A DNA stretch of 64,000 nucleotides from a virus. Below are positions 1-64,000 of the stretch, in pieces. Location: positions 43,830 to 107,829 of IMG/VR virus record IMGVR_UViG_3300025883_000003. The stretch is one strand, 5' to 3'. The notes beneath the pieces are model-generated. The model was not told where the DNA came from and ran no database searches. It saw only the letters and a list, made by a program, of their open reading frames with translations. The first letter of the stretch is position 1. Each line of letters opens with the position of its first letter. Position numbers and translations under genes: made by a program.

Positions 1-1
1 G

Positions 2-1360
2 GCTTCGGTGGTCGCGCGTGAGAACAAGGTCGCGAAGATTCTGCACGAAATGGAGTGGCAAGGGCTACCCGTCGACGCGCCGCTCATTCGAGACACGCAC
101 GACCGCACAAAGATCGAGTACGCGTATTGGCTCGATGAGGCGCGCGCCTTGCTCTGCGATCCCGAGTTCACCGGCACGGACGCGGAGCTGCGCAAGCTCT
201 TGTACGGCACGCTCAAACTCAAAGTGCCCAAGGAAACTAAGAAGGGCGGGCAGCCATCGGTGGATCGCGAAGCGCGCAAGCTCTTGGCGAAGCAGTATCC
301 GCAGCACGAAGGGCTGATCGATGTGTTGGAGCATCTAGCGCGCGCGCAAAAGCTCTTCACGACGTACACCGCCAACTTCTTACGCTACGTGAGCCCGACC
401 ACGGGGTGCATTCACGCGAGCTACAATCAGCTTGAACGCAAAGAGCGCGGCGGTGTGCCCGTCACGGGAAGGCTCAGCTCCGCCGACCCGAACATGCAGA
501 ACATCGATTCGCACCTTGTGACGCTGCGCGATGGGTCGACCGTGGAGATCCGGCGCTACTTCGTTGTGCCCGAAGGCTACATCCGGTTCTACATCGATTT
601 CAGTCAGATCGAGCTGCGCGTGCTCACGTGGTACTGCCAAGACCCGGTACTCTTGGAGTGCTACCGCAACGGGCTCGATGTACACCAAATCATCGCCGAC
701 CAGTTGGGCATCGATCGCAAGATCGCGAAGCAGGTCAACTTCGGCAACAGCTACGGCATGACTGAGATCGGGCTCGCGCTCCGCATCCCCGGTTACTACG
801 ACGACCCCGAAGGCACGCGCGAGTACGCGAAGTCGGTGCTCGAAGCCTATTTCGAGAAGTACAAGAACATCCGACTGTTCAAAGACGCCGCCGCACGCCG
901 CATGCGCGAGAACGGGAACCTCTTTGTTAGCCCGTTTGGTCGACCCCGCCGCATTGACCTACTGAGCGCGGACGAGCAGTGGCTTCGGGAGCGCGGCGAG
1001 CGTCAAATGATGAGCAGTATCGTAAGTGGTACAGCGGCCGATCTCATGAAGGAATCGATGATCCGTTGCGACGCGGTGCTCAACTCACATGCGCTGGGCG
1101 TGGCCATGATGGGGGCGATGGGCGCCAAGCAGGTTCAGACGATTCACGATGAGCTGGTCTTCGATGTGCCGAACAAGCCGGGCTGGGCCGGGCTACTCGT
1201 GCAGCTCGCTCGTACGATGGAAGATTGGCCCATGTTTTCCGAGCCCGGCGATCGCGTCGGTGTGCCGATTGAAGTGAGCGCGGATGTGAGCACCACGACG
1301 TGGGCCGACAAGCGCGCTGTACAAATCCTTCCCGACGATACGCTGCAATGGGCCGCGTGA
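2..1360 (+). CDS. Family A DNA polymerase, C-terminal polymerase domain (5' end cut by window)
   Basis: Replicative DNA polymerase of the Pol I family. The frame is open through the left edge, so the upstream part (an exonuclease-like domain is expected) is missing; a GTG at 8 is the first possible start inside the window. Visible polymerase motifs, counted from that GTG: RLSSADPNMQNI near 150, motif A DFSQIELR near 197, motif B KQVNFGNSYG near 240 and motif C QTIHDELVF near 376. The residue equivalent to E. coli Phe762 is Phe (NFG). The gene heads a plus-strand block with an ssDNA-binding protein, a RecA-like protein and Mre11-Rad50, as expected for a phage replication module. A naturally split or short polymerase cannot be excluded without the upstream sequence. 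Confidence 0.93.
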   Translation, partial: ASVVARENKVAKILHEMEWQGLPVDAPLIRDTHDRTKIEYAYWLDEARALLCDPEFTGTDAELRKLLYGTLKLKVPKETKKGGQPSVDREARKLLAKQYPQHEGLIDVLEHLARAQKLFTTYTANFLRYVSPTTGCIHASYNQLERKERGGVPVTGRLSSADPNMQNIDSHLVTLRDGSTVEIRRYFVVPEGYIRFYIDFSQIELRVLTWYCQDPVLLECYRNGLDVHQIIADQLGIDRKIAKQVNFGNSYGMTEIGLALRIPGYYDDPEGTREYAKSVLEAYFEKYKNIRLFKDAAARRMRENGNLFVSPFGRPRRIDLLSADEQWLRERGERQMMSSIVSGTAADLMKESMIRCDAVLNSHALGVAMMGAMGAKQVQTIHDELVFDVPNKPGWAGLLVQLARTMEDWPMFSEPGDRVGVPIEVSADVSTTTWADKRAVQILPDDTLQWAA

Positions 1361-1393
1361 TTATCCCCCGCGCAGACGTTGTATAGGAAGAGC

Positions 1394-2014
1394 ATGCCAG
1401 CACCCCCGAAGAATTTCGTTCCGGCGAGTGAGATCGTTCGTCGATTGAATCTTGCATTGCCCGTCCACCTAGACGGGCTCGTCGATCCCCTTGGCAATGA
1501 GTTTTCGATTCATCGCGAAAATCTCATGGAGCTGTTGACCACGGATATCGACGCACTGCCGTTCGATAACCAGTCCGTCGCGCCGCTCTACATGGAAATG
1601 GCGCGCGCGCAGCGCTCGTGTGAATGGGGCGCCGAACAACTCGAAATCAAGTTCGTCCGTTGGAAGGCGCAGCGAAGCGCGGAGTGCCGCGACAAGAGCG
1701 AAAAGAAAGTCACCGTCGCCGAAGTCGAGAGCTTCTACCGGCTGCACGAGGACTACAACGAAATGGCTTCGGCCCCGAAGAGTTTGCGCGCGCTTGCGGA
1801 TCTGTTTTCGGATGCCAAGCACGCGTTTCTTATGAAGGCTCGCGCGCAAGAGCATCAAAGCAAGCTCATGAGCGGGCACGAGTCTTCGATTCGATACGAC
1901 GATCAACAGCAAAGACTCACCGAATTAGAACAACTCGAAACCGCCACCAAAGACGCCATCGAGCGTAGCGGTTCGGCAGATGCAGTGGCCCGCTACGTGG
2001 CGTCGCTGAAATAG
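1394..2014 (+). CDS. Hypothetical protein in replication block
   Basis: A 206-residue soluble, mostly helical protein without a family I recognise. The ATG at 1394 is preceded closely by AGGAAG, which is better than the TTG 15 bases upstream. The second half is rich in Glu, Lys and Gln and looks coiled-coil-like. It lies between the polymerase and the ssDNA-binding protein, so a replication accessory role is possible from context only. Confidence 0.75.
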   Translation: MPAPPKNFVPASEIVRRLNLALPVHLDGLVDPLGNEFSIHRENLMELLTTDIDALPFDNQSVAPLYMEMARAQRSCEWGAEQLEIKFVRWKAQRSAECRDKSEKKVTVAEVESFYRLHEDYNEMASAPKSLRALADLFSDAKHAFLMKARAQEHQSKLMSGHESSIRYDDQQQRLTELEQLETATKDAIERSGSADAVARYVASLK

Positions 2015-2016
2015 GA

Positions 2017-3372
2017 ATGAAGATGCAATTACCCCCAGGATATTTGATTCACCCCCAGAACCCGGCGTACATGTACAACCCGCAGACCGGGGAAGTGCTT
2101 GAAGCGCAAGCCGCTGTAGCGCCCGCGGTTCCACCGGCTCCCGCGCCCGCTCCGGTTGCTACGCCGTATGCGACGCCCGCACCGGCTCCCGCGCCGGTTG
2201 TACCCGCTGCCCAAGCGGTGCCGAGTTACGGCGCCGTCGACGTGGGTGCGATGGGTCAAGACAGTCAGAGCGTGTTCAGTGGCGGGGGAAAGCGGATCTA
2301 CATCAATATGCCGCAGACCCCTTCGAACGTCGGCGAGAGCGCGTCGGTTCCCGTGCGCTTACTGCCGCCATGGACGCCGCAGCGCAGCTTTGCACACGTG
2401 AAGTACGCGGAGCACCGCTTGAACGCGAGTCTCGTGCCCGATGCAGGTAAGCGCCAGATCGCGTATGCCACTTGCTACGATAGCGAGGGCGGTCCCGGCC
2501 ATTGCCCGATCTGCGAGGTGCTGAAGAAAGACACGACCGGCGACCTTTCGGCGTTCAAGCCGAAGGGCAAGTACATGTGGCAAGCGCTCGCGCTCGACAA
2601 TCTGAACCAGCACTTCCGTCAGCGCATGGATGACGCGACCCAACAGCCTGTGCTGCACCCCGATGGAAGCCCCGTGTGGGATGTAATGCCGGGTCTTGTA
2701 CGCATGCCGCCGACGCTGCACCGCGCGATCACCATGTTCTTCGAAAAGAAGGGCGACGCGACGCACCCGCAGACGGGCTACGCCATGGAGCTGATCAAAA
2801 CTAAGAAGGGCGCGGGCACGATGGAAGTCGAGTATTCCGCGATGGACATGGCACCCGCGCCGCTCGACCCGAATCTCATGCCGGTGCTCGCGAATCTGAT
2901 TGACCTTCAGTCGCAGATCCACTTCTACTCTCAGCCCGAAATGGAGCTGATCGCGCGCAATATCCTTGGGACTACGGTGGGGGTGGCCGCCCCGGCGCCC
3001 GTCCCGTCGCCCGGAGCCGCGTACGCTGCACCCCTCGTGGGTGTTCCGGCCGCTCCGCCCGCTGCACCGCCGCAGATGGTGCCACCGGCCCCCGCAGCGG
3101 TCCCTCCGGCACCGCCGGCCGCTCCGCCGGTCCCACAAGCTGCCCCGGCGGCCTATCCGCCCGCTACGGCCCCTGGCGGCATTCCCGCGGCTGCGCCCCC
3201 AACGCATCCCAACGTGCCCCCGGCGCCCGCTCCGGCCCCTGGATTGCCGCCGGGCATGGCGCCGACGCCACCGGCTCCCCCGCAAGGCGGCGAGCCCCCG
3301 GCGAGTGGGCTTACCCCGGAGCAATTCGAGCAGAGCGTGCTGGGTGAGAACACAGGCCAGACGCCCTTCTAA
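2017..3372 (+). CDS. gp32-like single-stranded DNA-binding protein with Pro/Ala-rich arms
   Basis: Likely ssDNA-binding protein coating replication and recombination intermediates. A folded core (about residues 80-310) contains a zinc-type cluster (C at about 152, then CPIC about ten residues later) as in T4 gp32-like proteins. It is flanked by two low-complexity Pro/Ala/Val arms (about 20-75 and 325-430). The C-terminus is short, partly acidic and ends in PF, recalling the partner-binding tips of SSB proteins. The ATG at 2023, six bases after AGGA, is an equally good or better start than the one at 2017. Position between polymerase and RecA-like gene supports the call. The family assignment rests on pattern, not on an alignment. 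Confidence 0.6.
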   Translation: MKMQLPPGYLIHPQNPAYMYNPQTGEVLEAQAAVAPAVPPAPAPAPVATPYATPAPAPAPVVPAAQAVPSYGAVDVGAMGQDSQSVFSGGGKRIYINMPQTPSNVGESASVPVRLLPPWTPQRSFAHVKYAEHRLNASLVPDAGKRQIAYATCYDSEGGPGHCPICEVLKKDTTGDLSAFKPKGKYMWQALALDNLNQHFRQRMDDATQQPVLHPDGSPVWDVMPGLVRMPPTLHRAITMFFEKKGDATHPQTGYAMELIKTKKGAGTMEVEYSAMDMAPAPLDPNLMPVLANLIDLQSQIHFYSQPEMELIARNILGTTVGVAAPAPVPSPGAAYAAPLVGVPAAPPAAPPQMVPPAPAAVPPAPPAAPPVPQAAPAAYPPATAPGGIPAAAPPTHPNVPPAPAPAPGLPPGMAPTPPAPPQGGEPPASGLTPEQFEQSVLGENTGQTPF

Positions 3373-4481
3373 TGGCCCTAGCCAAAAAGAAAACCACACG
3401 GAAGGCCCCCGCGAAGAAAGCGACCACAAAGAAGCGGAAGCCCAAGGCGGGCGCGAAGCAGGCGAGCCCTACCGAGTTCCTGAAGGGGCTCAAGGGGGCC
3501 GCCAACGAGGATACCGGGTTCCGGTTCCTAAGCGATTCGATATTCATGCAGGCGCGCGAACGGCTCCCCACGGGGGTGCTCGCGCTCGACAAGCTGAGTG
3601 GGGGCGGCTGGCCTTTGGGCTCGCTTGTCGAGATTGCGGCGTGGGAAGGGGTGGGCAAGAGCACGTTGCTCGACCAGTCCATGGCCCAAGTGCAGCGCAT
3701 GGGGGGCACGGCCGCCGTGATCGACACCGAAGGCGCGCGCGACTTGGGCTACATGGAGCTTTTGGGGGTCGACCCGGAGAAGGTGATCCACATGAGCGCC
3801 TACACCATCGAAGAGTGCTTCACGCGTATCGATGAGATCCTGAATCGGCAGCAAGAGCTTGCCAGTACCGGCAGGCCGCTCGCGCCGCTGTTCATCGTGT
3901 GGGATTCCATCGGGGGTACGCCGGCCAAGGCGGAGAGCGAGGGCGAAAGCGACTCGAATCACATGGCGGTCGGCGCTAAGCGTATCAAGCAAAACCTTCG
4001 GCGCATCATGCTCCGGCTTCCCGAGCTTCGGGCGTGCCTTGTGGTGACGAACCACTTCTACAAAGAGCTAGGGCCGTTCGGCGCGCTTCAAACGCCGGGC
4101 GGGAGCGGGCTGCGCTATTTCCCGCACTTGCGGGTGCGGCTCATGCGCAAGGGCCAAATCAAATCAGGGCTTCGCTTGATCGGCCATGAAGTCTCGTGCC
4201 AGGTCAAAAAGACGCGCCTAGGGCCGATGCCTGAGCACACCAAAGCAGGGCTGATCTATGGGAGCGGGTTTGATAACTCGTTCACGCTTTTCGATTGGGC
4301 GTTAGAGAACGGCGAGGATGCCAAACACAAGTGGGTGACCCAACGGGGCGCGTGGTACTCCCTCGTGGAGCCGGGCCAAGAGCCGGTGACATTTCAGCAC
4401 GGCTTCGTGGGCTTCGGTGCGCTCATGAACGAGCGGCCGGAGCTTTACCAAAAACTAGTGGCGAGGTATCTGGGGGGATGA
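3372..4481 (+). CDS. RecA/UvsX-like recombinase with Lys-rich N-terminal tail
   Basis: ATP-dependent strand-exchange protein for homologous recombination and repair. The ATPase core shows a Walker A region AWEGVGKST (90-98) in which the usual first Gly is Ala, IDTEG with the presumptive catalytic Glu120, Walker B LFIVWDS ending at Asp178-Ser179, VVTNHF, and a RecA L2-like TPGGSGLRYFPHLRVRL stretch. Residues 5-30 form a Lys/Ala/Thr-rich tail of the AlgP or histone-H1 type that is absent from ordinary RecA and could bind DNA non-specifically. The gene starts at the stop of the ssDNA-binding protein gene, so the two are translationally coupled. Length 369 residues is normal for the family. Confidence 0.88.
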   Translation: MALAKKKTTRKAPAKKATTKKRKPKAGAKQASPTEFLKGLKGAANEDTGFRFLSDSIFMQARERLPTGVLALDKLSGGGWPLGSLVEIAAWEGVGKSTLLDQSMAQVQRMGGTAAVIDTEGARDLGYMELLGVDPEKVIHMSAYTIEECFTRIDEILNRQQELASTGRPLAPLFIVWDSIGGTPAKAESEGESDSNHMAVGAKRIKQNLRRIMLRLPELRACLVVTNHFYKELGPFGALQTPGGSGLRYFPHLRVRLMRKGQIKSGLRLIGHEVSCQVKKTRLGPMPEHTKAGLIYGSGFDNSFTLFDWALENGEDAKHKWVTQRGAWYSLVEPGQEPVTFQHGFVGFGALMNERPELYQKLVARYLGG

Positions 4482-4720
4482 GCGATCTACGGAAGGGGGG
4501 ACCGTCTTGTAAGAAGTGGCGGTTCGTAGCGCGGACGGGGAACACACCCGTTTCGGCGACGGATTTGGGCGATCTCGATGAGTTCGTGATTGCGGATTGG
4601 CTGCACGCGGAACGGATGTACGACAACGGATGGTGGGTTCAGATCGGCGACAAGGTGTTCGATGTGGTGCTCAAGAAAAACGGCACGGTAAAGACGATGG
4701 TGGAACGCAGTGACGACTAA
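4478..4720 (+). CDS. Small hypothetical protein between RecA-like and Mre11-Rad50 genes
   Basis: An 80-residue protein whose ATG overlaps the stop of the RecA-like gene (ATGA) and whose own stop lies inside the start of the next gene. The sequence is acidic and Trp-rich in the middle (WWVQIGDKVFDVVLKKNG) and looks like a small beta-rich domain. No family is recognised; tight coupling suggests a partner of the recombination proteins. Confidence 0.75.
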   Translation: MSDLRKGGPSCKKWRFVARTGNTPVSATDLGDLDEFVIADWLHAERMYDNGWWVQIGDKVFDVVLKKNGTVKTMVERSDD

Positions 4721-7688
4721 AAAGAAGAAAGCCCGCGCGCTCGATGACGTAAAGCTCACACCGTGGAAGGCGGTGGTCTTCGGCGATCTGCACGTGTCTC
4801 AGAAGACGCTCGACCGCTGCTTAGATACGCTCGCGCGAATACGCGTGCTCGCGCAGACGCATGACGCGATGGTGATCTGTACAGGCGACTTCTGGCACCA
4901 ACGCGGTGTGCTGAACGTGCGTCAGATGGACGCGCTACTCGATGAGCTTGAGCAGTGGAAGGGCATCGAGTTCGTGATCATTCCGGGTAATCACGATCAA
5001 GTGAGCCAAGACGGGACGATTCACGGCGTGCGCATGTTTGGCGCGTTCCCGAATATCACCGTCGCGACTGAGCCGTTGCTTTGGCACCATAGCAAGGTCG
5101 CGTTCCTTCCGTGGCGCGAAGAGCCAGGCGAACAAGGCAAGCTCTTCGCGGGGCTCAAGGATGGCGCCCCCTGGACGGTCTTTGCGCACGCTGAAGTGCA
5201 AGGTGCGACAACGAACGGCGCCCATATCTCGCCCGGTCGTGTGAGCATTGCCGAAGTCGAAGCGGTGTCGCGCGCGTGTTACTGCGGCCACTACCACAAG
5301 CGCCAAAAGCTGGGCAAGCACACGTGGTACTTGGGCTCGCCGTTCGAAATGAACTTTGGGGAGCGAGACATGCCGCACGGTGTGGCGCTCATCGAAGAGG
5401 GCCGCGTGGCGCCTCACTTCATCGATTTCGAAGACATGCCGAAGCACCATCGGCTCGTGTACGGCAAGAGCTGGAAAGCGGCCGATGAGATCGCGCCGCA
5501 CGATATCGTCGAAGTGCACGCGCCCGTCGATATCATGGGCACAGAGCGTTTGTCCGAAGTCATGGGCACGATTCCCGCGCAAGATGTGCGGACGCTCGTG
5601 CTCACAGAGGATGAAGATGAGTTGGCCGTGCCGTCGATCGCCATGGGGCTCGAAGAGGCGATGTACCAATGGGTACAGGACTGTGACGGCACCGATCTCG
5701 ACAAGTTCAGGTTGCGCCAGTTGGGGCAGAGCCTTCTGGGGGAGATTCCCGAAGCGCGAGCGGTACAACCGTTAGCGCCAGAAGTTGCGATTGACCGGGT
5801 GACCGTTACGGACTTCTGCGGGGTCCGTGGGGATCGCACCTTCGAGTTTCCCGATGGGGTGACGCTGATCAAGGGTCCGATGGGGGCCGGCAAGACTTCC
5901 ATGATGGACGCCTTGACGTGGGCATTCTTTGACACGACCACACCACGCAAGGCCGGGAGCCACGGCGCGAGTCTTCGGGCCGATGAAGTGGTTCACGATG
6001 AGGCCAAAACGTGCACCGTGCGTGCGGAGATTCGTTTAGCCGGCCGGAAGCAGCCTGTGATCGTCACGCGCACTAAGAAGCGGGGTTCGGGCAGTAAGGT
6101 CAAGATCACGGGGATCAAAGCGCCCGATGGCATCGCCGATCAAGAGTCGCTGATCCAGGCTGCGCTGGGGATCAGTCATCCACTTTGGCGCACGTGCGTC
6201 TATCTAGGCCAAGGGTCCGTAGGTAACTTCGTGACCGATGCGGACAAGCGCCGTAAAGACCTACTGAGCGCCGCCTTCGGGCTGGACGCATGCCCGGCCG
6301 CCCAAACCTACACGCGCGCCCGTATCAAAGAAGTCGGTGCCAGTATCGAGCGGCTTCGCATGCAGATGGTCTCTGATCAGCGCGCTGTACAAGTGCTGCA
6401 AGAGACGGACTACAAGACCCAGATCGCGCAGTGGGAAACGCAACGCCAAGCCTCGCTCGCAGCCGCACAGGCGGAAGGCGAGCGCGCCAAAAAACTCATG
6501 GCGGAGTGCGATGGGCACATGGCCACGGAACAGCAATGGCTTGACAGTAAGGCGGGCCACGAGGCGCACGTCGATACACTCACCAAGTCACTGGTCCGGT
6601 CTTCTCCGCAGAACAAGGCTGCCGACCTACAGCAACAGTTCGGTGCGCTCAAAGCAGAGCAGGCGATCGTGGAGCGGGATGAAGCGCTCGCGCGCGCAGA
6701 GCTGCAACGGCACTACGAGGCGATGGAAAAGGGGTCGAGCATATGCCCCACGTGTGAACGCCCCTTCGACGCGTCGCACCAAGAGCAACACGCCAAGGCC
6801 CTGGACGACAAGGTGCGGAGCTTTTCGGCGAGCATTCAGACGTTCGATGTGCGCATAAGTGACCTGGCGGTGAAGATGGGCGAGCTGGACACGGGCGTTG
6901 ACCAGCAAGCCGAGCACATCGAAGTGCAGATCAAAGAGAGCCGTGCGGCTCTTGAGCAGTGCGCTCAAGCACTCAACTCGCTGGCGGTGATCAAAACGAA
7001 CCGGGTCAACGCGGAGAAGCAGCTTCACGAGGCTCGCGCGGAGTACACGCGCCGGGAGCGCGAAGTGAACCCCTTTGGCGCCAAGCAAGCGGAGTGCGAT
7101 GCCAAGGTTGCCGGGCTCACGAGCAAGCTCGCTGCGGATCGCGTCGAAATGGACGCGTACGACGAAAAGAACAACGATTTGCAGTTCTGGGAGAAGGGCT
7201 TCGGGGCCAAGGGGCTCCCGGTGCTCGTGCTCCGCGCAGCGCTTCACGAGCTAGAGACCTACGCCAACACGTTCATGGCGCAGCTCACGCGGGGCCGGAT
7301 CTTCACCAAGCTACTCATGAAGGGGGATGAGCTGAAGATTCACTTCTACGCGGTAGATCCCGTGAGCGGGAAGGTGCACGAGCGCCGTTATGAGCAACTG
7401 AGCGGGGGCGAGCGCCGTTGCGTGGAGCTGGCCTTCAATCCGTTCGCGCTAGGGGAAATGGTGTTCAATCGTTGCGGGGTCCGCGTCAACACGCTGATCG
7501 TGGACGAGTTGACCACGCACCTAGGGCAAGACGAGAAGCCGCTTGTGTGCGATATTCTGCGCGATCTCGACCGGCGGTCGGTTGTGGTGATCGACCATGA
7601 CTTGTCCGTGCAGAGCGAGTTCGATCAAGTGTGGGATCTGGGGGCGGTTGTCGAAGCCGAGCCCGAAGCCGAAGCGGGGGCAGCGTGA
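4710..7688 (+). CDS. Single-chain Mre11-Rad50 (SbcD-SbcC / gp47-gp46) fusion nuclease
   Basis: Double-strand-break end-processing nuclease and ATPase in one 992-residue chain. The N-terminal calcineurin-like phosphoesterase has GDLH (near 24), GDFWH, PGNHD (near 91) and CGHYHK (near 191). The Rad50 half starts near 365 and has Walker A GPMGAGKTS (near 388), a coiled coil interrupted by a zinc hook CPTC (near 678), the ABC signature LSGGERR (near 897), Walker B LIVDE (near 928) and the switch-type VVVIDHD. In T4 and bacteria these are two genes (gp47/gp46, SbcD/SbcC). The start is GTG at 4710, overlapping the preceding stop. The Rad50 part is short, like T4 gp46. Confidence 0.92.
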   Translation: MTTKKKKARALDDVKLTPWKAVVFGDLHVSQKTLDRCLDTLARIRVLAQTHDAMVICTGDFWHQRGVLNVRQMDALLDELEQWKGIEFVIIPGNHDQVSQDGTIHGVRMFGAFPNITVATEPLLWHHSKVAFLPWREEPGEQGKLFAGLKDGAPWTVFAHAEVQGATTNGAHISPGRVSIAEVEAVSRACYCGHYHKRQKLGKHTWYLGSPFEMNFGERDMPHGVALIEEGRVAPHFIDFEDMPKHHRLVYGKSWKAADEIAPHDIVEVHAPVDIMGTERLSEVMGTIPAQDVRTLVLTEDEDELAVPSIAMGLEEAMYQWVQDCDGTDLDKFRLRQLGQSLLGEIPEARAVQPLAPEVAIDRVTVTDFCGVRGDRTFEFPDGVTLIKGPMGAGKTSMMDALTWAFFDTTTPRKAGSHGASLRADEVVHDEAKTCTVRAEIRLAGRKQPVIVTRTKKRGSGSKVKITGIKAPDGIADQESLIQAALGISHPLWRTCVYLGQGSVGNFVTDADKRRKDLLSAAFGLDACPAAQTYTRARIKEVGASIERLRMQMVSDQRAVQVLQETDYKTQIAQWETQRQASLAAAQAEGERAKKLMAECDGHMATEQQWLDSKAGHEAHVDTLTKSLVRSSPQNKAADLQQQFGALKAEQAIVERDEALARAELQRHYEAMEKGSSICPTCERPFDASHQEQHAKALDDKVRSFSASIQTFDVRISDLAVKMGELDTGVDQQAEHIEVQIKESRAALEQCAQALNSLAVIKTNRVNAEKQLHEARAEYTRREREVNPFGAKQAECDAKVAGLTSKLAADRVEMDAYDEKNNDLQFWEKGFGAKGLPVLVLRAALHELETYANTFMAQLTRGRIFTKLLMKGDELKIHFYAVDPVSGKVHERRYEQLSGGERRCVELAFNPFALGEMVFNRCGVRVNTLIVDELTTHLGQDEKPLVCDILRDLDRRSVVVIDHDLSVQSEFDQVWDLGAVVEAEPEAEAGAA

Positions 7689-8155
7689 AGAACGATCTAC
7701 GAAAAGACCGGGACCGATTGAGGCGGCAGAACGATCACCTCCGTGAAAAGGTCCGCAAGCTCGAAGCGCCCGATGAAGTGCGGCGCGACTATGAGCATTG
7801 GTACGAAGTGGTCGAATACTTTGACGCGAGCGAGATCAAGCGGCTCCCGGTTGACGGGGGCAGCGCGTTCATCATGGGCAAGCTCGATGACGTGACCATC
7901 GTCGAAGTGGGCAAGGGCACGCCGATGGAAGCGGTCAAGCGGTTGGGGGAATGGCTCAAAGAGAATGGCATTGACGCCTTGCTGGTTTCGGAGGGCGTCA
8001 AGTTCATGAAGCTCCGACCGGCGAGTGAGGATCAAGCCGCGAAGCTCGATAGGTACGAGCAAGTGAAGCGCGAAGCCGAGCCCGACAAGCCCCCAGCGCC
8101 GGAGGGACCACCGGAGCCTGAGCACATTCCCGAAGAGTTCGAAGGCCGCGCGTGA
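7685..8155 (+). CDS. Hypothetical protein with N-terminal coiled coil
   Basis: A 156-residue protein starting at a GTG that overlaps the stop of the Mre11-Rad50 gene (GTGA). The first 35 residues are a highly charged coiled coil (Lys/Arg/Asp/Glu/Leu heptads), the middle is a compact alpha/beta region, and the last 30 residues are Pro/Glu-rich. No known family is recognised. Coupled translation with the nuclease and the resolvase suggests a recombination-related role. Confidence 0.75.
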   Translation: MKNDLRKDRDRLRRQNDHLREKVRKLEAPDEVRRDYEHWYEVVEYFDASEIKRLPVDGGSAFIMGKLDDVTIVEVGKGTPMEAVKRLGEWLKENGIDALLVSEGVKFMKLRPASEDQAAKLDRYEQVKREAEPDKPPAPEGPPEPEHIPEEFEGRA

Positions 8156-8700
8156 CTCCGTACGTCGTCTACATGGGCATAGACCCCGGTAAGAGCGGGG
8201 CGCTCGCCATGCGCTCGCTAGACGGATTGTGGCGCGGTGTGGACTGTCCGCTTGTCGAGACCAGCACCGTGAAGCGCAAGAACAAAAAGACGGGCAAGGT
8301 CACCACGACCGTCAAGAAAGAGTCGAGCCCCGTGCTCATGGCGGGGCTGATTCGCGATGTTATGGAAGCCAAGGTCCACAAGGCCGCACGATTTGTCGTC
8401 TACATCGAGAAGGTCTCTGCGATGCCGGGCCAGGGGGTCACGAGCATGTTCTCGTTTGGTCGCAACTTTGGGCAGTGGGAAGGCGCCATCGCGGCGCTGG
8501 GGTGCGAAGTGCACTACGTCACCCCGCGCCGCTGGAAAAAGGTCATGCTCGCCGATGCCCCCAAGGGGAAGGAATCTGCGCGCATGAAGGCGCTACAGCT
8601 CTTTCCCTACCTTGCCGATGAGCTGAAATTCAAAAAGAACGAGGGCCGCGCCGAAGCGCTACTGATCGGGGAGTACGGCCGCCGCACTGAGAGCACGTGA
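8152..8700 (+). CDS. RuvC-like Holliday junction resolvase
   Basis: Endonuclease of the RNase H-like RuvC superfamily that would resolve branched DNA before packaging. Acidic residues fit the family: Asp11 in MGIDPGKSG, Glu86 in VVYIEK, and an acidic C-terminal site in GRAEALLIGEYG, where many relatives have GRADALLLAEYG. The basic strand-helix region VTPRRWKKVM is also typical. The GTG start overlaps the previous stop by four bases. At 182 residues the length is normal for phage members. Confidence 0.85.
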   Translation: MTPYVVYMGIDPGKSGALAMRSLDGLWRGVDCPLVETSTVKRKNKKTGKVTTTVKKESSPVLMAGLIRDVMEAKVHKAARFVVYIEKVSAMPGQGVTSMFSFGRNFGQWEGAIAALGCEVHYVTPRRWKKVMLADAPKGKESARMKALQLFPYLADELKFKKNEGRAEALLIGEYGRRTEST

Positions 8701-8978
8701 ACAAGGAACAGATTACCAAGGCGATTCAGCTCCGTGTCGGCCATCTGTTTGGGGTCGAGTCGGAGCTGGTTAGCGTCGAATGGGACGCTCGCCGGGGTAA
8801 GCCGTGGGTCAAGGTGCCGAGCCGGTTGCACACGGTGCTGTTCACACCGGGCCAACAGAAGCGGATCATCGGCGACGCTATCGATACCGTGCTCCGCCAA
8901 GAGCTGTGTGGGCTGGGGGACACGACGGATCTCACGGATGCAGAGTTGACGGCGAGATTGCAGGCGCTCCGTGACTGA
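8697..8978 (+). CDS. Small protein ending in the SDxELxxRLxxLR motif
   Basis: A 93-residue protein of unknown function with a GTG start that overlaps the resolvase stop. The body is a small alpha/beta domain. The last 16 residues (LTDAELTARLQALRD) are one copy of a peptide found at the ends or linkers of at least four other proteins in this window (near 19.7, 20.0, 20.8 and 35.8 kb), so it is probably a shared interaction helix. Confidence 0.75.
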   Translation: MNKEQITKAIQLRVGHLFGVESELVSVEWDARRGKPWVKVPSRLHTVLFTPGQQKRIIGDAIDTVLRQELCGLGDTTDLTDAELTARLQALRD

Positions 8979-18368: not shown

Positions 18369-19283
18369 ATGCGCGCACTGGTTTTAGGGGGCGGGGGTAG
18401 CAAGGGGCCGTACCATTTGGGTGCGATCACCACGTTGCTATCCCAAGGATATCGGTTCGATCTATTCGCGGGCGTGAGCGTGGGGGCGCTCGTCGCCGCG
18501 TATCTGGCGCAGTTCGATGATCGCGAAGTGCTCATGGGGCACCGTGCGCTGGTCGATACCATGCTGCGCGTGAACACGCGGGATATCTGGCGCAACTGGA
18601 AGTTCTGGCGCCGCGCCGCGGGCATGTGGAAGTCGAGCATCTACAACTCCAAGGGGCTTCACCGGCTCATCGATAAGAGCATCGATCCAAAGAAGGTGCG
18701 GGAGAGCGGAAAGAAGCTGCGCATCGGGGCCGTGGATCTCTACAGCCGGGGCTACACGATCTTCGATGAGAACTACGTTCCGCTCACCAAAGCCATTGCA
18801 GCGAGCGCATCGATTCCGTTCGCGTTCAGTCCGGTGGCGATGGGGGAGAGCCTTTGGATCGATGGGGGTGTGCGCAGTGTCACGCCGTTGGCGTCGGCCA
18901 TTGAAGCGGGGGCCACCGAAGTCGTCGCGATCACCTTGCAAGCCAAGAACCCGAGCTTGCGGTTCGAAAAGAAACCCAACGCGCTCGACATTGGGCTCCG
19001 CTCGATTGATCTCATGAGCGATGAAATCGTCGCCAAGGATATCAAGATCGCGCAGCTCTACACGAAGGTCCGAAGCCTTGAGCTACAGCTCGCCGGGGCC
19101 ACCGGGCGCTCGCTCGATAAGACCACGAACAAGCGGGCCGTGCATGTGCTCCACATCCGGCCGGAGTTGGGGCTGAACGAGGATAGCTCTGTGTTCGATC
19201 CCGCCGAAGCGGCACGGCTCTACCAGCAAGGCCAGGAAGACGCGCGTCACGCGGTGCTTGCGGACGTGCCCTTGACTACCTAA
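18369..19283 (+). CDS. Patatin-like phospholipase
   Basis: Serine acyl hydrolase of the patatin family. The oxyanion-hole Gly-rich loop GGGGSKG (7-13), nucleophile elbow GVSVG with Ser37, and the catalytic dyad Asp in DGG (Asp165) are all present, so the enzyme should be active. At 304 residues it is a single-domain member with no signal peptide or membrane segment. It follows the appendage genes and has its own GGGGGAAAT ribosome site at an ATG. Possible roles are membrane damage during entry or lysis, or lipid signalling; the sequence does not choose between them. Confidence 0.85.
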   Translation: MRALVLGGGGSKGPYHLGAITTLLSQGYRFDLFAGVSVGALVAAYLAQFDDREVLMGHRALVDTMLRVNTRDIWRNWKFWRRAAGMWKSSIYNSKGLHRLIDKSIDPKKVRESGKKLRIGAVDLYSRGYTIFDENYVPLTKAIAASASIPFAFSPVAMGESLWIDGGVRSVTPLASAIEAGATEVVAITLQAKNPSLRFEKKPNALDIGLRSIDLMSDEIVAKDIKIAQLYTKVRSLELQLAGATGRSLDKTTNKRAVHVLHIRPELGLNEDSSVFDPAEAARLYQQGQEDARHAVLADVPLTT

Positions 19284-19307
19284 CCGACCGTATACTATCG
19301 TGGGATA

Positions 19308-19976
19308 ATGACCGCGGAGCCATACCCTTGGGAGCGTGAAGCCGACGAATACGAAGGCGAGTCGGGCGGGTTCAAGGTTCGGCTTCGGCGGAACACGGAA
19401 ATGGGCACGTGGTGCGGCTACATCATTATCCCCGAAGAGCATCCGTGGCATGGGCTTTCGTACGGCGATCTCGAAGAAAGCGGCGTGACCGTGCACGGCG
19501 GGGTCACGTACACAGGCGATGACATATTCCATGAAGAGTGGGCGGTCGGCTTTGACTGCGGGCACGCCTTTGACCTGATCCCCATGTTCGTAAGCGGGAA
19601 GTTCGCGGGCTCCGCACTCGAAACCATGAACGCAGGCACGTACCGGGACATGGCGTACGTGCTCGATGAGTGCCGGCAGTTGGCCGTGCAAGCGGGCAAG
19701 GTGTTCACGCCGCCGCCGTTACCGCGCTCGACCGATCCGCTCGACCGTTCCGATGACGAGCTGCGCCAAGCCTTGCGCGCGTTGCGTGGGGAAGCAGAGC
19801 CCGAGCCCAAACCGGAGCCCGTTCTCGATCCCGTGACGGGCACACCGCTTGAGTACACCCGCGAAATGGGCGAGACCGATGCGGAGTTCAAGCGGCGTAT
19901 CATCGAAGATAACGCGCGCGTGGCTGCGGGCATGGCGCCCCGTCGCCGTCGTGTGGAGCGCAAAGACCCATGGTAG
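19308..19976 (+). CDS. Conserved phage hypothetical protein with SDxEL motif linker
   Basis: A 222-residue protein. Residues 30-130 (WCGYIIIPEEHPWHG, then VHGGVTYTG, GFDCGHAFD, and a final YRDMAYVLDE helix) belong to a family I have seen often in phage and plasmid genomes without assigned function. Residues 148-160 carry the motif SDDELRQALRALRGE followed by a Pro/Glu linker. The ATG follows GGGATA. TATACT at 19291-19296 may be a -10 element for this gene. Confidence 0.75.
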   Translation: MTAEPYPWEREADEYEGESGGFKVRLRRNTEMGTWCGYIIIPEEHPWHGLSYGDLEESGVTVHGGVTYTGDDIFHEEWAVGFDCGHAFDLIPMFVSGKFAGSALETMNAGTYRDMAYVLDECRQLAVQAGKVFTPPPLPRSTDPLDRSDDELRQALRALRGEAEPEPKPEPVLDPVTGTPLEYTREMGETDAEFKRRIIEDNARVAAGMAPRRRRVERKDPW

Positions 19977-20698
19977 AGGAAGACACCACCGGGCTGAGCG
20001 ATGACGCGCTGCGAGACCGCTTGCGGGTGCTTCGTGGGGAGCCTGTACCCGAGCCCGCTCCAACGCCGGTTCCGGCTCCGATGCCCGCGTTCGCAATGCC
20101 TGATTTGCGCCCGTACGGGTTGCAGCCCTTGGAGATCACCGCGACCAAAGACGGCGTGTACGATTCGATTCGCTACGAAATGCGGGCGCGCGTGGTGACC
20201 GATGAGGGGCGCAACCGTGTTTTGGCGTCCATCCGAGGGAACACCCCGATGCACATGCCCGACGTGTTCCCGATTATCGAGAGCGATGGGGTGATCGCCA
20301 CGCGCTACGATAGCGACAACGAGGAAGTGACCTTGCAAGCGGTGATCAGTCTCGAAGAGATCGTGGACGCGGCGACGCCGCCGCGCACCCGGAAGCCGAG
20401 CCCCAAGCCCGCGGGATGGCCGATGCTGATCGTGGGCCGGCGGGAACGGGCCGAAGACTTCGCGCGGTCCCAAGGGCTCGACAAAAAGGATTGGCGGTGG
20501 GTCCGCACGCCGCGCGATTTGCTGGGCTTCATGGGGCGGGACGCGCACATGCGTGTGCTCGATGAGGGCCACCCGCTTACCTCGCGCGAGCTAGAAGAGC
20601 TGTTGGAGCTTGCCAAGGATCGCGGCATTCACACGGAAATGGTGACGTTCGGTCCCGAGCACGAGCGCGACCCCCTTTCGTGGGCTCGCAAGCTGTGA
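19970..20698 (+). CDS. Hypothetical protein with N-terminal SDxxLxxRLRxLRG motif
   Basis: A 242-residue protein overlapping the end of the previous gene. The motif LSDDALRDRLRVLRGE (9-24) is followed by a Pro/Val/Glu linker, a beta-rich domain (about 60-130) and a C-terminal alpha/beta part containing a Rossmann-like LIVGRRERAEDFARS stretch. Function is unknown. Confidence 0.65.
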   Translation: MVEEDTTGLSDDALRDRLRVLRGEPVPEPAPTPVPAPMPAFAMPDLRPYGLQPLEITATKDGVYDSIRYEMRARVVTDEGRNRVLASIRGNTPMHMPDVFPIIESDGVIATRYDSDNEEVTLQAVISLEEIVDAATPPRTRKPSPKPAGWPMLIVGRRERAEDFARSQGLDKKDWRWVRTPRDLLGFMGRDAHMRVLDEGHPLTSRELEELLELAKDRGIHTEMVTFGPEHERDPLSWARKL

Positions 20699-20795
20699 TT
20701 ATCCTTTGGCCGCGGCAGTGGCTTGGGTGCCTTGCACGCTTCGTTCAACTCCCCCCATTTGCTCATTCCAAACAGTGTGCCGTATCCTGAGCCCC

Positions 20796-21221
20796 ATGCC
20801 CCCCGATGAGAGCACCGAAGAGCTAAGCGACTTCGAGCTGACGCAACGGCTTCGCGCGGCTCGTGGGCAGCCCCCACTGCCCGACCCTGAGAGCATCGAA
20901 GCCAAGTTGCGTGCTGGCGCGGAAGCCATGATCGAAGAGCACCGCGGTATCCGCGGCATTGACTACTCGCGCATCGTGATTGACGATCCCATCCCGATCG
21001 CCATCCCGGCGCCCTTCGTTGGCACACCGCCGATCCCCTACAAGTGGCCGGTCAAGTACAAGCACGGGCCGGTCAAGTACAAGCACGGCACGATGAAGAT
21101 TGGCGACGGGCCGATCGTTTCCATCGGCAGTACGAGTGACAACGCCATCGCGCTCGCCGCCGGGCCGATGACGAGCGGCACGGTCACGGGAAGGCTCAAG
21201 GCGTGGACCGGCAAAAAGTAA
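20796..21221 (+). CDS. Hypothetical protein with SDxEL motif and tandem VKYKHG repeat
   Basis: A 141-residue protein from ATG 20796. It opens with a motif copy LSDFELTQRLRAARGQ. Later it carries two tandem 21-bp copies encoding PVKYKHG (about 21047-21088). The C-terminus is Gly/Ser/Thr-rich, as in small virion or linker proteins. The 97 bases upstream carry no gene; no convincing promoter was found there. Confidence 0.6.
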   Translation: MPPDESTEELSDFELTQRLRAARGQPPLPDPESIEAKLRAGAEAMIEEHRGIRGIDYSRIVIDDPIPIAIPAPFVGTPPIPYKWPVKYKHGPVKYKHGTMKIGDGPIVSIGSTSDNAIALAAGPMTSGTVTGRLKAWTGKK

Positions 21222-21418
21222 CCGACGCGGCTATCGAGCTAGCGGAAGCGACGCTCGACATGCTGAGCCATCGCAATGCGCATCCGGTGTTGCACGTGAA
21301 ACGAGCCTATCGTGCCGAAGTGACTGCGGACAAAGAAGCGCTGTTCCTGCAAAAGCTCGTGACCTATCAACAGCGCAAGCGGTGGCTCGCAAGCAAACCC
21401 CCTGAAGAACGTGTATAA
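21203..21418 (+). CDS. Small hypothetical protein
   Basis: A 71-residue, basic, mostly helical protein from GTG 21203, overlapping the previous gene by 19 bases. No family is recognised. Confidence 0.55.
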   Translation: MDRQKVTDAAIELAEATLDMLSHRNAHPVLHVKRAYRAEVTADKEALFLQKLVTYQQRKRWLASKPPEERV

Positions 21419-21432
21419 AGCCCGCGGGGGCC

Positions 21433-21645
21433 ATGGAATTAGAGACGTTCGTGGAGCATGCAGGGCGCTACGTGCACTTGCAGAAGAAGCTCACCCGAAA
21501 AGCCTTGCTGCAAGCGCTGGACGGGCACGATAGTCTGCATCCTGACGATGCGGATGCGTTGGCTGATTTTCTCGAAGAGCTGAGTGCGGACCTAAGCGAT
21601 GAGGGGGCCACGCTCCGTTTGGCTGACGTGTTGCGTAGAGGATAA
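21433..21645 (+). CDS. Small acidic hypothetical protein
   Basis: A 70-residue helical protein from ATG 21433. The second half is strongly acidic (DADALADFLEELSADLSDEG). No family is recognised. Confidence 0.55.
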   Translation: MELETFVEHAGRYVHLQKKLTRKALLQALDGHDSLHPDDADALADFLEELSADLSDEGATLRLADVLRRG

Positions 21646-21655
21646 TCAAGAGCCG

Positions 21656-21856
21656 ATGACCGAAGTGGGGATATTGATGGTCGATTCAACCGAACCGTTG
21701 CGGTGCCTCGTGACGAACAATGCGTGTGGGACCGATACCCAACACGCATGCGAGTGCCCGGCGTGCCAACTTCATGCGAAGTTCGATGAGACCTTCGATG
21801 ACAGCACCGTGCCTGAGCCGCCCATTGAATGGCAGGCGCCAGGGGGCAGTCTGTGA
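21656..21856 (+). CDS. Small Cys-rich protein
   Basis: A 66-residue protein from ATG 21656, preceded by AGAGGATAA. Five cysteines (C at 17 and 23, then CECPAC at about 31-36) suggest a zinc site. The C-terminus is acidic and Pro-rich. Function is unknown. Confidence 0.55.
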   Translation: MTEVGILMVDSTEPLRCLVTNNACGTDTQHACECPACQLHAKFDETFDDSTVPEPPIEWQAPGGSL

Positions 21857-22254
21857 GTCATCCGGTGCAAGACGCCTTCGACAAGATCAATGACCGCCGC
21901 GTGGCGCTGATTGCGCGCAAGCACACGCCCGGTGTCAAACTTACCCCGGAACAAACGCGGGAGCTGGCGGCGTTGGAGCCGCGGTGCCTTGCGGTGGTCA
22001 ACGCGCTGTTCCCGCTCCCGAGTCTCGAAGAGCGGGCCAAGCTCTTGGGGCTGCCCGTGCCGGATAAGCACGTGGACGAGCGCCAGCTCGAAATGCTGTA
22101 CGCATGCGCGCCGCCTGATTGCGCATGGTGCGGCGAAGCGCACGAGGGTGGGCCGGAGCATTGCGCGAGCCCGTTCTGCGAGGATAATCAGAGGGAGCCG
22201 GAGGGGGCTGCCGGGGCCGAAAATCGCCTAGGCTGCCGATCGGGACCGTCTTAG
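21853..22254 (+). CDS. Hypothetical protein with C-terminal zinc-finger-like cluster
   Basis: A 133-residue protein from a GTG overlapping the previous stop. A helical first part is followed by CAPPDCAWC, then HEGG, HC and C within 25 residues, a likely zinc-binding cluster. It ends one base before the ribbon-helix-helix gene. Confidence 0.6.
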   Translation: MSHPVQDAFDKINDRRVALIARKHTPGVKLTPEQTRELAALEPRCLAVVNALFPLPSLEERAKLLGLPVPDKHVDERQLEMLYACAPPDCAWCGEAHEGGPEHCASPFCEDNQREPEGAAGAENRLGCRSGPS

Positions 22255-22668
22255 ATGGCCCGAAAAAAGATATCGACGACCGTTTACGTAGAGCCCGAGC
22301 AAGACGGCGCGCTCAAAAGGTTGCGAGATCGCACAGGAATCCCGATGGCCGTCCTTATCCGCGACGCCATCGATTCGATGCTTCGACGCTGGGAGAACGA
22401 CCATGACGTGCTCGACCACGTTGATCAGCTTCTCGCCGAAAAGCGCCAAGAGGCTGACGATCAAGCCCGCCATCCCGATCTCATGGTCGAAGAGCTAGAC
22501 GTGCTCGCCGAGCATTGCCGGCAAGTTGAGCTAGAGCGGGATCAGTGCCGGAACCTCGTGGAGCACTATCGAGCCGCGCTCAGAGGGGTCCAGAACCGCC
22601 TAGGCGAGCTTCTGACGGCTTCCCCGAGCTTCTACCTAGCCCAAGACGATGAAACCAAAGAGCCCTGA
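22255..22668 (+). CDS. Ribbon-helix-helix DNA-binding protein with coiled-coil tail
   Basis: Probable transcription regulator. Residues 3-45 fit the CopG/Arc ribbon-helix-helix fold: a strand KISTTVYVE, a helix PEQDGALKRLRDRTG and a second helix PMAVLIRDAIDSMLRR. The remaining 90 residues are a charged helical region likely used for oligomerisation. RHH proteins bind palindromic operators as dimers of dimers, so this is a candidate reader of the repeated TATACG-N6-CGTATA sites found elsewhere in the window. It abuts the preceding stop. Confidence 0.8.
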   Translation: MARKKISTTVYVEPEQDGALKRLRDRTGIPMAVLIRDAIDSMLRRWENDHDVLDHVDQLLAEKRQEADDQARHPDLMVEELDVLAEHCRQVELERDQCRNLVEHYRAALRGVQNRLGELLTASPSFYLAQDDETKEP

Positions 22669-22677
22669 GAGCGCCTT

Positions 22678-22875
22678 GTGATACCCCCAGAAGAGATTTT
22701 GCGAGAACGCATTCTTCGGGCCAAGGAAATGGTGCTGCGCTTGCAGTCCCAAACGGCGAATCAACAGCGATTCATCGAAGAGCTAGAGCGTATGTATCGC
22801 GAGCACTACATGCCCGAAGAGCCGGAGCCCGGCGAAGCCGACACGGCACGGCACAAGATCGTTCCGAAACGGTAA
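22678..22875 (+). CDS. Small coiled-coil protein
   Basis: A 65-residue protein from GTG 22678, helical for residues 4-45 with a short Pro/Glu tail. It directly follows the ribbon-helix-helix gene and may be co-transcribed with it. No family is recognised. Confidence 0.5.
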   Translation: MIPPEEILRERILRAKEMVLRLQSQTANQQRFIEELERMYREHYMPEEPEPGEADTARHKIVPKR

Positions 22876-22916
22876 AGCGCTCGCCCATACCGCCGCTTGC
22901 GTGGTAGTTCGGGGCG

Positions 22917-23267
22917 ATGGCAAAGCAGCTCGATCTGGACTTCACCAAAGCACGCCGCGATCAAACCCTTCCGTACGCGAAAGGCGTGGACACGAGCAGA
23001 GCCGCGGCGTCGGATGCGCGGCCTACAGCCGGGGCGATTCGCGTGAATATATTCAGGGCGATTCTTGCGAGTCAGCGTAGGGGTTACATCGCCGATGAGC
23101 TGGTAGCCGAAGGGCTTGCCTATTCGCAGTCTGCATCGCCGCGTTTGCAAGAGCTGCGCAAGATGGGGCTCATCGTGCGCACCAAACGGATGCGACCAAC
23201 GCGCACGGGAAAGAACGCCTACGTGCACGTAGCCACGGAGTTCTATGTGCCCGTCGAAGACGACTGA
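22917..23267 (+). CDS. Winged-helix DNA-binding protein
   Basis: A 116-residue protein. Residues 40-110 form a winged helix-turn-helix: helix 1 VNIFRAILASQRRG, then YIADELVAEG, recognition helix SQSASPRLQELRKMG, and a wing LIVRTKRMRPTRTGKNAYVH. It is the last plus-strand gene before the strand switch, so it could control the divergent or convergent neighbours. Promoter-binding is inferred. Confidence 0.7.
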   Translation: MAKQLDLDFTKARRDQTLPYAKGVDTSRAAASDARPTAGAIRVNIFRAILASQRRGYIADELVAEGLAYSQSASPRLQELRKMGLIVRTKRMRPTRTGKNAYVHVATEFYVPVEDD

Positions 23268-23274
23268 AAATCTC

Positions 23275-23363
23275 CCTTGGCGTCGCCCGTGCTTGAATCT
23301 GATCCCGTGTGAGGGGGTCACGCTGAACCCGACCTGTTTTTGCGCGTCGGGCGACCACCAAGG
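23275..23363. other. Long imperfect hairpin at the strand-switch region
   Basis: CCTTGG (23275-23280) pairs with CCAAGG (23358-23363) and GTCGCCCG (23282-23289) pairs with CGGGCGAC (23348-23355), giving a 14-bp interrupted stem around a 58-base loop that can itself fold. It begins eight bases after the winged-helix gene. It could be a bidirectional terminator, a structured RNA or a processing site. No U-tract follows on the plus strand. Confidence 0.55.
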
Positions 23364-23457
23364 AAGGGGGAATGACCCCACACTAAGCGTGGGCCGACCT
23401 AGTGTCAACGTGTGTGCTGGGTACTAAGATCAGTGGGTTTTAGTAGCAGGCTAGTAC

Positions 23458-23532
23458 CTAGCAGCTCGACACGAGCGCGTAGAGGATAAGGCCGGCGGCC
23501 AAGGCCAAGCCGAGCACGGTTTCGAGGTCCAT
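23458..23532 (-). CDS. Possible 24-residue single-pass membrane peptide
   Basis: An ATG-initiated frame encodes a peptide that is almost entirely a transmembrane helix (VLGLALAAGLILYALVSS). No good ribosome site is visible, so expression is uncertain. It faces the other tiny membrane ORF at 23604. Confidence 0.25.
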   Translation of the reverse strand: MDLETVLGLALAAGLILYALVSSC

Positions 23533-23603
23533 GCGCCAAGACTACGTGAGCCGGCGGGGCCGCGCAGCATACGGTAAGCTCTTGCGCTGGGGGGACACAA
23601 CGC

Positions 23604-23693
23604 ATGCCTACCGAAGAGCGGAACGCATTAGCCTTGCTCATGATCACCGGCATGGTGATCATCGCGTATCAGACCGTGGCGCTAGGATGGTGA
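23604..23693 (+). CDS. Possible 29-residue single-pass membrane peptide
   Basis: An ATG after GGGGGGA (about ten bases upstream) opens a peptide with a charged start (MPTEERN) and one hydrophobic helix (ALALLMITGMVIIAYQTVALG). Such peptides occur as small phage membrane effectors. It overlaps the 3' end of the minus-strand gene at 23682 by 12 bases. Too short for family assignment. Confidence 0.4.
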   Translation: MPTEERNALALLMITGMVIIAYQTVALGW

Positions 23694-23939
23694 CGGCGTG
23701 TCGCGGGTCGTCCGTATATCCCCGGTCTCAATGAACACGAGGGCCAGATCGTCGGAACATTCTTCGGCGTAGAAGCCTGAGACGCCATTGAGACCGGGGC
23801 GGAACAGAAGCCAGCCGCGTTTGGTGTACCGGGCGAAGCGATCGCCGTTGGTAACGCTCAAATGCGGTGTGCCGATTTGCACGCCACCACCCACGTCCGT
23901 GAACGCCTCTTGGAGTTGGTGCATGCGGTCGGGGGACAT
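23682..23939 (-). CDS. Small hypothetical protein
   Basis: An 85-residue protein, last of the minus-strand block. It has a compact mixed alpha/beta look (VQIGTPHLSVTNGDRFARYT) and no recognised family. Confidence 0.6.
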   Translation of the reverse strand: MSPDRMHQLQEAFTDVGGGVQIGTPHLSVTNGDRFARYTKRGWLLFRPGLNGVSGFYAEECSDDLALVFIETGDIRTTRDTPSPS

Positions 23940-23996
23940 GACGGGGATCGCCTTTCAGTCTCCGTTCTACGTCCCGCGCATAAAATGCGCCAGACC

Positions 23997-24197
23997 CTAG
24001 TTTGCGGACCCGCCCTTGATCGGGATGGTCGCGCCGTCCGCGTCGCCTTTGGATGCGGGGCACAAGCACTCGAAAAACAGCCGCCATCGCGAGCCGCTTT
24101 TGGTGACGTAGCTGGGCGTGTAGTTCGCGTACTCCGCGATCAGCCCATCGATGGACGAGTGGCCGGGGAGGGGCTTGCTCAAGTCGAGGGGGCTCAT
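23997..24197 (-). CDS. Small hypothetical protein
   Basis: A 66-residue protein whose ATG overlaps the stop of the upstream gene at 24194. It contains two cysteines (FECLCP) and a Lys/Gly-rich end. No family is recognised. Confidence 0.6.
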   Translation of the reverse strand: MSPLDLSKPLPGHSSIDGLIAEYANYTPSYVTKSGSRWRLFFECLCPASKGDADGATIPIKGGSAN

Positions 24198-24472
24198 GAC
24201 TCTTCTGCTTTCCGCAGATCGTTGATCAGCGCATCCAAGTGGTTCAGCTCAGCCCAATCGCGATCCGTGAGGATATCGGCGGAGCATTGCGTCGTGAGCT
24301 TGCGGTGCTTGAGCCAGGCAAGTGCGTCGTGATTGTCGCCGCTCACGTCGCCGTCTTGGGCGATCAGCAAGGCGTTGCGCACGAATCCGGGCAGCCCGTT
24401 GAAAAAGCGAATGCGCTCATCGGTGGCGGCGAAGCGGGTTTCGTCTTCGTTGGTCCAGCTTTTGTCGATCAT
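24194..24472 (-). CDS. Small hypothetical protein, first gene after operator promoter
   Basis: A 92-residue acidic helical protein. It is the first gene downstream of the strong operator-containing promoter at 24496-24525, and its ATG follows the leader GGGTGAAGGGA shared by these promoters. No family is recognised. Confidence 0.7.
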   Translation of the reverse strand: MIDKSWTNEDETRFAATDERIRFFNGLPGFVRNALLIAQDGDVSGDNHDALAWLKHRKLTTQCSADILTDRDWAELNHLDALINDLRKAEES

Positions 24473-24495
24473 GGTCTCGTCGTCCCTTCACCCTA

Positions 24496-24525
24496 AGTAT
24501 ACGACGGACCGTATAGTTGTGTCAA
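24496..24525 (-). promoter_or_regulatory. Sigma70-like promoter with palindromic operator in the spacer
   Basis: Reading the minus strand: TTGACA (24525-24520), an 18-base spacer, TATACT (24501-24496). The 18-bp palindrome TATACGACGGACCGTATA occupies 24498-24515, covering the spacer and part of the -10, so a bound protein would block polymerase. The -35 overlaps the stop codon of the transglutaminase-like gene. Downstream is a leader with TGAAGGGA before the ATG at 24472. Confidence 0.8.
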
Positions 24526-25103
24526 GGGACCAGGGTTTTGGCCCCTTTGAAGCGGAATTTGGGGCTCAAATTGGGGCGCAGCGTCACTTCGGTCATGCCC
24601 GCAGCGAGTAGGACTGCGCCGTAGCCTTCCGCCACATCGGTGGCCCATCCCCATGTATCAAGTGTGGGACGCGGGTCGCCGTAGTCGCACCAAAGCCGCG
24701 CCGTACCGCGCTCGAAGACGCAGACGACGTGCCCCTTGCCCTTCTCGCCGGGCTTGGCGTACCACGCCGACGCGAACCACGCGCGGTCGGCGATCCCGCT
24801 TTGCAGCAAGGCGGTGCACCAATACATGGCGTGGTCATCGCAGTCACCAAACTCCGTGGCGCCTTCGTTGATCCGCTTCTGAAACTTGCGCGGGTCCATG
24901 AGCACATCGAGCACGCCGCGAAGTGGATCAGGCCGCCAGCCGTCGCCCCATCGCAGTGCTTCGGCGATCTCGCGCGTGTTCATGTAGTGGTCGATCTCCG
25001 GCCATCGCCGAAGTCGCGTAAGGTTCATGGTGAGCCCGTACCAAAGCGGCACGAGCACGCGGTAGAGGCGCCTGTAGAACAAGCGCGCCAATCTGTTGAG
25101 CAT
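24522..25103 (-). CDS. Transglutaminase-like cysteine protease-fold protein
   Basis: A 193-residue protein with a papain/transglutaminase-like catalytic arrangement: Cys88 in GDCDDHA, His125 in GHVVCVF, and Asp140 (or Asp143) in LWCDYGDP. This Cys-His-Asp order and spacing fit bacterial transglutaminase-like cysteine proteinases. The N-terminal 35 residues are basic and aromatic (FYRRLYRVLVPLWYGL) and might bind membrane. Substrate is unknown. It is in the minus-strand accessory block, which suggests a host-directed or virion-maturation role. Confidence 0.65.
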   Translation of the reverse strand: MLNRLARLFYRRLYRVLVPLWYGLTMNLTRLRRWPEIDHYMNTREIAEALRWGDGWRPDPLRGVLDVLMDPRKFQKRINEGATEFGDCDDHAMYWCTALLQSGIADRAWFASAWYAKPGEKGKGHVVCVFERGTARLWCDYGDPRPTLDTWGWATDVAEGYGAVLLAAGMTEVTLRPNLSPKFRFKGAKTLVP

Positions 25104-25127
25104 GGAAAGTTCCCCCTAGGCCAAAGC

Positions 25128-25427
25128 CTAGCGGGTGCCGGGGGTGTATCGCCACGGACTAGGCCGGCAACCGGGGCCGATGGGATCGATCGTGTCGCGG
25201 TGCGCGAAGGTGAAGGTGCAGCGCAAGTCGGGGTGGCGGTTGTACCAATCGAACGCTTCACGGATCGGTTTGCCTGTGAAGCGTTTCAAGCTGGGGACGG
25301 TACGGAGGATAATGCCGTCGAGCACCATGCAGTCGACCTTGAGCGAAGCTGTGCGGAAGTGGGCGACGCCTGTGAAGTTGCCCCAACTGAACGTGCCGGA
25401 TGAAGGGGGTCCGAAGTCTATCTCCAT
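25128..25427 (-). CDS. Hypothetical protein
   Basis: A 99-residue protein with a beta-rich first part (GTFSWGNFTGVAHFRTASLKV) and a C-terminus rich in Pro, Arg and aromatic residues. The ATG follows AAGGATA, the recurring ribosome site of this block. No family is recognised. Confidence 0.6.
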   Translation of the reverse strand: MEIDFGPPSSGTFSWGNFTGVAHFRTASLKVDCMVLDGIILRTVPSLKRFTGKPIREAFDWYNRHPDLRCTFTFAHRDTIDPIGPGCRPSPWRYTPGTR

Positions 25428-25432
25428 TATCC

Positions 25433-25795
25433 TTAGCTCCCATGGTAGAGGCGTTCCATCTGCCGGCTTCGGTCGATTTGGTGCGGGTCATCGAGTGCGG
25501 GGGCGAGCCGCATGATGCCTTGCTCGCGTTGGATGAACAGCTCGCTCTGCTTGTCGGGCCAGTCGTCCGGTACGAACATGCGGAAGCGCCCCGCGGGGCC
25601 GTGCACGTGTAGGGTTTTCAGTGTGCGCCGCGTGTACGTAGCGTCTTCGACGGGGAGTGCGTCGTAGCGCTCTTTGAGAAGCGGTCGTAGGCCGTGGAAG
25701 TCGCGGTCGGCGTACTGGTAGTGCCCGCCGTACTCCCCTTCGAGGATCATGGCCGTGCCGTTGTGGCGGATGGCGATGTAGCGGCCTTTGCCCAT
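25433..25795 (-). CDS. Hypothetical protein
   Basis: A 120-residue protein, ATG preceded by GAAGGATA-like sequence and overlapping the stop of the next upstream gene by one base. Mixed alpha/beta with many Arg and His. No family is recognised. Confidence 0.65.
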   Translation of the reverse strand: MGKGRYIAIRHNGTAMILEGEYGGHYQYADRDFHGLRPLLKERYDALPVEDATYTRRTLKTLHVHGPAGRFRMFVPDDWPDKQSELFIQREQGIMRLAPALDDPHQIDRSRQMERLYHGS

Positions 25796-26004
25796 TATCC
25801 TTCGATGTGCTCTAGGTTGTCGGGTTGGGTTAGGAACGAGAAGCCGGGGGTCTCTTGCGGCTCGCCATTATCGTCGACGCGATCGATCTGCACGAGCACG
25901 GCGGGCTTGCCGCGTAGTGTGCTCGTGCGCATGACCGTGCCGCGCAGCTCGCCCGCGACGGGGTGCAGTAGGCGAACACGGTCATGGGGCTCGAAGGTTT
26001 TCAT
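25795..26004 (-). CDS. Small SH3-like beta-barrel protein
   Basis: A 69-residue protein with the strand pattern of a small barrel (DRVRLLHPVAGELRGTVMRTS, then KPAVLVQIDRVDD). KOW/SH3-like folds of this size often bind nucleic acid or ribosomes; this is inferred from pattern only. The ATG follows AAAGGATA. Confidence 0.6.
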   Translation of the reverse strand: MKTFEPHDRVRLLHPVAGELRGTVMRTSTLRGKPAVLVQIDRVDDNGEPQETPGFSFLTQPDNLEHIEG

Positions 26005-26468
26005 TATCCTTTGGGGAGCATGAGGGTGGGCATCTTGCCGCCCTTGTATGCGGCTTCGAGCTTCGGCCCCATGTGCTCTCCGAGGGTCGAGCCATCGGGT
26101 AGCAAGAGGTCGGCCATAAACTCGCGCTCCGCCGTGCTCCCGCCGCCTTCGATGAGTTCTAGCTTCGCCTTGATCACGAGTAGCGTCGATCGCCAGCGTC
26201 GGCGCGTCTCTTGCTCGATGGCGGCGCTGAGCTGCGCTTCGGTGCGCTCACGTCCCGCCGCGGTCTCTGCGAAGTCGTCACGCTCCGGGTCGTCGACCGT
26301 CATTTTGACCATGCGCTCATCGAGCCGAAACTGCACAAGGCTCGCCCCTTGCCGCTCATCCCAAGCGGTCAGAAAACCGTTGGCGCCGTGCTTGCGTAGC
26401 AGGCGTTCAATCTCGCTTTTGGAGCGTTCGATGGGGACGCTGGTTCCTTCGGCGAATCGACGGGGCAT
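26004..26468 (-). CDS. Conserved phage/mobile-element protein of unknown function
   Basis: A 154-residue protein. The start RRFAEGTSVPIERSKSEIE, the RRRWRSTLLVIKAKLELIE helix and the end LLLPDGSTLGEHM are diagnostic of a family widespread in phages of many hosts, usually seen as hypothetical. The ATG has an ideal AAAGGATAACC upstream. It is probably a small DNA-associated protein, but nothing in the sequence proves that. Confidence 0.8.
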   Translation of the reverse strand: MPRRFAEGTSVPIERSKSEIERLLRKHGANGFLTAWDERQGASLVQFRLDERMVKMTVDDPERDDFAETAAGRERTEAQLSAAIEQETRRRWRSTLLVIKAKLELIEGGGSTAEREFMADLLLPDGSTLGEHMGPKLEAAYKGGKMPTLMLPKG

Positions 26469-26470
26469 GG

Positions 26471-26839
26471 TTATCCTTTGGCGAGCGTTTCTAACTCAGC
26501 TTGGGTCATGAACGCAATAGCCGCGACGGGCTCCGTATCCGGCACGAGATCCATGCCCAGATCGTGCTCGACTTGGGAGCCTTCCCCGTCTTCGCCGCTT
26601 AGGTCGAAGAGCACACCGCAGCCCCGCGCTTCCATGCCCTTGGCGACGGTATCGCAGCGCAAGCATCGGCGTTGCTCGTAGAAGCTCCCAGACTCCCGGT
26701 CGAGCCCCTTGCTGAAGCGGTGGAGCTGGCCCTTTTTGATGCCCGCGAAGCATGCCTCACAGGCGTGGTCTTTGCGCGCTCTGCGGAGCTTCCAAGTGAG
26801 CTGGCGCCAGTCGCAGTCGTCATAGTCCACGTCGCACAT
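26471..26839 (-). CDS. Conserved zinc-finger-like phage protein
   Basis: A 122-residue protein with CEAC (27-30) and CLRC (about 59-62) separated by a linker with KKGQLHRFSKG, the pattern of a treble-clef-like family common in phages. The C-terminal third is acidic. It is preceded by GAAGGATAACC. Function is unknown. Confidence 0.75.
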   Translation of the reverse strand: MCDVDYDDCDWRQLTWKLRRARKDHACEACFAGIKKGQLHRFSKGLDRESGSFYEQRRCLRCDTVAKGMEARGCGVLFDLSGEDGEGSQVEHDLGMDLVPDTEPVAAIAFMTQAELETLAKG

Positions 26840-26851
26840 GGTTATCCTTCC

Positions 26852-27412
26852 TTAGCGAAGCGTCGATTCTTTGTCCCACGGTTGGTCAAGCTCCCAATGC
26901 GCGAGCTTCACCTTCTTTTTGGCGCACTTCACGTTATCGAGGCGATAGCCCCCGGTTGGTCCTTTGTTGATCGTGACTTCCCACGTTTCGCCCAAGGCGC
27001 CGGGCTTCGGGATAACCAGTTGATCCCGCAGTGCTGCCCATAGCGCTGCCGCTGCACCGCGTGCGGCGAGCTGCCCAAGGTGATCAGGGACTTGCAGGTA
27101 CGTGTCGTACTCTTCCCCAAACGCATTTTGGGTTTCGAGGATAACCTTACGCATGGCGTCTTCGACTAGTAGCGAGCGAAACTCTTCGTATTCGGGTAGA
27201 TGCGCGGGGAACACGTAGACCTGAATGGTCTCCCCGAATGGGGGATCGGCGTCCCACATATCGACGGCTCCGAGCACGGCAGCAACCGCCGCGTCGTGCT
27301 TGGTTTCGTCAAAGAAGGCGAACGGCGTATCGTCGCCTAGCATCGATGCGGTTTCGGGATCTGGGCTCAGCGCGGGGTAGACGCTAGCGATGAATTTAGG
27401 TTCGGCGCTCAT
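26852..27412 (-). CDS. Hypothetical protein
   Basis: A 186-residue alpha/beta protein with no membrane segment or recognised motif. Upstream, AAAGGATAATCCCCC precedes the ATG, a longer spacing than its neighbours. Confidence 0.65.
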   Translation of the reverse strand: MSAEPKFIASVYPALSPDPETASMLGDDTPFAFFDETKHDAAVAAVLGAVDMWDADPPFGETIQVYVFPAHLPEYEEFRSLLVEDAMRKVILETQNAFGEEYDTYLQVPDHLGQLAARGAAAALWAALRDQLVIPKPGALGETWEVTINKGPTGGYRLDNVKCAKKKVKLAHWELDQPWDKESTLR

Positions 27413-27432
27413 GGGGGATTATCCTTTGGGGG

Positions 27433-27717
27433 TTAGTTGTCTTTGGCAGCTTGCTCCGCGTCCAGCTCATCGGCCCACTTGATCAGCCGTAGGCCGAGCG
27501 CACGCGCTTTGCGGGTCGTCATGTGGAAGGTGTGCGGCGTCCCGTCTTTGGTCTTGAGTTCTAAGCCCACGAGGGGCACATCCAACGCCACCTCATCGGT
27601 GGGGTCTACGGGGATCTTGTCGCTCATGGTTATCCTTTCCTGGCGTGTGGGTTGGCGGTCTTCGTTGTAGCCGTCACGGCCCCGCTTGTACTCGCCGCGC
27701 TTCTGCTTAGGCACCAT
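27433..27717 (-). CDS. Small protein with two in-frame ribosome-site/start pairs
   Basis: The frame starts at ATG 27717 (94 residues) or ATG 27627 (64 residues). Both starts carry the block's strong AAAGGATAA site: AAAGGATAATG for the long form and AAAGGATAACCATG for the short one. The 30-residue extension is very basic (KQKRGEYKRGRDGYNEDRQ). The common part is a small beta-rich domain with TRKARALGLRLIKWADELD at its end. Two products from one gene are therefore plausible. Confidence 0.65.
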   Translation of the reverse strand: MVPKQKRGEYKRGRDGYNEDRQPTRQERITMSDKIPVDPTDEVALDVPLVGLELKTKDGTPHTFHMTTRKARALGLRLIKWADELDAEQAAKDN

Positions 27718-27955
27718 TATCCTTTGGGGGCTTCACCGCGATGAAGTCGGCTTCCCATGAGAAGTACGGCGTGCGCGCCGTGTAGAGGCTCATCGCGTGC
27801 ACGGTCTGCCCTATGGGGAGCGGTGTCCCGCAGCCGTCGCAGATGAAGTCTCGGAGGGCGCTCCCTTCGACGAGCTTGATATGCTCCCCAGGATATTTGC
27901 CCACCATCTTACGCCAGCGCTCCGTGCACTTCGCGCATGTGATCTCGCACTTCAC
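27707..27955 (-). CDS. Small zinc-ribbon protein
   Basis: An 82-residue protein from a GTG that overlaps the upstream stop. CAKC (7-10) and CDGC (about 38-41) make a standard four-Cys zinc ribbon. The C-terminal half is aromatic. Nucleic-acid or protein binding is likely but unspecified. Confidence 0.7.
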   Translation of the reverse strand: MKCEITCAKCTERWRKMVGKYPGEHIKLVEGSALRDFICDGCGTPLPIGQTVHAMSLYTARTPYFSWEADFIAVKPPKDNGA

Positions 27956-28431
27956 GACTCGCCGTCCTTATCCTTTGCGCTCTCCGCGACGTACTCCACG
28001 CCCGTCATCATGCGCCCGTCGACCACGGCCATCGAAGGGGCGCTCCCCGCGTGGATCATGCTGAGCCATTGCTCATACGTGGAGTTGCGGGTGAACCAGC
28101 CGTGCCCGTCGCTCTTCTGTTCTGCGAGCCAAGTCGCGAGTGCTTCGGGCGTGGGGAACACCGGGGATATGGGCGTGCCTTCGCTGACGTTCTCGTACAT
28201 CTGCCAGCCCGGCGCTTGCTCTTCGGTCCAGACCGGCATGTAGTAGTAGGGCGTCGGGCGGTAGGTCCATTCTTCGGGCTTCGCAAAGAACGCGGCCAAG
28301 TCGACTTCGTAGGCCGGCTTGCCTTCAAAGTTGATACCTTCGTGCAGTGGCATGTGCGCGTCTTCGCGCGTGCCGTAGCGGTAGACGGGATGGTGCCAAT
28401 CGAGCGGCACTCTTCGGACTTCACGACCCAT
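27952..28431 (-). CDS. Conserved phage hypothetical protein
   Basis: A 159-residue protein. The opening GREVRRVPLDWHHP, the central WQMYENVSEGTPISPVF and PEALATWLAE are hallmarks of a family found in many unrelated phages with no assigned role. The ATG is preceded by AAAGGATAATC. Good confidence in the gene, none in function. Confidence 0.82.
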   Translation of the reverse strand: MGREVRRVPLDWHHPVYRYGTREDAHMPLHEGINFEGKPAYEVDLAAFFAKPEEWTYRPTPYYYMPVWTEEQAPGWQMYENVSEGTPISPVFPTPEALATWLAEQKSDGHGWFTRNSTYEQWLSMIHAGSAPSMAVVDGRMMTGVEYVAESAKDKDGES

Positions 28432-28433
28432 GA

Positions 28434-28676
28434 TTATCCTTTGCTTTCTTTGTGCCGTTTCACAGGCACGTCTTCATCGCCGCGATACCACGTGCGTACC
28501 TCTTGGAAGTAGGCGCCGTGCTCCGCCGTGAACCGCATGACGATGATCGCAAAGGCGCCGGCCAACGTGCTCACACCGTCTTTGCCACGGTAGTGGCCGA
28601 CGTGCGTCACTTCGGTCACCACGTGCTGATCAATCACGTCGTGCTTTCGGATCTGGTTCGCTTTGATAATCGGCAT
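28434..28676 (-). CDS. Small beta-rich hypothetical protein
   Basis: An 80-residue protein from ATG 28676, nested over the end of the next upstream frame. Residues 1-40 (KANQIRKHDVIDQHVVTEV) look like a small barrel and resemble the protein at 30135 in style. No family is recognised. Confidence 0.6.
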   Translation of the reverse strand: MPIIKANQIRKHDVIDQHVVTEVTHVGHYRGKDGVSTLAGAFAIIVMRFTAEHGAYFQEVRTWYRGDEDVPVKRHKESKG

Positions 28677-28797
28677 TGTCGACCGTGTAGGGTGCCGCTT
28701 CGGGCGGCGCTGCCAGGATAACGGGGGGCTTCGAAGTGGAGCACCACGCCACGGCGAGTAGTAACCAACAGAGCGCGTGTAGGTCAAATGGGAGCAC
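28630..28797 (-). CDS. Possible small lipoprotein or membrane protein
   Basis: From GTG 28797 the frame encodes 55 residues with one hydrophobic helix (LHALCWLLLAVAWC) followed by STSKPP, which could be a weak lipobox with Trp at -1, and a Pro/Asp tail. It overlaps genes on both sides. No clear ribosome site is seen, so this is uncertain. Confidence 0.35.
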   Translation of the reverse strand: MLPFDLHALCWLLLAVAWCSTSKPPVILAAPPEAAPYTVDNADYQSEPDPKARRD

Positions 28798-29005
28798 GGA
28801 GCCCGAATTCTCTGCGCAGCCGGCGCGCGAGCCTTTCAAGGTCGGTCGCGGCTTGGTTCCAATGGGCTGCGGTCTCATCGTTCCACGGGCGCATCCCGCG
28901 GCTGGTTTCGTTCTGGGCGCGCTTCTGGCGCTTGCGGAAGAGCTTGGCGTTGTAGTCGATCTCCCCGATCACGTAGATGAGCGAATCGTCGTGGTGGTTG
29001 GTCAT
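28784..29005 (-). CDS. Small helical hypothetical protein
   Basis: A 73-residue basic helical protein (FRKRQKRAQNETSRG, then LERLARRLRREFG). No family is recognised. Confidence 0.6.
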   Translation of the reverse strand: MTNHHDDSLIYVIGEIDYNAKLFRKRQKRAQNETSRGMRPWNDETAAHWNQAATDLERLARRLRREFGLRAPI

Positions 29006-29011
29006 GGTCGC

Positions 29012-29389
29012 TCACTTCACGGTGTGGGATTCGATTCGCGTGTCGGATGTGTTCATGGCGTTCTGCGCAGTGGATGCGGCTTCGCGCGAGCGGTACACGT
29101 CCACGATGTACGTGTCGGAATCGTAGGTGCGATTCTTGCGCAAGAGCACGTGCACCCTTGGGGCGAGATCGGTGCTGCTTTCCCGCAAGAATTGCGCCAC
29201 AAGCGCGACGATGCCCGGCAGTGCGTAGGCCGTGGCGTCGTCGCCCATGAGCTTGCGCAGCTCGATGGCGGCTGCATCCATGCGGTCGTTTTCGTCCATC
29301 GCTTCGAGGGGCACGGTGTAGCGGATGCCCCAATGCTGTTTGTCCATGAACGCACGGAGTCGGTCGGCGATCTCGCCAATCTCACTCAT
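29012..29389 (-). CDS. Hypothetical protein
   Basis: A 125-residue protein with an N-terminal helical half and a beta-rich C-terminal half (RVHVLLRKNRTYDSDTYIVDVY). Its ATG follows AAAGGGATAACC, and it overlaps the start of the upstream gene by eight bases. No family is recognised. Confidence 0.65.
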   Translation of the reverse strand: MSEIGEIADRLRAFMDKQHWGIRYTVPLEAMDENDRMDAAAIELRKLMGDDATAYALPGIVALVAQFLRESSTDLAPRVHVLLRKNRTYDSDTYIVDVYRSREAASTAQNAMNTSDTRIESHTVK

Positions 29390-29756
29390 GGTTATCCCTT
29401 TCCGCGCGCAGCTCTTCGGCCCGGTGCTTCACGATTACGGCGCACGGGTCGCACAAGCACGGCGACTGCCACTTGCCGTCCATTTCCATGCGCATGCACA
29501 CGGTGGCGCCGCCGATACCGCACACTTCGCAGTCTTGCGCTTCACGCAAGCGCACGAAGCCCCGGCGCAGCTCTTTGGCGTGTTGCGCCGTGCCGAGCAC
29601 GAAGCCGACGATCAGCGGGATGGCGAACAGCGTCGCATCCTCTTTCATTATCCCCCGCGCTTCGGCTTCGGGGCTTTCGTAGCGGACGACCCAGCCGCGC
29701 GCCTTCACCATCGCGAGCACGTGCTCCGCGATCCCGTAGATATCACCCATCGCCAT
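29382..29756 (-). CDS. Hypothetical protein with hydrophobic segment and Cys cluster
   Basis: A 124-residue protein. Residues 42-57 (TLFAIPLIVGFVLGTA) are hydrophobic and could insert in membrane. The C-terminal part has CEVC and CLCDPC, a likely zinc site. The start has GAGGATA upstream. Confidence 0.6.
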   Translation of the reverse strand: MAMGDIYGIAEHVLAMVKARGWVVRYESPEAEARGIMKEDATLFAIPLIVGFVLGTAQHAKELRRGFVRLREAQDCEVCGIGGATVCMRMEMDGKWQSPCLCDPCAVIVKHRAEELRAERDNHE

Positions 29757-30138
29757 TATCCTCGCGCTCTAGCACCGATTGCCCAAGCGGGAAGCGATCG
29801 AAGAGCCGATCCATAAGCGCTTTGATCTCGTCTTCGCTTAGCGTTGAATCGGGGCTCGCCGCAGCAAGGCGCTCTAGGGCGCCCCCATCGTCGATTTCCA
29901 GACCGTAGTGGAAGCGCAGCAACAGGTCGGCGCGCGCGAGCGTTTGGTCCCGTAGCAGGTCGGTAGGCGCACGGGATAACAGCAAGGTCGCGATCGATAC
30001 GCATGCCGTCACGGCCGCGTCGGCGTCGGGCTGTTCCTTGACCCACCGGCTCAACTCATCGATGGCGCGCTTGGCTTCGGCGAGTGAGGCAAGGCCCGAC
30101 TCGATCAGCGTGTCGGCGTCAAAGGGTTTGGTGCTCAT
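29743..30138 (-). CDS. Helical hypothetical protein
   Basis: A 131-residue, Ala/Leu-rich, helical acidic protein without recognised motifs. It overlaps its downstream neighbour by 14 bases and its upstream neighbour by four. Confidence 0.6.
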   Translation of the reverse strand: MSTKPFDADTLIESGLASLAEAKRAIDELSRWVKEQPDADAAVTACVSIATLLLSRAPTDLLRDQTLARADLLLRFHYGLEIDDGGALERLAAASPDSTLSEDEIKALMDRLFDRFPLGQSVLEREDNGDG

Positions 30139-30356
30139 CGGCGCACCGCGACTACGGTGTCGGGCGCCATGAGGGTTCGCTCGCCTGTGTCGGTCTCCAC
30201 GAGGATCTTGCCCTTGTGAAAGCCGACGCTCGTCACGCGCGAGTAGCCGCCCGTCGACACGAGGATTTCATCGTGCTGCCCGATCTCACGGGCTTCGAGC
30301 CGATGCACTTCTTTGAGGGGTCGAAACGAGGGCCGCTTCGAAGGGCGCTTTGTCAT
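30135..30356 (-). CDS. Small basic beta-rich protein
   Basis: A 73-residue protein with a basic start (TKRPSKRPSFRPLKEVHR) and five short strands (DEILVSTGGYSRVTSVGF, GKILVET). A small nucleic-acid-binding barrel is possible. It overlaps both neighbours by four bases. Confidence 0.6.
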   Translation of the reverse strand: MTKRPSKRPSFRPLKEVHRLEAREIGQHDEILVSTGGYSRVTSVGFHKGKILVETDTGERTLMAPDTVVAVRR

Positions 30357-30940
30357 GAGGGGGGCCTTTCGTTGGCGTAGGGGTTGGGCATTTCACCAAG
30401 GTGCATCGCTTCGGCGAGCTGAAAGATCAGCGCTGGCACGATGTACTTTTTGAGCACGAGTCGGTTCCGAGCATCTTCGGGGGTTAGCTCACGGAGGGTG
30501 TATCGGATCACGACGTGTACACGCTGTACCTTGACGAGCGCAATCGCTGTTTGGCCCAAGTAGACGTAGGGCAGCCCGCCCGTGTCTTGGAGGGCCATGT
30601 TCAGCCAGACCATCCATTGGCCGTTCCGGTCTTCACAGTGGGCCTTGAGGGCCTTGGGGCTCCGGTCGGGGTAGAGAATCGCGTACGTCGCTAGGCAGCC
30701 TGTGAAGGCCAGCTCCGAGCGCAGAGCGTGCTCTCTGTAGGCGATGGGGATGCGGTTGTAGTTGCTGCCGGCCGCTTCGGCGCTCACTTGGTACTGGCGC
30801 TTCATCGATGCGAACGTCCAGCCGGGGGCGCCCTTCTGATTATCCTGAGCGATGGCCACCGTCGCCGTCACGAGGCTTGCGAGGATAATCCAAAGGATAA
30901 CAGCGACGGTGCGCTGTACGGAGTCGTGAGGGAGTCTCAT
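30353..30940 (-). CDS. Exported protein with signal peptide
   Basis: A 195-residue protein. Residues 10-31 form a signal peptide or membrane anchor (VAVILWIILASLVTATVAI) with a plausible cleavage after AIA before Gln. The mature part is alpha/beta with two cysteines that could form a disulfide in the periplasm. It is the only clear secreted product in this block, so it might act on the cell envelope or block superinfection; no motif shows which. Confidence 0.7.
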   Translation of the reverse strand: MRLPHDSVQRTVAVILWIILASLVTATVAIAQDNQKGAPGWTFASMKRQYQVSAEAAGSNYNRIPIAYREHALRSELAFTGCLATYAILYPDRSPKALKAHCEDRNGQWMVWLNMALQDTGGLPYVYLGQTAIALVKVQRVHVVIRYTLRELTPEDARNRLVLKKYIVPALIFQLAEAMHLGEMPNPYANERPPS

Positions 30941-30961
30941 GGGGTTCCTTTCAGTGCTGGG

Positions 30962-31264
30962 TTAGACGGTCTCCCCGTCGAGAAACTGTGAGACCACAAG
31001 GGAGCCGTTGGCGGGGTCGCGGTAGAGCGCAGCCCAATCGCCAAGCTCGCCCTTGCAGACGGCAAGGCAGGGAAGATCCTCGCCGAGTCGTTCGGCGGGC
31101 TCGCCTTTGAGAAACAGCCCGCAGTAGTGGTTCAGCTCGACCGTGACGGGGGTGCCGCCATTGGCCTTGGCCGTGACGCAGAATGCCGTGACGGCGACGC
31201 GTTCGCTGGGGGTGAGCGGGGTCTTGCGTGGCTTGACTTGGATGACTTCGATTTCGTTGCTCAT
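30962..31264 (-). CDS. Hypothetical protein
   Basis: A 100-residue protein from ATG 31264, which overlaps the stop of the winged-helix-like gene upstream. Three cysteines are scattered in a beta-rich domain. No family is recognised. Confidence 0.65.
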   Translation of the reverse strand: MSNEIEVIQVKPRKTPLTPSERVAVTAFCVTAKANGGTPVTVELNHYCGLFLKGEPAERLGEDLPCLAVCKGELGDWAALYRDPANGSLVVSQFLDGETV

Positions 31265-31491
31265 GACGCCTTCTCCGTGATTTCGATGGTTCCGATCGCG
31301 GCCAACGCGGCGATCCCCTTCTCCGTGACGGCGTAGTGGGCTTCGACGGCCCCTTCGACGGTCACGCACTCCAAGGTCAACAGGCCAAAGCTCATGAGCG
31401 CATCGCTGGTTCTCCGCCGACCCCCGCAGACCCGGCTTTCCAGGCCCGCAGCCGTAGCCGCCAAAATCTCCACTTCTTTCTTGCTCAGCAT
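31261..31491 (-). CDS. Small winged-helix-like protein under operator promoter
   Basis: A 76-residue protein that reads as a minimal winged helix: MLSKKEVEILAATAAG, RRRTSDALMSFGLL, then a wing VEAHYAVTEKGIAALAAIG. The ITEKG ending is typical of MarR- or PadR-like C-terminal wings. It is first after the operator promoter at 31515-31544, so it may be autoregulated. Confidence 0.6.
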   Translation of the reverse strand: MLSKKEVEILAATAAGLESRVCGGRRRTSDALMSFGLLTLECVTVEGAVEAHYAVTEKGIAALAAIGTIEITEKAS

Positions 31492-31514
31492 TGGTCCGTT
31501 ATCCCTTCATCCTA

Positions 31515-31544
31515 AGTGTACGGTGTGTCGTATACGGTTGTCAA
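31515..31544 (-). promoter_or_regulatory. Sigma70-like promoter with palindromic operator
   Basis: On the minus strand: TTGACA (31544-31539), 18-base spacer, TACACT (31520-31515). The operator half sites are at 31517-31534 (TGTACG-N6-CGTATA on the plus strand), in the same position as in the 24.5-kb promoter. The leader AGGATGAAGGGA precedes the ATG at 31491. Confidence 0.75.
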
Positions 31545-31612
31545 ATGGCGTCCCACGCGAGCTTCATGAGCACGAGTGAAACGCCGATGTAGAACGCGGT
31601 CATGGGGGTCAT
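31541..31612 (-). CDS. Possible 23-residue membrane peptide
   Basis: An ATG after AAGGGAG (about nine bases) opens a hydrophobic peptide (TAFYIGVSLVLMKLAW) with a charged end. Its stop codon lies inside the -35 of the promoter at 31515-31544, as the transglutaminase-like gene does at its promoter. It is too short to classify. Confidence 0.4.
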   Translation of the reverse strand: MTPMTAFYIGVSLVLMKLAWDAI

Positions 31613-31615
31613 GGG

Positions 31616-32197
31616 TCAAATCTCCCTTGGGCGGTTGTAGTGGCGGCCGGGGCCGAGCACGGGGCTCGTGTGTCCCTTGGCACGGTACTCCCCGTCTTGG
31701 CGGCGGGTGAAGCACTGCCATTCGCTCTCTGGCACTTCGCGGGGCTCGTAGAGCTTGGCGCGGGGGCCAAAGCTCTCATCCCATTCGGCCTTGGCGACGC
31801 GATCGTTGCTCACCCAGACCTTGTGCCCGCTCTTGCTGATCTTGCGGACGGTGGCCGGGTACACGTCGTTCGGGTGGCTGTAGTGCACGCCGTCGCCGAC
31901 GCGGTAGCGGTTGCGCATGTGTTGGTCGAGCTGGCTCTTCGAGACCATGCCGAGCACTTCTTTGCTGCCGTCTTCGTTGAGTCGGGTCATCTGAAGGCAG
32001 AAGCGAGTTGCGGCGCCTTGGTACTCTTCCACCGTGACGACCGTGCGCTTGTTGACGCACCGTTCGGTCATTTCGCGCGCGAAGCACGCGGGGCGCCCCC
32101 AATTCTCGAAAACCGCTACGTCTTCGAGGGGTGGGACGGTCTTGCGCACGGTCGGTGCGTCGAAGTCAAAGGGTTCGGTTTCGTCTTCGCGTTGCAT
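31616..32197 (-). CDS. Hypothetical protein
   Basis: A 193-residue protein. The middle (VGDGVHYSHPNDVYPATVRKI, then KVWVSNDR) looks like an SH3/Tudor-like barrel also seen in the 32797 protein. The ATG follows the TGAAGGGAACAAGACC leader typical of the operator promoters, but no operator is present here. Confidence 0.65.
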   Translation of the reverse strand: MQREDETEPFDFDAPTVRKTVPPLEDVAVFENWGRPACFAREMTERCVNKRTVVTVEEYQGAATRFCLQMTRLNEDGSKEVLGMVSKSQLDQHMRNRYRVGDGVHYSHPNDVYPATVRKISKSGHKVWVSNDRVAKAEWDESFGPRAKLYEPREVPESEWQCFTRRQDGEYRAKGHTSPVLGPGRHYNRPREI

Positions 32198-32210
32198 GGT
32201 CTTGTTCCCT

Positions 32211-32453
32211 TCAGATGTTCCGGCAGATGGCCAGCCCTTCGGCGGCGTGACGGTTGTGCGCGCGGAGCTTCGTCCAATCGTTGATCGACGGCTCCCCTCC
32301 GAGCTTGGCGAGCACGGCAGCGCGCTCCGCCATGAGTGCGCGGATGGCTACGAGGTCGCCGTGCGGCGTCAGCGTGCCGTTGCACTCGATGCTTTCGACG
32401 CGCAGCTCTAGCGAGCTGAGCTTGTTCATGAGCGCGATGCGTTCGGGGGTCAT
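32211..32453 (-). CDS. Small coiled-coil protein
   Basis: An 80-residue helical protein. Its layout (LSSLELRVESIECNGTL, then AEVLAKLGGEPS-like end) resembles the first 60 residues of the protein at 33231, so the two may be paralogs. Confidence 0.6.
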   Translation of the reverse strand: MTPERIALMNKLSSLELRVESIECNGTLTPHGDLVAIRALMAERAAVLAKLGGEPSINDWTKLRAHNRHAAEGLAICRNI

Positions 32454-32719
32454 GACGCACCCCCGTCTTCGGCTGCCTTCCGCTCCGCTTCGGCCGCCTT
32501 GCAGGCGTCGTAAAAGTCGTGCGCGGCTTCGGTGAACGTCTTGCCGTGGCCGGCGAGCTGCGCGTCCCCGTCGATATCGAGGTAGATGACGAACGGCATT
32601 TTCGCGCCGCCGTGGTGTGCGATCGTCACGTCATCGATACTGAGGGTTTTGCCCGTTGCAAACTCAGCCCAATTGCACGCGCCGTTGATCGCCGTGATTC
32701 CCTTGCTTGTGATCTTCAT
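32450..32719 (-). CDS. Hypothetical protein under operator promoter
   Basis: An 89-residue protein from ATG 32719, first gene after the promoter at 32744-32785 and preceded by GGTGAAGGGA. Beta-rich first half and an Ala/Glu/Lys helix at the end. No family is recognised. Confidence 0.7.
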   Translation of the reverse strand: MKITSKGITAINGACNWAEFATGKTLSIDDVTIAHHGGAKMPFVIYLDIDGDAQLAGHGKTFTEAAHDFYDACKAAEAERKAAEDGGAS

Positions 32720-32743
32720 GGTCTCTTTTCCCTTCACCCTCAC

Positions 32744-32785
32744 AGTAGACGGTCGACCGTATAACGGGCAAGTGAGCTGCCTCAC
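32744..32785 (-). promoter_or_regulatory. Promoter with palindromic operator and upstream GTGAG dyad
   Basis: The operator at 32746-32763 is TAGACG-GTCGAC-CGTATA on the plus strand. Minus-strand -10 is TCTACT (32749-32744); the -35 is weak (TTGCCC with a 16-base spacer). Just upstream is a second dyad GTGAG-CTGC-CTCAC (32772-32785), shared only with the 33.5-kb promoter. The weak -35 plus an upstream dyad suggests an activator site. Confidence 0.7.
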
Positions 32786-32796
32786 CAAGTGAGCGG

Positions 32797-33234
32797 TTAT
32801 CCGTACAGCTCTTCGAGCGACGGTTCCCGGCCCAGCTCCGCGATGAGCTTGCGGCGTACGGCGACGAGCTTGCGCTCTTCGCGGCGTGCGGCGGTGCGGC
32901 TACGCTCGCCATCCATGAACAGGTTCTCCGGGCTCAGCCGGCTCTCGACCGATTGCAGGTCGTACAGGATCGCTTTGTCGGTTCGCTTCGGTTCCGGCGC
33001 CGTCAAAGGCAAGCGCACGAGCTTCTTGGGAAACTCGTACTTGCGCACGAGACTCTTGGCCACGCGCCACTTCCCGCCCGTGGCGTGCGCACGCTTGGTG
33101 CCGCGCTCTTCGAGGGCTTCGATGGTGTAGGTCGCCGCGTTGATGCGGACGACTTTGCCGAGTGTCTTCTCGCCGCTGGGTCGGCCGAAGATCACCACGT
33201 CACCTTTTTCGCAGCTTTCAGCCACGTACCTCAC
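32797..33234 (-). CDS. Hypothetical protein with barrel-like N-terminus
   Basis: A 145-residue protein from GTG 33234, which overlaps the stop of the upstream gene (GTGA). Residues 5-50 (KGDVVIFGRPSGEKTLGKVV) form an SH3-like barrel. The C-terminal 60 residues are a charged helix (RSRTAARREERKLVAVRRKL) ending in REPSLEELYG. Nucleic-acid binding is plausible. Confidence 0.65.
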   Translation of the reverse strand: MRYVAESCEKGDVVIFGRPSGEKTLGKVVRINAATYTIEALEERGTKRAHATGGKWRVAKSLVRKYEFPKKLVRLPLTAPEPKRTDKAILYDLQSVESRLSPENLFMDGERSRTAARREERKLVAVRRKLIAELGREPSLEELYG

Positions 33235-33521
33235 GACGCACCGCCGTTCAGGCACGGGACACAAGCGATTTCGCCGGGTTCGTTGCCGAGCGTGCCGGCC
33301 GGGTAGAGCGTGACGCCTTTGACGCCGCAGCTCGCGCAAGATTCGAAGTGCGTGAGCTTGGCAAGCACTTCTTTGTACTGCCCGGTTAGCGCACGGTGCG
33401 CGCGGATCTTTTCGGGGTCTTCGGGTTTGCGCGCGAAGCAGTCGTGACTGATCGCAAGCTCGATACGTTCAAGATCGCATTCGATGCCGCGCAGCGCGCT
33501 CGTGAGTTTCGTTTGGTCCAT
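33231..33521 (-). CDS. Helical protein with C-terminal zinc ribbon
   Basis: A 96-residue protein from ATG 33521; GAAGGGAG just upstream favours this over the ATG at 33539. A helical hairpin (residues 5-60) is followed by CASCG and CVPC, a zinc ribbon. It is first in its operon after the promoter at 33551-33592. Confidence 0.65.
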   Translation of the reverse strand: MDQTKLTSALRGIECDLERIELAISHDCFARKPEDPEKIRAHRALTGQYKEVLAKLTHFESCASCGVKGVTLYPAGTLGNEPGEIACVPCLNGGAS

Positions 33522-33550
33522 GGTCTTGGCTCCCTTCATTGCCCCTTCAG

Positions 33551-40051: not shown

Positions 40052-40387
40052 ATGCACTTCGACTTGGTACGCCCGTGCTCCGATTGCCCCTTCCTGAAAG
40101 AAGGGGGCATCCGACTCCGGCCAATGCGCGCTCGCGAGATCGCCGACATGATGCTCTCACGCGATGGCGGTACGTTCGCTTGCCACAAGACCACCGAGGC
40201 CGGCGGTAGCGAGGGTCCGGTGCGCCACTGCGCGGGTGCGCTCATCTTCGCGGAGAGCCACAAGATCATGACGCAGGCCATGCGCATCGCAGAGCGCTTG
40301 CAGATATACGATCACACCAAGCTCGAAGAGAGCGCCAAGGTGTTCGTCACGCGCTCTGAAATGCTAGAGGCGCAGATGAAAGACTAG
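40052..40387 (+). CDS. Conserved Cys-rich phage protein
   Basis: A 111-residue protein with PCSDCPFLKEGG, then FACHKTTE and HCAGALIFAE. This C-x2-C-PF ... CHKT ... CAGAL pattern belongs to a widespread phage family and fits a metal or Fe-S site. The function is unknown. Its end overlaps the convergent terminase gene by four bases. Confidence 0.75.
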   Translation: MHFDLVRPCSDCPFLKEGGIRLRPMRAREIADMMLSRDGGTFACHKTTEAGGSEGPVRHCAGALIFAESHKIMTQAMRIAERLQIYDHTKLEESAKVFVTRSEMLEAQMKD

Positions 40388-41982
40388 GTGCCGAAGGCGG
40401 AGTCGTCTTCTTCTTCCGCTTCACCAAGCATGACGCTCTCCCAATCGCCACCGCTCAAGTCGTCGTCTTCGTCGTCGTCGTTTTCTTCGTCACCGAACGC
40501 GAAGCTGAAGCCACCGGCCTTGGCGGCTTCGCAGGCAAACCAAAATGATGTAACGCAATCGTCGTGCGATCCGATGCCTTGGAGCTTGCCATCGATGTAC
40601 CCGAACATGCTCATCTCTTCGATCCAAATATCGGTCATGCGTCGGCTGTACTCATCGCCGCGCGGGATAATGACCTTCTCGTTTTCGAGCAAGATGCGGA
40701 GCCCCGGAATGCCGCGGTCGAGTGGGTACTTGTTTGTCGCGAGCGTAATGAATTCCTTCACGGGAAGGTCGGTAAGCCGACGCATTTCGTCCGTGTAGAT
40801 TTGCTGCATCGCATTGCTCTCGATGAAGATCAGACCAGGGTCGTAGTTGAGTGCGTCTTGCGCGATCTGTTCTAGCTGAGTGCGAAACTGCAAGCCCTTG
40901 CTGCGGTTGATATCGCAGATGATCACGTTGCCCTTTTTGTCCTTGGCGATGGTGTAGATCACGAAGTAGTCAGCGCCGACGTTGGCGGAGCGTGCGATAT
41001 CGACGCCCATGTACGTCGACCATCCGCGCTCGCGAATCTCGTTCAGGCTCGGGCGCAACTTGAGCATGGGATCGTAGAGCGGCGGGAACAGGTAGCTCGG
41101 GAAGATCGAAAGCTCGTCACTGATCGGGTCGCACAGAATCTCGCGCGTGAAGCTGACGCTCCCGATCTCTTCGCGCTTGTCTTTGAGTCTCTTGAGCGTC
41201 CATCGCCAAGGGAACAGCGCGCGCTCATCGCCGGTATCCTTGTCGCGGATAATGCCGGGGTACTTTTTGAACGTGTACATCCGGTTGTGCCGGAGGAAGC
41301 CCCACAGGTCGGCCATGTGGTACGGCGTCCCGACGCACACGAGTTGCCCTTCGGGCGTGAGCATGTTCGTGATCGCGCTCTTGAAGTATTCGATGTTCTT
41401 TTTGCGGACGGTCTCCGACCACATATCTTCGTCGTTCAGCACGTCATCGCAGACGATGTACTTAGGGTGACGACCGCGGACCTTCTTTCCGTAGCCGATG
41501 GCCCGTATGCGGGAGCCGTTGGTGAGCCGTGCGTCGCTCCGGTTCAATCGGGTGCGTGAGCCCTTCCCCTCGCTCTGCGGAACCAAGTGTTGCAGCTCGG
41601 GGATATCGATCATCCCCTTCAGGTTGTCGCGGCCGTAGATGATAATATCGAGGAATTCCATCGCGCCATCGAGCGTCGCGCTGAAGAGGTAGACTTCGCA
41701 TCCGGGCTCCGACCACGCGCGCCAGATGGGGTAGGCGTACGAAAAGAAGGCGCTCTTCGAATGGTCACGAGCCGCGTTGATCGCGATGCGTCGCTCGTCG
41801 TGAACGAGGTTGCCCCAATCCACGAGGTGCGGCCCGATCTCTAGGCCGAGAATATCCTTTGCGAACAGGCAAAGGTCGCTCTTCAGAAGCTCTTGGTAGA
41901 GCGCTTGCCAGTAGGGGTCGTCATCCGCCCCCTGCATTTCGAGGATCAGATCGTCAACTTCGGCGGTGCTCAGACTTGCCAC
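40384..41982 (-). CDS. Terminase large subunit
   Basis: DNA-packaging motor ATPase and nuclease. The ATPase has a Walker A-like ARDHSKS (71-77), in which the usual Gly before Lys is Ser, and Walker B YIVCDD (Asp179-Asp180), with the coupling motif CVGTPYH. The nuclease acidic residues are Asp328 in MGVDIA, Glu388 in FIESN and Asp474-Asp475 in GSHDDC. The last 40 residues are an acidic tail (DEENDDDEDDD). It is on the strand opposite to portal and capsid genes. At 532 residues the length is normal. Confidence 0.93.
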   Translation of the reverse strand: MASLSTAEVDDLILEMQGADDDPYWQALYQELLKSDLCLFAKDILGLEIGPHLVDWGNLVHDERRIAINAARDHSKSAFFSYAYPIWRAWSEPGCEVYLFSATLDGAMEFLDIIIYGRDNLKGMIDIPELQHLVPQSEGKGSRTRLNRSDARLTNGSRIRAIGYGKKVRGRHPKYIVCDDVLNDEDMWSETVRKKNIEYFKSAITNMLTPEGQLVCVGTPYHMADLWGFLRHNRMYTFKKYPGIIRDKDTGDERALFPWRWTLKRLKDKREEIGSVSFTREILCDPISDELSIFPSYLFPPLYDPMLKLRPSLNEIRERGWSTYMGVDIARSANVGADYFVIYTIAKDKKGNVIICDINRSKGLQFRTQLEQIAQDALNYDPGLIFIESNAMQQIYTDEMRRLTDLPVKEFITLATNKYPLDRGIPGLRILLENEKVIIPRGDEYSRRMTDIWIEEMSMFGYIDGKLQGIGSHDDCVTSFWFACEAAKAGGFSFAFGDEENDDDEDDDLSGGDWESVMLGEAEEEDDSAFGT

Positions 41983-42145
41983 GGACTTTCGTTGTACTCG
42001 CTATGTACCGCTCGATCACAGCCTTGGGTGGCTCTGCGGTTCGCAGGGGCAAGTGGTCCTTGCCGTACCATCGGTCCCAAGACCCGATGCGGAGTAGCGC
42101 ATTCCCACTGCGCGGATCTTTGTACACTATCGTGGCTCGTGCCAT
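41954..42145 (-). CDS. Small basic protein upstream of terminase
   Basis: A 63-residue basic protein whose 3' end overlaps the terminase start by 29 bases. AGAAGGAACG precedes the ATG. It could be a terminase cofactor, but it shows no recognised motif. Confidence 0.5.
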   Translation of the reverse strand: MARATIVYKDPRSGNALLRIGSWDRWYGKDHLPLRTAEPPKAVIERYIASTTKVRGKSEHRRS

Positions 42146-42181
42146 GACCGTTCGTTCCTTCTAGTTGTACAGTGTGCCAGC

Positions 42182-42406
42182 TTAGACGCGGGGCTGTTTC
42201 AACCCTACGTACAGAGGTCGTGGGCGTTTCGGTGGCTTCTTTTTGTAGCCATCGCATCGGAATCGTGCCCCCACGAATTTGTTGGAGCGTTCCATCCAAC
42301 AGAGTTTGCAGCGGATAACGCCGCCGTGAGACTCCCACCAATGAGACGGGTGGAAGGGTTTGTCACTCCAATGAATCCCCACGGCATTCTGTGTAGCCAA
42401 CGGCAA
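42182..42406 (-). CDS. Small Cys/Trp-rich basic protein
   Basis: A 74-residue frame from TTG 42406, or 66 residues from GTG 42382. HWWESHGGVIRCKLCWMER with a later Cys looks like a small zinc-binding domain followed by a basic Pro/Lys tail. Start choice is unclear because neither codon has a good ribosome site. A competing frame at 42205-42510 looks less protein-like. Confidence 0.4.
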   Translation of the reverse strand: MPLATQNAVGIHWSDKPFHPSHWWESHGGVIRCKLCWMERSNKFVGARFRCDGYKKKPPKRPRPLYVGLKQPRV

Positions 42407-42458
42407 TGGCCACGTCCAGGGATGACGGCATTTTCCGTGTTTCCAACTTGTAAGATCG

Positions 42459-42809
42459 TTACGGGCGCACGCCGCTCGACCCGCCCGTAGGCGTGTAGCG
42501 GCTGAGCCAACGCTCTTCGACCGGCCGGTGATTCGCGTGTGCGTGTGCGATCCCCTCTTTCATGCCGGCGCTGAGCCCGTGGTCCATGTACACGGCCGTG
42601 AGATCGGCGCGGAGCATGAACATGCGCGCGGCCCGCAGTCCCATTTCACGGTGCTCCGGGTTCGTGTCGTCGAGCACGCGGGTGTAGAGCAAATGGCTGG
42701 CAAACGGCGACTCGCCGCGAAGCAGGCAATCGAAGAGACACGCTTCGGCGTACGCTTCATTATCCTCTACTTCGCCGCTGTAGGGGGATTCAATGATTAC
42801 GATCTTCAT
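42459..42809 (-). CDS. DUF7768-like protein (deoxyribosyltransferase-like fold)
   Basis: A 116-residue protein. IIESPYSGEVEDNEAYAEA, CLLRGESPFASHLLYTRVL, and the end GLSAGMKEGIAHAH fit a phage family related to nucleoside 2-deoxyribosyltransferase-like proteins (DUF7768/DUF4406 type). A role in nucleotide or nucleotide-derived second-messenger chemistry is only suggested by the fold. ATG 42809 overlaps the upstream stop (ATGA). Confidence 0.7.
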   Translation of the reverse strand: MKIVIIESPYSGEVEDNEAYAEACLFDCLLRGESPFASHLLYTRVLDDTNPEHREMGLRAARMFMLRADLTAVYMDHGLSAGMKEGIAHAHANHRPVEERWLSRYTPTGGSSGVRP

Positions 42810-43171
42810 GCGGGGTTCGTCAGACATTCGACACGGCGCTCCATAACGTGGTCTTTGGGGTGGGCAGCGAGCAAGGCGTGACTCGTGATCCGCCGGCAGC
42901 CGGCAGAGCATGCGTATAGCTCAAACATCGGATTGCTTTCCGCCCAAAGCGCACGCCAGTCTTCGGGAATATCCGGTTTCCCGTCGTTGTCGGTCGCAGG
43001 CGCTTCACCTTTGCAGGCCGCGCATTGCACGTAGATGAGTACCACGCGACTATCGTGCCTCAGTTGAGCGGGTGGGGTCCAGTTGTGCACCAAAGGATAA
43101 CGAGCCTTCGACGTTGCGCTGAAGTATCCTTGCGGGCAGCATTGGTTCAGTGCGAACCACAGTTTTTTCAT
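42806..43171 (-). CDS. Hypothetical protein with Cys pairs
   Basis: A 121-residue protein from ATG 43171. CAAC (about 58-61) and CSAGC (about 94-98) could bind zinc. It diverges from the large plus-strand gene at 43261; the 89 bases between them should carry promoters in both directions, but none is convincing. Confidence 0.6.
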   Translation of the reverse strand: MKKLWFALNQCCPQGYFSATSKARYPLVHNWTPPAQLRHDSRVVLIYVQCAACKGEAPATDNDGKPDIPEDWRALWAESNPMFELYACSAGCRRITSHALLAAHPKDHVMERRVECLTNPA

Positions 43172-43260
43172 CGGGGGATCGCCCGTGCGCGTGCTTAGCA
43201 AATTGGATTCGGGGGAATCTAAAACGCTATCCAAAGGCCGCGCACGGGCGGTGATTTCAC

Positions 43261-46200
43261 GTGGTCATACGCAAAGCTGAGCGATCTAAGTGGCACACCA
43301 ATGCCTCTTCGGGGTTCCCTTCGATGGTCTCGCCCGCCAAGGTTCGCGCTCGACTCGTCGCCGGCAAAGGCGAGCTGCTAGCGCAACAGCTCGCCGCCAA
43401 TCGCATCTTCCGTGAGAACGAAACCACCGAAGACGCGCCGCTTCCCCGGCATATCATCGCCATCGAAGACGTGACGCACGGCTTGGGGCTCGATGCAGCC
43501 GACGAACAAGCGGTTCAGCGCATCATTCTCGATACGAACGCGCACTTCGATCAGACCACGCAGACCCATCGGCTGACATTGGCGCGCGCGAGCTTTGTCA
43601 CGACGCTTCGGGCGATGCCTCATATCAGCTCCGACATTCGCATGGAGCTGACGAAACGGGCCATCGCGTATTGGCGCCGGAACACGCAGACCGACTACGG
43701 CAAACCGCCCACGATCCGCTCGATCGCGGTCAAGAGTGAGCCCGCGCTCGTGATCAAGGCGGCCAAGCGCTTGAACGGCTCCGAGAAGCGCGTCGAAATG
43801 CCGCAGATCATCGCCCAAAAGCTCCCGGCGTTCCTGAAAGAGCTGCGCAAGGACGGCACCAAGTGCAAGCGCAAGAGCTACGACGCCAGCAAGCTCAAAC
43901 CGATGCAAAACAAGCTCGATACGTCCAAAGTTGAGCGGTTGAAGAGCACCCCCGAAGCCCTGAAAAAGCCGATCGTGGTGAGCCATGACGGCTTCATTCT
44001 CGATGGGCACCATCGTTGGGCCGCATGCAAGGCGTTGGGGCAAAAAGTGCCGTGCGTAGAGGTCGCGCTCGACAAAGACGAGCTGCTAGAGCAAGCCCGT
44101 GACTTCGATGGGGCTGAGTTTCGCAAAGCCGGGGCCTACATCGGGCCTAGAGGCGGCAAATGGGCCGATGCGAAGCACACTATCCCCTGGAAAGACCCCG
44201 GCTTAGAGCGCAAACGACGGCTGTTGACGCAGATCGAAGGCAGTCTGACGGCTGCCACGCGCTCCGCGTCCCGATCGCTCGACTCCCGTGACGACGACGC
44301 CATGCGCGCGGCCGGCCATGACGTGCGCAAGGTCCGTGAACGCTTGTCGCGCGTCGCTGGGGAGCACGAGATCCACGCCAAGAGCCCCGGCGCGCTCGGA
44401 AAGCAGTACCGGACGCTCGATAAGCGCATCGCTGGGCTCGAAACGGAGCTGCGGAGCACGCCATCGAAGCAGATGGAAGCCGCGGCGACGAAGACGATCC
44501 GCGCAGAGCTGGCGGCTGACTCGCGTGACGAGCAGTACCGTACGCAAGACGCGGATTTCATTCTTGGCGATGGGTCCGTAGACAAAGCGGCGCTCTACCA
44601 AGAGGCCGGCATGGCGCTCCGCAATCTTCGGATGCTCCCTGAGCGCGCCGATCTCAAGTGGCTCGTCAAGCTCGTCAAAAAAGAGGCGAACCTACACGAG
44701 CGCAACGTCACCAAGCCGCTTCACCGGCAGCCCAAGAACAAGTACCGCAAAGCCGACAAGATCCCCGGCGGGCTCGCCGACAAAAAGAAGCCCTCCGACT
44801 TCGACAAAGCGAAGCTCGAAGCGGGTATCAAAGTTGAAATGGAGCACACGAGCGATCGGTCCATCGCGACTGAGATCGCCATGGATCACTTGACCGAAGA
44901 CGCGGACTACTACGAGAAGCTGAAGACTATCGAGAAGTCATCGAAGCCGCCGCCCGGCTACGTCCTGGCGCCGGGCAGCAAGAAGGGGGCGTACCGCAAG
45001 AAGGTCGCCGGCAAGTGGGACCATTGGTATCCCGACGCTAAGAAGCCCAAGCGCAAGGCCAAGGCCAAGAAAAAGCCCGCTCGCGAGCCGCATATCAACG
45101 GCTGGGCGGGCGTGGTCGGCTCGGAGCTGGGCGACCATCTGCGCGGGATACTCGTGCGCTACGGCAATCTCGAAGCCCTGCAACAAGAGCTGAAGGAAAC
45201 GCTCGACCCGGAGAAGCAAAAGGAGCTGACGCAGGGGATCGCCAACTATCGGGTCAACGAAATGACCGGGATTCCGTCGAAGGCAGAGACGCACAAGCTC
45301 TTGGAGCAGTCCATGAAGCTCCGCACGTTCGATGACGTGCAGAAGTTCACCGAGACCGTGGTGGATCTCGGAGACCACAAGATCCAGGTTATCAACTTGC
45401 TCGGCAACTCGCTTGGCTGGGCCATCCGCGCCCCCGGAGCACCCCCGAAAAAGGGTGACGACGGGTATTCGCAGCACCAAAAGCTCGTCAAGAAGGTCAA
45501 AGCCTTCGAGCAAGACACCTCGTGGCGCCGGCCGAAGAGCACGGACCCGCAAGAAGTGGCCGACACCTACAACTTGGCCATGATCGATATCAACCCGACG
45601 CTCCCTGAGCCTATCCAAACGCACATTACAGGCATGCTCAGCAACGCGTTCGAAGACTTGGCCGACGTGCTGGGTGCGGTGAAGCTCAGCCACGGCTCGC
45701 TTCAGATTCGAGTGACGGCCCAAGAGGCGCTGTACGCTCCCGGCTACGCGTACGGAGCGCAGTACGTGCGCCCCCGGAGCCGCAACCCCGAAGATTGGGA
45801 CCGGGATTGGAACTTCGGCGGCGAAGAAGCGACGCCTTCCATGGGCTCGCACGGGCTCCAAGAGAAGATGGAACAAGCGCCCCCGATGATCCGCATTTCC
45901 ATGGAACGAGCTTCCGCGCTCGCTCATGAGTACGGGCATGCGCTCGATGACGCGACGGCCATCGTCAGCGCCAACCCGGCCATGAGCGAAAAGCACGCCG
46001 ATGAGATTGCGGCCAAGGAAGCGGTGCACATGCTCTTGCTCCAAAGCCCCATGCGGGACCGCGCAGAGCGGGTCGAGCGCAAGCGGGGGCCTAGAGGATA
46101 TTGGGGCTCGCCGGCTGAAATGTGGGCACGCGGTTTCGAGCAGTACGTGCACAAGAAGCTGAACGACAAGGGTCGGTTCAACTCGCTTCTGACGCACCAC

Positions 46201-46812
46201 ACCTATGACGGCCGGGTGGACGATGGGGTTTTCATGGCCCCCAAAGAGTTCGCTCCCATCGAAGCGGCCTTCGACAAGTGGCTCGGCATGGCCAAAGAGC
46301 TGGGGATGCTCGAAAAGGCATTCCGGCTTCTCTTCGGCGACCCGACGCTCGTCGTGAAGGCCCGTTCGATCCTCACGCCGAACATCCAAGTGGGCGAAGC
46401 GCGCGGGGCACCCCGCTTCGACACGCCCCCGATGCCCGACTACCAGAGCATCTATTATCCCCCAGAGAACGCTGACTCGCACAAGCGGGAGCGCGCGCAG
46501 TCGCAGAACCGACGCCGCGCCGATGCGGAGCGTGTGCGAGGCAAGTGGGGCTTTCACGGCAAGGTGATTCCCGACAAGCCCGTGCTCCGGTGGAAGCTCG
46601 ACCGCGAAGAGAGCGAAGATCCCTTCGACCACACCGGGGTCAAGCAAGAGCACAAGCCCCGCAAGAGCCCCAAGCTCATGGCGCGTGCCCGGATCAAGGC
46701 CGGCGCCACTACCTATCCCGAAGAGGGCACGGAGCTTCCGGGCGATGGGAAGCGAAAGCGAAAGCGGAAAAAGAAGAAAAAGCAAGTTAGGCTCACGGCG
46801 AGGAAGCAATGA
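43261..46812 (+). CDS. Polyvalent-type giant protein with ParB-like, DUF5661-like and zincin/LPD1 modules
   Basis: A 1183-residue multidomain protein of the kind described as phage polyvalent proteins, thought to be packaged and injected. From N to C: a helical region (1-235); a ParB/sulfiredoxin-like module (VVSHDGFILDGHHRWAACKA, about 239-260); the repeated linker GAYIGPRGGKWADAKHT (about 290-308); a coiled region; a DUF5661-like module (KIPGGLADKKKPSDFD, then EIAMDHLTED, about 500-555); a degenerate linker KKGAYRKKVAGKWDHWYPD; and a zincin ALAHEYGHALDD (near 890) with an LPD1-like GSPAEMWARGFEQYV (near 950). The C-terminus is highly basic. The start is GTG. Confidence 0.8.
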   Translation: MVIRKAERSKWHTNASSGFPSMVSPAKVRARLVAGKGELLAQQLAANRIFRENETTEDAPLPRHIIAIEDVTHGLGLDAADEQAVQRIILDTNAHFDQTTQTHRLTLARASFVTTLRAMPHISSDIRMELTKRAIAYWRRNTQTDYGKPPTIRSIAVKSEPALVIKAAKRLNGSEKRVEMPQIIAQKLPAFLKELRKDGTKCKRKSYDASKLKPMQNKLDTSKVERLKSTPEALKKPIVVSHDGFILDGHHRWAACKALGQKVPCVEVALDKDELLEQARDFDGAEFRKAGAYIGPRGGKWADAKHTIPWKDPGLERKRRLLTQIEGSLTAATRSASRSLDSRDDDAMRAAGHDVRKVRERLSRVAGEHEIHAKSPGALGKQYRTLDKRIAGLETELRSTPSKQMEAAATKTIRAELAADSRDEQYRTQDADFILGDGSVDKAALYQEAGMALRNLRMLPERADLKWLVKLVKKEANLHERNVTKPLHRQPKNKYRKADKIPGGLADKKKPSDFDKAKLEAGIKVEMEHTSDRSIATEIAMDHLTEDADYYEKLKTIEKSSKPPPGYVLAPGSKKGAYRKKVAGKWDHWYPDAKKPKRKAKAKKKPAREPHINGWAGVVGSELGDHLRGILVRYGNLEALQQELKETLDPEKQKELTQGIANYRVNEMTGIPSKAETHKLLEQSMKLRTFDDVQKFTETVVDLGDHKIQVINLLGNSLGWAIRAPGAPPKKGDDGYSQHQKLVKKVKAFEQDTSWRRPKSTDPQEVADTYNLAMIDINPTLPEPIQTHITGMLSNAFEDLADVLGAVKLSHGSLQIRVTAQEALYAPGYAYGAQYVRPRSRNPEDWDRDWNFGGEEATPSMGSHGLQEKMEQAPPMIRISMERASALAHEYGHALDDATAIVSANPAMSEKHADEIAAKEAVHMLLLQSPMRDRAERVERKRGPRGYWGSPAEMWARGFEQYVHKKLNDKGRFNSLLTHHTYDGRVDDGVFMAPKEFAPIEAAFDKWLGMAKELGMLEKAFRLLFGDPTLVVKARSILTPNIQVGEARGAPRFDTPPMPDYQSIYYPPENADSHKRERAQSQNRRRADAERVRGKWGFHGKVIPDKPVLRWKLDREESEDPFDHTGVKQEHKPRKSPKLMARARIKAGATTYPEEGTELPGDGKRKRKRKKKKKQVRLTARKQ
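44131..44193 (+). repeat. GPRGGKW linker repeat, copy 1
   Basis: Encodes GAYIGPRGGKWADAKHTIPW. The DNA differs from the other copies at many third positions, so the peptide, not the DNA, is conserved. Confidence 0.85.
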
Positions 46813-49800
46813 GGGGTAGACCGCCAATTGGAGACGCGGACGCGCTTCGCGCCGTCATGAACAAGGCTCAAGCCCGGCGGGCTCGTGGTGAGCTGTTGCT
46901 CACCAAGGCCATCTTCTACGGCCCCAAAGGGGGCAAGTGGGCCGACTCCGCCCACACGATCCCGTACAAAGAGCTGAAGGGGCGCCGTAAGGGGGCCAAA
47001 GACGAGCCCAAGGGCCGAAGACAGTCTGGCGTTCAAGAGATCCCGAAGGGCCGTAAGAAGGGCCAGGACGAGCCCGCAAAGGGACGCACCAAGGCCGCTG
47101 AAGATACAGCGGGGCGGGAAAAATCAAGGCCAGAGGATAATGGGAAGCGGCGACCCGGATCGGCCGTCGCGCCCAAGGGGCGCGACAAGGCTCAGCCTGA
47201 AGACAAGGGCAAGCCCAAGGGGACCGAAGAGGCCGCCAAACCAGCCGCTACGCGCGAGTGGGTCAAGGGGGCCGACTACGGGCTCCAAGAGACCGACAAG
47301 CAGCACAAGGGCGAAGACGGCGAGTACACCCCCGTCCGCAAGAAGCTCCACGAGCAAATCTACGCGAAGTTTCTCGACCACGTGCCGACCGTCCCTGAGA
47401 ACCAGAAGCCCACGGCCATCGTCACCATGGGCGGTCCCGCGGCGGGCAAGACCACGCTCGTCAAGCACGTCCAGAGCAACTTCAACGACTTCGCGGTGGT
47501 GAACCCCGATGACGTGAAGGAAGAGCTTCCTGAGTACCAAAAGGGGATCAACCTAGGCGAGAAAGACGGCAAGACCGTCAGCGCGCGCGACGCTGCATTC
47601 CTTGTGCACCAAGAAAGCTCTGACGTAGCCATCGAGATTCAGAAGCTCGCCATCGAGCAACGCAAGAACATCATTCTCGACGGCACCGGCAAGAACGTCG
47701 AGAAGTACCGTAAGAAGATCGCCGATCTCAAAGCGGCCGGCTACCACGTCCAGGTCATCATGCCGCACGTCGACATGAACGAGGCGATCGATCGCGTGGA
47801 AACGCGCGCAGAGAAGACCGGCCGATACGTCCCAGAGGATATCGTGCGCCATGCGCACACACGCATCCCTTCCAACTTCGAAGCCATCGCACGCACTGCC
47901 GATGAGTTCGCACTGTTCAAGTCGGGTCGACCCCCGAAGTCGGTGTGGTCCGGTGGCGCTGGCAAGGGCGACGTGGTGCATGATGCCAACTACGTTCGCG
48001 ATTTTCTACGGTTGGGGAAGCGACTCACAAAAGAGGTAGAAGCAGGCATGCACAAGTCAGAAAACGGCGGCGGCGACAAACCGCCAAGTGTGTCACTCGA
48101 TGACTTGGTAAAGCGCGTTGCGAGCTTCGATGCGCCCGAAGAGGATAAGGACGCGGAGCAGATCCAGGGTGGCGACGGCGATGGCGTATGGTGGCCCGTC
48201 GAAGACTACGAAGACGAGATCCGCGAGCAGATGGACAAGCAAGGCGGCGTGAAAAAGAGCGGTACGTTCACCGTGCCCACCAAGCGCTTCGTCGTGAAGG
48301 GTGGACCGTACATCGGTCCCCGTGGCGGCAAGTGGGCAGACCCGCAGCACAAGATCCCCTATGAGAGCGCGAAGCAGCACCACGCGCGGGTGACCGGGCG
48401 CGGCAAGCGCTCGCTCGGGCCGGGCGAAGAGGTAGGCTTCCCGTGGAAGCGCTACGAAGCGCGGGCCAAGGGCATGAACAACGATCAGCTCGCAGGCGCC
48501 ATTCAGGACGCCCTATCGACGCTGATCCACGCCGATGCGATGGACCGGGAGAGCGGCGGAGACCGGGGCGGGCATTACCGCGATGAGATCAGCGTCTACC
48601 GGAACGAGCAGAAGACGCGCGCGAAGATCACCGAGAAGATGGGGGCGTCGCAGAGCAAGTCGAAAGCGGCCCGCAAGAAAGCGCGCGAGAAGGTCAAAAA
48701 CGCGCTCGTCGCGGAAGGCATGGAGCCTTCCGAAGCCAGCTACATGCTCAAAGAGCGTGCCCAAAAGTCGCCCCAAGACGCTACCGTAACGGCGGCTATC
48801 GGTGCAGACCGTTGGCATGCACTGAAGCTCCAAGGGAACATAGCCGGGGACTTCACCAAGTGGTCGGGTGGCGCGGTCGAGCAAGCGAAAGCCTTCAGCC
48901 AGGATCTTGTGGACTACGGGGTGATCACGGAGAAGGAAGCTCAGAAGCTCGCAGAAGCGAAGCATGGGCTCATGAACCGGAACATCGTCGACGCGCAACT
49001 GGTCATGAAGCAGCACGGTGCTGGCGCGTTTTCAAAGTACAAAGAAACGAAAGAGCCCGCGATTCGCGCCATGGCGTTTGCAGAGCGCGCACTCCGTTTG
49101 GGTGGTGTGAGCAAAGCCAAGGCCAAGGCGGTGGTGCGCAAGCTCCGAAATGAGGCGTACGAGAAGAGCCCCGGCTACTCGATGAAGCTGAAGGAAGTTC
49201 GCAGCATTCTCGGGGACTACGGCTTCGACACCACGAAGTACGTGGCGATCGATGCGACCTATCGGGAGAGCATGAAGTACCGCTCCCGCAAGCCGCAGAC
49301 CAACGGTCCGGTGAAGGACAGTAACCTCGCGAAGCAGCTCTATAACAAGGGGATCAAGCTCGTTCGCAAGAGCAAGCTAGACGACTCGCTGCGCAAGGGT
49401 GGGCCTTACATTGGGCCGCGGGGTGGGAAGTGGGCCGATGCGGCGCACACGATCGCATGGTCGGATGAGAAGCCCGCAGCGCCAAAGGCCAAGGGCGTCG
49501 GCGACGAGATCGCCATGCCGCACACGCTGAGCCCGATGAAGTTCGGCAAAAAGCCTGAGCTTCCCGAAGGGGCGATGAGCACCGATGGGTACGATGCCGC
49601 AGACGTGGTGAACGGCGACGCGCCGTACAAGCCCGGTGACGCGCTGCATCCCGACCACAAGTCGGCAGAGACGGCCTACGTGATCGAAGACTACCCCTAC
49701 GGTCGGCTCCGCACGCAAATGCGCGTGTGGATTGACCGGGACAAGAACGGGCGCGGTCGACTCATGCGCCAGACGCTAGACCCGAAGCGCACCGGCCATT

Positions 49801-50510
49801 GGAACAAGCCCAAGGGCAGCACGTACAGCGATGTAATGGTCGCTGTCTTCAATGAAGACGGGCACATCGGGAACCACGGGGCGAGCTTTTCGTGGCGTGG
49901 CGAGAACACTCTTCGGCCGTACGCGGAGAAGTACGGCGGGCACATGAGCGATGAGCAAAAGCTCGATGCGGCGCTCATGGTCGCCTACGACGAGCTAGGC
50001 GCCAAAGGCATCCCGCGCGACGAAGCCAAAGAGATTGCGTTCAAGCATTGGGCCAAGCAGCGCAAGGCCACGGGCGTTTCCGACGCGCAGCAAGCCAAGG
50101 CGAAAGCCGCCAAGGACGCGAAGAAAAAGAAGGCCGCAGCCAAGGCGGGGCCGCCGACTGGCGCTCCGACGCCTATCAGCGAGCGACTTCGGGCCAAGGG
50201 GCTCCGGTCCACGAGCGAGCTGGGGAAGATGAGCGTCGACGAGATCGACAAGCACTTCGGCGCGATGGAATACTTCGAGTCGAAGGGGATCAGCTCGGCG
50301 TACAAGATGCTCGCGAAGCAGGCCGCCGAAGTGAACCGGAACAAGCTCGCCACGCAGTACAAGCACTTGGCGTCAGCGGTGAACCTAGCCGGCCCCTACA
50401 GCGAGGGTCGGGCCAAAAAGGCAATTCAGAAGTTCCTGAACCATGCCAAGAAGCACGGCAGTGACGCGGAGACTTTGGACAAGAGCTTTGTGATTCGGAG
50501 AGAACAATGA
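46809..50510 (+). CDS. Polyvalent-type giant protein with zeta-toxin-like kinase
   Basis: A 1233-residue protein coupled to its upstream neighbour by ATGA. It starts with a linker copy (FYGPKGGKWADSAHTIPY, about 35-52) and a low-complexity Lys/Gly/Arg/Glu region. A zeta-toxin-like P-loop kinase follows (about 195-400): Walker A MGGPAAGKTT, NPDDVKEELPEY, and a central IILDGTGKNV. Linker copies recur near 497 and 864, separating helical domains. Zeta kinases phosphorylate UDP-GlcNAc or other small molecules; no epsilon-type antitoxin is visible. Helicase or nuclease motifs were not found. Confidence 0.78.
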   Translation: MRGRPPIGDADALRAVMNKAQARRARGELLLTKAIFYGPKGGKWADSAHTIPYKELKGRRKGAKDEPKGRRQSGVQEIPKGRKKGQDEPAKGRTKAAEDTAGREKSRPEDNGKRRPGSAVAPKGRDKAQPEDKGKPKGTEEAAKPAATREWVKGADYGLQETDKQHKGEDGEYTPVRKKLHEQIYAKFLDHVPTVPENQKPTAIVTMGGPAAGKTTLVKHVQSNFNDFAVVNPDDVKEELPEYQKGINLGEKDGKTVSARDAAFLVHQESSDVAIEIQKLAIEQRKNIILDGTGKNVEKYRKKIADLKAAGYHVQVIMPHVDMNEAIDRVETRAEKTGRYVPEDIVRHAHTRIPSNFEAIARTADEFALFKSGRPPKSVWSGGAGKGDVVHDANYVRDFLRLGKRLTKEVEAGMHKSENGGGDKPPSVSLDDLVKRVASFDAPEEDKDAEQIQGGDGDGVWWPVEDYEDEIREQMDKQGGVKKSGTFTVPTKRFVVKGGPYIGPRGGKWADPQHKIPYESAKQHHARVTGRGKRSLGPGEEVGFPWKRYEARAKGMNNDQLAGAIQDALSTLIHADAMDRESGGDRGGHYRDEISVYRNEQKTRAKITEKMGASQSKSKAARKKAREKVKNALVAEGMEPSEASYMLKERAQKSPQDATVTAAIGADRWHALKLQGNIAGDFTKWSGGAVEQAKAFSQDLVDYGVITEKEAQKLAEAKHGLMNRNIVDAQLVMKQHGAGAFSKYKETKEPAIRAMAFAERALRLGGVSKAKAKAVVRKLRNEAYEKSPGYSMKLKEVRSILGDYGFDTTKYVAIDATYRESMKYRSRKPQTNGPVKDSNLAKQLYNKGIKLVRKSKLDDSLRKGGPYIGPRGGKWADAAHTIAWSDEKPAAPKAKGVGDEIAMPHTLSPMKFGKKPELPEGAMSTDGYDAADVVNGDAPYKPGDALHPDHKSAETAYVIEDYPYGRLRTQMRVWIDRDKNGRGRLMRQTLDPKRTGHWNKPKGSTYSDVMVAVFNEDGHIGNHGASFSWRGENTLRPYAEKYGGHMSDEQKLDAALMVAYDELGAKGIPRDEAKEIAFKHWAKQRKATGVSDAQQAKAKAAKDAKKKKAAAKAGPPTGAPTPISERLRAKGLRSTSELGKMSVDEIDKHFGAMEYFESKGISSAYKMLAKQAAEVNRNKLATQYKHLASAVNLAGPYSEGRAKKAIQKFLNHAKKHGSDAETLDKSFVIRREQ
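46911..46968 (+). repeat. GPRGGKW linker repeat, copy 2 (degenerate)
   Basis: Encodes IFYGPKGGKWADSAHTIPY near the start of the second giant protein; Arg is replaced by Lys and GPYI by FY. Confidence 0.8.
48298..48360 (+). repeat. GPRGGKW linker repeat, copy 3
   Basis: Encodes GGPYIGPRGGKWADPQHKIP after the kinase module of the second giant protein. Confidence 0.85.
49398..49460 (+). repeat. GPRGGKW linker repeat, copy 4
   Basis: Encodes GGPYIGPRGGKWADAAHTIA in the C-terminal third of the second giant protein. Confidence 0.85.
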
Positions 50511-53479
50511 TGGATGCAATCGAAAGCCTAGTCCGCATGGTCAAGGGTGGTCCCTACATCGGTCCGCGCGGGGGGAAGTGGGCAGACGCCAAGCACACGG
50601 TCGCGTGGAAAGACGACGCTGCGCCTAAGAAAAAGGCCAAGGCCAACCGCAAAGAGAGCGGGGCGCTGGCGGCCAAGCACGCGAGCGCGATCACCACTGC
50701 GATGAGTGCGCTCCACGATCCCAACAATAAGACCAAAGACAAGACCCCATCCGGGTACGTCGAAGTGCTCCGCGACGCCATGAACGACGCGCCCAAGATG
50801 ACTGGCGCAGACCGCAAGCGGCTCGCGTCGACGATCACACGGCACCTCAAGGCCGCTCGCGTCCACAACCGGAACATGAGCCAGCGCCAGTACGGCAAGC
50901 AGCCCAAGGATGAGGCACGGCGCGTATCGGGTACGGACGTGGCCAACGCCACGCGTCTTCGCGACAACTTGGAAGTCACGGCCCGCAAGCTCCGTGAGCA
51001 CGGCCAAGACCCTTCGAAGAAGGTGAAGCAGCAAAAGAAGAGCGCCACCAAGTACGCGCAAGATCAGTTCAAACACTACGAGCGCAAGATCAAGGGCGCG
51101 ACGCGCGACGGTATCCGCGCGAGCTACGAGCGCGACATGCGCGAAGTGCTTTCCAACTACAAAGAGCGCTTCGGCGAGGATCTACCGGGCTCCGAAGGGT
51201 GGACCGCTACTGAGAAGGCTCGCGAGACCGCCCAAGGTGGTCCCGACATTCCAGCCAAAGAGTTCAACGCCTTGATCGCCACACCCGAAGGGCAGAAGAT
51301 CAAGACGACCATTCAGGCGGATCTCAAACGCAGGCTCGATGCAGGGGCCGACCGTGAGAAGACGGTAGCCATCGCAGAGACCGCGTTCCGCAACCGCATT
51401 CACAAGCTGTTCTACAACGCCAAGCAGGAAAAAGAGACGGGCCAGCAACGGCTCGCACTCTCGAAAGAGGCCATGGGATCACTCAGCAAAGGCGGTCCCT
51501 ACATTGGGCCACGCGGTGGCAAATGGGCGGATGCCAAGCACACAATCTCGTGGGACGACCGGAACAAGAAACCCCGAAAGAAGCGCGCCAAGAGCAAGGC
51601 GAAGGCGAAGAACAAGGGTGTGGACGGCATGGTTCAGCCCGCGACTGGCAATAGCCGGGGCGAGCCCCTTGCGGCCGTACCGGGACGCATCTACGGCGTT
51701 TGGGCGCAGCACGTCGACGAACAGCGCGCGAGCACCGGACATTCGTTGACCCAGACGGTCACACATGTACCTAGCGGGCTCAGCCTTCAAAGGTTCACGT
51801 CGCAGCGGAAGGCTCGCGCCTTTGCGCAGTTCATGGATGAAAAGGTCGGCGACGTAATGACCGATCTGAAGATCAACGAGTCGCCGAACACCATGGACAA
51901 CGCGGAGCACAAGGCGGCGTACGCGAAGATTCGTGCAGCGATGGACGACTACGAAGTGGCGGAGAAGGCCAAGAGCGATGCCGCACGCGAGAAGCGAGAA
52001 GCCAAGAAGGAAGCCGTCCGTGCTGAGAAGCATAAGAAGTCGCGATTCTCAGACGCGCAACGGCAGTACAAGGTGGGCTCCGATGAAGCGCGAGCCGCGG
52101 TGGCTCTCGACGAAAACGGCGACCACGACGGCGCCGCCAAGAAGTACGCGCGTGCGGCCGATCTCATGAACCTCGCAGCGGAAGCAGCGGGCGACGCTGG
52201 GGATAAGAACGCTCAGCGCGCAGCGAACAACCGCTACGAGAAGTACCATGGGCTCTCTAAAGACGCGACAAAGAAGGCCGCCGACAAGCGCGCCGCAGCG
52301 AACCGCGCGGAAGAAGCCGCAGCCGACAAGGCGCGCGAGGCCGGCAAGGTGGTCAAGCCCGGCAAGGTCGAAGGTCACCGGATGACCGCGGACGGCAAGC
52401 ACATCGCAGACACCGGGTTCATGAACCGAACCGGGGGCGCACTGCCCGGCTTCAGCATGGAGCACATGGGCTTCGGGGAGTTCTACCTCAAAGGCCCCGG
52501 CGGGCGCATCGATTTCGCGCGGGGCGGCCCTGAGTTCGAAGGGCAGTCGGGCCGCAGCCACTACATGTACGATGACGCAGGCGGCGAGCTAGTGGAGAAG
52601 CTACTCGATGCCATGGCCGTCAAAAAGAGCGGCGACGCGATCGACGGACTGGAAAGATTCACGGGGGGAGAGTACATGGCGAAGAGCAAGGGAGACGTGA
52701 TCCAAGAGTTGATCGCGAAAATGGAAGCCGGCAATATCTCGGAAGAGTTGATCGGCAAGATGAAGGCCGTTGGCATTCAGGATGACGTGATCCAACAGCT
52801 CATCGGCAAGTGCAACACGCGCAAGAGCCACTTCGAGCCGTCGCTCAAAAAGGGGCTCTACGCCTTCGAAGTGGATGGTAAGGGGCGCAAGCTCTCTGAC
52901 AACTTGCTCCCGCAGTATCTTGCGGCGTTTGTCGAGCAAGCCTTCGAGCACGAGAAGCAAGAGTGCGAGCACATGGAGAACAAGCCGGCCGGCTACACCG
53001 ATCAGCTCACTTTCTACGCGCAGCGGATCATGAATGAGCTGGTCATGTACATGCGGAACAACGCCGATCTCACGGCGGCGGGCAAGGATGCGACGAGTGA
53101 GACCATTGCCGCCATCCTTCGCAACTCCGGGCTCATTCAGCCCGACGTGAGCGGCTTCGACAATCCAGAGGGCAACGGGTGGAGCGGCGAAGCATCGCTC
53201 GTGCGTTCCGGCGCATCGCCGTGGCTCCAAGACGACCCGGCCGTGCGTCCCGCGGCGCAGATGGCCGAACACCACAAGCAAGCCTCGTTCATCGATGACA
53301 CCGCTGATCCCGCTATCGCGCTCCGCAAATCGAACGTGGTCAAGCGGCAGCGCGCATTTACCGCCCCAGAACCAGAGTTCGTGGTAAAGGGGGACGGAGG
53401 TTGTCCGATTCACGGCTACGGGGATCTCACCAAGATGCAGAATCTTTCGCTCCCGATGGGCAAGTGCACGTGTAACTAA
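50507..53479 (+). CDS. Polyvalent-type giant protein with two GPRGGKW linkers
   Basis: A 990-residue protein coupled by ATGA to the previous one. Linker copies are at residues 13-32 and 328-347. Between them are long helices. Later regions include KVEGHRMTADGKHIADTGF, two related helical units around 735-770 (VIQELIAKMEAGN and VIQQLIGKC), and a C-terminal end with CPIHGYG and CTC that could bind zinc. No catalytic motif was identified. It immediately precedes the portal gene, consistent with a virion-delivered protein. Confidence 0.7.
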   Translation: MMDAIESLVRMVKGGPYIGPRGGKWADAKHTVAWKDDAAPKKKAKANRKESGALAAKHASAITTAMSALHDPNNKTKDKTPSGYVEVLRDAMNDAPKMTGADRKRLASTITRHLKAARVHNRNMSQRQYGKQPKDEARRVSGTDVANATRLRDNLEVTARKLREHGQDPSKKVKQQKKSATKYAQDQFKHYERKIKGATRDGIRASYERDMREVLSNYKERFGEDLPGSEGWTATEKARETAQGGPDIPAKEFNALIATPEGQKIKTTIQADLKRRLDAGADREKTVAIAETAFRNRIHKLFYNAKQEKETGQQRLALSKEAMGSLSKGGPYIGPRGGKWADAKHTISWDDRNKKPRKKRAKSKAKAKNKGVDGMVQPATGNSRGEPLAAVPGRIYGVWAQHVDEQRASTGHSLTQTVTHVPSGLSLQRFTSQRKARAFAQFMDEKVGDVMTDLKINESPNTMDNAEHKAAYAKIRAAMDDYEVAEKAKSDAAREKREAKKEAVRAEKHKKSRFSDAQRQYKVGSDEARAAVALDENGDHDGAAKKYARAADLMNLAAEAAGDAGDKNAQRAANNRYEKYHGLSKDATKKAADKRAAANRAEEAAADKAREAGKVVKPGKVEGHRMTADGKHIADTGFMNRTGGALPGFSMEHMGFGEFYLKGPGGRIDFARGGPEFEGQSGRSHYMYDDAGGELVEKLLDAMAVKKSGDAIDGLERFTGGEYMAKSKGDVIQELIAKMEAGNISEELIGKMKAVGIQDDVIQQLIGKCNTRKSHFEPSLKKGLYAFEVDGKGRKLSDNLLPQYLAAFVEQAFEHEKQECEHMENKPAGYTDQLTFYAQRIMNELVMYMRNNADLTAAGKDATSETIAAILRNSGLIQPDVSGFDNPEGNGWSGEASLVRSGASPWLQDDPAVRPAAQMAEHHKQASFIDDTADPAIALRKSNVVKRQRAFTAPEPEFVVKGDGGCPIHGYGDLTKMQNLSLPMGKCTCN
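50543..50605 (+). repeat. GPRGGKW linker repeat, copy 5
   Basis: Encodes GGPYIGPRGGKWADAKHTVA at the very start of the third giant protein, after only about 13 residues. Confidence 0.85.
51490..51552 (+). repeat. GPRGGKW linker repeat, copy 6
   Basis: Encodes GGPYIGPRGGKWADAKHTIS in the first third of the third giant protein. Confidence 0.85.
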
Positions 53480-55263
53480 TGGGGCTCTTAGACAATATCC
53501 GAACGGCGGGGTCGGGCGCTCTTGACGGTGCCCTACAGTCATTGCGCAAGGCTGACGAGCTAGGTGACGACGTACCCTTCGACGCCATGCAAGACGCGCT
53601 CATGAAGGGCGGGCTCGCGCAGCCCACCGACGAGAAGCCGCGTGGTCTCTTTCATGATCCCTACAGCGTCATGGATTGGGGCGGCTGGCGGCAGCGTCCC
53701 AGCATTCTCACGTACGATACGCTCCGCCAGATGAGCATATCGAACACGGTGATCGCGGCCATTATCCAGACCCGCGTGAACCAGCTCAGCCAGTTCGCCG
53801 TGCCGCAGCAAGGCAACTACGACCGGGGCTACCGCATTATCCTTCGGGACCGTCGCGACAAGAGTAAGGTCATGACGAAGGCGCAGCAATCGAAGGCCAC
53901 GGAGCTAGAGCGCATGCTCGAATCGACCGGGTACATGCTCCCGAACGAGAAGCCCTACGACCGCGATTCGTTCCGCGGTTTCTTGAAGAAAATCGTGCGT
54001 GATTGCCTCACCTACGACCAAATCTGCATCGAGAAGGTGCGCGACCGCAAAGGCCGGATCAGCCGCTTCATCGCGCTGCCCACGGAGACCATTCGCCCGG
54101 CCGTCGCAGACGTGGAGCACATGGACCCCGAAGAGCGTCGCAACCGCGTCGCCTACGTCCAGGTCTACGAAGACTCTGTGATCGCGGAGTTCGGACCCGA
54201 CGATCTGGCGTGGAGCATCATGAACCCACGCTCCGACCTACGCGTGAACGGCTTCGGGTTCTCGCCCATCGAACAGCTCATCCGCATGATCACGAGCTGG
54301 CTCTACGGCTTCGAATACAATACGAAGTTCTTCTCGCAGGGGTCCGCAATCAAGGGCGTCATCAACGTCAAGGGCGCCATCCCCGACCGTCAGCTCCGCG
54401 CGTTCCGACGCATGTGGTACTCGATGGTCACGGGCGTTCAAAACTCGTGGAAGACCCCGATTCTGAATGCGGAAGACCTTCAGTGGGTCTCGCTCCATTC
54501 GACGAACCGCGAAATGGAGTTCGGCCAATGGCTCGACTTCCTAACCAAGAGCATCTGTTCGGTCTACGGGATCGACCCGGTAGAGATCGGCTTCATCTAC
54601 GGCTCGGGCGGGGGCGGCTCATCGCTCTTCGAATCCCGGCCGAACCAACACGAAGTGCAAGAGTCGAAGGATAAGGGGCTCCGGCCGCTCATCGAGCACA
54701 TCGAAGACACGATCAACGAACACATCGTTTGGGAGCTAGAGCCCGACTTCGAGTTCGCGTTCACCGGCTTCGACGCCAAAGCCGAAGACAAAGAGCGCGA
54801 AGCACGGATGCTCGAAGTCACCAAGGTCAAGACCGTCGACGAGATCCGCGCTGAAATGGATGAAGACCCGCTGCCCGATGGGCTCGGGGAGATCATTCTC
54901 GACCCTGTGTTCTTTCAATGGGTACAGAGCAAGACCGGCATGGATGAGGGTGAAGGCGGCGAGTTCGGCGAAGAGGGCGACGACGACATGCCCGACTGGT
55001 TCAAGACCGCTTCGGGGGAAGACAACGAGCCCAGCGATGACGACAAGGCCAAGGGCGACGACAAGGCCAAGGATGGCCCGCCCGGCGTCAAGCAGAAGGC
55101 TTCGGGCAAAGACCTACCTTCGAGTGTGAAGGGCGGTAAGGATGGCCAGAAAGAGGCCCTAGCGGCGTCCATGGACGCGCTACGCACCGTCGACGTGTTG
55201 CGGAAGAGCCAAAGGGTGCACAATGGCCGCCAGACGATCGATGTAGAGATTGTGGGGGAATGA
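53479..55263 (+). CDS. Portal protein
   Basis: HK97/SPP1-class portal that forms the dodecameric DNA gate. Typical segments: MSISNTVIAAIIQTRVNQLS, RGFLKKIVRDCLTYDQICIE, FIALPTETIRPA, GFGFSPIEQLIRMITSWLYG, and CSVYGIDPVEIGF with GGGGSSLFESRPNQ. The last 110 residues are an acidic Asp/Lys/Gly-rich extension beyond the usual fold. It starts in a TAATG overlap with the last giant protein gene and is followed by structural genes in the same operon. Confidence 0.93.
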   Translation: MGLLDNIRTAGSGALDGALQSLRKADELGDDVPFDAMQDALMKGGLAQPTDEKPRGLFHDPYSVMDWGGWRQRPSILTYDTLRQMSISNTVIAAIIQTRVNQLSQFAVPQQGNYDRGYRIILRDRRDKSKVMTKAQQSKATELERMLESTGYMLPNEKPYDRDSFRGFLKKIVRDCLTYDQICIEKVRDRKGRISRFIALPTETIRPAVADVEHMDPEERRNRVAYVQVYEDSVIAEFGPDDLAWSIMNPRSDLRVNGFGFSPIEQLIRMITSWLYGFEYNTKFFSQGSAIKGVINVKGAIPDRQLRAFRRMWYSMVTGVQNSWKTPILNAEDLQWVSLHSTNREMEFGQWLDFLTKSICSVYGIDPVEIGFIYGSGGGGSSLFESRPNQHEVQESKDKGLRPLIEHIEDTINEHIVWELEPDFEFAFTGFDAKAEDKEREARMLEVTKVKTVDEIRAEMDEDPLPDGLGEIILDPVFFQWVQSKTGMDEGEGGEFGEEGDDDMPDWFKTASGEDNEPSDDDKAKGDDKAKDGPPGVKQKASGKDLPSSVKGGKDGQKEALAASMDALRTVDVLRKSQRVHNGRQTIDVEIVGE

Positions 55264-56015
55264 TGGGGGTACGGACGAACACGGTGCTTTCGCTCGAAGT
55301 GGGTCAAGATAACTCGCTCGACGATTGCCTCTTTGAACGGAGCTTCACGGCGCTGTTAGACACGCTCGACCATGCGGTTTCGCAGGTCATTACGGTCGAA
55401 TCAGGCACCACGAATCTCGCCGTGCCCATGGGAGACGTGGCCCAAGCCCGGCTCATCTACATCGAAAGCGACTTGGAAATCGAAGTCACGTTCGGCGGTG
55501 TGGCAGCCACGGGCGCTATCGTCGACGGAGCCGCGGGCACCTACCCGACTGGCTTTGCCGGCGGCGAGACCCTGAATCTTGAGGTCGACAACGGCGGGCT
55601 CGTGTCGTGCAGCTTCGACGCGGCCGATCAGTCGCTCGCTCAGGTCGTGAACCGCATCAACGCGTGCCTCGCACTGAACGGCCAAGCGCCCGTCGCGTCG
55701 GATAACGGCGGCCAACTCCGGCTCGCGAGCACGCTCACGGGTTCCGCATCGGAAATCGACATTCAGAGCGGCACTGCGCTCGCGATTTTGGGCCATTCCA
55801 TTGGGATTACCAACGGGATCAACGCCACACCGGGCACCGCAGCGCTGCAAATCCAGCGCCCCGCCGATCCTTCGGGCGCGACCGCCGCAGATGGCGTGCT
55901 CGCCTACTTTTTGGCGACGATCAACACGAGTTCGGTGTCGATCAGCAACCTTTCCGCCACGGCCAACGCGCGTGTCCGCGTCATGATCGCTGGGGATCTG
56001 GTCACGACGCCCTAG
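55260..56015 (+). CDS. Beta-rich virion-type protein
   Basis: A 251-residue Ala/Thr/Gly-rich protein in an ATGA overlap with the portal gene. Middle segments (GGETLNLEVDNGGLVSCSF, VNRINACLALNG, LTGSASEIDIQSGTALAILG) match a fold repeated in phage decoration or adaptor proteins, similar in kind to the domain in the 12.5-kb protein. A head decoration role is possible. Confidence 0.6.
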   Translation: MMGVRTNTVLSLEVGQDNSLDDCLFERSFTALLDTLDHAVSQVITVESGTTNLAVPMGDVAQARLIYIESDLEIEVTFGGVAATGAIVDGAAGTYPTGFAGGETLNLEVDNGGLVSCSFDAADQSLAQVVNRINACLALNGQAPVASDNGGQLRLASTLTGSASEIDIQSGTALAILGHSIGITNGINATPGTAALQIQRPADPSGATAADGVLAYFLATINTSSVSISNLSATANARVRVMIAGDLVTTP

Positions 56016-56019
56016 GCTC

Positions 56020-57768
56020 ATGGCGTCGCCAGCCAAGATACGAGTTCAAGCGCCAGCCGACCTAGATCCGATTCAGATCGCCCAAGCGGTAGTCGGAAAC
56101 GGACTTTTGGTGAAGGCGGAGCCTGTGCCGCGCTACGGCAAGCGCACCTTCAAGCGCTACAAGCCCATGGTGACGAGCGTGGTGCGCTTCGAGAAGGCGT
56201 ACGACGCCCAGCTCGTGGCCATGATGAAGGCGCTCCGCAAGCACATCGAGAAGACCACGGGGACGCGCATCGCCAAGGCCGACACCTACCGGCCCTTGCT
56301 CACGCCCGGCGAGCTATTCGAGCTGCAACAGATCATCGAAGACTACCATCGGGCGTTCATCGCCGGGACCGTGGGACCGGAGACCTTGCCGCCGGGCCAG
56401 GTCAAGCGCTTGATCGACGCCGGTATCCTTCCCGAAGACTTGCAGCACACGTTCGTGCCGACCGATAAGGTGCTCCCGCCCGCCGCGATGGACGCCATCG
56501 AAGACGCCTACCGCTACGGACACGTGCTCTCCGCGTCGCGCACGTATGAAGAGCGCAAGCGCACGTACGGGATCACCTACGACCAGTTCGTACGCACGTA
56601 CGCCCCGAAGGTGCCGAACGGCCCGAACGAGAAGCACGCCATCGCATGGGCCAAGCACTCCGCGGCCACGGAGATCAAGGGGCTCGGGAACAAGGTCGCG
56701 GCGGATTTCAGCACCATCGCCATCGAAGCGGACAAGGATCTGAGGCGCCGCTACGAAGGTGTCATTCGTGATTCAGTCTCGGAGAACATCCAACGCCAAG
56801 AGACCGTGCAACAGCTCGCGAGCGACTTGGGCCACAAGACCGGGGACTGGTCCCGCGATTTCAAACGCATTGCGGCCACCGAGAAGCACAAGGCGATGCA
56901 AGAGGGCATCGTCACAGGGCTCGTGGAGCGCTACGGCGATCCCGACGATATCCGGGTCGCCAAGATGCCGAACCCCGATGCGTGCCCGCATTGCCTTCGG
57001 CTGCACAAGCACCCCGATGGCCGGCTCAGGATATTCAAGCTCAGCGAGCTAGTGGAGAATGGCAGTAACGTCGGCCGCAAAGCCGCCGCTTGGCAAGCCA
57101 CGGTTGGCCCTGTGCATCCATGGTGCGGCTGCGATCTCATCCATGTGCCCGAAGGCTGGGGCTTCGATGAGAGCGGCGACATGCTTCCCGAAGCGCTACT
57201 GCGCAGCGATTGGCTCGCATGGGATCTGCGCAAGAGCGCAACCGCCGCCCCCATGCTGAGCTACGGGGAGAGCCGGCCCGACAAGGGCGTGGTGATCCGG
57301 GTCGGCGACCCTGAAGTGCACGCTGAGATCCAGATGGTGATCGACAAGACGCCGCCGGAGATATTCGATCGGAAGGTCGGGATCACGTTCATTACGACCG
57401 ATATCCCCCGCGCGCAGAACCCGCTCGAAGAGCACGACTACGCGTATTGGAGCGGCAATGAGATCCGGGTCTCGCAGACCCTTCCCGCGGAGCGCATCGC
57501 ACGGGTGCTCCCCCACGAGATCGGGCACTCCCTGAACGTCCACCTCATGCACGAATTTGGGAACATCGAAGCGGTCAAAGAATGGCACGCCAAGCTCGAC
57601 GCGATCAGCCAAGATGAAGGCTACGTGAGCGACTACGCGAAGCGCGAGCCCATCGAGAACGCCGCCGAAGTCACGATGAACTATCTGTACCACCGCCAAC
57701 GGCTTATGCTTCGATGGCCCCGGCAGTTCGCATTCGTGCACAAAGCGTATCGAAAAATCTGGTCATGA
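56020..57768 (+). CDS. MuF-like head morphogenesis protein with C-terminal zincin
   Basis: A 582-residue fusion. The MuF domain (about 210-375) has the diagnostic CPHC (322-325) and VHPWCGC (365-371) cluster. A C-terminal metalloprotease-like domain (about 420-582) has LPHEIGHSLN, with zinc ligands His499 and His503 and catalytic Glu500, and a downstream ENAAEVTMNYLY that can supply the third ligand. MuF proteins are minor head proteins; C-terminal effector domains on MuF are known to be delivered to the host. A few capsids may therefore carry this protease. Confidence 0.88.
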   Translation: MASPAKIRVQAPADLDPIQIAQAVVGNGLLVKAEPVPRYGKRTFKRYKPMVTSVVRFEKAYDAQLVAMMKALRKHIEKTTGTRIAKADTYRPLLTPGELFELQQIIEDYHRAFIAGTVGPETLPPGQVKRLIDAGILPEDLQHTFVPTDKVLPPAAMDAIEDAYRYGHVLSASRTYEERKRTYGITYDQFVRTYAPKVPNGPNEKHAIAWAKHSAATEIKGLGNKVAADFSTIAIEADKDLRRRYEGVIRDSVSENIQRQETVQQLASDLGHKTGDWSRDFKRIAATEKHKAMQEGIVTGLVERYGDPDDIRVAKMPNPDACPHCLRLHKHPDGRLRIFKLSELVENGSNVGRKAAAWQATVGPVHPWCGCDLIHVPEGWGFDESGDMLPEALLRSDWLAWDLRKSATAAPMLSYGESRPDKGVVIRVGDPEVHAEIQMVIDKTPPEIFDRKVGITFITTDIPRAQNPLEEHDYAYWSGNEIRVSQTLPAERIARVLPHEIGHSLNVHLMHEFGNIEAVKEWHAKLDAISQDEGYVSDYAKREPIENAAEVTMNYLYHRQRLMLRWPRQFAFVHKAYRKIWS

Positions 57769-57782
57769 CGGCTCAAGGGATA

Positions 57783-57998
57783 ATGAACGGCGACAAGCAC
57801 TTGCACTGCCCGCATTGCGACCGCCCGATCTTTCGCAAAAGTAGTTCTGGCGCGCGCTACAAGGCCAAAACGTCGATCATCGTGTTGCACAAGAGTGGCG
57901 ACGTGGAGATCAACTGCGGCTCGTGCAAGCGCGCGGTTATCCTCGCAAGAGCGAAAATCGAGCTGCGGAAGGCTGTTTTCATCATCCCGAAGAGTTGA
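57783..57998 (+). CDS. Com-like zinc-finger protein
   Basis: A 71-residue protein from ATG 57783, preceded by AAGGGATA; an in-frame ATG at 57765 overlaps the MuF stop and would add six residues. CPHC and CGSC frame a small beta-rich domain, similar to Mu Com-like and other phage zinc ribbons. Binding to mRNA or DNA is plausible. Confidence 0.6.
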   Translation: MNGDKHLHCPHCDRPIFRKSSSGARYKAKTSIIVLHKSGDVEINCGSCKRAVILARAKIELRKAVFIIPKS

Positions 57999-58064
57999 CA
58001 CGCCCTAGGGGATACTGTCAGATCATCATCGGGGCCTAGGTTACGCGGGGGCGTGATCATTAGA

Positions 58065-58099
58065 GGCGGTTCAACCTTCGACGGTTGACCGCCTTTTTT
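58065..58099 (+). terminator. Rho-independent terminator just before the prohead protease gene
   Basis: GGCGGT-T-CAACC and GGTTG-ACCGCC pair around TTCGAC and are followed by TTTTTTG. The stem has 11 base pairs with one bulge. The next start codon is only 18 bases downstream, so read-through or a promoter within 57999-58064 must serve the capsid genes. Confidence 0.88.
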
Positions 58100-58116
58100 G
58101 CGTTCTGGGGGGCAAA

Positions 58117-58857
58117 TTGGGAGCAACACCGTTCAAATTCGATATCGCGGTCGAGTGCTTTGAAAAGGCGGGTGCCGATCCCTCCAAAGAGCGCCGCATC
58201 GGGGGCATCGTGTCGACGGGTGCGATCGACCGCCAAGGCGAGCGCCTGATCCAGACGGGGCTCGACTTTTCGCCGTTCTTGAAGGGCGGCTGGTTCAACG
58301 ACAATCACGATAGCAGCACCGAGGCGTTGGTCGGATATCCCGACAAATGCGAGCTGCGCGAGCTGCCCGATGGGGAGCAAGGTTGGTACGTCGAAGGTTA
58401 TCTTCTGAAGGGCCACCAACGCGCCGACAACCTTTGGAACATTGCCCAAGCGTTGCAGAAGAGCGACCGCCGGCTCGGGTTCAGTGTCGAAGGCCAGATC
58501 GAAGAGCGCGACGCGACGAACCCGACCGTGGTTCGCAAAGCGTCCGTGCGCGAGGTCGCGATCACACGCTGCCCCGTGAACAACGGCACAGGGCTCGATG
58601 TGCTCGCGAAGTCGCTGAGCGCTGGCAGCGCCGTGGGCGACCCCGGCACCGCGCCCGGTGAAGGCTTCCCGCTTCGGACCGAAAGTCTCGAAGGCGGCAA
58701 GAAAAAGAAGAAAAAGAAGCGCCTCTACAAAGCATCTGAGGCGATGGAAAGACTTCGCGCAATCCGGCCAAACCTGGACGGCGCGCTAGCAGAGAAAATC
58801 GTGGCGTACGCGATGAAGTGGCACGCCGAAACGGAGGATATCGAAAATGCCGGATGA
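58117..58857 (+). CDS. Prohead protease (HK97 U35-like) with C-terminal extension
   Basis: Capsid maturation protease of the herpesvirus-assemblin-like fold. NDNHDSS gives the likely catalytic His64 and LGFSVEG the likely Ser123; REVAITRCPVNNGTGLDVL matches the strand that ends the family domain. The extension holds a 24-residue segment (169-192) almost identical to one in the major capsid protein, then a Lys-run and a helical end. The start is TTG 58117 with a strong GGGGGG ribosome site. XkdF-like is the nearest alternative description. Confidence 0.8.
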   Translation: MGATPFKFDIAVECFEKAGADPSKERRIGGIVSTGAIDRQGERLIQTGLDFSPFLKGGWFNDNHDSSTEALVGYPDKCELRELPDGEQGWYVEGYLLKGHQRADNLWNIAQALQKSDRRLGFSVEGQIEERDATNPTVVRKASVREVAITRCPVNNGTGLDVLAKSLSAGSAVGDPGTAPGEGFPLRTESLEGGKKKKKKKRLYKASEAMERLRAIRPNLDGALAEKIVAYAMKWHAETEDIENAG

Positions 58858-59773
58858 ACAAACATCGGGACCGCAGGTAACGGATGACGGCCTTGGGAAA
58901 GCTCTCGATGAGCTTCTGAAGGCGGCCGACGCTACGAGCTTGGCCAAGGGCGCAACGCACTCGGGCAAGGGTTCCAACTCAGTGGAAACCAGTCCCCACG
59001 TCGACGAAGACGGCACCACGGCGGGCTCGCTCGCCGGAGCCGGCGACGTAGGCGGAATCGATACGCTCATGGTCGCCAAGATGAGCGCTGCGGGCATTCC
59101 CGCCGGTATCATCAACGCCTTCGCAGCCTTCATGAGCGACGACGAAGAAGAAGAGGACGAGGACGAGGACGACGACAAGGAGAAGAAGGAAAACCCCTTC
59201 GACAAGAGCCTTGAGCCTTCTTTCCAGAAGTCTATGGACTCGTTCCGAGAAGACTCGGTTATCGATGACACCATCGATGTATCGCCGTTCCTTGAGGCGC
59301 TGACGGCCCGCACGGCCGATCAGCTCGATGCGATTCGCAAGAGCGCGGGCCACTTCGAAGGCCAGCAAAACCATGTGAATCAGAAGCTCGCTGCGGCACT
59401 CCACCAAATCGGTGGCTTGCTCAAGAGCCAGACCGGCGTGATTCAGGCTCTCGGGCAGCGCTTGAATCTAGTCGAGCGCACTCCGGCACCGCAGAAGGGA
59501 GCGACCCAGCTCTCCGGCGCGCAGCCGCTTCACAAAGCAATTCCGGGCGAGCTTGGCCAGGGCGGCAAGGATCTTCGCAAGAGCGAGATTCTGTCAACGC
59601 TCACGTACATGAACTTGGAAAAGGGCATGCACGAGATCAACGGCCAGCGCACATCCGAACTAGTCGGGCTGTTCGAAGGGGGCAACGTCATCGATGAGAA
59701 GACCGTCGGTGCCGTTCAGAGCTTCCTCGCCACCCACCCAAATGAGGCGGACGCGGCTCGGCAGTACGCCTAA
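58847..59773 (+). CDS. Putative scaffold or head assembly protein
   Basis: A 308-residue protein between protease and capsid genes, the usual scaffold position. It has an extremely acidic run (DDEEEEDEDEDDD, about 98-112), a helical coiled-coil middle (FEGQQNHVNQKLAAALHQIG) and a C-terminal helical domain. GGAGGATATC precedes the ATG, which overlaps the protease stop. No catalytic motif is present. Confidence 0.65.
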   Translation: MPDEQTSGPQVTDDGLGKALDELLKAADATSLAKGATHSGKGSNSVETSPHVDEDGTTAGSLAGAGDVGGIDTLMVAKMSAAGIPAGIINAFAAFMSDDEEEEDEDEDDDKEKKENPFDKSLEPSFQKSMDSFREDSVIDDTIDVSPFLEALTARTADQLDAIRKSAGHFEGQQNHVNQKLAAALHQIGGLLKSQTGVIQALGQRLNLVERTPAPQKGATQLSGAQPLHKAIPGELGQGGKDLRKSEILSTLTYMNLEKGMHEINGQRTSELVGLFEGGNVIDEKTVGAVQSFLATHPNEADAARQYA

Positions 59774-59809
59774 ACGCGCCATGGAAAGAAACAAGAGAGG
59801 ATTGAAAAA

Positions 59810-61222
59810 ATGAGTGTTGGATCATTTGTTTCGGCGCGAGACTACCGCGATTACGGCGGATGGGGCTCTTCATCGCCGGACGAACTAGCAGAGCTTCGCA
59901 AGGCGCTTGTAGCCGGCAGCGACGTGAACGACCCAGGCGTTGCGCCCGGTGTCGGATTTCCGTTGAGGACGGAATCACTCGAAGCGCAGCTCAAGAACCT
60001 GACGTTCGAAATGTCAGAAATCAAGTTGTTCCGCAGCATCGCCAAGGTGCCAGCGAGCAATACGGTCGAGGAATTCAACCGTTTGGTGAGCTACAGCCGT
60101 TCGGGCAGTCGCCGCTTCAACATGGGTTGGATGAGTGAGGGAGCGCTTCCAGAGGAAGAAGACAGCACCTACGAACGTGTGACCGTTCTCACGAAGTATC
60201 TCGGCGTTGTGGGCCGGGTCACACATGTGGCCAACACAATCCGGGCTGCTCACGGGAACGTGATCGCGCTCGAAACCATGAACAAGACGATGGATCTTCT
60301 CAAGAATCTTGAGAACGCCCTCTTCTTCGGAAACTCCGCGCTCATTCCTGAGCAGTTGGATGGCTTGGAAAAGCTGATCAGCGACGGTGCTCCCGATAAC
60401 GTGGTCGACCTTCGCGGTGCACCGCTCACTGAGAGCGCCATGAACGACATGCTGCTTCAGATTCGTCAGAACTACGGCATGGCGACCGATGCCTACTTCA
60501 GCGCCGGGGCCTTCTCGGATCTCGCGAAGCAGGTCTACGATCGTCAGCGGTTCGCACTGGCGCCAGCACCGGGCACGCTCGGTACGACCGTCACGGCTTT
60601 CCAAGGCCAACACGGCAAGATCAATCTCCACGACCACGTGTTCTTCGAGGACGAGCAGTCCGCGTTGACCGGCGGTCTTGGCGATGCGTCGAAGGCGCCG
60701 CTCGTTCCGACGATCACCGTGGCTCCGGCCGCGGCAGCCAACGCAGCTTCGCAGTTCGTTCTGGCAGACGCCGGCACGTACATCTACACGGTCGTGGGCG
60801 GGAACAAGTTCGGGCTCAGCCCGTCGCTCGACTCGGCTTCGGTCGTAGTTGCAGCGGGCGATCAGGTCACCTTCACGGTCGGCGACGGCGGTCAAGGAAC
60901 CACGTTCTACGAAATCTACCGCAGCGATGTGGGCGGCGCGGCTTCGACCGCGAAGCTCATGACTCGTGTCGCGCGCACTGGCGCAACGCAGGTCATTACG
61001 GATAACAACGATGACATTCCGGGGACCACCAAGGGCTTCGTCTTGCAGCAAAACCAGCGCTCAATGAGCTGGGCTCAGCTCTTGCCGATGACCCGCGTGC
61101 CACTTGCAACCATCGATACGAGCATAAGGTGGGCGCAGGTAGTATATGGTGCGATAAAGCTCTACACGCCCGCACGTAACATCGTGGTCAAGAATATCGG
61201 CCGCGAACCGGGTAGCCTCTAA
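59810..61222 (+). CDS. Major capsid protein (HK97 fold) with inserted Ig/Fn3-like domain
   Basis: A 470-residue coat protein. The N-terminal arm (1-60) ends in the 24-residue segment AGSDVNDPGVAPGVGF... (35-58) shared with the prohead protease. Core segments include NTVEEFNRLVSYSRSGS, LGVVGRVTHVAN and LENALFFGN. About residues 302-400 form a beta-sandwich insertion (GTYIYTVVGGNKFGLSPS, TTFYEIYRSD) like Fn3 or Ig domains on other capsids. The last 50 residues return to the core (SIRWAQVVYGAIKLYTPA). AGAGAGGATT precedes the ATG. Confidence 0.9.
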   Translation: MSVGSFVSARDYRDYGGWGSSSPDELAELRKALVAGSDVNDPGVAPGVGFPLRTESLEAQLKNLTFEMSEIKLFRSIAKVPASNTVEEFNRLVSYSRSGSRRFNMGWMSEGALPEEEDSTYERVTVLTKYLGVVGRVTHVANTIRAAHGNVIALETMNKTMDLLKNLENALFFGNSALIPEQLDGLEKLISDGAPDNVVDLRGAPLTESAMNDMLLQIRQNYGMATDAYFSAGAFSDLAKQVYDRQRFALAPAPGTLGTTVTAFQGQHGKINLHDHVFFEDEQSALTGGLGDASKAPLVPTITVAPAAAANAASQFVLADAGTYIYTVVGGNKFGLSPSLDSASVVVAAGDQVTFTVGDGGQGTTFYEIYRSDVGGAASTAKLMTRVARTGATQVITDNNDDIPGTTKGFVLQQNQRSMSWAQLLPMTRVPLATIDTSIRWAQVVYGAIKLYTPARNIVVKNIGREPGSL

Positions 61223-61256
61223 GGGAGGAAGCCCATAGCGAAAGCTGGTAGAACGG

Positions 61257-61286
61257 GGCGAGCGGGCGTAGGTTCGCTCGCCTTTT
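61257..61286 (+). terminator. Rho-independent terminator after capsid gene
   Basis: GGCGAGCG and CGCTCGCC form an 8-bp stem around GGCGTAGGTT, followed by TTTTCTACTTTTT. It may cap the high-level capsid transcript while letting some read-through into connector genes. Confidence 0.88.
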
Positions 61287-61311
61287 CTACTTTTTGGAGG
61301 GAAAAAGGACC

Positions 61312-61749
61312 ATGAAGATCAAGAATGAGAACATGGCAGGCACCGAAATGGGCTTGCGATACGGCGACGGCACCGTGACCGGGGACGAGAACGGGATCTT
61401 CGACGTACCCGCCAAGGATGCCGAATTCCTTCTGAGCACACCGGGGTGGAGCAAGCTCAAAAAGGGCTCTCCCTTGAGCGGAGCGAGCACGCACCCCTCA
61501 TTGGCCCCAGCACCCGACCCAGCACCCGACGAGCCTGAGCCGGCGCCTGAGACGGCCCCAGCGGACGATGGCGGGGGCGATGAAGGGGACGACGGCGAGG
61601 ATGCGCCCGAAGGCCCTGATCTCGAAGCCATGACCAAGGCGGAGCTTTTGGCGTGCGCGGCGGAGTACGGCGTCGAAGACGTAGACTCGTACATGCGCAA
61701 AGACGATATCAAGGCAGCGCTCGAAGCCGCGCTTTTTGAGGGGGAGTAA
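61312..61749 (+). CDS. Acidic protein with C-terminal SAP/HeH-like domain
   Basis: A 145-residue protein from ATG 61312. A beta-rich start is followed by a Pro/Asp/Glu-rich linker and a helix-extended-helix C-terminus (MTKAELLACAAEYGVED, then RKDDIKAALEAAL). HeH/SAP domains bind DNA or the Rho N-terminal type of partner. The position after the capsid gene suggests a head completion or neck protein. Confidence 0.7.
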   Translation: MKIKNENMAGTEMGLRYGDGTVTGDENGIFDVPAKDAEFLLSTPGWSKLKKGSPLSGASTHPSLAPAPDPAPDEPEPAPETAPADDGGGDEGDDGEDAPEGPDLEAMTKAELLACAAEYGVEDVDSYMRKDDIKAALEAALFEGE

Positions 61750-62114
61750 TGGCCGCTCACGCTGACGATCTGCGGTACTTCTACGCAGAGCACTTGGGGG
61801 ATTCGGTTCAGGTCACGTGTCCTTCGGGGGGCACGGTCGAGCTGCCCGAAGCACTGACGCCGGGGCGCTACGAGATCCGCGTGCCCGCCTACGGGGGTGG
61901 GGATCTGTGGATTCGCCAAGGGGCGTTTGGCGACGTTCTGGCTGCGAATGCGGCCCCGTCCACGCAGTTCGTAGGACATACGGACGTAGGGCACCTCAAC
62001 TACCCGGTCTTCACGCTCATGGTGCGCGGGACGCTCGACAACGGTCTTTCCTTTTACGGGGACGGCGGTACGCCCATCGCGCAGATCACCAAGGTTTCAA
62101 GGGACAAGGGATAA
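61749..62114 (+). CDS. Beta-barrel-like head protein
   Basis: A 121-residue protein in a TAATG overlap. Strand-rich (VQVTCPSGGTVELPEAL, YEIRVPAYGGGDLWIRQG) and similar in layout to small decoration or stopper proteins. Function is inferred from position. Confidence 0.6.
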   Translation: MAAHADDLRYFYAEHLGDSVQVTCPSGGTVELPEALTPGRYEIRVPAYGGGDLWIRQGAFGDVLAANAAPSTQFVGHTDVGHLNYPVFTLMVRGTLDNGLSFYGDGGTPIAQITKVSRDKG

Positions 62115-62497
62115 TGCTACGCGAAAAGAAACAAGGCGGGCCGCTGGTCAAGATCAAAGAGCAGCCAGCGCGCAAGCCACCGCCCAAGCGCGTTGTGCCA
62201 CCGGCCCCTAAAGAGATCGAAGTCGCGCTGGATCAGCAACAGCTCTTACGCATGCAGGCGACCCAGACAGACGATGGGCTCGTGATCTCGGCGTTGGTTG
62301 CAGACGGCTACACCGATGGCGAGGGGGACTTTCATCCCGTGCGTCGGCGTCGATTCCACTACACCGGGGAAGCGGCGCTCACGGTGGCGTGGGCGGCTTT
62401 CGAAGAGGCGTTGTGGACGGTCATCGATGAAGAGCCGGCGCCCTTCGAGCGCCCCGCTGATCAAGGTGAGCCCTTCCAAGTCGCGCCTACGGAGTAA
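62114..62497 (+). CDS. Hypothetical structural-block protein
   Basis: A 127-residue protein in a TAATG overlap. A basic Pro/Lys N-terminal tail (KPPPKRVVPPAPK) precedes an alpha/beta domain with a repeated acidic end. No family is recognised. Confidence 0.6.
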   Translation: MLREKKQGGPLVKIKEQPARKPPPKRVVPPAPKEIEVALDQQQLLRMQATQTDDGLVISALVADGYTDGEGDFHPVRRRRFHYTGEAALTVAWAAFEEALWTVIDEEPAPFERPADQGEPFQVAPTE

Positions 62498-62854
62498 GTG
62501 ATTGACCCCAAACAGAGCATACGCCCCTATCGCAAGGTCGATATGGGCACGGAGCTGGCGGAGCACGATGCTCGGCTCCGCAAACTTGAAAAGCTCGAAA
62601 CTCAGGTTCGGGTCTTTCAAGTGCTCGCCGGGATGCTGTTGCTCACATTGATCGGCTCATGGCAACGGGGGTGCACGCGGGAGGACAATCAGCGCATCGA
62701 ACAAGCAGGGCTGAAGCAGGCCGTCGAATCGCACGCGAAGCAGCCGCATGGGGTGGACCAAGACACGCTTGATAGCATGCAGAACACGGACAAAGAGCAC
62801 GGCGAACGGCTTTGGACCATCGAGAAGCGCCTCTACATCCGAAAGAAGAAGTGA
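62498..62854 (+). CDS. Membrane protein with coiled coils (XhlA-like layout)
   Basis: A 118-residue protein from GTG 62498. A charged coiled coil (ELAEHDARLRKLEKLETQV) precedes one transmembrane helix (VFQVLAGMLLLTLIGSW, about 40-56), followed by a second charged helix. This resembles small holin-associated or XhlA-type proteins, although such genes usually sit with lysis genes. The topology is not determined by the sequence. Confidence 0.6.
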   Translation: MIDPKQSIRPYRKVDMGTELAEHDARLRKLEKLETQVRVFQVLAGMLLLTLIGSWQRGCTREDNQRIEQAGLKQAVESHAKQPHGVDQDTLDSMQNTDKEHGERLWTIEKRLYIRKKK

Positions 62855-63028
62855 ATGCAGCACGTAGTCGACGTACCTGAAGAGATCGAAATGCGGCTCG
62901 CGAGCGAAGCAGACAAGCAAAAGCTCTTCGTGAAGGATCTGATCCCGCTGATCCTCGCGGAGTATTTTCAGATGTGGGATGACATGGAAGGTGGGGCTGC
63001 ACTTTTGAAGGTGGATACGCCAGAATGA
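62855..63028 (+). CDS. Small acidic hypothetical protein
   Basis: A 57-residue acidic helical protein whose ATG begins at the base after the previous stop. VVDVPEEIEMRLASEADKQ suggests a small helical hairpin. No family is recognised. Confidence 0.6.
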   Translation: MQHVVDVPEEIEMRLASEADKQKLFVKDLIPLILAEYFQMWDDMEGGAALLKVDTPE

Positions 63029-63041
63029 GCGTGGGGGGATC

Positions 63042-64000
63042 ATGGGCCAGGTAAATCCAATCGATGCAGCGGAGAACAGCGGCGTCGACACGCGCGCGCA
63101 AGGCAACGTCATCCGCGTCACGACGAATGACCCCAAGATCGCCGTGGCCATCGAAGCAGGTTTCGAGCGCTTGGTGGTCGAGCGCAGCACCGATCAGGGG
63201 CTCACGTACGAAGAGATTTCCCACGCGTCGGAGCGCCCTGTGCTCAAAGAGGGGCAGTTCGTCTACGAGTTCTTCGACCGCTGCGGCGACCCCGGCTACC
63301 TCTACCGCACGCGCTACGTCGGTACGATCAAGGGTGAGAAGTATTGCACCGACCCAAGCCCGTCCATCCTTGGCGCGGGCCTTGCGGTCCGCAATATCCT
63401 GACGGTCGAGCAACTGAAGAGCCGCTACATGTTCGGGCTCGACCTGACGAACGACAAAGGCGAACCGCTCGAAGACGACGTGTACCTTTCGTACATCATG
63501 GCGGCGATTCGCGGCTTCGAGAAGCAAGTCGATATCCCGCTCTTGCCGACCACGTTTGTCGAGAAGCACGACTACTACCGGAACGACTATCACTCGTTCA
63601 ACTTCATCCACTTGGATAACACTCCGGTCATCGCCGTTGACGAGTTCCGGGTGCAGTACCCATCGGGGCAGAACGTCATCATTTTCCCCGGCGAGTGGAT
63701 TCGCCTGAGCAAGCTCGAAGGGCACGTGCAGATCGTGCCCACGAGTGGCACGCTCTCCGAGATCCTTGTCGGCCAAGGCGGCAGCTTCCTTCCGGCCATC
63801 TACAACGGGCTCGACTATCTCCCTGAGCTTTTCGAAGTGGCCTACACGGCGGGCTTCGAAGACGGGAAGATCCCGGCCGATATCATCAATCTGATCGGCA
63901 TGATGGCGAGCATCGGACCCTTCCACATCTTTGGCGATCTCATTGCCGGCGCGGGCATCGCGAATATCAGCCTGAGCATGGACGGGCTGAGCCAATCCGT
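63042..64000 (+). CDS. Head-tail connector protein (cut by window)
   Basis: 319 residues visible. An N-terminal Ig/Fn3-like domain (FERLVVERSTDQG, YLYRTRYVG) precedes the connector part: LTVEQLKSRYMFGLDL, PVIAVDEFRVQYPSGQNV, FPGEWIRL, VQIVPTSG, and the end GDLIAGAGIANISLSMDGLS. These match the gp6-type neck or adaptor family of siphophages and myophages. GGGGGGATC precedes the ATG at 63042. The reading frame continues past the right edge. Confidence 0.8.
   Translation, partial: MGQVNPIDAAENSGVDTRAQGNVIRVTTNDPKIAVAIEAGFERLVVERSTDQGLTYEEISHASERPVLKEGQFVYEFFDRCGDPGYLYRTRYVGTIKGEKYCTDPSPSILGAGLAVRNILTVEQLKSRYMFGLDLTNDKGEPLEDDVYLSYIMAAIRGFEKQVDIPLLPTTFVEKHDYYRNDYHSFNFIHLDNTPVIAVDEFRVQYPSGQNVIIFPGEWIRLSKLEGHVQIVPTSGTLSEILVGQGGSFLPAIYNGLDYLPELFEVAYTAGFEDGKIPADIINLIGMMASIGPFHIFGDLIAGAGIANISLSMDGLSQS

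Follow-up and report, generated by a model that had tools for sequence, protein, structure and literature searches.

Phage polyvalent proteins, multidomain giants encoded beside virion genes, are predicted to be injected (Iyer et al. 2017, PMC5512222). The internal proteins of T4 enter the prohead core, and the prohead protease cuts them at a short site close to the capsid targeting sequence, a short peptide that lies N-terminal to the cut and is removed (PMC9026906). The P1 DarA/DdrB proteins are head internal and injected; DarA is cut N-terminally by the P1 prohead protease, and its loop 102-116, a few tens of residues past the removed part, touches the inner surface of the hexon (PMC12810830). 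In SPN3US/phiKZ-type phages, many injected head proteins are prohead protease substrates, cut at the consensus AXE with removal of N-terminal propeptides, and no retained tag is described in the parts of that source covered here (PMC10052503). HK97 gp5 is cut at K103/S104 (PMC10275583).

Here, we describe a viral locus whose giant genes carry a repeated 20-residue peptide directly behind a predicted protease site, phi-x-K-[AGS]. Like polyvalent proteins, the tagged giants combine several unrelated activities in one polypeptide, are encoded among virion structural genes, and have the same set of ParB-like, InPase, ART, RadC, zeta kinase, LPD, and DarA/DdrB domains; in the parts of the polyvalent protein paper covered here, neither a repeated tag nor a prohead protease site common to several modules was found (PMC5512222). 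The giants would resemble T4 internal proteins in entering the prohead core and being cut at a short site near a short peptide, but here the conserved peptide lies on the C-terminal side of the cut, where it would stay on the product, and a single polypeptide can have several copies, often internal, which departs from the T4 type. The DarA_C and ddrB-ParB domains of P1 DarA/Hdf/DdrB also occur in tagged giants, whereas in P1 the Dar proteins are separate, and a GPRGGKWAD tag has not been described for them (PMC12810830). With SPN3US/phiKZ, as far as the covered parts of that source go, the locus shares a short consensus site in many head proteins, but the sites differ. SPO1 has the same order of portal, protease, scaffold, and major capsid protein (MCP), with homologous portal and MCP. 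HK97, SPO1, and Kayvirus have the same phi-x-K/[AS] at the MCP N terminus (a slash marks the cut), but their isolate records gave no tag match. As far as sequence can tell, the giants resemble HK97/Herelleviridae-type substrates in having a capsid-protein-type site before the tags and a phage-encoded protease. What is new relative to known protease-processed, head-packaged phage cargo is the retained N-terminal tag.

Tag copies in the window and their spread

The window (64,000 nucleotides, positions 43,830 to 107,829 of IMG/VR record IMGVR_UViG_3300025883_000003) contains six copies of (K)GGPYIGPRGGKWADxxHTIPW (tag 1) on the + strand across three adjacent giant open reading frames (ORFs), with cores at 44134-44193, 46911-46970, 48306-48365, 49404-49463, 50552-50611, and 51497-51556, all where a first-pass annotation had placed them; no seventh copy was found elsewhere in the complete 107.8-kb virus record. 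Pairwise DNA identity among the copies is 58-78%, and of the 10-15 codons that encode identical residues, 4-10 differ; conservation is thus at the peptide level, and a recent DNA repeat is ruled out as their origin. The many synonymous differences fit the selection on the peptide that the annotation had claimed, and its location of the giants beside portal and MuF is correct: they lie directly upstream of portal, MuF, protease, scaffold, and MCP. Its 20-residue motif stands, but not its extent, as the conserved unit is longer and begins with the upstream phi-x-K-[AGS], present directly before all six copies (FRK, LTK, VVK, LRK, MVK, and LSK, then A or G).

Giant polyvalent protein 1 (1183 aa; 43261..46812, +) contains a ParB-like module, tag 1, DUF5661, a different tag, a HEYGH zincin-like motif, and LPD1. 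The predicted site FRK/A (K289; 44119..44130, +) precedes tag copy 1 (44128..44196, +; AGAYIGPRGGKWADAKHTIPWKD), and a second predicted site, IEK/S (K559), stands with the different tag-like segment SSKPPPGYVLAPGSKKGAYRKKVAGKWDHWYP (44929..45033, +). Giant polyvalent protein 2 (1233 aa; 46809..50510, +) has a zeta-toxin/P-loop kinase at residues 192-364, two unknown modules, and three tags, namely, site LTK/A (K33) with copy 2 (AIFYGPKGGKWADSAHTIPYK; 46899..46970, +), VVK/G (K497) with copy 3 (48291..48365, +), and LRK/G (K863) with copy 4 (49389..49463, +). Giant protein 3 (990 aa; 50507..53479, +) has no known domain and two tags, the first of them 13 residues from its start (MVK/G, K13, with copy 5, 50537..50611, +; LSK/G, K328, with copy 6, 51482..51556, +).

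Scanned for the peptide pattern [RK]GGKWAD, 2.9 million IMG/VR contigs yielded 116 confirmed stretches, and a profile search of these loci, the kind of search that the annotation had proposed across phage proteins, found 134 distinct copies in independent viral contigs (at most nine per contig), which puts the tag far beyond chance. The consensus, site included, is [LIV]-x-K-[AGS]-(G)-G-P-[YF]-I-G-P-R-G-G-K-W-A-D-x-x-H-T-I-P-W-[K]-[E]. Homologs of the window portal were present in 20 of 20 long tagged contigs tested (36-94% identity) and of the SPO1-type capsid protein in 19 of the 20; judged by these homologies, the tag marks one phage head lineage. Among 84,980 bacterial and archaeal species genomes, only two matched: a 4.4-kb contig from a Zixibacteria metagenome-assembled genome (MAG), on which a MuF homolog is encoded, and the Myxococcales chromosome CP070713, with a prophage-like cluster whose portal is 43% identical to that of the window. 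As no other bacterial chromosome in this set had a tagged copy, the latter is a host lead. The cluster (L092 3-11117, in this Myxococcales MAG chromosome) includes a 1534-aa giant, the portal, a tagged 858-aa protein, and a MuF protein.

Searches of 50,697 isolate phage records (tblastn; 24-, 37-, and 39-residue queries) gave no match to tag 1 or to the second tag family described below, while a 41-residue SPO1 query used as a positive control worked. Pfam searches with 65 tag sequences (E up to 10) returned a single chance hit, DUF1972, and Pfam and PHROG scans of the giants gave no match over the tag, so that the motif does not, by these scans, belong to a known enzyme domain. A resemblance of the tag to the PBCV basic adaptor was unsupported by the same Pfam scan of 65 tags. 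No paper containing GPRGGKW, IGPRGGK, or PRGGKWAD was found in a literature search, in agreement with the annotation, which knew of no published role. The tag element is real, widespread, and undescribed.

A shared site in giants and head proteins

The strict site phi-x-K-[AGS] stands 5-10 residues upstream of the GPRGG core in 122 of the 134 distinct copies and is absent before the other 12, counts that come from related sequences and are not independent events. Its rate in random 12-residue windows of the same proteins is 7.4%, and the spacing from site to core is 6 or 7 residues in 94 of the 122. Site and tag, read from these alignments, form one compound element.

The same site, without the tag, is present in the capsid protein, scaffold, protease, portal, and MuF protein. 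The gene order in the window is giants, portal, small protein, MuF-type protein, protease, scaffold, and capsid protein. The portal protein (53479..55263, +; 38% identical to the SPO1 portal) has sites SLRK/A, LMK/G, and VLRK/S, and the MuF-type head protein (56020..57768, +), with a C-terminal HEIGH peptidase-like domain, has site LRK/S at 57226-57237. The head maturation (prohead) protease P0004 (58117..58857, +; phrog_1028, E = 2e-43) has invariant H64 and S123, and its Pfam S78 match lies below the gathering score; its own site, LAK165/S (58603-58614), falls at the end of the catalytic part and is conserved in 28 of 30. The putative scaffold (58847..59773, +) lies in the same position as in SPO1. 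The MCP (SU10_MCP/SPO1 gp6.1 type; 59810..61222, +) has a single phi-x-K-[AGS], the N-terminal ELRK31/A (59894-59905). It is followed directly by a small protein (61294-61749) with a C-terminal Rho_N-like segment (E, 3e-4).

Observed versus expected sites in the window are 10 versus 1.2 for the scaffold, 7 versus 1.5 for the protease, 6 versus 1.8 for the MuF protein, and 5 versus 1.9 for the portal. Together, nine head-module genes have 55 sites (25.4 ± 4.9 expected), against 79 in the 96 remaining genes (63 ± 8 expected). SPO1 gives 11 versus 1.3 for its scaffold and 8 versus 1.5 for its protease; the Kayvirus scaffold is likewise rich in the site, and the scaffolds of most relatives carry 8-17 copies. 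All 20 capsid proteins compared (31-100% identical, including SPO1) have the site near the N terminus, typically as VDxLNK/ALTAGQ. Locus L099 (3-1421) has a single 473-aa ORF that joins protease and scaffold and contains 17 predicted cut sites.

Known cuts anchor this site. The HK97 cut reads TFNK/SLG in the sequence record and fits phi-x-K/S, as does EDVVK24/S25FQT in the capsid protein of the Staphylococcus Kayvirus, where deposited chain 9row (439 aa) is offset by exactly 24 from the 463-aa chain 5lii; the loss of exactly 24 N-terminal residues points to a depositors' mature chain that starts at S25. Listeria Cps has DALK/S at the same place, with A replacing the large hydrophobic residue. 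No experimentally mapped SPO1 cut was found in a literature search. From these comparisons, phi-x-K-[AGS] very probably marks where the head maturation protease cuts, and its presence in capsid protein, scaffold, and protease, with the HK97 and Kayvirus anchors, argues that the giants, too, are very probably substrates of the prohead protease. Outside tag 1, 90 tagged ORFs have 581 sites (400 ± 18 expected), and as chance sites are common in these K-rich giants, a single site there proves little.

Behind their predicted cuts, the protease C-terminal part (58597-58704, about residues 160-196; LAKSLSAGSAVGDPGTAPGEGFPLRTESLE) and the capsid protein N-arm (59888-59995, residues 27-62; LRKALVAGSDVNDPGVAPGVGFPLRTESLE) are homologous (E, about 1e-8), each sitting just behind the cut; the segment is possibly a shared scaffold- or shell-binding segment.

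Tag placement, module boundaries, and other tags

At least 108 aa follow the last tag in every one of the 70 ORFs whose 3' end is complete, and successive tags are 88 to 1813 aa apart. The tag can also stand 10-40 aa from the gene start, usually after a short leader that ends in the site (MNK/AQKGPFIG in L050); the gene in L080 apparently starts MVGPYIGPKGGKW (M-V-GPYIGPKGGKW), with no site before the tag. By this placement, the tag belongs to the N-terminal part of modules, and since it lies downstream of phi-x-K, a cut would leave it at the new N terminus of the downstream module.

Orthologs differ by modules that are bracketed by sites, and the sites are used as module exchange boundaries. 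The MuF protein of L017-L021 equals that of the window up to WDLRK, continues with GPYIGPRGGKWADAQHKIPW and a ParB-like module ending GLKK/GE, and then resumes; this cassette of tag 1 and ParB-like module is inserted exactly at the window MuF site LRK/S, and a second site, LKK/G, closes the insert. Other relatives have an InPase domain directly after the post-MuF site. The ParB-like module of giant 1, between LVIK/A and FRK/A, is missing at the first tag from the near relative L007. Across all tagged giants, a site stands no more than 12 aa from 38% of homology segment ends (16 ± 1.5% at random) and from 24% of segment starts (17 ± 1.7% at random), while four control motifs stayed near background (highest, 9.3% versus 7.2 ± 1.2%).

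Pfam domains in the tagged giants include zeta kinase, LPD1 with HEYGH, DUF5661, InPase, RadC, phosphoribosyltransferase, ddrB-ParB, DarA_C, SAM lyase, ART-PolyVal, and SNF2 helicase. A site without tag 1 precedes many modules, InPase among them, so some cargo does without the tag. Cyanophage PSS2 and Bacteroides phage DAC19 share the zeta kinase module, and no tag was seen in the PSS2 protein that contains it. The SNF2-type helicase modules seem to be interrupted: Pfam places Hint and intein-splicing domains inside the helicase of L066 (1852-7170), and the modules of L062 (1264-7206) and L012 (10260-12107) diverge at a shared GDEMGLGKA point. A module starting LGKGDDGxAFxVGDKVVKVSTTVP is conserved in 11 loci (including L010, L016, L025, L035, L056, L079, and L092), has no Pfam name in the proteins scanned, and resembles a kinase-type glycine-rich loop.

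Clustering of post-site sequence lacking tag 1 gave a second family, [GH]KYIRRVPxxxGKxxYRYYY, in which 39 of 42 members are preceded by the site. This family, unrelated in sequence to tag 1, also occurs in MuF-like and smaller proteins, at loci that include L010 474, L013 500, L035 952, L049 280, and L050 4811-5587. Smaller groups after sites are GSRGGKIIGHTSSGKPIYA and KPPPGY..P..KKG.YRKK..GKWDHWYP, the latter present in window giant 1 after IEK/S. These other short tags thus appear to follow the same site-then-tag rule as tag 1.

Proposed role of the tag

The reading that we favor, with moderate confidence, is that the element is a prohead protease site with a retained 20-residue tag and that the giants are cargo cut into tagged modules that are docked by the tag. 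The giants, polyvalent cargo made next to the portal, would go into the prohead along with the scaffold and the protease. The S78-type protease, which would also trim the capsid protein, the scaffold, and itself, would cut them at phi-x-K/[AGS] and release modules (zeta kinase, ParB-like, DarA-like, InPase, RadC, SAM lyase, ART, and others), each keeping GP[YF]IGPRGGKWADxxHTIPW(KE) as its new N terminus. The exposed tag would dock the module to a conserved inner head surface (the portal or the lining of the capsid), so that it is retained and then ejected in order together with the DNA. Cleavage of the giants is well supported; for the tag, a packaging or docking signal is our best guess, and its service after the cut as an address for docking or ejection is a plausible but tentative proposal, against which we count the near invariance of the tag in phages whose capsid proteins have diverged to 31% identity.

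The interpretation of the first-pass annotation is, as a whole, partly supported. Its picture of a multimodule cargo with a common handling signal fits well. Its suggestion of a cleavage site is very probably right as to cleavage, but the site consists of the four residues that precede the motif and is not the motif itself. Its small docking fold fared badly: AlphaFold2 on 65 aligned tags gave no autonomous mini-fold (pLDDT, 63; pTM, 0.17; no secondary structure). In the modeled MuF protein of L017 (22 sequences), pLDDT is <50 over residues 396-429, with site and tag, and over residues 567-589, with the second boundary, and the flanking regions are better modeled, although low model confidence alone is not proof of disorder. 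Site and tag may form an exposed cleavable stretch, with a peptide that folds only on binding.

Such a stretch, predicted to be unstructured and so accessible, would also suit a tag that acts as an exosite, recruiting the prohead protease to low-copy cargo with no role after the cut, and the near-constant spacing from site to tag (6 or 7 residues in most copies) points the same way. We consider this unlikely, because the site stands in capsid protein, scaffold, and protease with no tag behind it, L080 apparently has a tag at its start without a site, and unrelated tag families follow the same site. Somewhat less likely again is that the prohead protease leaves the giants uncut, with the tag docking the intact protein or with embedded zincin-like metallopeptidases doing the processing. 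Giant 1 does have HEYGH with LPD1 and the MuF protein HEIGH, and autoprocessing by embedded metallopeptidases is proposed in the covered parts of Iyer et al. (2017, PMC5512222); yet the pre-tag site is the one in capsid protein, scaffold, and serine protease and matches the HK97 and Kayvirus cuts, and zincins would leave the site common to MCP and scaffold unexplained. A mere structural linker or a DNA-level recombination target for module swaps would account for module ends that coincide with sites and insertions bracketed by them, but is very improbable given the low DNA identity and many synonymous changes among copies, a peptide that persists in phages with about 40% identity between their portals, and a near-invariant G-P-x-G-G-x-W-x-D-x-x-H that a linker would not need.

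Extending the favored reading of cut and docked modules, we propose, more tentatively than the address function itself, a plug-in cargo system in which interchangeable effector modules, carried in giant polyproteins with junctions of head protease site and address tag, are released in the prohead, and the address directs docking and ejection. Unrelated tags (GPRGGKWAD, KYIRRVP...YRYYY, and possibly others) may address different places or stages.

To our knowledge, how proteins are chosen to be packed in the head and injected is poorly understood outside T4 and P1. Here, sequence comparison would extend the lysine-type head protease site known from HK97 to cargo proteins. As the sequence marks where each cargo piece begins, candidate modules can be cut out and listed; the site-plus-tag rule could list hundreds of candidate injected modules, many without a known domain, and these could be tested singly as host takeover or antidefense factors. 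If the tag loads cargo, it would be a short portable peptide for placing proteins in a phage head, one that stays on after maturation.
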